A stretch of 64,000 nucleotides of DNA from NCBI GenBank assembly GCA_963930775.1, contig OZ005689.1, positions 35,046,694 through 35,110,693 of the forward strand, in the 5' to 3' direction. Below are positions 1 through 64,000 of this stretch, piece after piece (within the stretch, counting starts at the first letter, position 1; every line of letters begins with the position of its first letter). A program made the position numbers and the translations under genes. The notes under the pieces are model-generated. The model was not told the DNA's origin. It did not search any database and saw only the letters and a program-made list of their open reading frames with translations. This DNA is from Cliona cf. orientalis (taxonomy: Eukaryota > Porifera > Demospongiae > Clionaida > Clionaidae).

Positions 1-18
1 GTAGGAGTAGACCGGACT

Positions 19-2982
19 ATGGCAACAAGAGCAGAAACCCCGGACACCACGACTAAGAAACGGCCAAGGGGCTCCCCGACTTTCAGAACTCCTGTCAGAC
101 CCGCTAAGCGCGAGCGAGTACCAATGAGGCAGTCACCTGCTCCAGAACATCCCGTTTCACGTCTTTCTCGTTCCTTTACAGATGGGAAATCCTGGGATGA
201 TGACGAGTGCCACGCTTTGGTCGAGTTCTTACTGTTGATGTCGGGAGATAACAAGTGGCCAGCACACAAGAGAATGAATTTCTGGGAGCATGCTGGTAAA
301 TTTGTGCAACAGCGCACAAAATCTAGACACCTGCGAACTGGTGAGTATAGTTGATGCTGCTGGTGACTCTACGTATGTTTTATAAATTTGTGCACTGTAT
401 AATAGGCCATGCATGTCGCTTTAAAGTAGTTGGATCTCTGTGCAAAAAGTATCCAACTCCCAAGGAAGCTGAAGCCCATTTTTTACAAGTGTCGTCTTCC
501 TCTTCCCAATCATTGAGCCAAGTTAGTGATTCCAATGACGAGAGTTCTTTATCTCTGTGTGAAGCTGCAGTTCAGACGGAGACTGGTGTAGCCATACAAT
601 CTAAACAGTGTCAAACACAGTTATCATTGCAACCCTCTAATGGTGAAAACGATGAGTTACTAGCACTATCGGGTTCCTTTGCTCAACTAATGCTAGAGAA
701 GAAAATATCCATTCCTGGAGACTATCTAGTACATTCAGCGTCTGCAATGGTGCAGTTATCATGTCATGGTCGCTCCAATGTGCTTTACAACTTAGCCAAA
801 GGTATTGGTACCCATCGTCAGGATGGATCAGATTCCTGCTTCCCATGCAAACGTATGCCAATGGGTCTTTTGGAGTACATGGCCGATTTCTTTTCGTCCA
901 AAAACATAAATCTGGTATGTCTGGGGAGATAAATAACAATGTCACTTTTAATCTCTACCATAATAATATACAGGTTCACCCGTGTCCACAAGACTATAGG
1001 TTATGGCAACAAACGATGTATGCTCAGTTTGGACAGAAATGGGCCAAACTTCACCATGGGCCACTTTGGAGTGTAGCTGCATCAGATCAGTTGGATGACG
1101 TCACTGTTGGGAAGAATATGAAGGTAGTATACACATGTATATTAAATTTAAGTTTTGAACAACGAATCTTTAGGCTAAGGTTAACATTCCTGGTTTGAGT
1201 GAAAGAACCCTTAGAAGAGACTTTGAAAAGACTGGAATCACGCTCAATGCCAAAATACAGGTAGTGCACCTCTGGTTGATGTGACTTACGTGTCCAATGT
1301 AGGTTAATATTTTTATGATAATGTAGATAAATGTATTGGATCATGCTGTGACTGTTCACCCGGATTCCTGGTGGTGGGTGAAAGCAGATGGTGTTGATTT
1401 AGTTCCCGGCTTAGGGGAATCAATGAGGAGGGAGTGGAGTGGAGATGTAGATCTCAATGACGGTTCATTGCAGGAGCAGTACAATGCTTACATTCAACGA
1501 CTTGATTTCATCAAAAATGTTGGGCTGGGTAAACGAAAGTCACATTCTCAACTATTACAAGATCTGCATGCCTCCCACCGCTGAGGATTTGAGTTCAATT
1601 GGCAAGCGTAAGTATGCAGTTATAATTATTGAGCCTTACAAATAAAATTGTATGTGCATGTATGTCAATAGCATGATCCTTAAATGCCGATAGGTCCTTC
1701 AATTGGTCACAGTTTATCCCCTGGAATGCCATACTACATCTTAGTTTTATATTGATGTGAACATGAAACCCTGTCGTAAATCCTATATCTATGGATGGTT
1801 ATTGCATTACTTGCTGATAATCATCAGTTGCCTTGAATAACATGGTACATTGTGTACTTATCTACTCAGTCCTACAGCAGGCTAATGACGAGTATAGCAA
1901 GAAGCAAAAGTCGGCTAATGTATCAGAAAAACACATGTTTGGCCTTGCATGGGATGTACATGAATTGGAGGAGCTGATTTCTATGGGAAGAAAGTTACGT
2001 GTCGAGATGGCCACCCTATGTGATAAATTGAAGGGGGATGCTTTAAGCAGGAAAGAAGATGAGGTTTCATTGCGAATTACAGATCTACAAAGTGAGCTGA
2101 CTAAGTTTGTGAAGATATTGACTCGTCACCAACGTACTGCTGCCACTCACTGTCTGGTCATAATGATTAGCGCTGAAGAGCGGAACAGAAAGCCATATGC
2201 CCTACCCGTACAATGTCTACCATATAAGGGATTAAAGGATAGCGAAATCAGGGACATTGGGAATAAGGTGATCGAGGAGATGCATAAGCGGGGCATGAAA
2301 GTTGCTGGTATGTTTTATGACTTTATATCTATGCTAATTAGTTAAAAAAAAATAATATTGTATAGGTTTTGTTACCAATGGGGAATGGAATTCTAATCGT
2401 ACCAAAGGAAACACAAGGCCACTCTCTGTGTTTCAAATCCGATCAGATGTTCGTTCAAAATATTCCAGAATGGGTGAAAAAAAAATGTTGAAGATGTTAA
2501 CCCCTCAATGTAAGTCATTATACTATACACAAATTATTTGTGCCACTATTGTGTAATTCAATTAATCGTGTAGGTTCCCCTAATGGTGTGATTAGTGCAC
2601 AGGTACATAATCCTGCAGTGAGCAACACTCTATTGAAAGAAATATGGCAATGGAAGACCGAGGGCTGTTCTGATGTTGATGTTATTACACGCTTGAGGAT
2701 GAGAACTGTGCCATTAGGATATGATGTCCACACTTGGGTTTCAGGTTTGTCGTATGCATATTTATGTGATAATCATTTACAAATGTCAATAATATTACAG
2801 GACGAGATGAAACTAATGCTGATAAGCTACATTCTATCCTCTCACAACTGGAGTTTCGTATGGTCATAAAGGAGTGGGATCAAAAGGGTGTCAACTTTTC
2901 ACAACATCTGTATATTCCTGAAGTACACCCCATTACCAGTGTTGGCTTTTGTGAGATGGAAGATGAAGGTCATGTATTCAAG

Positions 2983-3031
<49 letters not shown>

Positions 3032-4559
3032 TGTGTGTGTATTGGATTGGGTTTGGGTATCTTCTAGCAACCAAGATTTTCATAGGAAAATTGCCGGGTG
3101 TGGATGATTCAGGGTGTCATGGGCTAATACCTAGATTCAACCAGTATCTCACGCACCCCAATTACCCCAATTAAAGTCATGATTGCATGTACTTGTGTGC
3201 GTAATATTTGAGTATATACCTGCATGCGTGTGCACATGTATACACCAATATGAAGCATGCATTTTAAATAACTGTGTAGAGGGTATAAGATTATGATGAT
3301 GGTTTGTACATGAATCAGTAATGGGAATTTCCATGGATGTGTGTTTGTTTGTGTGTGTGTACGTATGCGTGTCTGTGTATGTGTTGGTGTGCGTATATGT
3401 CAGTGTGTGTGAGTGTGCATAATTGTGTGTGTGATGATAATATGATCACTAATGATAGAGAATAGGCACAAGCTTGAGACTCGGAGGATGTCAGGAAATC
3501 CATTTGGAAAGATTTGTTGAGGCACTACAAGATTCAGATTCAGGGTTGACCTATCCAGCTTTGGTGGGTACAAGGAAACAATCTATTGAGGATGTAGAAC
3601 GGTTGTTTGGAGAGCCTTTGATCTCGTATATGGAGCATAAGAATTACAGTGTTGAAGCCAGATATCTCCGTATCATTCGTAACTGGCGTCGTGCTGTCGA
3701 TGAGCGAGGGATTTCAGAAGATCTGCGACAGCAGTACAATAAGGATTTGATTGAGTTTATGCTCGATGATCTGATGCCTTGGCATAGAAAACCTGGTATG
3801 AGAGACTTTAGTTTGATGGAGGTCAACAGGTAAAATCCCTTAGTAATAAGGGACCTCTATGTTGAGTTATCTGGTATACGTGCATACAGGGATATTTCAA
3901 ATATCAAGGGGTTCACCCGGGAAGTTCTAATTGCACTGTGTGCAGACATAGAGTCAAGAGAGTGGAGGTGTGGCTTCAACAAGGCTCATGGAATCCCAGC
4001 TATGCATCCACGATCATGTACCACTGATGATGTAGAATGCTTCTTTAGCATTCTTCGGGACAGCATTGGCAAGGATTTCACCATGAAGCAAGTACGATTG
4101 TAATATAGTTAGTGTCATGTACATATATATCTAAAATCTGTTTACGGTCCATGTAATTAGTATGAATTGCACACATAACCTATTCTTAATTATGTGTATG
4201 CAGGTTTGTATGACTACAACTTTACATAACTGTAGGTATTTTATGGATGGAGAAAGGTGTGTGTAGAGTTTGGCAAGCGTCTGGATCCAAGTTTGCCATT
4301 TTACTACTACTCAACAACTGATCGTTTCTATGATGGAGATCTTCCGAGCTTTGAAAAAGCACCAGAAAAACCCAAGAAGCAAAAACGAGCTCCGAGGAGA
4401 GAACAAGTAGGTGCTAATGTTGGTAGACGAATTACTATGGCACCCCGGGGAACCAGCTCAATTAGAGCTACATTTCATAACTTTCCTGTGGACTTGCCCC
4501 CTCCACCTCCCCCTCAAGGAGACAACAGTCAATCAGTTGCTCACGATCATTCATACTGA
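19..4559 (+). CDS. Multi-exon gene of unknown function, DDVECFF family
   Basis: About a dozen exons with GT-AG introns: 19-340, 406-914, 974-1123, 1174-1260, 1327-about 1528, 1881-2307, 2366-2509, 2574-2744, 2801-about 2982, 3466-3829, 3890-4091 and 4236-4559. Phases agree at most joins; the join near 1528-1607 and the donor inside the GT repeat at 2983 are uncertain. The start is the ATG at 19. The N-terminus is basic and Pro-rich, followed by a Trp-containing helical block that could be SANT/Myb-like, then a Ser-rich linker. A middle block has the motif LPYKGLKDSEIRD followed by TNGEWNS. Near the C-terminus is TTDDVECFFSILRDSIGKDF, then a Pro-rich tail. Lineage-expanded sponge and cnidarian proteins with a similar DDVECFF block exist to my recollection, and the block recalls transposase C-termini (inference). 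No enzyme activity can be assigned. Confidence 0.7.
2983..3465 (+). repeat. Intron with GT/GA microsatellites
   Basis: A GT run passes directly into a GA run and back (about 2983-3040), with a second GT-rich tract at about 3340-3440. The donor of the preceding exon lies at the first GT, so the exact exon end and phase cannot be fixed. Confidence 0.8.
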
Positions 4560-4843
4560 CCCCATACAGCAGATCCAACATCCACTAGCTGAGTATGTGA
4601 AATGTTGTCTAATTTTAAATATTCAGTTAATAATCCATCATTGTATGATCAATGTAAAGGGATAATAGTAATAATAATATGTTTGTAATAATATTATAAT
4701 TATGTTTAAAAAGGGGGATAAGAGATAGTGACGGGATAACATAGTGATCAATGGCATTGTTGTTGAATACCGACTAGCTGGATTATTTCAGCAGTAGGTA
4801 TGTAGTTCGTGAATTGTGTTCCAAGGATTAATCGGCAATAGTA

Positions 4844-5830
4844 TTAAATGGTACTTCCTGCACGTACGACATCAGCTGGCCAGCTGCCCATTTTCACAAT
4901 TTTGATGCCTGCATACCATCCCGGCCCAGACCTGCTCCAGTGGACAATGTATTTCACCCAGCTAAATTCCACGGTAACAATAAGATTACGTGCTAGTGCA
5001 CTGTGAACAGCATCGGTACATTCTTTCACAACGTATCCAATGCGCTGCCACACTCCATTGTGATAGCAAACAAATGCTATTGCTCTGGAATCCACTGGGT
5101 TTGTAGGTTCTGGCCGTAGCTTAACTTCGACGACATCTCCATTTTCTCTCTTTTGTGCAACTTGACGCAATACCTCTTGGCTATTTGTATCCTTGTTTGA
5201 TCCAATGCATTTGAATACCACAGCGTGAGTGATGCTTCTGTCGATCTCTGGTTCATCTTCAGATGCTGAAGAAGGTACCGGGGATTCCTGGCGTGGACTC
5301 TGATCACTTGTGTGCTATACACTGAAAGGGCTATCAGGTACTTCATACACATCCTCACCCCAATTCCATTTCCAAATGACACAAACACCACCGTCATAGA
5401 GCACAAAATCGGTCACATCCACAGCTTGGGAAAATTCCTCGACACAAACCGAGAAAGAATCTACCGAATCACCAGTAACGTAGCGATCGACGACTATCCA
5501 CGCCGGGTAGCTTCGTTGCAGGGATGGACACTCGCGTATGAAACCATCATACACATTGTCGGCTTTTTTTTTCTTGAGGGAGGACTTATGGTCTGGGGTA
5601 ACTCCAAGCTGAAACTTGATGCTACTTAGTCGCGCGGAGAATACAGGAAAACTAGGGACCCTATAGTTAACTACATGTTCCCCAATGTCCAGAATGTAGA
5701 TATTCACTAGGTCAAACTTTTCGGCTCGAACCGCCATACAAGACAACAGTGCTGGCAAAAAATGAGCTCGGATTTGTTGATTCTGTGCCCACGTGGACTT
5801 TGGCATGTATGGTATGCATAAATTAATCAT
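4844..5830 (-). pseudogene. HIRAN-domain protein gene with one in-frame UAG
   Basis: Read on the minus strand from the ATG at 5830 there is one uninterrupted frame to 4844 except for a single TAG at 5315-5317. The first 171 codons encode an unrecognised domain rich in Trp, Asp and Val. The second part begins with an acidic Ser/Glu/Asp linker (SASEDEPEID) and ends with a HIRAN-like domain: EVKLRPEPTNPVDSRAIAF, then RIGYVV. HIRAN domains bind DNA ends or stalled forks in HLTF-type proteins and also occur alone. Frame is kept on both sides of the stop, so either this is a recently disabled gene, an allele, or the stop is removed by a splice I cannot see. There are no obvious introns. Downstream of the preceding gene, in opposite orientation. 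Confidence 0.6.
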
Positions 5831-6470
5831 GCGATCGATGTCTAGTCACGTGACCGTGCTTCCGTGTCCAACCTCCTCTGAGTTTGCCTATTCATTGTTA
5901 TGAAATGCATGGAACCAGCTACAATTACAAAATTTTTTCTGGACCTAGCTACATCCAACCATGCTCCAACAATAATACAATAATTATTATAGGGAAGCGG
6001 TACATCACTGATTCAGCATATTTGTGCGATCCTAACCTTTGAGTCAGGCAGCTATGGTACCCCAAACACACCGTGACTGCACGGTTACTACGTTCAAACT
6101 TGAATACTACTGTAAGTGCAAATCCCAGGCAGTCTTTTTATAACCAGTATTGACGTCTTATACACTATTGAACACGCATCAGTGGGATTCTCAAGACAGG
6201 TCAGATAACCAGTGACCTGCGATTGAAGCCACGCCCCTCGTTATCTCGATCCTGAAGCTGGCTAGATCGGCAAACTTGAAAGAGTAGAATGCTGTTTAGA
6301 ACCAAGTAGCGACGAAAACCTTCCATTTCGGGAGTGTATTTTATAGGCCAGTCAGTTTACTGTTGGTAGTAGCCACCATAATCAACAGTTCACGCTCAGA
6401 TCAGCAAAGCGCTCGAGCCTGTCCTCGATCAATCGTGGAAGCGCCAACGCATGCGCACCACTACCATCGG
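5831..6470. other. Intergenic, no gene seen
   Basis: Upstream spacer of the HIRAN gene. Short A/T-rich runs around 5960-5995; no coding potential, no recognisable repeat until the inverted arm begins at about 6471. Confidence 0.5.
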
Positions 6471-7046
6471 TCACATGACTTCACCATGGCAACACCGTAT
6501 GAGCATGCGCATTATATGGCAAAATGGCTAATCAGACACACCACTCACAAAAGTGCTGGACACACCCACAATTAAATTGCTGTCCTGATAACACAAAACG
6601 AGTGTGCCACAGACGTGCGCGCTCCAAAATGGAGTGGATTTATATTCGAACAACGGTGAGCGGTCATGGTAGTCTCGAGTTAGCCCAAGAAAACAGAAAG
6701 AAAGAAAGAATGACAAATGGCCATTTTTTTGAATATCTGGTTCTGGCATATACAACTGAGTTGATGAATGATCTTGGTCTTATTAGATAATTTGCTGTAG
6801 ATTCTGATTTTGACACTTAGCAAGCTAACAAGTTACCTGTTTTGAGATATTTGGATTTTTGTAATGTATTACATATATGGAGTATAAAAAATAAAATTTA
6901 AGGATGAAGTAGGGATGACAGGGTCAAAAAGTACACAAATAAGAGTTGTAGCGATAATCACATACACCATACACCATACACCCCTATGCTTGATTTTCTC
7001 TTGTGCAAGGTGATTTCTTTATACAGTTATATTATACGTCTTTGAT
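6471..7046 (+). repeat. Left arm of a 9.4-kb inverted pair
   Basis: This stretch matches, in reverse complement, 15320-15905. Recognisable blocks are GACTTCACCATGGCAAC, AAAATGGAGTGGATTTAT, a GAAAGAAAGAAAGA tract, TTACCTGTTTTGAGATATT and GGTGATTTCTTTATACAG. The arms look about 80 percent alike by eye. The outer half also recurs at about 18690-19120, so this may be a dispersed repeat family in two orientations rather than true ends of one element. Confidence 0.7.
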
Positions 7047-7079
7047 AATATTCTTCACCATGCAGGTACTTTGTTTACT

Positions 7080-9280
7080 AGGTATGTGAAAGTGATAAAG
7101 TGAGGGCAATGATTTTTTATCACGAGGCCAGCTATTTGTTCCTTGGCGATCACCTCACCGAAAAATCCGCTACTGTCAAGTGGATAGACGTGTCCATGCC
7201 ACAGAAAAGGAGCCGTAGGCTGAAGGACCACAGACAGTTGGAACAGCTGGCCCAGCATGATCCAAACAACAAGGATATATACGAAGAGAGTCTGTTGGAC
7301 ACACACTATCCCAAGAGACCGGAGAGTCTGGAAGACGTCTGTCTCTACGACTTGGTGGCCAACTACTCGTGGCAAAGTACTGACGATAACGGAAAAAGGC
7401 AGTATACCAAGCTCAAAAAACGATGTCTTCCAAACCACAAGTTGTTTGATCCTCAAAAGGAGAATCAACGAGAGGACTACTTCTACTCTCTCATACTTCT
7501 CTTTGTTCCATTCAGAGATGAAAGTAGTCTGCTTCTCGAGAATGAAACGGCAGAGGCCTTTCACAGGCTGATGAACGAGGACAGCTCTGCCTACCATGAC
7601 AAGTTGCAAAAGATCTTGGATGCCCAGTCTAAGATGACAGAGATCGAGGCCAGAAAGGCTGATGGTGAGGAAAAGAGGGTCAACAAGGACGACGACGACC
7701 CTCAGTTGATGGGTGAAGCAAAAACTACCATGCATGACATAGCAGATATGCTTGTAAATCACTCCACATCCGACCAGCTGAGCTATGAGGATAGGATAGC
7801 CATGCTAAATGCCGACCAGAGGCGTATATTTGATAGCGTGGATAGCCACCTTCAACACCAAAAGCAGCACGAAACAGGTGAGTGTCAGTGTGACTTCAAG
7901 CCACTTTGAATGTTTGTCAGTGGTGTAGGTGGTACGGGTAAATCATTCCTAATTGAAGCCATTAAGCTCTTGGTAGGAAAGAATTGGCCGTCAAATGAAG
8001 TAACGGTGGCTGTCGCTGCACCCACCGGTTTAGCTGCTTTCAACGTTGGAGGTCTGACCATTCACAGGCTCTTTCAGCTGCCAATAGAACACGAGGGTAA
8101 GTCAGCTGAATATTGGTCGCTATGTAAAGTCTCGCAGAAAGTCATGAAGACAAAATTGCGCAGTGTGAAATTGATAGTTGTGGATGAAATATCCATGGTG
8201 TCCAGTCTCACATTGACGTACATGCATTTGAGACTGGAAGAGCTGTTCGGTGGCGATGAGTGGTTTGGCTGTAGGAATATATTTGTTGGAGATCTACTTC
8301 AACTACAACCAGTAAATGGAAATCCTGTATTTCAAAACATAACACAAAAAGCACTTCTGCAAAAACTGGGGTGCACTGCGTCTGTTAACATTTGGCGAGA
8401 CTCGGTTGTTTACGATGAGCTCACCATTAACGAGCGCCAGAAGAGTGACGCAGAATTCGCCACGATGCTGGACTGTGTGAGGTGTGGTTGTCCAACCAAC
8501 GAAACTATTTTAACACTTCAGCAGAGAGTCATTCAGGTAGCTGAGGCTGAAAAATTCAATGAGCTGCAGCAGTTGGGTCAGGCACTGGTGTGTCAATTCC
8601 CGACGAGAGAAATGTGCAAACAGTTCAATAGTGAAATGCTCCATCACTTGAGCAGTGAGGTGCATGAAATAGTGTGTACAGACGAAGTCGACCAAACTTC
8701 GTCTACGAAAAAATGGAACAAAAAGGCCATTGAGCAGCTGGAAAAGCTCAACAACGACTGTAGCAGAACAGCTGGCTTGGAAGCTAAGCTATTGCTAGCT
8801 GTCAGTGCACGAGTCATGCTACGTCAACATTGACACCAAAACTGGACTGGTAAACGGTGCCCTCGGTATGGTACTTTCCATTTCAAGCGAACGCGTAACC
8901 GTCCAGTTCGATCACGTGAGCGAGCCTTACGACGTAGACAAAGTACAGACTAAATTTATGGTCATGAAAAACTTTATGTCTACAGAAAGCAGTTTCCGCT
9001 TATTCTGGCATATGCGGTGACCATACACAAATGTCAAGGCCTGTCCTTAGACTGTGCTATTGTCGATCTATCCGACAAAGTCTTTAGTGCAGGCATGGCA
9101 TATGTGGCATTGTCGAGGGTGAGATCACTTGCTGGGTTGCATCTGTCGGCATTTGATCCAAAGTCCATCATAGTAAGTACTACCTGCCTCCAGGAGGCTA
9201 ATAGGTTGAGAGAAGCATACTCAGTGCAGTTAAGGACAGTCACCGTTTGTTGCGCGCGCGCCCGACTACGAGCCAATTAG
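7080..9280 (+). pseudogene. Helitron helicase (Pif1-like) fragment, decayed
   Basis: Encodes the C-terminal helicase half of a Helitron Rep/Hel protein. Visible in order are LGDHLTEKSATVKWIDVSMP, the Helitron-typical ENQREDYFYSLILLFVPFR, the Walker A motif GVGGTGKSF (about 7923), the APTGLAAFNVGG motif, the Walker B/DEIS motif VVDEISMVS, the GDLLQLQPV motif, and the late motifs [11 protein letters not shown] and [11 protein letters not shown]. It is broken by an in-frame TGA at 7907-7909 directly before MFVSGVGG (an Arg codon is expected there), a frameshift near 8815 and another near 9000. No Rep/HUH domain lies upstream: the sequence starts abruptly at the inner edge of the inverted arm. 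The family unwinds DNA during rolling-circle transposition; this copy cannot make a full protein. Confidence 0.88.
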
Positions 9281-9912
9281 CGGTCTTGTAACGTGACGTC
9301 ATCAATATCAACCGCATACAAGCCACGGCGGAAAGGCCGCACGATCGCAGTTTTAGCCTCGAAATCGCCGCCGAATTCTTGCCAGACCCCTAAACGTTCG
9401 TTTAAATTTCCGTCTCTACTATCAAACGACTCTTTGCCAAGCTTAAAACTGTTCTGCAGGAGCGATTGTTGCCTTAGTTTGTCAATCGGCCATTACATGC
9501 GAAAACGTCGGCTGCCAAACCACCGATTTTTGTCACTTCTGCGGTTAACTCTTCAGCTATAGCACTTATCCACTATCGCTCCGACAAAAACTTAGAGCAC
9601 CTTTAGTATTATCTACATGCTGGTTAAGGTCGGGATACAAGGGGTTCTTCCCCTCTGGCAAACTCGATTTTTAAGTTTGGAGGGCGTGACTTCAGAAGCT
9701 CCTCCTACTTAATTGGTTTGTTGTTTGCAGTTACTTTAGTATTAAGGGGATAGTACTAGGATTGAACTTTCATATGAGCACCATAAAGACAGCACTGCAT
9801 GTTCTAATACTTTTAGAATAAGCTCTCAATCTAGGTTAAAAAGAGTAAAAAAAATTCACTGGTGACATGCCTTAACTGCACTGAGTACAGGAAAGATATC
9901 CCTTTGTATCAA
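9281..9912. other. Intergenic, nothing coding seen
   Basis: GC-richer to about 9450, then mixed. No Helitron 3-prime hairpin plus CTRR end could be recognised after the helicase fragment. Nothing else identified. Confidence 0.4.
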
Positions 9913-10746
9913 ATGCCATCCAAGGTACAACCCAGCAGTTCGGGTATGAAACGTAAGCTCACTGGTAATAATGAGGTTAATCCTGCCAAAAGGGTGAAGC
10001 TTGCGGTAGCCAAAGCAAAAAAAAACGCTAAATAAACCATTGCCTAAGCAAGTACAAACTTCGTCTACCAAGACGAGGAAGAGGTCCCTGCCACTGAGCA
10101 GTGATTGTGATAGACCCAACAAGGTGCCACGTGCTAGTGACCATGACATTATACTTGTAAATGTACAGGGAGGAAGTGGAACCTGTCCATTCAGATTCCA
10201 TCCCATACACGAAGCCTGGCAGCGTGCTGCATGCCGCCGTGTTGGGGTTAATTTCGTGACAAAGTGTGACCTAGGTGAAGGCGGTCCCAATGTCCCTCTC
10301 ACTAATCCACGTAGGTGCAAACCCATTAGAGGAGATGGCAACTGTTTGTTCCGTTCCTTTTCCTATATCATAACTGGAACTGAATGACAGCATGCACAAG
10401 TGCGTCGGGCAATTCTCGACCGCTTGCGCCTTATTGAGCGTTGGATGTTGCCCCATTTCAGTGACCGGGGTCTCAGTGCCACTGCGTATATCGAAAACAC
10501 TGACTTGGACAGAAATGGAACGTGGGGTTCGGATGTTGAAATTTTGACTTTAGCCCATATGTTAAACGTGTGTGTGTATGTGTGTGTGTGTGTGTGTGTG
10601 TACGACCCAATATATCGCAGTTGGGATCGGTATGGACCCCACAATGTTGATCGGATACTTAGTTCCGATATAACAGACATGTCTATGTTCATTCGACACC
10701 CACCAGATCATTTTGATGTTGTGTGTGCCCGTCGAAGTGAGTATTA
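9913..10746 (+). pseudogene. OTU-type cysteine protease, broken
   Basis: The catalytic Cys motif is GDGNCLFRSFSYI (about 10333) and the catalytic His lies in HPPDHFDVV near the end, the usual OTU deubiquitinase layout of roughly 150 residues after a basic Lys/Ser-rich N-terminus. The ATG at 9913 opens a Lys-rich leader that changes frame at an A9 run (about 10018-10026) and continues into the OTU part. A TGA at 10385-10387 interrupts the same frame shortly after the Cys motif, then the frame resumes. A GT repeat at about 10570-10602 is translated as Val/Cys/Tyr in the domain core. Helitrons and other elements often carry OTU domains, so this may belong with the helicase fragment upstream (inference). 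Confidence 0.75.
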
Positions 10747-11343
10747 AAAACATACACATAATATTATGCTAGCCTGCATGGTGCACAGACGTGTGGAGTC
10801 AGCACACTAGTGTGTGTTGATCACAAAACATTTTTGGGTTACCATACACTCCGGGGTCCTCGTCCCGTAACCTAGAATCAAAGATTGGCCAAGAAAAAAG
10901 TTATATACAATGTATGCTACTGTAGTTAACCTTTGATGCTGACAGGAGTGTGAATAGAAGTATACTGTCACAAGTTATTTTAATATTAAATTTTAATTAT
11001 TATCAATGCTCATGTCCTCATTGTGCAGGGACGAAATCTCAAGCAATTTAAAAAAAGGATCAATAATTGAATAATTCTGCTGTTCATCTCTCTCTCTCTC
11101 TCACACACCTTTGATCTGTTGACAATTGTTATTGTACATGTAATCATCATTGTGCTGTATACTGTGTCTGGACATAACAATGTCATGTTAACAAGCTTGC
11201 GGCGCCACCTAGTACCTAGTACCTACTGACATGATGCAAGCTTAATGCATGTGCTTGCCACGCGTTGCACTGTTGCGCATGCGTGCATAGTAATCTCGAT
11301 GGCAGCCGTTTGCCGCGAAACTCATTTCATGCAGGCAAGTTAA
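10747..11343. other. Intergenic, low-complexity tracts only
   Basis: AT-rich with a short CT/CA run at about 11089-11106 and a small tandem of CTAGTAC at about 11210-11224. No gene seen. Confidence 0.5.
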
Positions 11344-12031
11344 TGGGAGAAGAAGGTGGTAATTTCGAATTCATTGCCATATTATTAGTATTATTATTAT
11401 TATCACTAACATTAAAACCTTTATCTTTCAGAAGAGTATTATAACCTAGAAGGGTTCATGGACTCGATAATGGAGTATGTATGGTAAAGAGTGCCAAGCA
11501 TTTGTACAAATTTAATTTTAACAGAGTTAGCCCTGTTCAAATTCCTTTCCTGCAGACACCACTGCTCCGGTGCGGAAAGAGGCGTCTCCGCCACCACCAC
11601 CACCACCAGCGGACCATACGGGAGCCGCTGGAGCTATGCCTCCACCGCCACCTCCCCCTGGGTCACCGCCACCACCACCACCACCACCAGCGGGCCACCA
11701 TGATGGAGCCGCTCCACTGCCCCCTCCCCCGGCCCCTCTGTCGCCGCCACCACCTGGAACTGAACGACGGTCTCCATCACCCCCTCCCCCTCCATTGCTA
11801 GGAGCTCTGTCACCTCCCCGGACCCATAGGTTTGAAGCTGGAGGAGGAGGTGGACGACTCGGAGGAAGAGGAAGAGGAAGGAGGTGGGAAAGGGGCAGGG
11901 GAGGACGAGGGGGAACAAGGAGGGATGGATTCTTCCAAATAGTAAGTAAACCTATTACACTTTACTGTTTTACAGTGCTTTTCTATACCTTTGCACAGCT
12001 GGATGACTGTGCCCTACAACCACACTTGTAG
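11344..12031 (+). CDS. Poly-proline then RGG-rich protein
   Basis: The main exon (about 11546-11941) encodes long proline tracts, a Ser/Pro spacer and then a glycine-arginine stretch of RGG type, ending FFQI at the GTAAGT donor. A last small exon (11999-12031) ends with a stop. Upstream, an ATG at 11344 and a short exon at about 11433-11474 may form the N-terminus, but the phases do not join cleanly. Poly-Pro plus RGG suggests an RNA-associated disordered protein. The layout, including the FFQI or PYQI end before the final intron, resembles the gene at 17443-18120. Composition-driven false gene calls are possible. Confidence 0.4.
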
Positions 12032-12120
12032 TATAATTAGGTATGTTCCCCCACAGTTTACACAAGTGCGCGCCAAAAATTGAAATTTCAAATGCCATAG
12101 CTCAGTCAAGCCCAGGAAGT

Positions 12121-12999
12121 ATGGCTATGTTTTCCTGCGAGCGGTCGTACTCAAGTGATCTCAAGTGGCGTATGGTTTACCAAAAGTATTCTCTGGGGCT
12201 TTCCAACGCGGAAATTGCAAGGAGGCTCAATGTAGACCGTTCCACTGTGAGTAGGGCAGTGCAACTATTTGAAGAAACAGGCACAGTTTGTAGCATTCAA
12301 GGCTACCATGAAAACATCTGTAAGAAGCTAAGTACCTATGATGAACTTACAATTATTGAAGCTATTGTAAATCAACCATCACTCTATCTGCACGAATTAC
12401 AACACAAAGTCCTCATTACTACAGGCAACAATCTCAGCATACCTACCATATGTAAATATTTGCAAAAACAAAACTTTTCAAGAAACAAACTAACATTAAT
12501 TTTAGAGCACAGCAAAGAAGTGAGGAGTTGACGGCAAAATTTTTGACTGACGTGTCGATCTTTGAGCCAGAAATGCTAATATCTGTTGACGAAACAGGCT
12601 CTGATAAGCGTGCTGCACTGCGTAAGTATGGATATGCACTGAAAGGTAGACTAGCTGTATCAGAGAAGTTCCTTGTGAAAGGCAAACGGTACTCTGCAAT
12701 AGCAGGCCTACATATGGGTGGTATGCTGGACGTGTATGTAACAGCAGAAAATGTAAATGCAGACACTTTTTATGAATATGTCGAGTGTTGCCTGCTACCT
12801 TACCTACTGCCATTCAATGGTGTCAACCCCAATAGTATAGTCATACTGGACAATGCTAGCATACACCATGTCGAGCGAGTGGTGAAGCTAATTGAGGACA
12901 CTGGAGCAACGGTTTTGTTTCCACCCCCATATATGCTCCCCTGACATAATGCCTATTGAGGAATGCTTCTCCAAAGTAAAGTTACTTACGTGCTACTGA
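12121..12999 (+). pseudogene. IS630/Tc1-like DDE transposase, frameshifted
   Basis: The N-terminus has a helix-turn-helix of the paired/Tc3 type (LSNAEIARRLNVDRSTVSRA) that would bind the inverted ends. The catalytic DDE domain follows: first Asp in SVDETGSDKR, second in IVILDNASIHH, Glu in IMPIEECFSKVK. Start at the ATG at 12121. A one-base shift at about 12510 separates the HTH part from the catalytic part, and another at about 12930 (in PPPY) separates the last Glu. All three catalytic residues survive, so decay is modest, but no full protein can be made from this copy. Confidence 0.85.
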
Positions 13000-13230
13000 T
13001 CCCTTGATACAAATATTAAATGAAAGTGAAATCAAAGACATGATTATTGCAGCATTTGCAACAATAACATCTAACGATTGCTACAATTGGATTGATCACT
13101 GTGGCTATATGAAATAGTTGTATATTATGTACAGTTTCATTTTGTTTATTGTAGTTGTCGAATATTGTTAAGAGCAAACCCCTTTTGTTCATCAAGAGAG
13201 AGCACTCCTGATTCCTGCAATTTTTTTCAG

Positions 13231-14309
13231 CTATTCCAGATGCTCTAGATATTGGCCTGAGACTTGGGCTCGCTTGCTGGGTGATAAGGTACCAGTGGTA
13301 GTACTGGGAGTTCGTGTAGCTTGAGGGCCCCGTATCATCCCCACGACAGCAGTTGCAGCGCTTGTAAGTGCATCCTTCAAAGAGTCTCTCTGTTTGCTAG
13401 CTGTTTTGATAACATTAGTAAATAATGGAATCTGTGGTGGGGTATCTAGATCATCGTGTTGTCCATTCACCTTCATGCGTGCCCATAGTCGATACTGGGG
13501 TAATGTCCATTTATCTAGGCCATGAATTTCACGTAGTTCCTGAGTGGTTTTATCTATCTCTGTTTCCCAGCAGTACGCTTAGAAGACTTGCAGATTCTTC
13601 TGTATCTCCATCGTCCAATTTCCTCCTTTTCCCCAATTTTTATCCTGAATCATCACAGCTTTGCTTCCCCTCACACCACACAGTAATATCATCATTTGCA
13701 TTAAAACTCTTGTACATGGCATCCAAATATTTATCATCCTCTATCCAGCGTTTTCCCGTGGCACGCTTTTCAAAATAGCCACACTCTAACTCGGAAAGAG
13801 GGGGCAATTTTTCTCCTAAGGTGATGATAAGCTGTTTTTTCAACTGCTGAGTGGACTGAAATTTCTCATGAACATCATGCCACACTTTAGTGATAAATAA
13901 TATTTAGTTTTCTATTTGGGGTTAATGATGCGTACTAGATAGTTGTACTGGGCAGAGGGTGGTGGAGAGTTTGTACCCATCTGTATAAGAAAATCGATCA
14001 TTATTCTAATTAATGCCAACCACCTCTAAAAATTATATTAATTTTTATCACCTATGATTTTATCTACATCCTCATACATGTACGATCATGTGGATTAGTT
14101 GGCGAATTTGACGGTTGTTGACTGAAAGAATGGTAGGGTTGGCTTCCACCGCCGGCACCGGGGTACAGCGGGAAGACAGGCAGCATGCCGATCCTGAGTA
14201 AACTGCTGCCTATCGTGCGCAGAACTGAAGGGGCTGGAAATGGATAGGCTTGGTTGAAAATGACGCCATTGTACGTCAAAACTACCGTTGGGGTGGCCGT
14301 GGTGAGCAT
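13231..14309 (-). pseudogene. Second, accessory gene of the IS630/Tc1-like element
   Basis: On the minus strand, converging on the transposase. The first exon (about 14309-14075) encodes a Pro/Ser/Gln-rich leader. The second (about 13885-13655) contains the block YFEKRATGKRWIEDDKYLDA. A later part holds WTLPQYRLWARMKVNGQHDD and then PPQIPLF. The last two are in different frames (break at about 13650 and again near 13560), so this copy appears damaged. The YRLWA block recalls a companion ORF of similar cnidarian elements (memory, not a search). No biochemical function is known to me; a DNA-binding or regulatory helper is possible. Confidence 0.5.
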
Positions 14310-14437
14310 AGTTTTCCATTGATCAGTGAAACTCCAGCTTGGTCCACTTCTAGCTACCTCTGTAAAATACAGTTAGAGGCAGTACAAAGTACAACATTGC
14401 AGTTTTGGCGCGCACTTGTGTAAACTGTGGGGGGACA

Positions 14438-14870
14438 TATCTTAGTTGCAGGGCACGGTCATCCAGCTGCGCAAAGGTATAGAAAAGCACTGTACATTAT
14501 TTTCAATATTATGCAGATAAAGAACTGTAAAGTAACAATTAACTATCATTAGCACATGTATACCACTAACTTATCAACTTACTTATAATATCACTATATT
14601 ATTATTGTTATTTCAGTGATATGTAAAAGTGTTACTCTTATGTATTATTCCTTATTAGCGTTAAGAAGCTGAATTATAGTTGTCAACGTATCGTGTACTG
14701 CAATTGCATGCAAGTAGCAGCTGTAGCCAACGCGCATACGCGCGCACACTTATACTTACATGCGCGTGCGCACAAACAATTCATCGTGAAATGACGTCAG
14801 ATACCTGTTGGATCGTTCGTAATAATAATAAGTATTGGCAATGTCATTGACAAAAAAAATAAAGACAAGT
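14438..14870. other. Spacer containing inverted copy of a neighbouring exon
   Basis: Positions 14446-14505 are the reverse complement of about 11969-12024 (end of the Pro-rich gene, including the block CAGCTGGATGAC). The rest is AT-rich, with CGCGCACACTT-type GC spots at about 14730-14775. No gene seen. Confidence 0.6.
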
Positions 14871-14871
14871 A

Positions 14872-15500
14872 TAAAAAACATTTTAATAAAATTGAATGAA
14901 GTAGGGATGACAGGGTCAAAAAGAACACAAACAAGAGTTGTAGCGATAATCACATACACCATACATCCATACATCCCTACGCTTGATTTTTGAGCTCCAT
15001 GGTTCAGCTAAAAATTACAAGATATCTACTCACATCGACATCAGAATTGATTTCAGACCGTGATCATGAGTCGGTAGCACTGAAGCCTCACAATAGATAG
15101 AATCTGAACATGGCTTTATCACTGCAAGTTAATCTGCCTCAACGGTGTCAATCTCTGAGTAATAATAAACTTTAGTAGCCAAAAATTTAATATTATGGGT
15201 CTAAATTAAGCAACAACAGAACAAGATTAGGGATATGCATAATATGACATTGTATTATTCACCAACCCATAATGAACATAATATAGATAATTTGATCGAG
15301 ATGCAAAAGCTCACAGTCGCCTTTACTGTTACCATCAAAGGCGTATAATGTAACTGTATAAAGAAATCACCTTGCACGAGAAAATCAAGCATAGGGATGT
15401 ATGGGATGTATGGATGGATGTATGGTGTATGAGATTATCGCTACATGCCTATACCGCCTCCTATTCCTACTCCATATATGTAATGCATTGCAAAAATCCA
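14872..15500. repeat. Foldback MITE copy
   Basis: The left arm (about 14890-14990) has the signature GAAGTAGGGATGACAGGGTC and ends TACGCTTGATTTT. The right arm (about 15385-15480) is an inverted, more diverged form. The same arms occur at 16370-16735, 19660-20285 and 43005-43400. Confidence 0.65.
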
Positions 15501-15905
15501 AATATCTCAAAACAGGTAACTTTATGAAATTTCTAAGTGTCAAAATCGGAATCTATAGCAAATTATCTACCTAACAAGACCAAGATCATCCATCAACTCA
15601 ATTGTATATGCCAGAACCAGATGTTCAATAAAATAGCCATTTGTCAATCTTTCTTTCTTTCTTTGTCATTTCGAAGGCTAACTCAAGACTCTTTGGACCT
15701 CACACCTTAGTTCTCACATAAATCCACTCCATTTTGTAGCGCGCAGTGCAGTGACACGCTAGTTTTGCGTTATCTCTACAGTCACATAATGGTGGGTGTG
15801 TACGGCACATTAAGGATAGGGTGTGTCCGATACGCCATTTTTGTTATATAATGCGCATGCATGCTCATAATGCGTTGCCATGGTGAAGTCATGACTGTAG
15901 TCAGC
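15320..15905 (-). repeat. Right arm of the 9.4-kb inverted pair
   Basis: Reverse-complement partner of 6471-7046. The outer edge is near GCCATGGTGAAGTCATGAC (about 15877-15895) and the inner edge near AACTGTATAAAGAAATCACC (about 15352-15372). It overlaps the right arm of the foldback copy. Confidence 0.7.
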
Positions 15906-16096
15906 GGCGCGCACCACCGCCACTAGCAAGCTAGCTAGCTAGCTAGTGCCTCGAACCAAGCTAGCTTAGCCTAGCCATAGCTATTAGCGCCAGGCTCTCC
16001 CGCACGAGCTAGGCCAGTGCGAGCGCGAGCGCGATAAAGCGAATCTAGCTAGAGGCTAGCACGTGCAGTGCTCAGAGTACTGCACTGGGATCCGGA

Positions 16097-16938
16097 TATG
16101 GAGATTCGAGGCCTCAACGTACGGGCGCGGCACGGCCATCAGCAGTCGACATAACAGCCAGCTCAGTAGTGACAGATAGTCGATAAATCAATAATAGCTA
16201 TACTAGTACTAGAGACTCATCGCTATTTGGCCACCTGAAAACAGCTAAGGCGAGTTAACGAAGGGCGTGGCTACTACTTTTACGCATATGCGCGAACTTC
16301 GGCACCTCCCATCTATACTTACTATAATTGCACTCATGCAATAAAAAAGAACAGAAACAATTGTAAAAACAATTGAATAAAATTGGAGGAAGTAGGGATG
16401 ACAATGCCAAAAAGTACACGAACAAGATTTTTAGGGATAAGAAATAATCACAACCACTATACATCCCTACGCTTGCTTTTTGAGTAGCATGATAATATAA
16501 AAATTATTGACAGTGAGAACATAAATTTCTCCCACATGCAATTCAAGAACACTCCAAGGATAGCATGCCTTGAATAAGTTGACATCAATAGGCCTGTAAT
16601 TATAATCAAGAAAAGCAAGCGTAGGGATGTATAGTGGTTGTGATTATCTCTTATCCCTAAAAATCTTGTTTGTGTACTTTTGGCATTGTCATCCCTACGT
16701 CCTCCTTCGATTTTATTCAATTGTTTTTACACTTGTTCGCGCATGCGCGTAAAAGTAGAAGCCACGCCCTTCGTTAACTCGCCTTAGCTGTTTTCAGGCG
16801 GCCAAATAGCGATGAGTCTCTAGTACTAGTATAGCTATTATTGATTTATCGACTATCTTTGTCACTACTGAGCTGGCTGTTATGTCGACTGCTGATGGCC
16901 GTGCCGCGCGCGTACGTTGAGGCCTCGAGTCTCCATAT
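16097..16938. repeat. Giant near-perfect hairpin (foldback element)
   Basis: The left arm (16097-16485) and right arm (16613-16938) are inverted copies, clearly above 90 percent alike by eye, around a loop of about 127 bp. The arms share GAGGCCTCAACGTACG, CAGTCGACATAACAGCCAGC and GCGAGTTAACGAAGGGCGTG, and end in the foldback signature TAGGGATGACAATGCC. The left arm has about 80 extra bases around 16297-16370. No coding capacity. Confidence 0.9.
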
Positions 16939-16942
16939 GCAG

Positions 16943-17013
16943 GTCCATTTGATGATGAGGAGGGAAGAGATGGTGCTAATGATGCAGCTGATTGTGGAGG
17001 TGATGGACATTGA
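16943..17013 (+). other. Possible stranded terminal exon
   Basis: Just outside the hairpin a CAG acceptor is followed by a short acidic reading frame beginning GPFDDEEGRDGAND and ending in a stop. It looks like the last exon of a gene whose upstream part is absent. Too short to be sure. Confidence 0.2.
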
Positions 17014-17442
17014 ACTATGAGTGCTCTTATAATATTATTTGGACTCAATGCTGCTTTTTAATGATACTTCTAGCTATGATTATTATTATAACCCCATACT
17101 TTGGAAATCAGTACTGTGAATATTGATCATCTATACCAACTATGATAGTCCAACTTCATTTCATCATGCAATGGTAGCCATTGATTGGGCTGTGCCATAA
17201 TATGTTTGTACTAAGTGTGAATGGTCGTTTTGCCTCTTGATAGTCAGAGCGCTAGGTACAGCTGATCATTCACACTGTACAAACAGATGTTTGTTGGTGC
17301 AAGATTTGTAGGTACTCATCTGATGATTTACGCCTTGGTTGTGTGTAAGTTGCGACCTATTGTTGGACAATCAGCCCCATAGGGTGCATACTTGTGCATG
17401 CTTGGCACTGAAAGGTGAGCATGAGTAGCATTATAACTGCGC

Positions 17443-18120
17443 ATGCTCATTCAAATTCGAGGCGGGAGAGCTGATTACGTTGCCTTTGAAGTAGGGTGGG
17501 GCTGGTGTAGTATCCTCCAGATACTAACGAAGGAGCTGGTGCGAAGAATGACTGAGCGCAGTGAACGAGTGGAAGGAGAAGAGATCTTGGATAACTACGA
17601 AGGTGGGGAGATGGAAGTAGGGAGGGGTGATGATGACAGTGATCGTGGACGGGATGGTGATGCCGAGAGTGAGGGAGGAACAAGTGATGTACATGAAGAA
17701 GGTGCGACTGGACGAGACAGAGGACGATATGATGCAGGTAGTGGACGGCGTGGCGGAGGTGGCTATGAAATGGAGAGCGAGGATTATGGTACAGGAAGAG
17801 GTAGACGAAGTGGAGCTGCAGGCTGTCGAGGCACAGGGAGAAGTAGTGGCGATTATGGTCGTGGACGTGGTGGTGGAGGAGGAGGCGGTGGAGGAGGAGG
17901 TGGTGGAGGTAGAGGTGGAGCTGGTGGAGCTAGAGGAAGGGGACGGAGGAGGAATAGGAGGCGGTATAGGCCTTATCAAATAGTAAGTTCAGTGCAAGAT
18001 TTGGTACCCAGCATGAAATTTTACCTTTATACATGATACATGCTTTGTCTTTTGTCACCTTTGCAGATCTTTCATGTTCATGGAAATGTGGACAACATGC
18101 GGTACGAGTGCAATGCTTAA
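17443..18120 (+). CDS. Acidic then RGG/poly-glycine protein
   Basis: The ATG at 17443 opens an exon to about 17990 that ends PYQI at a GTAAGT donor; a second exon (about 18067-18120) gives IFHVHGNVDN and a stop. The central third is acidic (Asp/Glu with Arg), followed by many RGG/GRG repeats and a run of 14 glycines, then a basic Arg-rich stretch. This composition is typical of disordered RNA-binding tails. An in-frame start after the acceptor-like CCAG at 17518 is also possible. No globular domain seen. The reading frame on the opposite strand is the compositional mirror (Ser/Thr rich) and is not a gene. Confidence 0.45.
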
Positions 18121-18689
18121 ACTTGGACTTGATAATGCACTATATTATATACAATATACAATATTATTGATTCATAACAATATTAGCAATATCAATCTGC
18201 TTTAATAATGACAAGAAATATGAAAATTGTGAACATTGATTTAATTGGGAGAACAAGTGGATGGAAATATAAAAATGTCATGGTAGACATTGGTGACTTA
18301 GTTCAGTGATGGCTGTGTAGTCTTGCAGTTAAGGTGCAAATTTGATTGCTAATGGGTGTTTCATGGTGGTAGATGGCATGTAAGACGTACATGCATCATA
18401 AAGCTGTGATAATAATATTACCATGAGCATGGTTAACGTTGAGTCCAAGGACAGGTGTTTTTAAATTTAGTGATAAAAAATCAAGTATCAAAGCATGAAC
18501 ACACATGACATTGTATATTGTTATATGTATGTACTGACTATTATAGTGCTTGCACGATTGCTGATGGAGCAGGATAGCGATCATGTACATGTACATGTAG
18601 TACGACATACTTCACTGGGGTGCACGTTTCCAACATGTGAAAAGTGGGATACTATGACTTGCTGCAAAAGAAGAGATTGACGACAATAG
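18121..18689. other. AT-rich spacer, nothing recognised
   Basis: Several short GTACATGTACATGTA words near 18580-18600; no coding frame or known repeat. Confidence 0.5.
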
Positions 18690-19120
18690 CAAAATGGAGT
18701 GGTAGACACACTGCCTTGAGGTCAGTGTGTTTCGCTCTTATTGGAGCTCATCAGTACGACGTACCAGCACAGGTATACATATTGTATAGTGGAAAAATAT
18801 TGAAAGTGGCAAGTGTGGTAGTGTTGTAACATTACCTGCCATGAGCAAGGCTCTATGTGCACTACTGCACCACTGTAGATGTACCTGGAGCAAAGGCAAT
18901 AAATTTCTGAGCAAACGTATGAACACTTTCAGTGTCTGCTAGCATGAGTGTCCTCACACAGTCCTCACTCATGTGGAGCAGTGAATTACAATGAACTGGA
19001 GTCGTAGACACACTGCCTTCGTGGGTGTGTACGGCGCATTAATTATTGGGTGTGTCTAATACGCCATTTTTTTTTATATAATGCGCATGCTCAGAATGGG
19101 TTGCCATGGTGAAGTCATGT
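18690..19120 (+). repeat. Dispersed repeat related to the inverted arms
   Basis: Contains AAAATGGAGTGG, a GTGGGTGTGTACGGCGCATT block, TAATACGCCATTTTT, ATAATGCGCATGC and GCCATGGTGAAGTCATG, matching 15720-15895. Its inner section (about 18815-18965) recurs at about 32775-33298. Confidence 0.6.
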
Positions 19121-19190
19121 GACTGCGCCTGGCCCTAGGCGTAGTTGAGCTATAGCTCTAGCGCTAGCGCTATCGCTAGTGCGTGCAGCG

Positions 19191-19620
19191 GTACACTGGA
19201 TCGATCATGGATATCAGTATGAAGGTGCAAGGCTCGGGGAGCGGTAAGGCGCTAGGCATAGGCGAGTTACTCGCTAGCGCGTGCAGCGCTAGTGCTCCGC
19301 TGGATCGATTATAGATATCATACCATCGCAAGACTCGAGGAGCGGTATAAAAGTACAGATCATAAAATTATGCCGGGTATAGCTAGCTGCTGCCAACAAT
19401 AAAACAGAACTTTATTTTCTCCCTAAGCAGAAGAGTCTCATGACTACTTGGGCCGCCTAAAGCAGCCTTCTTTGTCAGCCTGCTTCATCATAATACAAGG
19501 CATATGAACGCTAGTTAATGAGGGGCGTGGCTACGAATTTTGCAACTTCGGTACTGTGACCTCCCATCTTCCACTTAATTACACTGGACAAAAATTGTGA
19601 GCAACCCATGTAAGATGGCA
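19191..19620 (+). repeat. Dispersed repeat, partner at 33595-33975
   Basis: Direct copy of 33595-33975. Shared blocks are TGAAGGTGCAAGGCTCG, AGATCATAAAATTATGCC, AGCTAGCTGCTGCCAACAAT and AATGAGGGGCGTGGCTACGA. About 85-90 percent alike by eye with small indels. Non-coding. Confidence 0.75.
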
Positions 19621-19659
19621 TTGATAAATTACACTAAGTGCATTAAAAAAAAAACAGAA

Positions 19660-20285
19660 ACAAGTATAAAAACAATTGAATAAAATTGAAGAATGAAGTA
19701 GGGATGGCAGGATCAAAAAGTACACAAACAAGAGATATCGCAACTACTATACATCCCTACGCTTGCTTTTTGAGGGATGCAAAAATAACCAGTAATAATG
19801 CGATTGAATCAAAACTGATAAACCCAAACCATCGTGACAACTACAGTGGCGGAGGAAGACGGCTGTGACTGGGGGGGGGGGGGGGCACAGTGGGTGTATC
19901 ACATGTCTACCCCAATAGAGATGTATTGAAGGACTGTCATGCAAGGTTCCGCCACCTATGAACTATATAGGGAACAACCTGAATGTCTCCCATATACCAC
20001 ACTCAACAAACACGTTGACATTATTAAAATTAATAGGTGCATGTGTATTGAAGGACTGTCATGCAAGGTTCCGCCACCTATGAACTATATAGGGAACAAC
20101 CTGAATGTCTCCCATATACCACACTCAACAAACACGTTGACATTATAGGTGCATAGCTAATAGTTGAGAAAAGCAAGCGGAGGGATGTATAGTAGTTGCG
20201 ATATCTCTTATTTGTGTACTTTTTGATCCTGCCATCCCTACTTCATTCTTCAATTTTATTCAATTGTTTTTATACTTGTGTTTAA
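19660..20285. repeat. Foldback MITE copy with internal tandem duplication
   Basis: Inverted arms (19660-19780 and 20160-20285) carry GAATGAAGTAGGGATGGCAG. The interior holds a 16-G run at about 19870, a TGGCGGA fragment of another MITE, and two copies of a segment with a period of about 122 bp (19923 and 20045) containing GGTTCCGCCACCTATGAAC. Confidence 0.75.
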
Positions 20286-20433
20286 AGGAACATGCCGATT
20301 GTCACAGGACTCTATGGTATGCAGATTCTGCCTGGCATTAGCTATCCATGGAGGTAGGGATCTTGCTTGGGCGCTTGCTAAGAGTGCATACTTGTCTGGG
20401 ACACTACTGTAACAGTGTAGTGGTAAGGATACT

Positions 20434-20850
20434 ATGGAAGCCGAGAAGGGCACTCCGAAGCTTCGCCGAACTCGCTCCGAAGTCTCGCCGAACACGGTAC
20501 TTCCACGCTTCGCCGAAGTCACCTCCGAAGCTTCGCCGAACTCAGCTCCGATACTTCGCCGAAGTTACCTCCGAAGCTTCGCCGAACCCAGCTCCGATAC
20601 TTCGCCGAAGTTACCTCCGAAGCTTCGCCGAACCCAGCTCCGATACTTCGCCGAAGTTACCTCCGAAGCTTCGCCGAACCCAGCTCCGATACTTCGCCGA
20701 AGTCACCTCCGACGCTTCGCCGAACCCAGCTCCGATACTTCGCCGAAGTCACCTCCGAAGCTTCGCCGAACCCAGCTCCGAAGCTTCGCCGAAGTCACCT
20801 CCGAAGCTTCGCCGAATTCATATCCGAAGATCCTCGCCGAAGTCAGCCGC
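20434..20850 (+). repeat. CTTCGCCGAAG minisatellite, plus orientation
   Basis: Tandem units of about 23 bp alternate between CCGAAGCTTCGCCGAACCCA and CCGATACTTCGCCGAAGT. Each contains a short palindrome (CTTCGCCGAAG or GAAGCTTC). All three frames stay open and give Arg/Ser/Pro-rich repeats, which is a consequence of the repeat. It begins after GGAAGCCGAGAAGGGCAC, the same lead-in as the reversed array at 31700-32075. Confidence 0.9.
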
Positions 20851-20874
20851 GAGTCCATGTACTAGCACCCAGAC

Positions 20875-21480
20875 CCCACCCTTTCTCCGCCCCTCCACGA
20901 AGTCCAGGCCACACCCACGTTTTCAAGCGCGCGCTAGCGCTGCGCCGCAGTATCACATGACTTGATCTTGCACCATGTACCATGGACCATGCTAGATACA
21001 AGATGACATGTACAACCAGTGAGATAAGTGCCTCGTTTAGAGAGCTTTCCGACTGTAAACTTGTGCACCTTTTGCGATCTTGCTATCCAATACTTACTGA
21101 AATCAAGGACGGAAAGGTATGCCAAATTTAATATAGCTAGCTATTGTGACAGTAGTCTCCTTTTGGCAAAGTTTAATACATGAAGAAGCACCCCTCTTTT
21201 TGGAGTTTAAGTATTTAATACAATTTGGGCTTTTATAAGAGGATCAAATCGTCAAGTAATTCGTTTATGGACTCCCCAACATTAATTAATTTGGACAGTT
21301 TGACCCCCCTCATGAGTCATGTGAGTGCATGTCTGCTGTAGCAAATCCTAATTCCAATTGGCCCAAAAGGGGCCCATAGCTAGAATCAATCAATATATAT
21401 GGCTATCAGTGTATGTATATGGCAATAGGCATTTCCAAGAGACGCACTTTCCAAATATGGAAAGTGTTGAGCTTGAATTT
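20875..21480. other. Spacer, no gene seen
   Basis: A small palindrome TACCATGGACCATG-type motif lies at about 20975-20990. Otherwise unremarkable; ORFs here are short and lack splice context. Confidence 0.4.
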
Positions 21481-21490
21481 GTATTTCGAT

Positions 21491-21549
21491 GCCGAAGGAT
21501 CATGCAACTACCATGTACGTCCCATACGGTAGTTGCATAATCCTTCGGC
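21491..21549. repeat. Compact hairpin
   Basis: GCCGAAGGAT-C-ATGCAACTACC at the left pairs with GGTAGTTGCAT-A-ATCCTTCGGC at the right around a loop of about 15 bases: a stem of about 21 bp with one mismatch. Confidence 0.8.
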
Positions 21550-21971
21550 GGCTCATATGCTCCTGCAAAAGCATTAATTTTGTAAATATGCATGCAACTC
21601 ACATCATTTTTTCCATGTACGGTTTGAATATGAAAAATCCTTGTCATTTAGCTACATGGAGCACTCCTAGCCAGAGCCAAGCTAAGAGGCCTTGGAGGTC
21701 CAAGATCACTAATTTAATGGTGATTATGTGTGCGTATTCACAGAGCTATTACATACATGTAGGGGGGGGTATTGGGTTCATCGTTGATGCTGCTTTCCCA
21801 TTAATATCCAAGGAGGAGACCGCAAAATATATAAATTATTGTACTTGCAGAGAATCTGCCCAGACCTACCTAGTTTCGAGGACTATACCACTATGAGATC
21901 TGCACTGATCAGTAAGCCATCTCAATGCATTTTACATTTTTTACAATACCAATTTAAATAACAAAGATAAA

Positions 21972-24900
21972 ATGAAGAATGCATCCAATGCAATAAATTG
22001 CCTCACAAGTAACCAGGCCTCTCTTTTATATGAAGAGCTAGTGAATTATTTTTGCCCAAAAGGTATGAAAGAATCCTTTCATCTGGTAAGTTTACTCATG
22101 ACTTAATGTGTACTGTAAATTATTATTACTAATAAAAGGTGTTTGGGTACTCTATGAATGTGCTGTATCCAGAGGCCGTGACCAGGATGATAATAGCGGA
22201 GTATAAAGTTGACAGAGATCAGGTATACCAATGCAGTGCATGGTAAAGGGTCGTTAATGGAAGCCCACTATAATTGTAGCTATATACCGTATGGCGGGTA
22301 ATTTTCATGGGGTGCTAATATTCGTTATTTTTGTGGTTGACTTGGCAGTCACGAAATTTTCCCATTCACGAAAATTAATGCCTACGGTGATATGGTACTA
22401 TGGGAGTCCATGATGATGAGCGTGGCCACAAACATCGTGGCAGCGCGGCCAACACTTTCCAGTGTTAGCAAGCAACAGTAGCCACTGTCATCCAGCTGAT
22501 AGCGTCTTCGACACCAATAATCTTACCATCTCATGCCTTTTGTCCAGGTCTCTGTAGGTATGGCGTAGTAACAAAGAAGATCGCGAGCGCGTGTATCGAT
22601 TACATCATCGCTTATGCAGCAGTGCCACGCCCTAGACTGGTTGCTGTCACGAAATTTAAAACCACGAAAATTGATTTTGAGGGCCTTTTCAGACTTTCCA
22701 CGAAAATTAGACCCCACGAAAATTACCCGCCATATACAGTAGTTAACATGCTACTGATACATGCAGAAGAAACATTAGGTATATATTTCATATATAGAGG
22801 GTGCACAAGCTGTTTGGGAACTAAGTGGCCTTGTAGGTTTTAGTCATGTTAAGTTTGCAAGCCAAGAATGTTCTGTATATAATATTATAACTAGTAAGGG
22901 TGTGCCTTGGGTTGAGCATACAACCACATCGTTGACCCTGCCGTATAAATCAATATCCATGCTAATGTATACATTTACTAATATTAATTTACCTGACATT
23001 GACATACAGGCTTTGGATGTTCTCTATGCATATCATCCTAAGACTCCTGCTGTTGCCCAGAGCACTGAAACCTCGGTTGATGATGATGTCTTGACATGGG
23101 ATTTAGATGCATCAACGGCATATCATCCCAAAACTCCTGCTGAAACCTGGGTTGCTGAGGTGTTGGCATGGGATTCAGCAAGCGGTGACTGCTTGCCTGT
23201 CAGTGATCCAGATGATCCAATGGATATGGCAACCACTCGGTGTAAGTTAAGTATTCATTGTAAATCACCGTTAATTTTAGAGTGCTGTATTCCTTGCTGA
23301 CCATTCTACAGCTCCCAGTGATGAGAGTACAGGTTGCATTCCTGAAGAGAAGGAAGCCCAAGGTTATTACTTTTATCTCGTCTTTTTACTATACTTGTCA
23401 AGGTAGAAAACCTCGCGCGTGCGCGCGAATGTGGCTAGGCTGCCATGGCTACGCGTGAACTTTTAACCCTGATATAATAATGTCCACGCCTTCGATCGCG
23501 ACGGTATTATGCGCCGTTGAAGATATTATGGATGCAAAACAAAGTTCTAGGAATGCACTTCGAGTGGCGATGTTGTTTATAACTCTGTGGCTCAATTGAA
23601 ATTGCCTGCCAACTGGCGGGCCAACTTGGAAGACTAAGTCCAAGGACAAGATACTATAACGGTACGCACTGGGAGGCTGAGACCAACAACATCCAAGAAC
23701 TCTGCTGAAGTTACCGGCGTGCTGTCAGAAGATCGTTGACCTCGAACATAAAAGAAAAGTCTAGCATTATAATTAGTATCATTATTGTGATAATTATGAT
23801 TGTGCATGTCAGCTGGGGCGCACGTGCAAGAACGTCGTGATCATGTGACTGAGGTGCAGACGATGACTAGGTTAGATAAGAAAGAGAAAATAATTTCCCT
23901 TCTCAACCAGCTTTGCAGCGACAGTCCAGGTATAGATTTTAACTTTAATTAATTAAAATGGGCCCATACGCAACGTGATTGAGCATCTGATCATGTGTTG
24001 TGATCACTGAACCCAGTACTTGACTCGGATTCGGATTGCATGAATGAGTTATGAGGTGGCATAGTTTTCCTTGGTTTACTACATTATCAAACTATTCTAT
24101 TGGTATGCATAGTACAAAATTTAATACTGAGGGGGTCTGTTTATTTTTGGGATTGGTAATGGTCGTCGGAAAACAGAAGCTCAGTGCCTGTACTTTGCAC
24201 TCGTCAGCGAATGATGTTTGTGCGTGGTAAAGACCCAGAGCTGTATACCCGACAAACTCGTTTAAGAAGTCGAATACACAGATTATTAGAAGTCCAGCAA
24301 GGTAGGCATTGGTCATTTCGGCGTTCATAAAACAAACTGCCTCATAGTATATTTTGGTGATACTCGGGCTATGGCCGCTCAGTGATGCATGATATGATCA
24401 GCAACATGACTGAATGCAATGCATGAATATTTAAACTTGGCTAATGTCAAAAGTGTTATCTGCTCACAGAATCTAACAGGAGTCTCTTGTCCCGTACGCG
24501 AGATATCCAAAAGCAGCAGAAGAAACGCTTTAGTGCTGACAGTCGCTCACAGGGCTCGAAAGATGAGATCTCGGTAATTGAAGTGCATGCATGTCCAGCA
24601 TTTTTGTATTGTGTTGTATATTCTCTCGACATAATACAGTGAATGTTGATGGGCAATATTTGGAACATGTTCCAGGGGCCAGTGTTACCGTCTATATAAT
24701 TATGACGATATTTCTTTATAGATTGGTGTGACCCTTATGAGGAGTGGAAAGCAGGCACATGTATTCGTAAGAGAGGGGCTAATGGTGGATCTAGCAGTCA
24801 ATCGGTCAGATACCTACGCAGATGTGGTGCGTCGTTCCTGTGAGGTTTTAAAGCTGCAAGAAAGGCCCGACAAGGTCCTGTGTTTATTTAAATTAAATGG

Positions 24901-27900
24901 GTCATTAGTTCCTGCTACGGAGGGTTGGACACTTGAGCAGTACCTACGCAAGTGTCATACGTCACCAGAAAAAACCAAAATTGGTGTTGGATCTGTCCCT
25001 ATTGAGGTATAGTTGTGTGACTTGTTTAAGTATTTTCCATTTAACAACTGTTACTATAGCAAATCAGTGCAATCGCAGTGTCTACTACAAGCTCGAGTGC
25101 AACCTCCAGTGCAAGTAAATTTAGTCAGTTATCATAATAGCATAAATTTATTAATAGTGCATGCTTGGAGTGTATAGGTGGAAATGAAACGATGCTTAAG
25201 TCTGGTCCATCTACCAGTAGTGGACAATCATCTAGTTCACCGCACATAGTCGCCCGTGGTGTTCGAGTTTTATATTGCAAGTATGAAACTGTGAAGGGTT
25301 ACATCTTTGGTGAGGAGTACACTCTTAGGGAAGTTGGAAGAGAATTGTGTTGTGTTGACCCTGTGATTCCTGAGAACTATGGATTTCGCGTTGTTCGAGT
25401 GACCATGGGTATGACAAGCATAGCAATATTCCTCCAATGTTAGCTACATAATATTACCAGAAAATTTTGCCAAATTTTTCTGCCTGCTATGGTTGGCAGA
25501 ATTTTATTATCTCTTTTTTTCCTGTTATAATTATCACGTAGAAGGTATTATGGTGACTTGGTAAGACTTTCCACTGGATATTTTCTATGTCCAGCGATAA
25601 TTAAATTTTTGTAGCTTGGGCCTTTATCTGTGATGGCTATAAATTATATAGACATCACAATAATTTCATGTGTATGCAGGGGAAGACAACTTACTGTACC
25701 CGTCTACACCTGATGAACCAAGCACAGTGTACATAACTGTTGCTGGTGCTAGTGGTAAGTAGTTTAAATAGGAATACTGAGTAGCAAGTATTTGTGCATC
25801 TGTGTTTCAGGTCCTTTTAGAATTGCATACCAGAGTCCACCAGTCACCACGGTATCCTCAATGGTTGAACCAGTGCGATTAATATGTATTCCATCTCATC
25901 ATGATGATTCACTATACACTTGGGAGGTGGTGGGAAGCCAAGGCCAGAAGCAATCATTTCCGTCGTCTCCTGTTGTGTATGTATCACGTCCTGGAATTTT
26001 TCGGTGTGAAGTTGTTAATGCTAGTAAGGGAAAGGCGACGTCCCAGATGATGGAAGTTCGGCTTGATCCTGGTTTGTTTAAATTATTAGTATTATTGATA
26101 CTGTATCTATATAATTTTGGTTATTGGACCATTAGGTGACGATGCTGACTCAAGTGGTGATGATTTTAGTTCAAAAAGACAAAAGATAGAACCCAGAGTT
26201 AAGAGTAAGAAAAGGAAGGGCAGGACGACTAGAAGAAAGGACACAACAGTGGAGATTCCAAGTGAGGTTTTAATTGTCAATGAGTAATAATTATACACAA
26301 TGTCATCATTGTACTACGTACACCCGTATAGGTGATAGTATGGAGTTCACTTTCACCGAATTAAGGGAGGCCACCAACAATTTTTCTACTGATTGCATCA
26401 TTGGAGAGGGTGGTTATGGGACAGTTTATCGTGCAACAGTGAGGAAATGCCTTGATGTGGCGATAAAAGTGCTATCAAAGGTATTATATGAGTGCATAAT
26501 GATAGTATACTTACTCGACAAACCACTGCTGCAGCATGCATAAACTGTCAAATTTTCAAGCTCTATATGTACGGTATTTGGTAATGGTGGCCTTGGATTT
26601 AAATTGCCATGGTGATTTGAGATTAAATTTTGTCAAACCTAAGGGCCAAGTTTCCCATGCATTATATTAATTATATAATTTATGTATTCAACTGGATTTC
26701 TTATGCTTCAGGAAGGACAGGTGGCATTTTCCCGGGAACAGCCGAATGTGATGATGGGGAAAGAAATGGGTGCATTGCGACGGTAAATGATTGTAAAAGG
26801 GAGTGTATGAATTTTGACCTGTAAATCTATCCATTTCAATGTAGCTTTTCTCATCCAAATGTTGTGCTATTTATCGGATATTGTCTGGATCCTATGTCAA
26901 TATTATTTGAGTACTTGGAGAATGGCAGTGTTTTTGATAAACTGCACAGGCGGAGAGTATGTGCTCTGTTATGACATAGATTTAATTGAATGATATTAAA
27001 TAATACAGGAGAGTGAAAGTCCCCTTTCCTGGGATCAGAGAGAGCACATCATTATTGGAGCATGCAAGGGATTGTGTTATCTTCATTCAGGTTCTCCTAT
27101 TCTCATTCACCAAGATATCAAGTCGTAAGCATGCATGCATGCATGCATAATATTATTGTAATACTTTTCTAACTTCGCATTAATTTTTGCATTTCAATTA
27201 TATTATCATAGTGCCAACATTTTGCTAGACCGGGCATTTAACCCAAAAATCGCTGATTTTGGATTTAGCGTGGAAAAGCCGCAAATATCTGGAGGCCGCA
27301 CTGTGTTTCATGCTGCTTACATTGCAAGAAGCGAGGGGTATTACCCTCCGGAGGTAACAAGTGGGACCTTCTCTGACCGCAGTGATGTATTCTGTTTGGG
27401 AGTGGTAAGTGATCCTGTATACATGAAATTATACATCTGATGCCCAATATTTCTATTTGGTTTTTGCTCAGGTCATGTTGGAAATATTCAGTGGCCTCAA
27501 GGTCCATGACCCATCACGACCAGACCCAAACCTGGCAAGTCAATTTATTCAGCAATCATTAGTTTCACTAATAATACTGTAAGTGTCGTAAAACCTTATA
27601 GATGGATCATTTGAAAGAGGAGCTAGCCTCAGAAGATGACTTCAAGGGTGTAGCTGATCGTGAAATACAGGCACCATCAGACGATCTAGTAAAAAAATTT
27701 TATACTGTCATAAGGATTACCACCAAGAGCCATAGCAAGCGGCCAAGTTCAGCCGAAGTAAGTTGTATTTATATACATGCAATAGTCAATAAATAATTAT
27801 TGTAACAACTTGTTTTGGTACAGTGAATATTAGTGTGAACTTACAGTCTATAGTTATAATTTATGGTTTATGTTTAACACAGATGCTAGAAATGCTCACA

Positions 27901-27903
27901 TGA
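21972..27903 (+). CDS. Ig-domain protein kinase (TKL/IRAK-like), HQD variant
   Basis: About 18 short exons. First exons: 21972-22084 (ATG at 21972) and from about 22139. Then exons of low complexity (about 23010-23250), a short helical exon (about 23816-23930), and a 90-residue unit at 24721-25007 of possible ubiquitin-like type. Next is an Ig-like domain (25811-26070, Cys in LICIPSH and IFRCEV with Trp in YTWEVV), a basic linker (KSKKRKGRTTRRK), and a kinase domain from 26330. The kinase shows the FTELREATNNFS lead-in known from plant-type RLK/IRAK kinases, the P-loop GEGGYGTVY, Lys in VAIKVL, Glu in GKEMGALRR, the catalytic loop IHQDIKSANILLD, DFGFS, and YYPPEV in place of APE. The Arg of HRD is replaced by Gln; Asp and Asn remain, so activity is plausible. 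No signal peptide or membrane helix was seen, so a cytoplasmic signalling kinase is likely. It ends MLEMLT at 27903. Confidence 0.8.
22284..22742. repeat. MITE in kinase-gene intron
   Basis: Inverted ends share TATGGCGGGTAATTTTC and continue to GTGGGG; inner blocks CACGAAAATT recur on both sides. Length about 460 bp. It lies between two exons of the kinase gene. Confidence 0.8.
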
Positions 27904-28141
27904 GGAATTGGACGTGTCATGCCTGTTATGTTTCCCAGCTGCAGTGACATAAGACTTCCTAGCTTATATTATTGCATTTCATATTCAAATTAATTGTAGT
28001 TACTTCCTTTCGCATCAAAATACATTTCGTATCAAATTGACAATGTTTAATTATAATTCATGTTCAATTATAATTACTAATTATTGCATTTCATATTCAA
28101 ATTGACTCTTTAATTGTAATAAAAGTTATTGTCTTCGATTC
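27904..28141. other. Intergenic between convergent genes
   Basis: AT-rich, with a diverged repeat of TTGCATTTCATATTCAAATT at about 27972 and 28083. It serves as the shared 3-prime region of the kinase gene and the integrase gene. Confidence 0.5.
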
Positions 28142-31100
28142 TTAGAGAAATTGCTGGGCTTCGCCCTCGAAGGAAACCAGATATTTGTAAATAGCTAAGC
28201 AAGATGAGTGAGTAATGTCCTCTCTTGATATTCCAAATCTATTCCATAATGTTGCCTTTGCCCATACTTTGAATTTATTGGAGAAAAATTCCTTTGGAGC
28301 TGATGACTCGTCGACCCACGCACGCATCCACAACGAAGGATTAAATGGAACTAGATAGTCCATCCGATCTAAACAATATCAGTATTAACTATTACGTTTT
28401 TATAAAATTTAATAAGATTAGTATACTCACTGTGTAAAGACGGAAGTTCAAACAATTCATTGGGTACCCCATTTGGGCAATCAGCTAGTCTATTATGCCT
28501 CATAAGGTGTGAATTCCAATATTGAACGTATTCTTGGACATCTTCTTCCAGTCTTGGGAGTATTACAAACACCAAACATTGCCTATAATTATTGTATTAT
28601 GGACGATAATTATAAGCATGCATGCATGGAGACTGCATGTATATACATAATTATAACTACAATAATAATATTAAGCCCAATTATTGTACTCTTATACCGT
28701 AGTAATAATTATGTAAAGCTATACCTATGAAACTGATTCCGAGTGTTAAACAGACCACAAGCACACAATTCCTGTATATATGCCGTTGAAAAAGAATAAT
28801 AATTATAATAGTGACATAATAATAATATTATTATTATTATTTTCGACGCTTCAATCGCAGATACGTAACTAACACGACATGTGACATAGCACAGCTTTCT
28901 TGCCTAATTGCCTAATAACCACAAAGAAGTAAATTATTGCTATAATACTGGGGATATAAATTACATAATTAATACCATTTATATATACCTATAATAGGCT
29001 AAGCTATACATTATACCTTGCAAAAATCTATCCACCAGTCAGTTCTTCTCCTCCGTAATCCTGACCACCACCCTTCTATTCGCTACGACAAGTGAGTGGA
29101 GTATAATATTTTTATTGTTATAATTTTTAAAATTGAGCGTTAACACGTAGCTATATATTATTATAAATATTATAGTGTAAAAGAAGAAACGTACAGTCAT
29201 AATATTATTGACTTAATTACCACATTGGCTTTTGATGGGCCATACATGAAACTTTTTTCACCAGTTAGATTATCATCATGATGGTACCGAAAAGCAATGT
29301 GTACTGCAGCAAGGTTGCAATTTTCTGTGCCATAATCAGAGCGAAGAATTAATGGGCAGCCTATTATAATTAAATAATATTATATAATTAGCTATACTCT
29401 GCCATACATATATTACATTATTGAATTACCGGCTAAATATTCTGTTGCTTCAAGGTAATACCTAGCAATCACCCTAGGGTCACTATTAGATGGTGCCAGT
29501 TTCATCCAAATGATCTTTCTTGAATACCTAATTAAAAATTTAATATTTTATTAAAGTGATGGAAATCATCTGTGAGGGAGATATCAAGACTGCTTTATTG
29601 ACATTGTAATAGTGTATAATAATAGAGCCTAATATGGACGAAGCTTTATAGAGGGACTTTGTAGTCTATAGCTAGCTAGTCAATTCGTGATAGATCCTGG
29701 CATGGGGACGAAGCTATTAGCTATAGGGACTTTAAAGCTTCCGTGCAGTCACCATCATCATGCTAAGGGAAGATCTGCCCAGCGTGGTCCTTGCAGTACT
29801 TACCTTTCCACTTTCATATAGTTACCTCAGCCTGCAGGCCATAGATCGTGTACAGTGCACGCAGCGCAAGTGTATATGCACGCACACATGACGACCATTA
29901 CCTACACATGATTCAAAACTTAACTGACTCCTCACTGAAACAATCATGTGCACCCCATAAACATATTATACAATAAAACCACTAATTACTACCTGAGTCG
30001 ATGTCTCTTGTGTATTCAAGGCTCACTCGGGCTTGCCCCAAATAATAATATCATGAATTCACCTACCCATCAATGCATCCATGTATAGTGATTCCGTAGG
30101 GTGTCAACTTATCGTAGCCATCTACGTGCCAAGTAAAATTAGGACCCTGCATAATTACATCAGATATACATGCATACATTTTTGAATTCATCATAATATA
30201 TATGAATGAATATATCTAACTATATCATAACCTTGCTTCTATATATCCGCCTTTTTAGTCGATTCTTCTTTCTGCGTTGTACACCAGTATAGTCAAGTTC
30301 CCTCATAAGTTTCATTACTGTATCTCTAAAGAGCACACAGTTATATAATACAATAATAATAATATCCTGATTCACCCTAGGTAAATACTGACCTCCTCCA
30401 TGCAATTATAATCCCCCGCGGAAACACTATAACACACTGCACTAAAAATACGCCAGACACGGACTTCCTACCAGCTAAGCGCAATCACTAAGAAACTGAA
30501 CAATCATAGGATATTAGCAATATCAAATGTTGCATGCATGGTAGGCATCTGCATTATGGATTATAAAGCCCCTCCTCCTCGGGCTGCGCCTTCGGGGTCT
30601 CGGGCTTTATAATCCATAGTACACTCAGTCTGCCTACCATGTGATATCTATTACATATCAAATCACAAGTAGCCTATTATGACACTGTATATATATTATC
30701 ATAATAACACTACAATAATTATTATTGTTGGTAATATACCGCAATAATTATAATTATCACCTTCGAACATTGAACTTATACTTGTCCCTTAATAGCATCC
30801 ACATGGATCTGTAGCCACACAGTCTTTTAGATGTCTGCAGTTCGGCCTCAAAATATATAGTATTACAAATTAAATCATATAGCTAATACAGCCATAATGA
30901 TAGTGCATAATGACATGGTACACTTAGCTATAACGTTATCATATGCTCAATATAGCTACTTATAGATATAGCGGCTAGTACACATGTCATGCGACTAGCT
31001 ACAGATGCACGAATTTGTCATAATCTTTATTATCATACCTTGATAACAGCTCGGAGGGATTGGTTATCTGGATCTTGTTTCCTTTTCCTCAGATTCAGAC

Positions 31101-31514
31101 GCTTAAATTGCATCTTTATCCATCTTAAGCTATATAATAATATAGGGCAGCTAGTGTGAATATTCTAAATAATGCACTTGCATAATAATAACCCGTGCGA
31201 CCTCACCTCCTTCGCACACCATGCTTTTCCCTCAGGATTGCTAGTAGCACCTTGTAAGGCCTCCACGTTTGAAATAGTGACATAAGGATGTCTGCATGAG
31301 AATATAAATATAATATTATAGTTTATTCTCAGCTAAAAGCCGGATGGACCGACTGTGATGCATTAATTTGCCACAGGCTCTATAGCTAGCTACATTGATC
31401 TTAGCTAATAGTTATTAATCCGTACGATATTCACGGTTTATACTACTGACTAAAATTGGCTATTTACTTACTGTCTAATTCAGGCCCGCCTCTTAGTGGA
31501 CTTCTGCTTGCCAT
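28142..31514 (-). CDS. Integrase-core (DDE) protein, multi-exon
   Basis: Minus strand from the ATG at 31514 (MASRSPLRGGPELD, then a GTAAGT donor). Further exons lie near 31293-31207, 31108-31040, 30845-30770, 30330-30236, 30148-30068, 29530-29450, 29360-29222, 29090-29022 and 28770-28142. The catalytic core is complete. The first Asp is in FTWHVDGYDKL, followed by GITIHGCIDG; the second Asp is in LILRSDYGTEN; Glu is in RIEGWWSGLR, followed by TDWWIDF. The C-terminal block has VQYWNSHLMRHNRLADCPNG. This is the rve-like family found as spliced genes in many animals, possibly a Ginger-like or domesticated integrase (family from memory). The N-terminal exons give a basic HTH-like region. No stop or frame break was seen in the exons read. 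Exon limits are by eye. Confidence 0.75.
30537..30641. repeat. 105-bp hairpin MITE in integrase intron
   Basis: The ends CATGGTAGGCA and TGCCTACCATG are inverted, and an inner inverted pair TATGGATTATAAAGCCC closes around a GC-rich loop (CGGGCTGCGCCTTCGG). Confidence 0.8.
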
Positions 31515-31699
31515 CATAATATATTATTATTGTCACTCTCTTTAATTAATCACGTGGGTACTATGCTCGAGTACTCGAGTATAATATATGCGCGCACGCG
31601 GGAGGTGAATGGAAGCCTTTAAAGGCCTTCAAATTAAAATAGCCGCACGCAGGCGCAAACATAAAAAAAATTGGGCGTGGCTATGATCGCAAGCCGCGA

Positions 31700-32075
31700 T
31701 CGTTAGTTCGAAGCTGAGTTCGGCGAAGCTTCGGGGCACACTTCGGCGAAGCTTCGGAGCGAGTTCGGCGAAGCTTCGGAGTGACTTCGGCGAAACTTCG
31801 GAGGTGACTTCGGCGAAGTATCGGAGCTGGGTTCGGCGAAGCTTCGGAGGCGACTTCGGCGAAGTATCGGAGCTGAGTTCGGCGAAGCATCGGCGAAGCT
31901 TCGGAGGTGACTTCGGCGAAGTATCGGAGCTGAGTTCGGCGAAGCATCGGCGAAGCTTCGGAGTGAGTTCGGCGAAGCTTCGGAGATGACTTCGGCGAAG
32001 CGTGGAAGTACCGTGTTCGGCGAGACTTCGGAGCGAGTTCGGCGAAGCTTCGGAGTGCCCTTCTCGGCTTCCGTA
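31700..32075 (-). repeat. CTTCGCCGAAG minisatellite, minus orientation
   Basis: Reverse-oriented version of the array at 20434-20850, with the same unit types and the same lead-in (GTGCCCTTCTCGGCTTCC at 32060). Units alternate GCTTCGGAGGTGACTTCGGC and GTATCGGAGCTGAGTTCGGC. Confidence 0.9.
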
Positions 32076-32079
32076 GGAT

Positions 32080-32770
32080 ACAGCAGAATGCTGGGTTTGC
32101 ACACTGAAGGCTTAGCAGGTGCTGGAGAATCTGAGTGAGTTCATCAGCTCAATATCATCTAGTAGTAGAGTGTGGATGGTAATAGAGAGAGTGGTTGAAA
32201 ATGAGGATCTCACACCTTAACTTTGCAACCTATAGTAAGAATAAATATGCACAACTGTAAGCTATTCAATAAAATAGTACAACTGTGAGCATACCTATTA
32301 TGTGGATGTACAGTTGGCAAGTTTGATGGAAATGGTTTGGCTACCAGCCTCAATCTAGTTGTCACCAATTAGAGAGGGTACTCAATCACTGTGCATCAGT
32401 ACGTGTTATTTTGCTCTACATGTGAGTATTGTGCACGATTTTGATGCATTGGCACCACAGGTGCTTGGAGAGTACATGAATGATATTGACCGGTGGCAAC
32501 GTGAATCATAGACATCAGAAAGAATATGGATGTGATAAAACACCACCAAGTGTCGCACTGTGACCTGGATGACTGACAGAGGCAGTATATACAATTGATG
32601 TCCAAGAAGTGCATGTGTATTACAGGAGCTCTACTAGCTCGATCTGAAATAAACAGCTGGGGGTACGCTTAGTCATCGAGAACTTTACCAAATGGGATGG
32701 GTACATGCTGGAGAACAGATAATGACAAAGGTACTAGTGCTGTAAAGTGATTGTGTGCAAAAAACAGCGC
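32080..32770. other. Spacer, no gene seen
   Basis: Non-coding by reading; two overlapping minus-strand frames at 32396-32614 have no splice or domain support. Confidence 0.4.
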
Positions 32771-32774
32771 TAGT

Positions 32775-33298
32775 GGCAAGTGTGGTAGTGTTGTAACATC
32801 ACCTGACATGAGCAAGGCTCTATGTGCACTACTGCACCACTGTAGGTGTTCAGTGGCGGATCCAGGATTTCTAGAAGGGGGGTAGTAATACAGTCTTGCG
32901 TGCAAAGCGTGCGCAAAATTTTAGAAGCCACGCCCACTTTGGGGCAAAACCACGCCCATTTCGATCGTTTTTGAGACAAACTACCAGCCCTACCAGTCCA
33001 ATCGATCTATTTTCGAACGAATTTTCTTCTGAGCATTCTAAGGTGAGCCATAGCAGCAGTTTTCTTAGATCTATAGCCAGAAAGGGGGGGTTCCATTTAC
33101 TTTATCATCAGTACTTCTTAGTGTTTGATGCAGCCCAAAGGGGGGTACACTTGCACCCCCCTTACCCCCCTGGATCCGCCACTGGTGTTGTCTTGTACCT
33201 GAAGCAAATGCAAGAAATTTCTGAGCAAATAAATGAACATACATTGTCAATATCTGCTAGCATGAGTGTCCTCACGCAGTCCTCACTAGCGGTGTAGA
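32775..33298 (+). repeat. Dispersed repeat copy split by a MITE
   Basis: Copy of 18815-18965 (GGCAAGTGTGGTAGTGTTGT, then AGCATGAGTGTCCTCAC) interrupted at 32850/33185 by the CAGTGGCGGATCC element. The other copy gives the empty-site reference. Confidence 0.8.
32851..33184. mobile_element. CAGTGGCGGATCC MITE
   Basis: 334 bp with inverted ends CAGTGGCGGATCCAGG and CCTGGATCCGCCACTG, flanked by GTGTT on both sides. Such ends are widespread in invertebrate hAT-like MITEs, but the visible duplication is only 5 bp, so the superfamily is left open. Confidence 0.85.
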
Positions 33299-33594
33299 GA
33301 AATAAACATGTGAATATTGGCGCCAGAAATTTAGTACCACATAGTTGAGCTGGATGCTTAATAGACCCATAGATACAATCATTGGAAAGCAGGCCGCCTA
33401 TGCTCCTAGTAGAGCCTAGAAAACTCAGAGTATATGATCAGTGTTGAGGAGGTTCAGTATCATTGGCCCCTGCAACATGTTACTTCCTACTAGTACTCAA
33501 GATTACCACAGCACACACACAAGGCTAGGGGAAAAGCACAACAAAACAATTTTAGTTATGTTTCTCAACTCGATGTGCTGCGTTCAGCAGTGCG

Positions 33595-33998
33595 CTGGGT
33601 CGATCATGGATATGAAGGTGCAAGGCTCGAGGAGCGGTAAGGCACTAGGCATAGGCGAGCTATTCGCTAGCGTGTGCCGTGCTAGTGCTCCGCTGGATCG
33701 ATCATAGATACCCGGCATACTATCCGATATGAAGGCTCCCGACAAGCGGCTCAAAGAGCGGTTAAACGTACAGATCATAAAATTATGCCCGGTACTGAGC
33801 TAGCTGCTGCCAACAATAAAACTTAGAACTCGGTTTTCTCCCTAAGCAGTCTCATGGGCCGCCTAAATAATACTATTATAAGCATATGAGCGCAAGTTAA
33901 TGAGGGGCGTGGCTACGAATTCTGACACCTACCATTAAGCTTCCACTTGATAATTATACTGGACAGAAGTTGTGATAAGATGGCACTGATAAATGTGA
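33595..33998 (+). repeat. Dispersed repeat, partner at 19191-19620
   Basis: Same blocks as 19191-19620. It is broken after TGATAAATGTGA at 33998, where the CCGGTGTC element begins. Confidence 0.75.
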
Positions 33999-35252
33999 CC
34001 GGTGTCATGCCGTATAGCGTCCCCCGTAGAATCGCGTCCAGGGGACATAAAATATACGTCCGGGGGGACGCCATCAATTAACGATATCCGTCCCACATGA
34101 TGGAATAACGTCCGCCCACCGCCGCGAGTGCCCCAATGAAAAAGGCGCCAAATGGAGAGGAAGATTGCGGAGAGAAGACACTGATGGGAAGTAGTCTGGG
34201 TGCCCAGCCCCTTCCTTCCTCTTGTGAAGGGGCTGACACCCAGACTAGATGGGAAGCAAGATGATGAGAATGATGGAGAGAAGATCAGTATGTAATAAAT
34301 TATGACAGTGAAACAGTACAATATACTTGCATGCACAGTAACACTCAGATGAGAAATCAACTCTTGCAGTGTTTCAGGAGAAAAAGAACTTGTGCGGTTT
34401 CCAACCACAAGAAAATGTAGCCGACATAATGCATCCAAGCCCTACTACCTCCCATAGCGGGCTAGGGTGGGGATTTGACACCCAGGAAGTTAAAAATCTC
34501 TGCCCCTGGGCCAAAATTATAGCAACCCCCCCTAATTACCCCTTGGAGCTGTGTATTGATTTTGCCATGCGCAATAATTAATGATGTATTAATGCACATA
34601 ATATGCACAATCGAATGCCCTTCCTATTCCCTATTGGATCAAGTGGCCAAAATTGCATCAGTGGACGTTGAAATGCCTGACCCTCGCCCCTATGGGGGTA
34701 GTGGGGCTTGCCGACACTGACAGGTGCATAACCATCACTTCCCCCTATTATAGAAGTATTTTGTAGTTGCCAAATGCCAGAGTCACTGTATGTATGGAGA
34801 CATGATTCAATGTGACAAGTGTGAGCATTGGTATCATATGCTGTGTTGGATTCTTCTCTGTCCCTTGAGATGTACACTGAACTATGGCACTGCCATTCTT
34901 GTTGATGCGTGTATAATATTATCTTTGATTCATGGATCATGATAAGCAATTTTTGTTCATTATAATATATTAAGTATAATTATACTAAGATATAGTATTC
35001 AACCACATTAATTTTATCTTACCACTAGACTAGTACTGTCAAGACCATACTCTTGTTACGAGTCCGGCAGCCACGAGCAGCGGAAGTCTGCGAAGGGGAC
35101 GACATTCTACTCTGTGGGACGCAGTTCAACGGTGAATCGCGTCCTACCGGAAAATACTCGATGGCGACATGCGTCCCCCCAGACGTAGCTCGTTAATTGG
35201 TTTACGTCCCCCGGACGTAATTAGGATGGGACGTTTACCGTTAGGACACCGG
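33999..35252. mobile_element. CCGGTGTC-ended element carrying a PHD fragment
   Basis: The ends are inverted, CCGGTGTC and GACACCGG, with further imperfect pairing: several ACGTCC and GACGC words and a shared CAATTAACGA lie inside both ends. About 1.25 kb. The target duplication is not clear. The interior contains an inverted pair around 34198 (CTGGGTGCCCAGCCCCTTCC with its reverse complement) and the PHD-like coding stretch. Confidence 0.5.
34757..34890 (+). pseudogene. PHD-finger fragment
   Basis: An open stretch contains CQSHCMYGDMIQCDKCEHWY followed by HMLC, the first six zinc ligands of a PHD finger (Cys4-His-Cys). The final Cys pair is not in place, and no gene context is visible on either side. 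PHD fingers read histone H3 tails; this one is a remnant within a repeat element. Confidence 0.6.
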
Positions 35253-35789
35253 ATTTGGGAAAACCCTCCGTATGGGACTTTTTCAGAAAATTGAGTTTGA
35301 TGCATGGTTGATAAGCTCTACCATAGAGCTAACCCGCGTTTAAGTCTTAGGCCGATTGCACGCTTCATTGTTGAGATACAGCGCTTTGTTTGCGATCGCG
35401 CCACACCCCCCATAATCGAGAAATTACGGTCTAAAGGCGTTGCTATGCACGCGTATGGCGTTTCCACATACTATGCGTGACCCGGAAATCAATTAAATGG
35501 ACCTGGGCGGAGCCGTTCGAAATGAATGTAAAGATTGAGCAAGAGTTGAATTTCGTTGTTGACGAGACGATTGTTCTTAGATGCTAAAAAGGTGAGCGAA
35601 CGTACAGTAGTTCGATGGATCTAGCTGTATCTAGGTAGAGAATTCTAATTACCGCCCATAGCAACGGGCTCCGTGTACGGTGGCTGTGCCGACTAGGTGG
35701 GTTAAAATGAAGGCTTATTTCACCTTCGTATAGCACGACTAACCTCCGTAGAAGACGGCAACAGTTAGAAGGGTTGTTCGACATGTATA
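35253..35789. other. Spacer, no gene seen
   Basis: Begins with GGATTTGGGAAAACC, also seen reversed at about 42960-42985. No coding frame supported. Confidence 0.4.
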
Positions 35790-35833
35790 TGTGACAGGAT
35801 CTGAGCATTAAGGTGCAGTATTGGCTTTTAGCA

Positions 35834-36235
35834 TGTGCTATTGACAGTGCTATTTATGCTATTTCAAAACCATGCTATTAGCATAAAATTTAATAGCAAG
35901 GAAAGATTTAGGGATGCTATTTGTGCTAATTCTGCTATTTTGCTTCATCGCTGGATTGTCATGCTATTTTGCTATCATCGCTAATTTTCCATTGATAGCA
36001 TGCTATTTTTCCATCATTTCTGGTTTACCATGGACAGCATGCTACTTTTGCTATTTTGCTATTTTCCATCATTTCTGGTTTACCATGGATAGCATGCTAT
36101 TTTTGCTATTTTGCTATTTTGCTATTTTCCATCATTACTGGTTTACCATGGACAGCATGCTATTTTTACTATTTTGCTATTTTGCTATTTTCCATCATTA
36201 CTGGTTTACTCATGGACAGCATGCTATTTTTGCTA
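35834..36235 (+). repeat. Left subterminal GCTATTTT array
   Basis: Many GCTATTTTGCTATTTT words and about four longer units of about 60 bp that include CCATCATTACTGGTTTACCA and GGACAGCATGC. Confidence 0.9.
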
Positions 36236-37389
36236 TTTTGCAATTTTCCACTATTCCTATAATATTGACGACCTTGCATGTATCATAATAGTAATATAGT
36301 ATACAGCACATTGGAATGCACTACTGGGGATATTCAATGTAGCACATCTAATAACATAAACACACTGTGTATATGTTCTGGTCACAACATTCTTGTTTAA
36401 TAATACGTATATAGTTACTTGGCTGCATGTAATATAATAATAATTATGAACTATCGATCCTTTAAGGATGTTCAGATAATGTTCTTTCGTCTATCCTGGT
36501 ATGCTTAGTACAAGCTTTCTTGAGATTCTTTGGTTGTGGAGTTCAACCATCTTCCACGGAAAAAAGCAAAATCGCTGTCGTGTCATTCTTCTTGTCATGA
36601 ATTTGAATTTCCCGAGCCACTTGAATGCTTCTTCGGCACATTCAGAGTTCACTCCATGAATCTCTGAGAATTCAGGTAAATGAGGATGGTAAATGCACTT
36701 AGGATTGTCGGGGGGCATGCATGTTGGCTCCTTGTGCTTGTTGCAATGCCATAGATCGACCATGAATTTCACATTTTCCAGAAGGATTTTTGCTCCAATG
36801 GAGCCCTTTTTCGTCAAATTATTGAGGAAAGGATGAACATCACATGTTCGATCATATCCCAAGTACTTCAATCTGGTCAGATCTTCCAAGCTGCATCCGA
36901 AGGTGGTGTAAACGAACACAAAATATTGAGTTGGTGATTCGCATGTGAACATCTCAGCAAAATTCACAATAATTCCACACGGTCTAACCAAGGCCATGAT
37001 GCCTGCTGTTCTGTCGTAGAGTTTGTTCACATTTGAAGCTTTCTTGCAAGCTGTGAGCACACTTTGGTCGTCATTGTCTGGTAGTGTTACTTCGTTAGAA
37101 GCCCGGCTATTCATGTACTGAAGTTCAGGTAGTGATAGGATAGGATGGATATCCGTGGTTTCCTTGTTTTCCTGAGTATGAGCAGCACAAAACTTGGATG
37201 GCTTTGCATGCTTTCCTCCTAGCACTGGAGTATCCGGGCAACACTGGACAATGTATGTTCAAGATCCTGATTTCTGAGTCTTGACCAGCCACAACTTTGG
37301 ACTTTGGTAAGGCACACATGGGTCTGGTGATCTTCTCTAGACCATCCAATGAACAATAACCTATATAAACTAGAGCTCTGTAGAGCACA

Positions 37390-38150
37390 TACCCCGTGCG
37401 CGCACATTGTGCAATCTATAGATTTACTTTCGGTGCATGCCATGATGGCTATAATTTTGTAAACTTCAGAGAAATAGAAATTAATACTGCTTGGCCAACT
37501 GGGGGTTCCAGTGACACTTGAAAAAGTGCTCTCTGCACCCAGACCATAGACTATATATTCCCCTCCCCTATGCCCAGACTAGGAAGATATGAATTTCTAT
37601 CTTTATTTTTTGTAACAATAGAAGTATAGCTGTCCTACATTATGATTGGTTCCAGATTTCAGTCACTATACATTATTTAGAACATCGACGATCTTTACCT
37701 GTCATATGCTTGGCCACTTAGTTGTGCGCATGAGCAGAAAGTATGCATATGCATTGTGGGCAGTGTCGATAGGCGTGGCTACGATGGCCAACAAACAATC
37801 ATTATTTGTGACGCTCGTGGACCGTATCCTTCGATTTCACGCATACTGAAGCCAGTTTTTCGCCGAATTCGGTTGATTCATTGTGCTTACGAGTCGCTTA
37901 GACGCCTACATCTCGAGATATGGCGATTTTTGTGCTAACAACGACGACACAACCGATTACTTTACCCCCCTTGCGCATGCGCGCGGGGTAAAAACATTCA
38001 GTAATGCATGTATGACATAGGCTGCTTTTATTAGCCTCGTTTTTAGTTTCCCTGGTCGCGATCGTAACAACCAGGGAGAGTTGGGACGAGACTATAGCCT
38101 AAGGCTGCTTTATGTACATGCCGCATTAATATTATTACCACTCTTGAAAG
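37390..38150. other. Intron region of the KDZ-like gene
   Basis: Spans from the donor at about 38152 to the next exon near 37390. It includes an inverted pair AGCCTCGTTTT / CTAGTCTCGTCC-like at about 38030-38095 and a GC-rich CGCATGCGCGCG spot at 37972. The sequence 37640-37950 is open in two frames but has no recognised domain. Confidence 0.4.
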
Positions 38151-38788
38151 TTAAAAAAACAAACCTTCACTGCATCCCAATACATGACACTTATGGTGAA
38201 TCCAGGGATTTGACTGCGATATGACTTCCCATGCTTTACCACATAAGAAATCCAAATCCTTTCTCTGTGATGGTGATGTGCCAGTAGCAAAATTGATGCT
38301 CTCTAGCTGATTCCTGTCACGGAAGAAACATACAAGAGTGAACAGAAACCAAGCATCCTCCATGCGTTTTTCCGTAAGTTTCCAAGGGTGATCAACATCT
38401 GACATAGAGCGTCCATAATCGCTGAGGTGTTTCAGTTGGGAAGAATCGGAATCACGGAAATTTTCATTGTACACCTCAGCTCGTGACTCGAACGAAGTAG
38501 CGGAGATTGATATGTTGTTAGTCAAATCATCCAGTAGCGCCACTTCAGACACCGTTTGGGAGGTAGACTGAAAATACTTCTCACTTTGTGGGATGTAGTA
38601 GTGAGTAGCATCGCCTTCATGGTAGAAACTGTAGTGAAATTTCTTTGAGCAACCTTTGCGACATTCACCATTAAATACTGCAGCTATGAAAGTTCCCTGC
38701 GTTGTATAAACAATAGGGAATGATGGTCGGCTTCGAATGATGATCGGCATTCCACAGCATTCCTTTATTGGGGGAATGAGGACAATAT

Positions 38789-39115
38789 CATAGTTGCCAA
38801 GTGTCCCGGTTTGGCCGGGACAGTCCCGGAATTTGGCCCTATGTCCCGGTTGTGTCCCGGTTTACCTGATCATTGTCCCGGAATCCAGCTCGATTATACA
38901 AATGGAGGTGTGGCACAAGCATAAACTCAGTATATTATCAAGTTTCGGTCCGTATATCTCGATGTTTAGTGGGTGTGGCAGTACACGATCGTCCGAAAGT
39001 GGGTGTGGTTGACCAAAAGTGGGTGTGGTCCGTAAATTTTCGCGCGCGCTTTGCGCGCGTTAATACTATTTTCTACTTTGTCCCAGTTTCTCTTCTTATA
39101 AACTTGGCAACTATG
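38789..39115. mobile_element. MITE inserted in the transposase exon
   Basis: 327 bp with ends CATAGTTGCCAAGT and ACTTGGCAACTATG, flanked by CAATAT on each side (38783-38788 and 39116-39121). It contains TGTCCCGG repeats near the left end and GGGTGTGGT repeats in the middle. Confidence 0.85.
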
Positions 39116-39695
39116 CAATATGCTTCAAAGCGATCTTTTCTGGATAGTTCGACAGGAATGCCTTAACATCCTCATCAGAATGCTCCAGTGTTCCCGGATA
39201 TTTCTCAGAGATGATTTGTGCCACTTGTTTACAATCAGCAGCAGATTGATTGAACTGTCTCGGTGAGCTCTTTGCCATGTTTTCGGATAGATGAACTCGA
39301 ACATTTGGAGAGTTTCTGTCGTCTTCAGGCACATAATCACTCACTAGGGTTGATACTAACTCCCATCTATTTGGTGTACGATCTGGAATAAGCCTAGACG
39401 CGTAACTCAGTGCTCCTACTTCTTTGAAGGTGATGGCAAAGTTACCAGACGATAGTCTAGGTCTACTTACGCTAGGGATACCCGTCGAGGATTGCTGTTT
39501 ACGTTTCCTATTAGTTGCTTTCAGTAAGCGCGCCATCACTGCAAGTTACTAACCGTCTATAGCAACGAGCGTACGCATGCGCACCATGGTAACACACGCG
39601 CCTGCGCGCGTAATCATTAATTGGAGGCGCGCGCGTCACGTAGCAACTATAGTTCTGGACTTGCGCGACAACAACTAGCGAACGTTTTCCTTCTC

Positions 39696-41518
39696 ATGGC
39701 TTCACAAGTGCTTTGCCGAAAACTTACTCCCGATTTGAAGGCAAGGATAAGCAAAGCTCAAGGAATAAAGTTGAAATGGGACGAGGTTTGCAGTCCCACT
39801 TTGCTGAAGGCAGTAGGTGCTCCCAAGGAGTATGTTTTCTTCCCTCTTCTGACAGTTTCTGCCTCCTTCATGGGAGTTAATGCACGCATTAACATAAACG
39901 ACGAATGGTGCGAGCCAGCAATTTTATGGAATGTGGTAGCAGCTAGAAAGGGTGAAAAAAAAAACTGCTGCCATGAAACATCTTTCAAGTGCTGTTGAGG
40001 TGAGTCCACAGTGATAGCTAATATATTATGGTTAAAGGTTTTACAGCTAGCTAGATTAGTTCGGAAGCCAGCTAAAATTCTGTAGCTGCAAATACTTTAT
40101 GATAACTGTGAAATAAGTGTTAACTACTATAGGTACTTGCACGGTTGTGTCAAGGTTGCAATGTATTTTAAATTGATAGAAACTGGAAAAGGAAGAAGTC
40201 AGCAAATGGAAAGTAAGAATGGCAGACGACGAGGAGTCAGCCGAGCAGAGTGAGCCTCCCCAGCTGGTTGTGCAGCAATTTTCAATGGAAGCATTGCACC
40301 ACATCATGATGGAAAACAAATGCCAAATCCTAGGCATGTATGACGAGATATCAGTGATGTACGGCCAGTTGGATGCTTATAAGCATTCAGGATCACGCCT
40401 GGATAGATCTACGCTGCTTGATCTGTACAATGGGGGATCTTGGTCCAGAAATTTTCAAAACAAGGATCAAGGAATGGTGAAAATGCAACTGACTGCATTT
40501 AACATGTGCGGGTTCATTCAACCGGCCTTCACTCTCAGTATGCTTGACAGCAGTGATCCTGATGCTTTTAACGATCGCCAATTTTTCATCTGCCCAGAGG
40601 AAGTCGAATTCATGTACTCTGACTTGAAGGTGCCAATGGATCCTACAGTGGGCAGCCTAGAAGATATCTTCAGGAGAATAAAGCACGCACATCAAGAGAT
40701 GGTAGTGTACAAATTTGATGCCGCTGCTCAGATTGCCTTCATTAAGGCACATGATGAACTATGCAGGCGAAAAATTGCTACTCCTGATGACGAAGACCAC
40801 CGAGGCATCCTAAGCAAGGCAAGAGGACACCTAGCAAGAATGGCGATGATCATTCATTCACTGGAGCAAGCAGTCACCAATCCGATGCCAAAGTATTGTC
40901 CAAATGATGATCTCACATTAGAGTCTGATTCATGGGAAGTAACAATTAAGGAGAGTTCGGTGGTCCAAGCTGAAATGATCATGAACTACGTCATTGAACA
41001 GAAATTTGCACTGATGAAGGAAGAAGTCAAGATAACCAGCATTCCAGCAGAAAGCAACATCAACACAGGTCGAGAAATTCTGGACAACAACCCGAAGTAC
41101 CTGAGCAAAGTTTTGACGTTCAAGAGTGTTGACATAGATGCCACCAACACCAAGCAGTTCAACAGGAGTCAAGCAGAACAAGTATCCAGTGGAACAGTGC
41201 AAGCATTTCATGAAGGAAGTGTCTGAAGCTGGATTTGGCACGCTGCACGAAATTCAGAGAGGTGGAAGTCTAAGGAAAGGAGTCGCCTTCCGTAAGAGAC
41301 TCTACAATGAACTTGGCGATGATCAGATTGAAACACTGAAAAAGCTGAAAATCAATGAAGAGTTGTACAACAACTCTCCGACGTCTTCACTCAATGATAC
41401 TTCAACATCGAGCAACACAACTTTCAGCTTTGGTGGTGGCAGTGACGACGACCCTCTCCCACACTCTCCTGCTACCGGCCGTACCATTACTCTGTGCACA
41501 CCAGACTCTCAAAAGTAG
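39696..41518 (+). pseudogene. DUF3987 (helicase/primase-associated ATPase-like) protein
   Basis: Divergent from the transposase gene, about 155 bp between the two ATGs. The ATG at 39696 (MASQVLCRKLTPDLK) opens a frame to LWNVVAARKGEKK, where an A10 run shifts the frame; the next part TAAMKHLSSAVE ends at a GTGAGT donor (about 40000). The second exon (about 40183 on) begins KLEKEEVSKWK and holds the DUF3987 core: MYDEISVMYGQLDAY, the Ser/Arg-rich LDRSTLLDLYNGGSW and MCGFIQPAF. Another one-base shift between about 41138 and 41226 is needed to reach the C-terminal part (GFGTLHEIQRGGSLRKG), which ends at 41518 in a Ser/Asp-rich tail. The RKGEKKTA segment stands where a Walker-A-like loop occurs, and YDEIS resembles Walker B. 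DUF3987 proteins are often linked to primase/helicase functions in mobile DNA; the role here is inference. The A-run break could be an assembly error. Confidence 0.7.
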
Positions 41519-41890
41519 GATTATTATGCATGCATATTATTCCATGCAGTCTTCTCATTATTATTTATATACAACCTCCATGTATATGTCCATCATGATA
41601 ATAATCTCAGTCACGTGTACTGTGTAAACATTCAGTCAGTAATGATATTCTGTTCAGTGCTCGTACATCAACTGTCACCCCCACTCTTCAGTATCATTCT
41701 ATCATGATGTGGCACTACAATCATAATTTTATATCACTGTGTTTCATCAATTAATATTATATATGCATGCTATCATAAACTGTGTACTCATAATGTCATG
41801 TTATTATGTATTTTAGTGGCCCCGTTAATCATAGTACTATATACCAAAGCAAAATTTAGTAGCAATCATTACTTATGCACTTCAGTGGTC
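41519..41890. other. AT-rich spacer inside the KDZ-like element
   Basis: Probably the 3-prime region of the DUF3987 gene; contains AATAAT runs but no distinct terminator signal or gene. Confidence 0.4.
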
Positions 41891-41924
41891 CTTAAGCATC
41901 CCATACAGTGGTATTGTTTCTGAT

Positions 41925-42425
41925 AGTCACAGAATAGCAAAATAGCATAAATAGCAAAATAGCAAGCGTCCCCGAGGTACACCACAAAATAGCATGCATA
42001 AAATTAATAGCAAAATAGCAAGCGTCCCAGTGCCAGGTAAACCATGGAATAGCAAAATAGCAAGTGACCCAATGGTAATCACAGAATAGCAAAATAGCAA
42101 GCGTCCCAGTGGTAAAAATCATAGAATAGCAAAATAGCATAAATAGCAAAATAGCAAGTGACCCAGTGGTAATCACAGAATAGCAAAATAGCATAAATAG
42201 CAAAATAGCAAGCGTCCCAGTGGTAGTTACAGAATAGAAAAATAGCATAAATAGCAAAATAGCAAGCGTCCCAGTGGTAAACCACAGAATAGCAAAATAG
42301 CAAGCGTCCCAGTAGTAATCCACAGAATTGTTCTTACAGCAAAATAGCAAAACTATGGTGTGCAATAGCATAAATAGCACTTAAGTGCTAATAGCATAAA
42401 TTAGTATGGAAACATAGTAATAGCA
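41925..42425 (-). repeat. Right subterminal AAATAGCA array
   Basis: Units of about 40-60 bp such as AGAATAGCAAAATAGCA and AGCGTCCCAGTGGTAATCAC are repeated about ten times. The AT words are the reverse complement of the left array, but the spacer word differs (CGTCCCAGTGG instead of CCATGGACAGC). Confidence 0.9.
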
Positions 42426-42478
42426 AGGTGCTATTATTATAGTGCTATTATACTAAAAGCCAATACTGCACCTAACTC

Positions 42479-42887
42479 GATCTGAGAAAAGGGACCATTT
42501 CGCGCTAAACGCGATTTTTTGCCATTTTTCAAACTGTCACCATTTCAAGGCCTCAAGAGCCCTAGGCTTTTGGCTTGGTTTATTAGCAGTTTGGACCTTC
42601 TACTTCACAGATCCAACGTTAGAAGCCTGAGCAAGCCTCCTGTCCCAAGCGGTGAGCCGCCAAAGTGAGGCATAAAACGGCGATTTTCGAGCGCGATCGA
42701 CGCGCACGCTCGCCCCGCCCCCACCGAAAGTGGGCGGGATCCGCAATTTGCGAGTGTAGTAGGATAATTGAAGAATATTCATGCTAAGTTTGAAGTTCAT
42801 AGCTGCTATGGTTCCAGAGATATAAGCGTTTTAAAATGAAAATTCGGGAATACCGCGAAATGGTCCCTTTTCTCAGATCCTGTCACA
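42479..42887. repeat. TA-type MITE hosting the KDZ-like element
   Basis: The ends read TGTGACAGGATCTGAG (left, displaced to 35790-35805) and CTCAGATCCTGTCACA (right), with TA outside both. The second layer of the ends is AAAAGGGACCATTTCGCG. Related copies lie at 60939-61358 and, one end only, near 45935. Confidence 0.85.
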
Positions 42888-42959
42888 TAATATTATGACA
42901 AAATCTGGACTTTGACAAATTTCGACCAGAACTACTAAAAACGCGCATTGTGCGCGGAT

Positions 42960-43400
42960 CCCGGTTTTCCCAAATCCGGTCAAAAATTACACTAAGAACA
43001 ATAAAAAAGAACAGAAACAAGTATAAAAAACAATTGAATAAAATTGAAGAATGAAGTAGGGATGGCAGGATCAAAAAGTACACAAACAAGAGATAATCGT
43101 ATCTCTACTATACATCCCTATGCTTGCTTTTTGAGGGTTACAAAAATAATCAGTAATAATATACGATTGAATCAAAACTGATAAACTCGAACCTCTATGA
43201 CAACTAGGGAACAACCTGAATATCTCCCACATACCGCATTCAACAAATGCGTCAACATTAATAGGTGCATAGCTAATAGTCGAGAAAAGCAAGCGTAGGA
43301 ATGTATAGTAGAGATATGATTATCTCTTTGTGTACTTTTTGATCCTGCCATCCCTACTACATTCTTCAATTTTATTCAATTGTTTTTTATACTTGTACTA
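42960..43400. repeat. Foldback MITE copy
   Basis: Inverted arms (43005-43135 and 43280-43400) carry ACAATTGAATAAAATTGAAG and TAGGGATGGCAGGATC. The interior resembles the duplicated segment of the 19660 copy (GGGAACAACCTGAAT). Confidence 0.8.
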
Positions 43401-44084
43401 TATACAACGAAAAATATTTTTCAGAGCGACAATTTTCTCTGTGTCATTACATGAGGATGTGGATACGCATCTTGGAAGCGCCCAGTTGCTATGAATGTGC
43501 GGCACGGGCGAAGAGAAAGTTCACACTACAAGGCTCAGGATTGGTCAGAACTGTAGGGCCGTGTGCACAAAGAAGAGTGGCCTTAATGCCTCAGGTCATA
43601 GCTACACCTAGAGATGCATTTTGTCGGTCAAACGATCGGCACGAAAGCGCCGTGCGTTTTGAGAGGCCGGCCTGCTAAGCAGGTGCTGGCACTAGCCACA
43701 GAGCCTCGAGCAAAGCGAGAGGCAAGGTCTGTTCTTTGTCATACCTGTCAGTAGTCCGGTAGCAACGTACGAGCAGATTGAGAACGTCGCCATTGCACAC
43801 TTAGTTGGAGGGGTGTGGCCTGTCATGTAACTAACGGTCCCCCAGGACCGCTTGTGTTGCAATAGGTTGTGACAACCTGTGTCAACATGGATGGTCCGGT
43901 CCCCCCAGGACCACTTACGTTGTCATAGTATGTGGTCCCCATGAACACAGATGGTATCCCATCTAACTTTCCACAATTCGCTTCATCTAACTTTCCACAA
44001 TTTGCTTTAGGGTGGTCAAAAATAGTCATTATGATTAGAGACTCTAATGATCCAATGCAATGATTGTAATAATAATAGACAAAC
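43401..44084. other. Spacer with imperfect GGTCCCCCAGGACC repeats
   Basis: From about 43835 to 43935 the word GGTCCCCCAGGACC appears twice with small changes, followed by CTTRYGTTG. A duplicated TCATCTAACTTTCCACAATT lies at about 43964-44003. No gene recognised. Confidence 0.5.
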
Positions 44085-44693
44085 TTAACAGTTTTTACAG
44101 TACCAGGCAATTATTTGGTTCTCCAGTGCTCTTTTGGGTACTGATACACACTTGATGTGGTACCACTCTTTACACTTGCTGCACTCCACCGTTGGAGGGA
44201 CTTCTGGCATTCGGCATGAACAATAAAGTTCAATTATGTCCACATGCCGCACCATTTTCCTTGGCATCCGACGCTTTACCAGTGGGAACATTGTGAGTTT
44301 TCGAGATCCAGGCAGCATCGAAGGTGGGCCCTCATGGCATCTTGTTATCATAGATTGTTGATGAACTGCTTGATTCTAACCACCCTGAGGAAGCTGCTGA
44401 TATTGAAACTCTGAATCCAAGCACTAGTACACCTACATGCACACACACATATAATAATTGTTCGACTCTGCATTAGAAGAGTATGCAACAATGGGAATTT
44501 AAATTATTATTGTATGTGTAATTTTGTGAAAGTGAGAGATCATAATACTTTTTCAATGAGGACTATGCATGGTCCTAGCTTCATGGAGAAGTGTACAAGC
44601 TACCACTGAAAGGAGGATACCCCTGTAACCAAAACACTGATACCTATATAATATATACCTACATCCCAGCTACACAGATAAATATCGCTACGT

Positions 44694-44700
<7 letters not shown>

Positions 44701-44730
<30 letters not shown>
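44701..44730 (+). repeat. CA microsatellite
   Basis: CATACATACA followed by about ten CA units. Confidence 0.9.
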
Positions 44731-44731
<1 letters not shown>

Positions 44732-45228
44732 GACATTGTACAAAACTCTGAATTGCAGCAACATGCATAGCTAATATCACTGCACAGGTGTTTCTGGCTA
44801 ACAGAGGAGAGGGTATTTCACAGCCTTACTCTTGGTTGTACCCTGCTGTAATGTCATTGGAGGTACAAATTTAAGAAGAGTGCTGTGTAGTGTTATGTAA
44901 GAGAGCATGAGACTTATGATAGTCTGTTTCTGTGTATATTAAAAATACTTGAATCACACATCACGTTAGATAGGCAAAACTAGTGTGCTATACTAGAGGG
45001 ATTAGCATAGCATTGGATACCAGTAAATAAATAAATGAGGCCGAGTAACTAGCTTGCATCGACCACATATTATTGCAGCAAAGTACAAGGTATCAGTGAT
45101 GCTGTGAACAGTTACTGGTATTATTCATCACACTCGACACTAGCTACCAATAAAATTCAATAAACAATACCTACTACGTACAAGGATATTAAGATGTTAG
45201 TAAGCAAGTTAATTAACTTGCAGCCACC

Positions 45229-45480
45229 AATCCGCTGAATCCAGACAAATGCAAGTTCAGACAAAGCAGTGTTAACTTCTTAGGACACGTCATCGATAAG
45301 AATGGTATCCGAGCGGACCCAGATAAGACATTGGATATAATTGAGATGGCACGACCAGAGAACATATCTGATCTGAGGAGGTTTATGGGGATGATAAATC
45401 AGCTTGAGAAATTTTCCAGCCGCCTAGCAGAACTCAGTCAGCCATTACGAGAACTGCTAAGCACAAGGAGGTCCCTTGCA
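45229..45480 (+). pseudogene. Ty3/gypsy-type reverse transcriptase fragment
   Basis: Encodes PLNPDKCKFRQSSVNFLGHV, then GIRADPDKTLDIIEMARPEN and LRRFMGMINQLEKF, the region just after the catalytic palm of Ty3-like polymerases (FLGHVI and the RRFMGM connection motif). No YxDD motif, RNase H, integrase or LTR is visible nearby. A short stranded piece of an LTR retroelement. Confidence 0.85.
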
Positions 45481-45934
45481 CTGGTATCTTTAAGAAACAG
45501 AACATGGCTAGCTGTGTGAAATAGTCTTTTGATTTTATCTGTAATAACAGATTGGTTTCTGCTATCCCAATATACATCTCCCATATCTTTCCTTCTTCAA
45601 CCAATTTGTCCCTTAGTTTTGTGGTGGGTATGGAGAACATCTTATCATGTACACACACAACAGTCACCTTTTTTTCTGTGAAGAGACCAAAGGCTTGGAT
45701 ACACGATTCCTTTGTTTATTAATTGTGTTTCGGCATTGGAGGGTGCTTTCTTCCAAACAACTCCTTTCTTTTCTTTTACTTTTTCATTTGGATTCGATAA
45801 ATTTTGAGCAATTTGCCGACTAGTAGTTCCATGTACTGTTTCAGACGGTAGAGCCGCTGCCTCCAGTCTTGCCCTTTTTCTATGGTATCCTTCTGTTAAG
45901 TAACCTACAATAAAAGTGAACTATATAATATGTG

Positions 45935-46260
45935 GTAGGATATGAGAAAAGGGACCACTTTGCGCAGAAAATGAATTTTCGCTACACGCGGTTTTAGTCG
46001 CGTAGGTCACAAATCCGGTAAACTCAGTTTATTGTACCATACTTAAATACGATCCTTTACCTACCTTCCTGCCAAATTTGAACCCTGGAAACCGTCGTCT
46101 TCCTCCCGAGCGAGGCCGTTCAAACGTCCACCTATCGTTCTTTCAAACGCGTGCACGGAGTTTCACCCTGAAGTGTAACCGGACAGTATAGCGGAGGGTG
46201 CACAGAGTAATGCAGGGAACCCCTTACGTAGCGCGCACGTTCATGAATAATTACTTAGCA
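45935..46260. repeat. Single end of the TA-type MITE family
   Basis: TATGTGGTAGGATATGAG followed by AAAAGGGACCACTTTGCGC matches the ends at 42887 and 60939. No matching right end was found. Confidence 0.5.
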
Positions 46261-46467
46261 ACTGAGCACCTGCAGTCAAGTCTCGATCTACCCTCACTGC
46301 TACTGTCATCATCCAGCTCTTCTACTTCCTACTTCACAGTCAGAATCCGGTGAAGTAAAGTAATCCTCAAGGACTTCCAGCAGAGCTCCTTGGTCATTAC
46401 TGCTCAGGCCCAGCAAAGCATTAACTGCTCTAGCAGCCTCAACTGTGGACGCGTTTGCGGTAGCCAT

Positions 46468-47052
46468 GGAATGCTTGACACAGAAGATGATAGTTTTGAT
46501 GCACTATTAGAAGGTACATTGCTTAGTAATACATCAATTCTTATTAAAATTTAACATCATTATTAAAGATTATTCATTCGGGGCGAGCCTGAGCGAGCCC
46601 CGAATACACGAGAAACAGGAAGCGGTGTATATTTATTTATTTGTACGTGATCTTGTGCCATTTACTGCGCATATCAAGGATGAACACGGATTGGAAAAGA
46701 TCGTGCACGCTAATTTTAACCTTTGACCTCTTAACCTCATACAGGTGTGCACTCCAGGACAATGGACACCAACGACAGCAGCAGTGTTCAAGACTAATAG
46801 AAATTAGACTAGCAATTTTAAGTTTTATTAAGAGCAGGTGTTGCTTTTCATGATAATAAATAAAATAATCAAATTCAAGTTTAAATAGACATAGTTAGAT
46901 ACTTGGTAAACCATGATTAGCAGTCTCAAGATGAATGATGATCAAGAAGCCAGAATTTCAAGTTGACATGTCAATGATTCGGTGAAGTCGTACTAATATA
47001 GAAATCAGATAAATGGAATGATTGGCAGCAGTTTTCAGTTTTGGAAGAGTCA
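46468..47052. other. Spacer between PHD remnant and RPA gene
   Basis: No gene seen. This is where the left end of the Helitron should lie if the RPA gene belongs to it, but no TC-start or hairpin-CTRR end could be recognised. Confidence 0.35.
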
Positions 47053-47592
47053 TCATTGGAAATCAGAATCAGCGGCACTGCTGCTTCCACCACCTGCAAT
47101 CTCTGGATCTTCACGCCAGGTGGCAGACTCTTTAACAGCAGTTGCTCCCGGATCAACATTCTCACATGCCTTCAAGCTATTTGCTTCAGTGACGACATCC
47201 TTGTTATTAATTTTGAATGTCATTTTCTCAGAGTGTAAAAGCTGGGTAGATATAGCCGTGGTACTGCTGTGGTCTACTCCATCACCGACAATTGCTAGAA
47301 TTATTATTGTGAACATTGTGGCATGATAACTACCACCGTTGTCGTCTTCGATTTTCACTTTAGCCACCAAACTACTGGAACACTTCGACAGCTTCATGAC
47401 AGTGTCACACCTGGAACACTGACCACAAACACTATCAATCTGTAGAACTTTGGAGTGGCATTCCAAGCAGCTTGGATACTGCTCTAACCCCAGAACACTC
47501 GCAACTTGTCCTTCGATAACGGTTTCTTCTTCAATTAATCTCTGATCAACTGTTCCAATGTCTGGAATTGGCCAAAGTTCCGAATCATGCTC
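47053..47592 (-). pseudogene. RPA-like gene, C-terminal half
   Basis: Continues the reading frame of 53493-54203 after the MULE: the codons for VLEHD meet SELWPIPDIGTVD across the duplicated 9 bp. It carries the zinc ribbon of replication protein A large subunit (SCLECHSKV and VCGQCSRCD, two CxxC pairs) and a following OB-type strand region, then an acidic Ser/Gly tail ending ADSDFQ at 47053. RPA coats single-stranded DNA; copies carried by rolling-circle elements are thought to assist transposition. Confidence 0.75.
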
Positions 47593-47654
47593 GGCAGTCT
47601 CTATTCAGTGGAATGGACTACTGGACTGGATTACTGGACTGGACTACTGGACTC

Positions 47655-48900
47655 TATAATCAACGACCCTTTACCATGTCATATTATTTGCATTACTGCA
47701 TGTTTGCATGTTTGCATGTTTGCATGTTTGCATGTTCACCCCTTACCAAGCAAACTTCCCCTCTCATATATATTATTACGTCCAGAGTCCCAATTAGAAA
47801 CAAAGAATTCGGCTCTCGCTATGATGAAATTATGATGAAATGATGATGAAACCTATGATGAAAGTTATGATGTAATTGCTGTGAAACTGTTTCAAAATGT
47901 TTAGCGCGCATGAAAGGTTGTTGGGACCCAGAATTCGAACCTAGCGTAGAAGACATCGTGGACTATCGATGAGATATGGCGATTTTCTCGGTTCGCTTTC
48001 TTTGGCGAGCTCGCACTCGGGGGGATTTCCCTATTCAGTCGAGCACATGGCGGGTGAAGGTCAACCGGCTCAAGCCGCGCGCCCCAATATTGTACGCGTA
48101 TACGGAGCATGCGCAGTTTGTCGATGTGTCCTAGTTCGAATTTATGGCGGCGTATTCATGAGGGACTCTGGACGTAGTCTCTAAGTTGTTCATTTATCTC
48201 CCCAGTAACAATTTACTTTTCTGTGGTTATGAGGTAATTATAGTGTAATTATGATGAAACCTATGGTGTAATCTATGAGGTAATTATGAGAAAATTCAGG
48301 GCCTCACTGGAGCCTTTCTGAGACTTGAAAATCAGTAAATATGTAGAGTATCTTACGCGTGTATCCAGCGAATAGATTACAACCTGAGCGCTACTTTCCC
48401 TGAGAAGTACTGTTGGTTGAACTTCACGTGTTTTCTTGGCTTACGTAATGCCATGGATAAATAAAGCTAGCCTTGCGCTATATATAGCACATGTAGCACG
48501 CATCACTGCCACAAGGGGCTGGCCCGCGCGCGACTGCAGCAGCGTGACCAACCTGAAGTTCGGAAGGAATACTGTGTTGTCGAGTTCGTCTCTATGATTG
48601 AAGCATCGAAACTTGTCGCTATCAATGTTGAGAGTCGATCTTAGACGCCATCTCCACGATTTCTGGGGCCAGCATCGATCGATGTGTACGCATTCTATTG
48701 ACGACCTTTTACCACATGCACCATTACACTGTGCAGCTACTGGGGAGATGGTCAAGGGTTCATATACATACCTTGCCAAAACTTTTTTTTAATTGAAGAT
48801 AAATTTTGAAATCACAATGTTCATAATAATAAAACAATCATGAAAGGAATTCAGAATCCGTGTACAGAAGTTACTCAATGTGCACTCCCATGCACAGAAG
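47655..48900. other. Non-coding left part of the MULE
   Basis: Contains a 7-mer array TTGCATG (about 47698-47735, five copies) and two zones of ATGATGAAA/GAGGTAATTATG short repeats (about 47820-47890 and 48230-48295). It is the 3-prime side of the transposase gene. Short ORFs here lack support. Confidence 0.6.
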
Positions 48901-51900
48901 TTAAGCAATGTGTACTTGAAAGTCATGTTGCAGCCTTTCCTTGTGGGGGGCTTCAAGCTGCTCACATATCTCGGGTGGCACTTCCATATACATTGGAACA
49001 AAGTCAGGAAAGCGTATCCATACACAGGTGGGATTGAAGTGATAATAGGCATTTCCAAAGCGAGATTGAGGTGTCTGGGAACCACTCGGGGTGTATTCCC
49101 GCCATTCCTGGTGCTTGATACAGAGATCGTCTGGAGGATTAGGATGCTTAGGATACTTGTTCCTACAGCCAGCACAAACACTTATATTTCCTGCAATCTT
49201 ACATAAAGTAAATGGAGTAGGAGGATGAAGGCTCGGGGCTCCAGCTGGGGCTGATGCAACATATGGCATGTACGGAGGCAGTACTGATGGAGGGGGCACA
49301 GGTGGAGGTGGAGGAGGAGGTGAGGCATAAAATCCCCATGGTGATTGGTAGTGAGGATGATGAGGATGTTGAGGTAGTTGAATATTTGTCTGTGTTACTG
49401 AAGGTGATTGAATATTGCTGATATGTGTCATTGGTGTAGTTTGAAAGGTTAAAGGCACAGGTGTCTGTTCAACTGATTGCAAAGTACGCGTTTCTTTTGC
49501 ACTGACCATGGCGGGATTTTCAAGCGTATTTTCTATTGCCACCGACCCCTTTCGTTTCCTTGGACATTGGCTCCCTTTGCGGCCTTTTCCTTTTGGTGCA
49601 GTTGCTTGGGCATACTTTGTCAAGCTAGGAGCCCGCTTGTTTTTCTTATACCAAGATACAAACTCTGATAGCTTCCCACACAAATTGGCTACTGCTACTG
49701 AATGTGAACAGATGCTTAAAGCCTTCCAATTAGGGCATTCATCATCACAAGCAAAGGCTCCTCCTTTTTTGGGTACAACCAAGTGGGGTTTGCGTCCACT
49801 GTAGCTCAGGACAAATTTAGCACCGTCTCCAACCCCAGGAGCTGAGACAATTGCCTCTTCTGTTTGGAGTAGTTCAGCTGCTTTACTCCATATTCCTTCA
49901 AGGCAGGTTAACGGTATCCGCACATCATCAGCAATATCATGCACACTCACAGATAATGTGGACATAGGTGAAAGATCCCGCCCAAGACATTCTGCCGCCA
50001 AAAGGGTATCTTGAGAACCTTCACCATGAGCAATATCGGATACGGATGCATTAAAGAACTTCCGGAGATGTTGCTCTCTCTGTTGGATGCTCATGACAAA
50101 CCATTTCACCTCAGGCACATGAAAGGACGTGTACTGTGGACGCAGCTCATATTTGCCTCGACCAATAATTGCTCGTTCGATCTCACGATCCTGTTCGTAG
50201 ATAAGCTGCTTTAGCTTTTCAAGAAATTCGAACATTTCACTACGCTTGTAGTTTGTTTGACTTTTCAACATGGAATTGGCAGTCTCACAGGCATTAGTAG
50301 TAAACTGGCTTGGAGGTGAACCAAGGCCACACTCTTCCCTCACTGAGCGAAGCATTGAGTCCTGAATCACAGGGACTTTATGATTCAAAAACCATGAAAT
50401 GAATCTCTCCACATTGGCAGAAGAAGGTACAGACAAGTTTCTCCACTTTTCAAGTATCTTCTCAACTTTCTCTTGAAAATCAATGCTATCAGATGCATCT
50501 ACTAGGCCCTCCACATATGTAGAACCAAATCTCTTGCCAAAGATGTCATCAATGATATCATTACCGTTTTGTGGAGGTATGTTGCATTTATGTAGCATAT
50601 CTTTGACATTTCTCTGAACGTGAATGAAGCAAGTCATATGCTGTGCAAAGCCAAACTCATGTTTGAAGGCATCCGACAAAGCCTGTTCCCCATCCGTACC
50701 TATGGCACGTACACCCTCTAGCTGCTTACATTGACCAATAACCGTCGATGCAAAGAAAAGGTAGGTTGAAAATGTCTTTCTGTAGTGAATACAGCATGGA
50801 CCAATAAAGACTGGTGGATTCTTGTACCGCTTTGATTGTAAGAGTAGGTGGCGATAGGTGATGATAGTAACATCAAAGTCACCTAAATTAAATGTGGGAT
50901 CCACAGTGAGAGGGCAAAAATCAAATGCAGTGGTGCAAAATCGAGTAACATCTTGCAGCTGGCGGTCTGTGGTGACCACAACAGCTGGTTCTGGTGCTGC
51001 GTTCACTGCTCGAACAAATTTCTTTGAAGGATCTTCTGTGTAACACTTGTGCATTATCATGAAAAGATCATCAGCGGCAGCATCTCGACTTGTACCGGGG
51101 AGGCAAGATTGCCTCTGCTCAAGTGTTACCCTTGCTTTGTAATTTGTTATCTGCTTTTCATCTCGTGGTAACTGTCCAGGAGCAATTGCCTCCAATACTC
51201 CTCCCACTTCGGCAGACAAAGATGCAACTACACTTTTGGGACCTTCTATGGCACATGCATGTTTGATATGCTTCTTGGTGCTTGACCATGTGGGATGGAA
51301 AGGTGTGGTCACTTTTGAATTACCATGACTCTTGATCACTGGAATAAAGTCTGCTGGTATATGATATGTAACCAAAGTCAAGTGATGCGGATTATTGTCT
51401 GCATCTGGAAAACAAAAATAACAATAATTATGTGATGGGTCGGAGGGTTGGCAATACCGTAGAATCCAGTGATTACACCTCCCACTTTCTGCATGCTAAC
51501 ATTGGGCAAATAGCTTGTTTATGGGATCATAATATTGTCACATAATGACCATTACCAAGCAAAAAAGCCGCAATCTTTGCACTTTCTCAGGTGGGTAAAA
51601 TGACCGTGAAAGCAAGACATGATACAATACAAATAGCTAGTGTGCTAGCTTTAGCTAATGTGTTTATTAGCTTATGAACTTGACTATTTCTTATGGGGGG
51701 GGGGGGGGGGCTTATGTGTGACAAAGTAGAGTGCAGGGGAGGTTAAATACGGAATTCAACGGAGAAATAGCGCGAGATGGCTACAAACAGCCTAATTAAA
51801 GACATGTTAATTTTATGGCATGCAAGTGGTCAAGCAATTAGTAATGTATTCCCAAGCAGCTTATATTATGTACTTATAACTAACCAGAAACAAATGCAAT

Positions 51901-52891
51901 TAATCTTTTGAAGTGGTTATTGGACGGATGGACACTGTGAAGGCGTCGAAGATAGACAACATCAGCTCCTGTAGCACCTGGAGCACATTTCTCAACCCGT
52001 ATATATCCATCCTCCTGGACGTTTACCCTGTACGTAGTTGGATGAGATCCAGAGTGACTCCAGGAACCAAAATTATCGTTCTTTACATCCTCCGGATCAG
52101 CTAGCTTAGTTATGTCAATGACATACGTAGCACTGCTGGTGATGCTAACTGGTCGTTTAGAACAGACTTTGGAAGGAGCAATTGCAGGATCTAGCAAAAT
52201 TCGCAAAATCCGTTCAGCACTGTACTTAGGAGGTGGAGCTTCATACACTGGAAACTCCTCCACTGGGTCACTACACATAATAAAAAAATTCATTTATCAA
52301 CCACTGCATGTACTATAATTATCATGCACAATATCATAGCCAGCATTGCAGTCTGAGATGTGACTCAGGAAACACACATACTATTAGCAGTCTGTAGTGT
52401 GGTCACCAGTGTTTGCACACAGTACACAGATCTTATAATTATAGTATTATGTCAATCAGGTGTACCTCATTATTGAATAGGCTTTTGCATGCAGTAGGCT
52501 TTGAGGTGATTATCATGGATCATACACATATTATACATGCCGAGTTTGTTTCAAGGGGCGTATTTGGAAATTGGCTTTCCCTATATGAAGTTGCCCCTTG
52601 AATTTGGGTTCCCCCTTGGATTTCGCATGCCCAATGCACTGAATCCTGAAATAAATCCAAACATGTACCTAGACCAAGGCGTGTCTTGCTTTTCCCAACA
52701 AACATACACTAAGCTTCACCACAATATACAGTCAACCCACCTAAATTTTAGTTTCTTTCTGGCATGTGTCAAGTCCTCTTCCACTTTTGGGAAACTCACT
52801 TGCTTGAAGTTGTCCTCTACAACAGCACAAATAGGTGGTCATTTATCTTTTCTCCCAAAAATGTATAAACCATGCTCAGTACACTTTTATC

Positions 52892-52924
<33 letters not shown>

Positions 52925-53260
52925 AAAAAGGAAGAAGATCTCATTTGACATATTCTCTACTGATAGAAAACTTACCAGCAGTAGCCTCGGAGTCTTCTTG
53001 CTCCTCACCGTGGCTTTGCTCGCATACAGGGCTATCACAGAGAGTGATGATATTTCTAGAGAAAAACGTAATAACATCACAGACTGTACGGCCTAGCATG
53101 ATCGCCGTCGCTCTTACCGGTATCGCTCAGAGCAGACAACTTTCAGTGGTGACCCAGCTACCGGTATTGCTCCAGCATCATTACCAGCACTTTCGGGATC
53201 CGAGTCGACACTGGAATCACTGTCATCGACAACAATGGGAGCGCTCAAGGTTCCACTCAT
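48901..53260 (-). CDS. MULE transposase with SWIM-like zinc motif and SIM
   Basis: Four exons on the minus strand. Exon 1 starts at the ATG at 53260 (MSGTLSAPIVVDDSDSS) and ends at a GTAAGA donor near 53114. Exon 2 (about 53045-52977) is acidic. Exon 3 (about 52273-51880) begins DPVEEFPVYEAPPPKYS. Exon 4 (about 51405-48901) is an uninterrupted long frame. The catalytic triad is visible: Asp in TVDPTFNLGDFDVT, Asp in AIGTDGEQALSDAF, Glu in TNACETANSMLKS. A SWIM-like zinc motif (ACDDECPNWKALSICSHSVA) follows, then a basic KGKGRKGSQCPRKRKGS stretch, a Pro/His-rich linker, and a C-terminal Cys/His cluster (VCAGCRNKYPKHP, LCIKHQEW). IVVDDSD at the N-terminus is a textbook SUMO-interacting motif (inference). 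A 30-C run (52893-52922) sits in intron 2. All catalytic residues are present, so activity is plausible. Confidence 0.85.
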
Positions 53261-53492
53261 ATCTTAGCTGCTTGGATCACAAAAAAATATTAAACGCACG
53301 TGGAGCCTATCAAGTAGTGACGGGGGCTTCCTCGTTGGAAGTACCGAGCATGCGCACTGGCGACCAACCTCGCAAACCACGCCCCTAAGTATCTTTACGC
53401 ATACACAAAAATTCAATATTCGAGTCCAGTAGTCCAGTCCAGTAATCCAGTCCAGTAGTCCATTCCACTGAATAGAGACTGCCATCATGCTC

Positions 53493-54203
53493 CAACACCG
53501 AGATGTACTTCTTGTTGTTGTACTGGCGCAAGACGACATTCTGCAAATGGTAGCTTTCACTCTCTTTCAGTGCACCGGTCCGATCAGCCCATAAGACAAT
53601 CCTGCAAGTTCCAGTTGAGTCGCTGATGAGGCAGTCTTGCTTTGTCACGTGCGTCTTTCGATCCTTCTTTAAAAGCTTTTCAGGTGGCTTTACGGCAGTA
53701 AGTTTGGCCATGACAGAGATAACGGCACGTGGTGCAAGTTTGCACGCTTCAGCAAGGCTGTAAAGCTTCACGCTAGGTTTACTGCTCAAAAAGACGGACT
53801 TGTCGATTTTGTACTTTTTCGGTGACGCAGCAACTTCAGTACCATCATTAGCTATCACTTCCAGATCAAGTGTACGTTTGCTCCGCTAAATTGAGCAATT
53901 GCACAAAGCTATGGGGCTTTGCTCTTCTTTCGACTTTTCCATCGCACCCCAATGTTTTGCGTCGTAAGATACCATGCGTACCACCGACTTCCCATCGCAA
54001 ATCTGACCATCAAACCACTTCCTCGTCCCTAGCTTGTTGTTCTTCACCGGGGAAAGTTGCAGCACCACACCGTGCATGGTGGCACTCCGCTTTGCTTCAC
54101 AAACGTTGGATATCTCCACCTCGTCACCAGTAGTAGAACACACTCGGCTTGATGATCCAACTGCTACTTCATCTTCATCAACCGTAGTCTGTTTTTGCGC
54201 CAT
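53493..54203 (-). pseudogene. RPA-like gene, N-terminal half
   Basis: ATG at 54203 (MAQKQTTVDEDEVAVG). The first OB-like region includes GVVLQLSPVKNNKLGTRKWF and QICDGKSVVRMVSYDAKHW. A TAG at 53886-53888 breaks the frame between NCSI and RSKRTLDLEV; the frame then resumes. The second OB fold includes QDCLISDSTGTCRIVLWADR and NNKKYISVLE. The MULE is inserted directly after. It lies head to head with the Helitron Rep gene, about 490 bp between starts. The role would be single-strand DNA binding. Confidence 0.8.
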
Positions 54204-54690
54204 CGTTGATCAACTGAGCAAGTGATAGCAGTTGACGTTGGTTACGGAAGTGATCAAAGAAAAAGCCCAACTATAAATCAGATTCGGGATAAAATACCAC
54301 TTAAGCACTATGTCCAGAATGCTACGACTGACTGGATACCCCTGTACAACAGATTTTATACCAGTGCTGCAGTGACTCTGATTGGTTAGCCTTTGCTATG
54401 TGTTAGTATCTGATTGGTCAGTAGATCTGTAGTGTTCTGATTGGTCAGATGTTGCACCCGACCTCATCGTAAGCAATCCAACTTGGACACTCTTGAACTG
54501 ATCCATTGGTTGGAACATGCTCTCTGTTTATGTCTGAGCCCGCTATAAGCGCGGATCTCTACGCGCATGCGCATATGCATCTTAGCAACCAGATGCACAC
54601 TGTATTGTTGTGGTCAGCTATATGCGCATGCGCATATACATCCAATGCACATTTCAATCTTGCATCGATCTGAAACAATAATTGTCAATA
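54204..54690. promoter_or_regulatory. Shared upstream region of RPA and Rep genes
   Basis: Divergent promoter candidate. It contains several TGATTGGTYAG/TCTGATTGGT words (about 54376, 54411, 54438, and 54497 as CATTGGTTGG), each with an ATTGGT (inverted CCAAT) core, and CGCATGCGCATAT palindromic words at 54560 and 54623. CCAAT-type repeats suggest a genuine promoter (inference). Confidence 0.4.
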
Positions 54691-57054
54691 ATGGAGCAAA
54701 GAAGACTAAGAAATCGTCAATAGAGGGCTCAAGAATCTACAGAACAACGTCGTCAAAGACTGGATGCTCAAAGATTGCGGGATAGTAGGAGAAGACAAAT
54801 GGAGACCCCTGAACAAGCTGAGCACAGAAGAGCTGCTCACAGAGAGGCTCAATGAAGATACAGGCAACGGTTACTAGCAAGAGAGACAACAGAGCAAACA
54901 CAGCAACGTCTAGAGCGTGAAAGCAGACGCTTGAGGCAAGTCAGAGCGTCAGAAACTGATGAGGTAAGAACACATAGACTAAATACAGAAAATTCACGTG
55001 GAAGAACTTCAAGAGCCTTAGAGTCCACTGATAGGAGGCAAACCAGATTACTTGACATGAGAATGCGTATGAGAAACAGAATACAAGTAGAGAGTGCTGA
55101 AGATAGACAAAGCAGGTTAGCTGACATGAGTACTCGCATGAGGGAAAGGCGAAGTGAGGATAGTAATGAAAGACAGGTTAGACTAGTGGATTTGAACATT
55201 CGTAGTCATGAAAGGAGGCATAATGTACAATCAGAATACAACTCCCATATACAGCAATTTGCTGCAAATAGTATAGATTTCTTTCATTCAAAATTGGCAG
55301 ACTGTACATTTAAAGAATGCTCCGTATGCTCTGAATCATTTCCCACTATGAACCCTGGTGCATTGTTACTTGAGTGTACTCGTCACAATGACAGCAAACA
55401 ACCAAAACTGTATTCTCTTGAGAATAATATGGATCCTGGGGTAGTTCCTATTGAGCTCAGAGGATTAACACAAGTTGAGGAAATGATCTCTGCAGTAATG
55501 CCCTTGATGTCAGTGTATAGATTACCTCATGGGCAGTATGGTTATAGTGGTCATGTGATTAATCTTCCTCAGAATGTCTCTTCCATTGCCACTAAGCTAC
55601 CACGATTGCCAAATGATCTTGATATACTCATAGTTACAAAAGAAGGGCAAAATGCATCCCATAAAGATTTTCATGTACGAAGGCATAAAGTCCAACAAGC
55701 ACTTCATTGGTTAAAACTTCATAATAAATACTATGCTAACATAGAAATAGATGAATCTCATATATGCCAACTGCCTATTGATGGGGAAATTGCTGTACCA
55801 ACCACTATACCTCAAATGGGTCTCTAAGTACAAGTGAACAAGAAAATTGTTTAGATGACACCTTTCTTTCTGGGACCTTCGTTCCTATGAATTTTACAAA
55901 AGGTACTGAAAAAGAGATAGTAAAAAATAGTGTTGTTGAACGTCAACAATTTCCCCACACTACTATAGCATGGCCTCAGATTCAAAACAATCCCATCAAT
56001 GAATTTAAAACTGAAGGCTATATGACATGTGCATTTCCAACACTTTTCCCCACTGGTGCTGGAGATTTTTCTCAACCGCGAATGCGTGCTGTAACAATTG
56101 GAAATTACATCAAACACTTAATGATGTATAAAGATGGGCGTTTTGCAACTCATCCTCGATTTCGCTTTTTTGCTCTAAATACTGAGATGAGATGGCGTGC
56201 TCTACAAGCAGGTAGAATCTACATCAAACAACATCCACAAGATGCCCTTTTGTCAGTTGAAGAACTAAGAGATATGGTAGGAAATGGAAGTGAAGCTTTT
56301 TCAAATAGAGTTCTTCATTTTGCAACTAGTTTACGTGGTACTCGTCCATACTGGTTTAAGCAGCGTAGTCGTCTTATTGCTATGGTCAATAGCCTTGGAT
56401 TACCTACTATTTTTTTTACTCATAGTGCAGCTGACACACAGTGGCCTGAACTTGCAAATCTAATTTGTAAAAATAATCCACAGAGCAAAGCCAAACGTAC
56501 TGAAGCTGTTATAAAAAACCCAGCAATAGCAGATTGGTTTTTCTTCCAACAGATTAAACTATTCATTAAGCATTTCTATAAAGATATACTACATGCAAAA
56601 GATTATTGGCTTCGGTTTGAATACCAACACCGCGGTAGTCCACATGTGCATGGACTAGCATGGTTAGCAGGTTCACCCAATATGGAGGATCTTGAAGTAG
56701 AAACTCCAAATCATGAAAAAAAACAAATCACAAACTACATTGATTCAATTGTCACAACTATCAATCCAGCCATTTTAATTGATGGAAGTAATCTTTCTGA
56801 AGCACCTTGTCCACAAGCTGATCCACACATATGCAATAAACCATACAAACATGTAGAAGATTTTGATACAGATTTAGCACAATTAGTAGCAATCTGCCAA
56901 AGACACACTAGATGTTCCACAGCTTATTGCCTCAAAGAGAAGAATGGGAAGCAAAATTGCCGATTTGGGTATCCTAAGGAGCTACACTTAGAAACTACTA
57001 TAGAATATTCAGATGGTGAATTAAAGCTATTAACTGCCAGAAACGATCCACTTA
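54691..57054 (+). pseudogene. Helitron Rep, N-terminal part (DUF6570 and HUH)
   Basis: The ATG at 54691 opens an Arg/Gln/Glu-rich repetitive leader with in-frame stops TAG (54721) and TGA (about 54853), then is open from 54931. It includes the zinc-like ECSVCSESF and LLECTRHND pair and the DUF6570-type block ELRGLTQVEEMISAVMPLMS followed by YGYSGHVINLPQNV. A one-base shift near 55810 leads to the Helitron_like_N domain: EGYMTCAFPTLFPTGAGDF, RPYWFKQRSRL and the HUH motif FEYQHRGSPHVHGLAWL (about 56620-56670). It ends at RNDPLI, where the TTAA element is inserted. The protein nicks and joins DNA in rolling-circle transposition. It is not translatable as it stands. Confidence 0.9.
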
Positions 57055-57298
57055 TTAACCGATTATAAGCCAAGAGGTCATGACGTCATACGTATTGCCA
57101 ACGCCGAATTGTATTCAAGAAAGTATAGTGACACAAATAAAGTGTCTTGTACAGCATAGCAGCACAGCCACACAGGCAGTACAGGCCTTCATGATATGTA
57201 AGACAGGTAGCTGCTACATTCTAGTACGCCGCTAGGGCGCTACTATACATACTATAAGCTACAAACATACACAAAAGCTTATAAGCTTACTAACCTCC

Positions 57299-57468
57299 AT
57301 AATGGCCGCCGTCTTCGAGTCGCTCCCAGGTAAGCGCTTGGCTCTGTTGAAAAGCTCGTCATATCTGTGTAGGTATAGACCTAGTGTAGCTATATACTTA
57401 GCGACAGAGCTGTAGCTCCTGCCCTGTGGTAGAAAACGTACCGCTCTCGTACCTGGATCGATCGCCAT
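57299..57468 (-). other. Possible small exon, unsupported
   Basis: A minus-strand frame from the ATG at 57468 (MAIDPGTRAVRFLPQGRSYS) ends at a GTTAGT donor-like site. Only 240 bp of element remain to its left, so a full gene is unlikely; perhaps a remnant of a divergent second gene. Confidence 0.2.
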
Positions 57469-57873
57469 TATCGTCGATCTTCACAAAAACATTTTTAGTA
57501 GCAAGCGGTAGGTTGGGCCAACCGTGACCTCACGCCACAGGTATGCAAGGGAGGCCCCCTAGTAGTCATAGACAGGAAGCCAAAGCTATGGCTTCTCGTT
57601 CTTTGGAATGTAGGCGGTGCCATAGCGCTAATATAGCTCATGTCCAGAAATATGCACTGAGAAGGGGACATCTATAGATTTGCACTATAGATTGATAACA
57701 CTAAGACTAATTAGCGTTTACAAGCACTTGACAAGCTGTTTACAAGCAATGCTCATGCAATTTACAAGCCCCTTTGCAACCTCCAGATCTAGATCTAGAT
57801 GGTAGATATGCCATCTAATTCTAATTATAAGAATCCATTCAGTTATCACCTTGGTTACTTAAAACCATAAACA

Positions 57874-60800
57874 ATGGCTGGAAATAAGCGTACCAGACCA
57901 CCAGAGGGATTCTACAGTGCTCTCAACTCCCTGTCCAGTGCTGATTTAGAATTAGATATCCCAGGACAGACGAAGCAGTTGAAGGTGCATGCAAATTTAC
58001 CAGATGGCGTATTTAGAGTAGAGAGGTTAGTGGCTCAGCGCTTGAAAGTAAGTCATCAAACTTATTATTAAAACATTAAAGGTTGATTGGCACACGTACA
58101 CGTACAAATATAATTACAATTGTGACTAGAATAAGAAACGAGAGTATTTGGTACTGTGGGAGGGTTATCCCAGAGAGGAATCTAGTTGGATTGCAGAGGA
58201 AGATATTACTTGTGCAGCTATAAGGTATGGATTTTGTAATTATACACTAAGTAGAAAAAAAAAAGAATTTAAATAATTAATGTAATTCACTGAGGACTTG
58301 GGAGCACTTGGGAAGATATTTTTTACATGGGCACGCAGAATGGGTCAAAACTAGAATTTTGATGGCAGGGAATTTTGATTCACACCTTAGAATTAAAGTT
58401 ATGGCACTTTGAAGTATTCCCATATGTTTATATAGGAAGCCATTCACTTGCAATGTTTGCCCATAAAAAAAATTACGGGCGCGCGGGGTACGTTGACGAC
58501 CCTTTACCAAACATTGTATCTATGGCTATTTGGATGCCTGCTTGCATTGTATGGCTCTACTATGCATCCAGCTCGACTGTGAGGTGGTTTTCGGACCATT
58601 TTTTTTCTGCTTAGTGTGTGGTCCCCTTGAAAAAAAAAAAAAAACATTGTGTGTCAATACTATTCCATACAAAGGTCTTTTATCACTCCAACACCCAATG
58701 AGCGAGTCATACTTGATAGTATCAGCAGTTTTCTGGATGGTGTCACCCGCAGCTTAAGAGTTGGTACCGTGAGAAACACCAAATTCACGGTGGAATTCCG
58801 TACCGATGTTTTCAGGCTCTTGTTTGGTGGAAAGGGGGAGAGAGCAAATAACGGTCGCGGGAATCTGTATCAGCTGACGGACTTCGACTCCAAGTACTTT
58901 TCTCCTGGTTGGCACCAATGTTGGGATAGGCTGGGTGATGGTTGTGAAGTGAACTTTCCTATACAGCTATATTCAACTATAAAGTATTCTCCTCTATGCT
59001 ATTCTTTAGATAGCAATGGATGTGTAGTTCCTAAGAGTAGATATTACAATGAAGGTAGTCTCTGTATTCATGCTAAAGAACCGATGTTAATGAATAATAA
59101 TAATATACACTCAAGAATATGAATTATTATTGTGCACACAGAGACACTAATTTATACACAGCTGTGCTGCTAAAATCTGTGGCATTGCAAAAATACTTGA
59201 GACACTTCAGTGAAGTGCTAACCAGGCCATGCTAGTAAACAGTGTGGGTTTTCTAATTAGCACCCACTCAAGTGCAGCTGCAGCTGCCAACAATGAGTGA
59301 TATGCAGGAGAATAGTGGAGATAAGAGCTTGCAAGCTGTGACAGTTGATTCTGTTAACCCAGATGGCATGCAGTTTTCAGACTTCAGCACATCATCATCT
59401 AAAGCTATTCTTTCGCTTCGTATGACAAATAGGCACCTAAAGGAATGGGCTAAAACTAAATCTTCCAACAGTGAGATGTCATTCGTATGCCAGCTAAACC
59501 AGTGTGTTGATGGGAATGTTGTCAAAGTTGATGAACAGTGTGCACGCATAGAGAAGTGTCTTTCTGGTAAAGCTCGCAAGATCAAGGTTGACCTGAAGAA
59601 GAGCTCAGGTAAAACCTACCAGAAGATTCTAGAGCAGCCTTACAACCTTTTTATTCTTGATGGTGAACTGGAATCATTTGAAAAGATCACTGAAGAACGG
59701 GACATGGCACTACTAAGGGCAGCAGAATGGAGAGAGGCAGTACATCAGCACAAAGATGAACTTAGTAACTTACTGGAAGAGATGGCACGGGACACTGTCA
59801 CATTTTTGGATGAATTGGAGCTACAATCTGCACAAATAGCGGAGCTGAGTGAAAAAGGAGTAGTGAACAAAGGAAAAAAGATTGATGAAGTCTCACCTCG
59901 CCAAGCTCGTCGGAAGGTTGCTCATGTCACCACACTATCCAAACAGGCACTATGGTTCGCTCATTCTTTTGGGCTTGAACCAGAGTTTGTGCAGTTCAGG
60001 AAGGTAGCTACAGGCTCATCACTAGCAGTACACCTTAATTAGTGACGATCCCAGGAGTGACACACCCCCACAGCCTACAGAAGATGACAAAGAGCACATA
60101 CTGCAGGTGCTATATCTCCTTGACAAGTTTGCTGTCAGTGACGAGCTCTACCATGAGTTGCGAATGTTGTGTCCTCATCTTCCAGCCTCAAATCGAGTCA
60201 AACAGGCCCGCAAAGAGATCAATGAGCTTCTCGAATACACACAGCTATCACCTCCATATCCTGGTGCGTATAGGTCTTTCAAGGCAACTCTGGTGGAAAA
60301 GATCTCAAAAGCTGTAAGTAATTTCATCAGCTTTTCCTTAGGATTCATTGGTGGGGAGGGGTGTTTACTGGGAAGGGAGGGGTCTGAATGGACCCGGGGC
60401 CAGGGAGTAGGGATGCTCCAGATGTGTAAATATAGAATAGGGAGACAGAGAAGGCACAGGGTAACTACATGTAGTATGTGGAGGCGACTTCAATTAAATG
60501 TGTACCTGCACAATAGATGGAATCACAATCAGAGCTCTTCCCCGACGGATGCACAATTAGAGTCAAACTCAGTGGAGATGGAGCGAGATTCTCCAAATCG
60601 TCCAATTTTATCCTCCTCTCTTTTTCCCTCCCGGTCATGAAGTCTGAAGTATTATCAGGAGCAGGTTAGAAGAGAAGTAAACAATTGTACATCAATGGGG
60701 GTTCAATACCATAACAATGCAGGAAATCACACTGTATCAGTAATTAAAGGCGAGGAGAGCTATGAAGCCCTGGAATCATTCAAGCCTATTCTAGACGACA

Positions 60801-62635
60801 TCAACAACTTGGTACAGAATAACAAAATTGAAATAGCTGGAAAGTCATACTCGCTAGAGTTTTTTCTTGGAGGCGATTATAAGGTATACACAATACATAC
60901 TGGATGTACATCTACTATGACATACTACAATAATAATATGTGAGCGGATTTGAGAAAAGGGCCCACTTCGCGCAAAACGCGAATTTTTGGCACTTTTCAA
61001 GCTGTCACCACGCAAAAACTATAAGAGCCTTAGGCTTCTGGCTTGGTTTTTAAGCAGATCAGGCCTTCTACTAAATATATCCAACGTTAAAGAGTCCGGC
61101 TAAGCTCCTGTCCAAAGCACTGAACGCTTGAAGTGAGGCATAAAACGGCCGATTTCGAACGCGATCGATACGCGCGGGCGCCACGCCCACACCGGATGTG
61201 GGTGGGGCGCGAAATTTACAGCGAGTGTTGACTAATGACTGAAGAATGTTTGCTTCAAGTCTGAAGCTCATAGCTACTGTAGTTCAGAAGTTATGCGCGA
61301 TTTAAAACGAAATTTCGGAAAATGCGCGAAGTGGGCCCTTTTCTCAAATCCGCTCACATATTATAATAATGTGCATACAGTATCTGCTCATGATTCTCGG
61401 CCTAAGCACAGCAATTTCCAACTACTCCTGCGTATGGTGCCATATCCACAAGGATAAACGGTAACTAAATTTATTGCAACACACATAGCAGTACATACAA
61501 CAAAAACTTACTTTTTAGATACATGTCAATACCTATGGAGGAATACACAGAAAGAAGGGTTTGTACACAAGAAACCCTAAAGAAATGCAGTAAATTGCCT
61601 TCTTCTAGACCAGCCAAGGAGCGACTAGGATCTCAACATTCTCCTTTAATCTCTATCGATGCGGATCACATCGTCTTAGATGAACTCCACCTACTCCTGC
61701 GGGTCCTAGACATTCTGATACGCAATCTCATCTACGAAATGGTCCGTCTCGATACATACGAGAGTCAGAGAGCTTCTAGGTCCAGGTCAGCATCCGTTAC
61801 ACACCTTCAGCAGTTTATTAGCACTGTTAGAGAGTGTGGTCTCTCTTTCAATGTGTGGGAGAAGCAGGATGGTGATAGGAAACCAACTGGTAAGTACGAA
61901 TGGACGTCTCTCACTGGTAGAGAGAAGAAACATCTCTTGGCTACCCTTCCCGACAAGTTGCTTCCACTTTTGCCAGCAGATTTAGCGTCAACCGTATGTC
62001 AGCTCTGGAAAGTACGTAAATAACACAATGTCATAATATACATGCACCATATCACTACACAACTGATACATACAGGATTTTGAGACGCTCTACAAGCTAA
62101 TAGCTAGGTGGACTTTGACAGAGGATGAAGTGAAGTCAGTACATACAAAGGTATAATCTACCCGACTTTAACAACTATTATTCTAATCTTTTTCTATAAT
62201 ATATATTAAGGCAAAAGAGTGGGTAAACCTGTTTTTGACCCTTTCTGGCCGTTGTGAGGGTCACCAAAAGAGAAACATTACACCCTATATGCACGCGATG
62301 GTGTACCATGTACCTGATATGATGAAACGCTTCGGTAATGTCAAGCAATTCAGTGGTCAAGGTGCGTCAACATACCTTTATGTTTATCTGTACATCTACA
62401 TCTATATACCTTTTCAAATGAATCAGGAGTTGAGAAGAATAACGATGATGCCAGGCGGAATTACCGGTCAAGTAATCGGTGGGATGCTGCTGTAGAGATC
62501 CTTAAAACAGAATTCAGGCTGGAACAGGGTCGTGAACATGAGAGAGCACACCGGCAGTACACCAAGCGTAACCATGAGTACTGGTTTGGGGGTGGGATTC
62601 AAGAGGAAAGGAGAAAAAGGCAGAGACTACAATGA
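57874..62635 (+). CDS. Chromodomain protein, putative TTAA transposase
   Basis: Exons: 57874-58047, 58130-58224, 58675-59054, 59273-about 60040, 60041-60313, about 60647-60883, 61380-61460, 61522-62010, 62076-62151, 62212-62360 and 62428-62635. Phases agree at the joins checked. There is a one-base break near 60030-60041, either a frameshift or an unseen splice. The chromodomain spans exons 1-2: FRVERLVAQRLK, then REYLVLWEGYPREESSWIAE. A coiled/helical middle follows (59600-59860). C-terminal blocks: FFLGGDYK plus YLLMILGLSTAIS with a zinc-like CVWCHIHK; IDADHIVLDELHLLLRVLD; TPYMHAMVYHVPDM; QFSGQG/VEKNNDDARRNY; RNHEYWFGGG. I read D (GGDYK), D or H (DELH) and E (GVEKNNDD) as a candidate RNase-H-like catalytic set. 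Homologous blocks recur in sponge and cnidarian genomes as I recall. A chromodomain could guide insertion to methylated histone marks. Transposase identity is inferred from being the only large gene in the element. Confidence 0.75.
60939..61358. mobile_element. TA-type MITE in the chromodomain-gene intron
   Basis: 420 bp with ends TGTGAGCGGATTTGAG and CTCAAATCCGCTCACA, TA on both sides. The interior is about 70-75 percent like 42487-42887 (CGCGATCGA, AGTGAGGCATAAAACGG). It is a third-level insertion: MITE in TTAA element in Helitron. Confidence 0.9.
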
Positions 62636-62804
62636 TATCATACTCCACTGATATAGCTAAAATTTATTGCTCATGATTGTGATGCAACCTAAGTATATCT
62701 CACCTCAAATTTTACTTTATACAACACTTTCACACCTCTACTATAGTTTGGTAGCTCACATAGAACTTTCATCGCCGAGGGAAGGCACTGCACTGCTTCG
62801 CTTG

Positions 62805-63014
62805 TTAGTTCTGCAACTCCATCAGAGGTACGATTCTAAATAACGCACACTCAAAAAGCGCTGCGTCAGCAATAATTGCCATGTGCTCTGCGGGAGTAAA
62901 GTGAAATTCTTCAACTTTGGCCCCGAATGGAAGATCCCCACGGGAGCCCCCCAGAGTTGAAAAAGTGATAATTTGAAATTCCAACCCTTCGAGTGTATAA
63001 TTGGATCGGTGCAA
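62805..63014 (-). other. Open minus-strand stretch, unassigned
   Basis: Frame from 63014 includes LEGLEFQIITFSTLGGSRGD and FTPAEHMAIIADAALFE, ending in a stop at 62805. It has protein-like composition and could be the last exon of a second gene of the TTAA element. No upstream exon was confirmed and no domain recognised. Confidence 0.3.
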
Positions 63015-63456
63015 GTAGGAAGTTAATACGGTAAGTACTTCAAAAATTAAATTAGAGTAGGCTGGTCTTGCATGCTTTGCCGGAAGCCCATATGTTTATA
63101 TGGAGAAGCGTACGTGCTGAAGTAGCTACAAAGATAGCATGATGGAAGAGGTCAGATGACATGAGTTGAAGTGTTTCTCGATGTGGATAGGCACTAAAAG
63201 AGATACTGTTTATGACTGAATCGGTGCAATTGGGATTGTCGCCGTTCTTCGATGGTTAGTACAGTGATGAAATTTTATCTCCATATACGGCCAATACATT
63301 TGGTAGGCATACGTAACACGGAATTATTGATTAGTATACGGACGAAAGCTGGCACCATGTCCGCGTATTTCTGGACATGTGTACTGACGCCAATTGGCGT
63401 CAACGGCGGTTCGCGCGCATGACGCCAATTGGCGTCAATGGCGTATAATCGGTTAA

Positions 63457-64000
63457 TAGTTACAACCCACTTCAATTGTCAGCATGGAGAGCAAATGTAG
63501 ATATGCAGTACTGTGTGTCTCGCCGCAAGGTTATAGAATACTGTGCTAAATATGCAACTAAATCAGAACCTAGATCAGAGCCTCTCAAATTGGTCTATAA
63601 AAACATTGTAAAACAACTAGCAGACCAAGATAAGCCATTAAAAGCAGTACAGAAATTACTCATCAATAGAGTGTAGGTGAAAGGGATTACTCAGCACAAG
63701 AAACATGCCACTTATTGCTCCAACTGCCCTTATACATGGCTTCAAGAGATTTCGTTATTCTTAGTGTAGATGGTACCCGTATGGTTCAGGATCAGTTAAA
63801 TGAAGATAGCCCTGCCACAGCCTTATCCATAGTTGATCACTACAGAAACCGTCCAAGAGAGTTTGAGCATATCACATTACTTGACTTTGTACAGAAATAT
63901 ACCATGCCTCGTGGTCAAGCAAATGACCCATCACTTAGAACTAAGGAAGTTGTGGTCATTATTAAACCACACTATGGTCCTCATTATGAAGACTATTGTC
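63457..64000 (+). pseudogene. Helitron Rep continued: catalytic Tyr pair
   Basis: Resumes the Rep frame immediately after the TTAA: SYNPLQLSAWRANVDMQYCV, then the paired-tyrosine motif VIEYCAKYATKSEPRSE (about 63526-63560; two Tyr four residues apart), the active-site tyrosines of Helitron Rep. A one-base shift near 63670 separates KAVQKLLIN from ERDYSAQETCHLLL. The frame then stays open to the window edge (SVDGTRMVQ, DFVQKYTMPRG), heading into the linker before the helicase, which must lie beyond 64000. Confidence 0.88.

What the first reader, a model, noticed from the sequence alone, without database searches (positions are those of the whole stretch)
57059..63452. A complete 6.4-kb TTAA-duplicating transposon built around a chromodomain gene
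Both ends, both TTAA copies and the restored host frame are visible, so the boundaries are exact to the base. The single large gene starts with a chromodomain and ends with conserved blocks (FFLGGDYK, DELHLLLR, GVEKNNDDARR). The only TTAA superfamilies I know, piggyBac and Kolobok, do not match what I see. It may be a new superfamily or an undescribed chromodomain lineage.
Basis: partly seen in the sequence, partly recalled or inferred. Interest (0 to 1): 0.88.

Follow-up and report, generated by a model that had tools for sequence, protein, structure and literature searches.

The report
TTAA transposon with RAG1-like transposase
A 6.4-kb jumping gene in what is probably animal DNA inserts at TTAA and carries a chromatin-reading (chromo) domain plus a cutting enzyme that resembles RAG1, the enzyme that rearranges our antibody genes, a combination I did not find described.

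Summary
A 6,394-bp element (57059-63452) with 12-of-13 inverted ends and a TTAA duplication interrupts a Helitron-like frame; removing it with one TTAA restores that frame. Its spliced gene begins with a chromodomain (Pfam E 2e-11). The core's best Pfam match is RAG1 (E 0.0085, below Pfam's cut-off), and 15 of 18 PDB hits are RAG1 (best E 0.012); reversed and shuffled controls give none. The E962 block aligns well; the D708 block only weakly, but in order. Together they put the element's residues on RAG1 D708, C727/C730, H937/H942 and E962: the C(2)C...H(4)H...E signature of the EnSpm-Mirage-Chapaev-Transib (CMCT) clade, whose members mostly end CA..TG, whereas this element ends CCG..CGG. Most likely it is a cut-and-paste DDE transposon of a divergent CMCT/RAG1-like lineage with TTAA targeting and a chromodomain. 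It matches no piggyBac model and is probably not Kolobok. Membership in Sola3 (recalled as TTAA-specific) could not be tested and is the main threat to novelty. The copy has a frame break near 60026-60042. No relative was found, but no animal collection could be searched.

The parts
57055..57058 (.). left TTAA target-site copy
   Evidence: sequence
63453..63456 (.). right TTAA target-site copy
   Evidence: sequence
57059..57071 (+). left terminal inverted repeat CCGATTATAAGCC
   Evidence: (I3)
63440..63452 (-). right terminal inverted repeat (12 of 13 identical)
   Evidence: (I3)
63385..63437 (.). two copies of the 18-bp palindrome TGACGCCAATTGGCGTCA just inside the right end; the left end has a TGACGTCA palindrome at 57081; possible transposase-binding sites (inference)
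   Evidence: D7, I5; single-strand DNA fold z -5.69 right end, -0.97 left end
57874..58047 (+). exon 1 of model: start codon, beginning of chromodomain
58130..58224 (+). exon 2: most of the rest of the chromodomain (Pfam Chromo, E 2e-11 on exons 1-3)
58675..59054 (+). exon 3: no further Pfam match
59261..60042 (+). exon 4, first part (acceptor 59261 joins in frame with donor 59054): no Pfam match at E<=1; frame ends at 60042
60026..60042 (+). frame break: upstream frame stops, downstream coding continues in another frame; I saw no canonical splice that explains it
60026..60313 (+). exon 4, second part, in the shifted frame
60517..60664 (+). core exon with SGDGARF, proposed first catalytic D
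   Evidence: role inferred, not aligned to RAG1 by a tool
60723..60883 (+). core exon ending FFLGGDYK, second catalytic D (aligned to RAG1 D708)
   Evidence: weak stretch
60930..61367 (.). unrelated inverted-repeat MITE inserted in the intron
   Evidence: (I1)
61381..61460 (+). core exon with CVWC (aligned to RAG1 C727/C730)
   Evidence: weak stretch
61519..62011 (+). core exon with DELHLLLR: insertion region between D and E
   Evidence: single-sequence fold of low confidence, mostly helical
62076..62150 (+). core exon, insertion region
62211..62361 (+). core exon with HAMVYH (aligned to RAG1 H937/H942)
62427..62635 (+). last core exon with GVEKNNDDARR; E aligned to RAG1 E962; stop codon
55782..57068 (+). 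host gene interrupted: Helitron_like_N frame (continues 63457-63676)

Best explanation
It is one copy of a cut-and-paste DNA transposon of the RAG1/Transib-like (CMCT) group of DDE transposases, belonging to a divergent lineage that targets TTAA and carries an N-terminal chromodomain. The encoded transposase would bind the inverted ends, cut both with the D-D-E RNase-H-like centre stabilised by a C2-H2 zinc site, and join them 4 bp apart across TTAA. The chromodomain would tether it to methylated-histone chromatin and so bias insertions towards repeats. Shown: borders, TTAA duplication, host-frame restoration, chromodomain, and an alignment that puts six residues on RAG1's catalytic and zinc residues. 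Inferred: fold, chemistry, zinc binding, target bias, first catalytic D. Not shown: activity; this copy has a frame break and is probably dead or mis-assembled.
For: Borders and empty site. Chromo E 2e-11. RAG1 is the best of 3 Pfam families at E<=10 for the spliced core (0.0085) and 15 of 18 PDB sequences (best 0.012; the 15 are versions of one protein, not independent). With the insertion region left out of the query, 15 of 15 hits are RAG1 (best 0.00072, designed). Reversed and shuffled cores gave 1 and 2 hits, none RAG1, best E 0.47 and 0.8. Two stretches align in order; on the printed coordinates core D101, C120, C123, H347, H352, E372 fall on RAG1 708, 727, 730, 937, 942, 962, the residues named as catalytic and zinc-binding for mouse RAG1 in PMC4914335 (passages). 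C(2)C and H(3-4)H between second D and last E are the shared motifs of the CMCT clade in PMC12730594 (passages).
Against: E-values are marginal and below Pfam's gathering score (14.7 versus 25 bits). Exon by exon, RAG1 scored only 0.28 and an unrelated family, Tra1_central, scored 0.0029 on the DELHLLLR exon, also below its cut-off. The D708/CxxC stretch is weak: -3.0 to 1.3 bits in the 5 alignments printed and 3.8-4.6 in the 2; the first 130 core residues alone found nothing in the PDB (0 hits). No relative was found, so no profile or tree could be built. CCG..CGG ends are unlike the CA..TG ends of most CMCT lineages. One copy only: TTAA specificity rests on a single insertion.
Confidence: 0.78

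Rival explanations
1. It is a member of Sola3, an already named TTAA-duplicating group of the Sola superfamily, and the RAG1 resemblance is a property of Sola not stated in what I could read.
For: I recall (no call) that Sola3 makes TTAA duplications; Repbase lists Sola1-3 as distinct subgroups of one superfamily (PMC4455052, passages).
Against: None decisive. I recall the Sola abstract as describing DDD transposases unlike any known; here the third residue is E, aligned to E962. The defining paper is not held, and I had no Sola sequence to compare.
Confidence: 0.22
2. It is a Kolobok element (TTAA-specific), with the RAG1 match a coincidence of shared RNase-H features.
For: TTAA duplication; Kolobok is reported from sponges; Kolobok shares a C/DxxH motif between second D and last E (PMC9587614, passages), and CHIH, DADH and DELH in this core fit that loose motif by letters.
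Against: Kolobok ends are given as 5'-RR..YY-3'; here CC..GG. The C(2)C/H(4)H pairs with RAG1 spacing are the CMCT signature. No Kolobok sequence was available for comparison.
Confidence: 0.06
3. It is a piggyBac element with a divergent transposase.
For: TTAA duplication and ends beginning CC.
Against: No piggyBac family among the Pfam matches listed up to E 10 (the tool says matches above about 0.1 are mostly dropped) nor among the PDB hits, although piggyBac structures exist (PMC7351741, abstract start in search listing). piggyBac ends carry CC[C/T]T (PMC2872659, passages); here CCGA.
Confidence: 0.02
4. The transposase belongs to a DDE superfamily unrelated to CMCT, and the RAG1 match arose by chance.
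For: Marginal E-values; weak D708 stretch; N-terminal part without hits.
Against: Six functional residues in register, two stretches in order, clean controls.
Confidence: 0.11

Closest known systems
RAG1 and Transib transposons
   Same: RAG1 D708-C727-C730 and H937-H942-E962 blocks align with identical spacing inside each block; Transib itself was not among the hits
   Different: Transib makes 5-bp duplications and CAC-type ends (recalled); this element uses TTAA and CCG ends and has a chromodomain
CMCT clade (EnSpm/CACTA, Mirage, Chapaev, Transib, Plavaka, ESTA, Lanisha; PMC12730594, passages)
   Same: C(2)C and H(3-4)H motifs between second D and last E; duplications of 2-5 bp
   Different: Most members end 5'-CA..TG-3'; that text has no 'TTAA' and its only 'chromo' is 'chromosome' in a reference
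piggyBac
   Same: TTAA duplication
   Different: No sequence match; ends CC[C/T]T versus CCGA
Kolobok
   Same: TTAA duplication; loose C/DxxH fits
   Different: 5'-RR..YY-3' ends; sequences not compared
Sola3
   Same: TTAA duplication (recalled)
   Different: Not comparable with the tools held
Chromoviruses (chromodomain Gypsy retrotransposons; recalled)
   Same: Chromodomain attached to a DNA-joining enzyme of the RNase-H fold (inferred here)
   Different: Here N-terminal and on a TIR-bounded DNA transposon

Membership tests
CMCT / RAG1-like DDE transposases | C(2)C and H(3-4)H between second D and last E | tested here: met
   CVWC at core 120-123, HAMVYH at 347-352, between D101 and E372; that D101 and E372 are catalytic is inferred from the alignment
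CMCT / RAG1-like DDE transposases | significant profile match to a member family | tested here: inconclusive
   Pfam RAG1 E 0.0085, 14.7 bits versus cut-off 25; PDB RAG1 E 0.012
CMCT / RAG1-like DDE transposases | 2-5 bp target duplication | tested here: met
   4 bp, TTAA, one copy
CMCT / RAG1-like DDE transposases | 5'-CA..TG-3' ends (most members) | tested here: not met
   ends are CCG..CGG; the source says 'in most cases' and gives TGT..ACA for PlavakaA
Transib | 5-bp duplication and CAC ends (recalled) | tested here: not met
   4-bp TTAA, CCG ends; not filed as Transib
piggyBac | piggyBac transposase domain | tested here: not met
   no such family among the Pfam matches listed
piggyBac | TTAA duplication | tested here: met
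Kolobok | 5'-RR..YY-3' ends | tested here: not met
   CC..GG against the description
Kolobok | C/DxxH between second D and last E | tested here: inconclusive
   CHIH, DADH, DELH fit by letters but the motif is loose
Sola3 | Sola transposase similarity | not testable with these tools
   paper not held; no Sola sequence at hand
Chromodomain protein | Pfam Chromo above cut-off | tested here: met
   44.1 bits versus 25.1 on spliced exons 1-3

The most novel reading that the evidence does not exclude
An undescribed superfamily-level lineage of RAG1/Transib-type transposons that switched to TTAA targeting and gained a histone-reading chromodomain, so that RAG1's relatives include a TTAA-specific, chromatin-guided branch in an early animal.
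Probability: 0.4. Interest if true: 0.75.

Novelty: new variant of a known kind. Interest (0 to 1): 0.6.

Why it matters
RAG1 arose from a Transib-type transposase. A RAG1-like enzyme with TTAA targeting and a chromodomain would widen the known range of that family, and would test whether seamless TTAA excision (known for piggyBac) can evolve on a RAG-type active site, which hairpins the flanking DNA. It would also be a DNA-transposon counterpart of chromodomain-guided retrotransposons.

Tried and rejected
Rejected: piggyBac (no profile match); Kolobok as first choice (ends wrong); a two-gene reading of the chromodomain and middle parts (acceptor 59261 joins in frame with donor 59054; not proved by transcripts); a short intron across the frame break (none seen that keeps the frame; judged by eye). 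Led nowhere: protein scans of viral contigs (8 pattern matches, 0 confirmed) and bacterial/archaeal genomes (30 pattern matches, 0 confirmed), phage records (no match), NCBIfam (0 families). None of these holds animal genomes, the scans find close relatives only, and no metagenome scan was allowed, so 'no relative' says little. In the window, tblastn found only the element and three hits at E 1.9-8.7; the end pattern has one further match, with two mismatches, at chance level. The 17-base end pattern matched 3 viral contigs, which I take for chance without having computed it; a motif pattern gave 35 more, another 0; none of the 38 fetched loci gave a tblastn match at E<=1. A GGDYK pattern found nothing in the window, as expected since an intron follows GGDYK. 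Folding one exon alone was uninformative (pLDDT 51.5). Literature: ten searches; in the listings I saw titles and abstract starts only, and four lists were cut (20 of 43; 20 of 902; 15 of 57; 15 of 660). No listed title or abstract start described a chromodomain-bearing TTAA transposon; that is no proof of novelty. Not held: the Sola paper, Yuan and Wessler 2011, Kapitonov and Jurka 2005; what I say of them is recalled or taken through other papers. Passages of PMC5199201 and PMC8634313 did not state Sola3's duplication.

Full report
Observation. The element spans 57059-63452 (6,394 bp) between TTAA copies at 57055-57058 and 63453-63456. Its ends read CCGATTATAAGCC and CCGATTATACGCC, 12 of 13 identical (I3). 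Among 13,435 TTAA pairs 0.5-12 kb apart in the window, 3 have at least 11 of 13 inverted matches, one of them 13. So the ends alone could be chance; the empty site settles it. Flanks plus one TTAA restore a continuous frame in a gene whose upstream part carries Helitron_like_N at E 7.1e-37. The end pattern has one other match in the window, with two mismatches, at chance level.

Gene. A model with GT-AG introns gives exons 57874-58047, 58130-58224, 58675-59054 and 59261-60313 (frame read to 60042, then another frame from 60026), 60517-60664, 60723-60883, 61381-61460, 61519-62011, 62076-62150, 62211-62361 and 62427-62635 with stop: 11 exons. No transcript supports it. The first three exons give a chromodomain at E 2e-11, 44.1 bits against a cut-off of 25.1. 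The part up to 60042 has no other Pfam match at E<=1. At 60026-60042 the frame breaks; I saw no canonical splice that bridges it, so it is a frameshift, a sequencing or assembly error, or decay. The host Helitron frame also appears to break at about 63676 and near 55800, which fits either old decay or indel errors. A 438-bp inverted-repeat element sits in the intron at 60930-61367; a related copy lies at 42479-42896 (75%) and a related end at 45924-45979.

What the enzyme is. The spliced core (534 aa) matches three Pfam families at E<=10; the best is RAG1 (E 0.0085; 14.7 bits, cut-off 25), the others Tra1_central (0.015) and PSI_Plexin-B (0.042). Exon by exon, before splicing, RAG1 scored 0.28 on one piece and Tra1_central 0.0029 on another, all below their cut-offs. 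Against 177,635 PDB sequences, the 438-residue core gives 18 hits at E<=10, of which 15 are RAG1 (best 0.012); the other three are two S6 ribosomal proteins and NUP58. The 15 are versions of one protein and count as one line of evidence. Leaving out the insertion region gives 15 of 15 RAG1, best 0.00072; that query was designed. Reversed and shuffled cores yield 1 and 2 hits, none RAG1. The first 130 core residues alone yield none.

Register. In one search the core stretch 335-386 aligns to 925-975 of the 1,040-residue chain 9jpu_A and to 544-594 of mouse chain 5zdz_A, an offset of 381, taking the full-length chain's numbering as residue numbering. On that offset core H347 and H352 fall on 937 and 942, and E372 on 962; this is the strong stretch. 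In the other, weak stretch (-3.0 to 1.3 bits in the five alignments printed), core D101, C120 and C123 fall on 708, 727 and 730. These are catalytic (D600, D708, E962) and zinc-binding (C727, C730, H937, H942) residues of mouse RAG1 as listed in PMC4914335 (passages). The first catalytic D is inferred to be in SGDGARF (core D21); no tool aligned it.

Classification. [quoted passage not shown] The element meets the motif and duplication length but not the usual ends. ESTA was likewise recognised in that paper through RAG1 similarity. Kolobok, also TTAA-specific, is described in PMC9587614 (passages) with RR..YY ends and a C/DxxH motif; the ends do not fit, the motif fits loosely. piggyBac ends carry CC[C/T]T (PMC2872659, passages) and no piggyBac family was matched. 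Sola3 is recalled as TTAA-specific; it could not be tested.

Mechanism. Inferred: the transposase pairs the two ends, cuts with the D-D-E centre and joins them at TTAA with a 4-bp stagger. The right end has two 18-bp palindromes TGACGCCAATTGGCGTCA (63385-63402, 63420-63437) that can pair as single strand (z -5.69, 0 of 200 shuffles as stable), and the left end has TGACGTCA at 57081 but no unusual fold (z -0.97); these may be binding sites. RAG and Hztransib leave hairpins on the flanking DNA (PMC6941560, passages), so precise TTAA repair would be unexpected. The chromodomain suggests guidance by methylated histones; insertion into a Helitron is one anecdote in keeping with that.

Limits. One copy; no relatives in the virus, phage and prokaryote collections searched, none of which represents animals; no whole genome, no tree, no fold of the full core. 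The CMCT placement is likely but rests on marginal scores made credible by residue register and clean controls. Novelty is uncertain because Repbase and the Sola paper were out of reach.

Noticed in passing
60930-61367; 42479-42896; 45924-45979: A separate inverted-repeat MITE (58-bp arms, 88% complementary, GTGAGCGGATTTGAGAAAAGGGCCC...) with a 75% copy and a further related end elsewhere in the window.
   Followed up: partly
36491-38861 (-): Frames matching KDZ transposase (E 8.3e-5, below cut-off) and the CxC5 cysteine cluster associated with KDZ transposases (E 1.9e-9).
   Followed up: no
54856-57068 and 63457-63676: Host gene of the insertion: DUF6570 plus Helitron_like_N, with apparent frame breaks near 55800 and 63676.
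   Followed up: partly
48901-51495 (-): An 864-residue open frame with only a weak MULE transposase match (E 0.0029, below cut-off).
   Followed up: no
40180-41226 (+): Frame matching DUF3987 (E 1.1e-22), a family I recall mainly from bacteria.
   Followed up: no
16230-16800; also 6228, 19515, 33897: Long inverted repeat containing TTAACGAAGGGCGTGGC, whose end motif recurs with two mismatches at three other places (none expected by chance).
   Followed up: no
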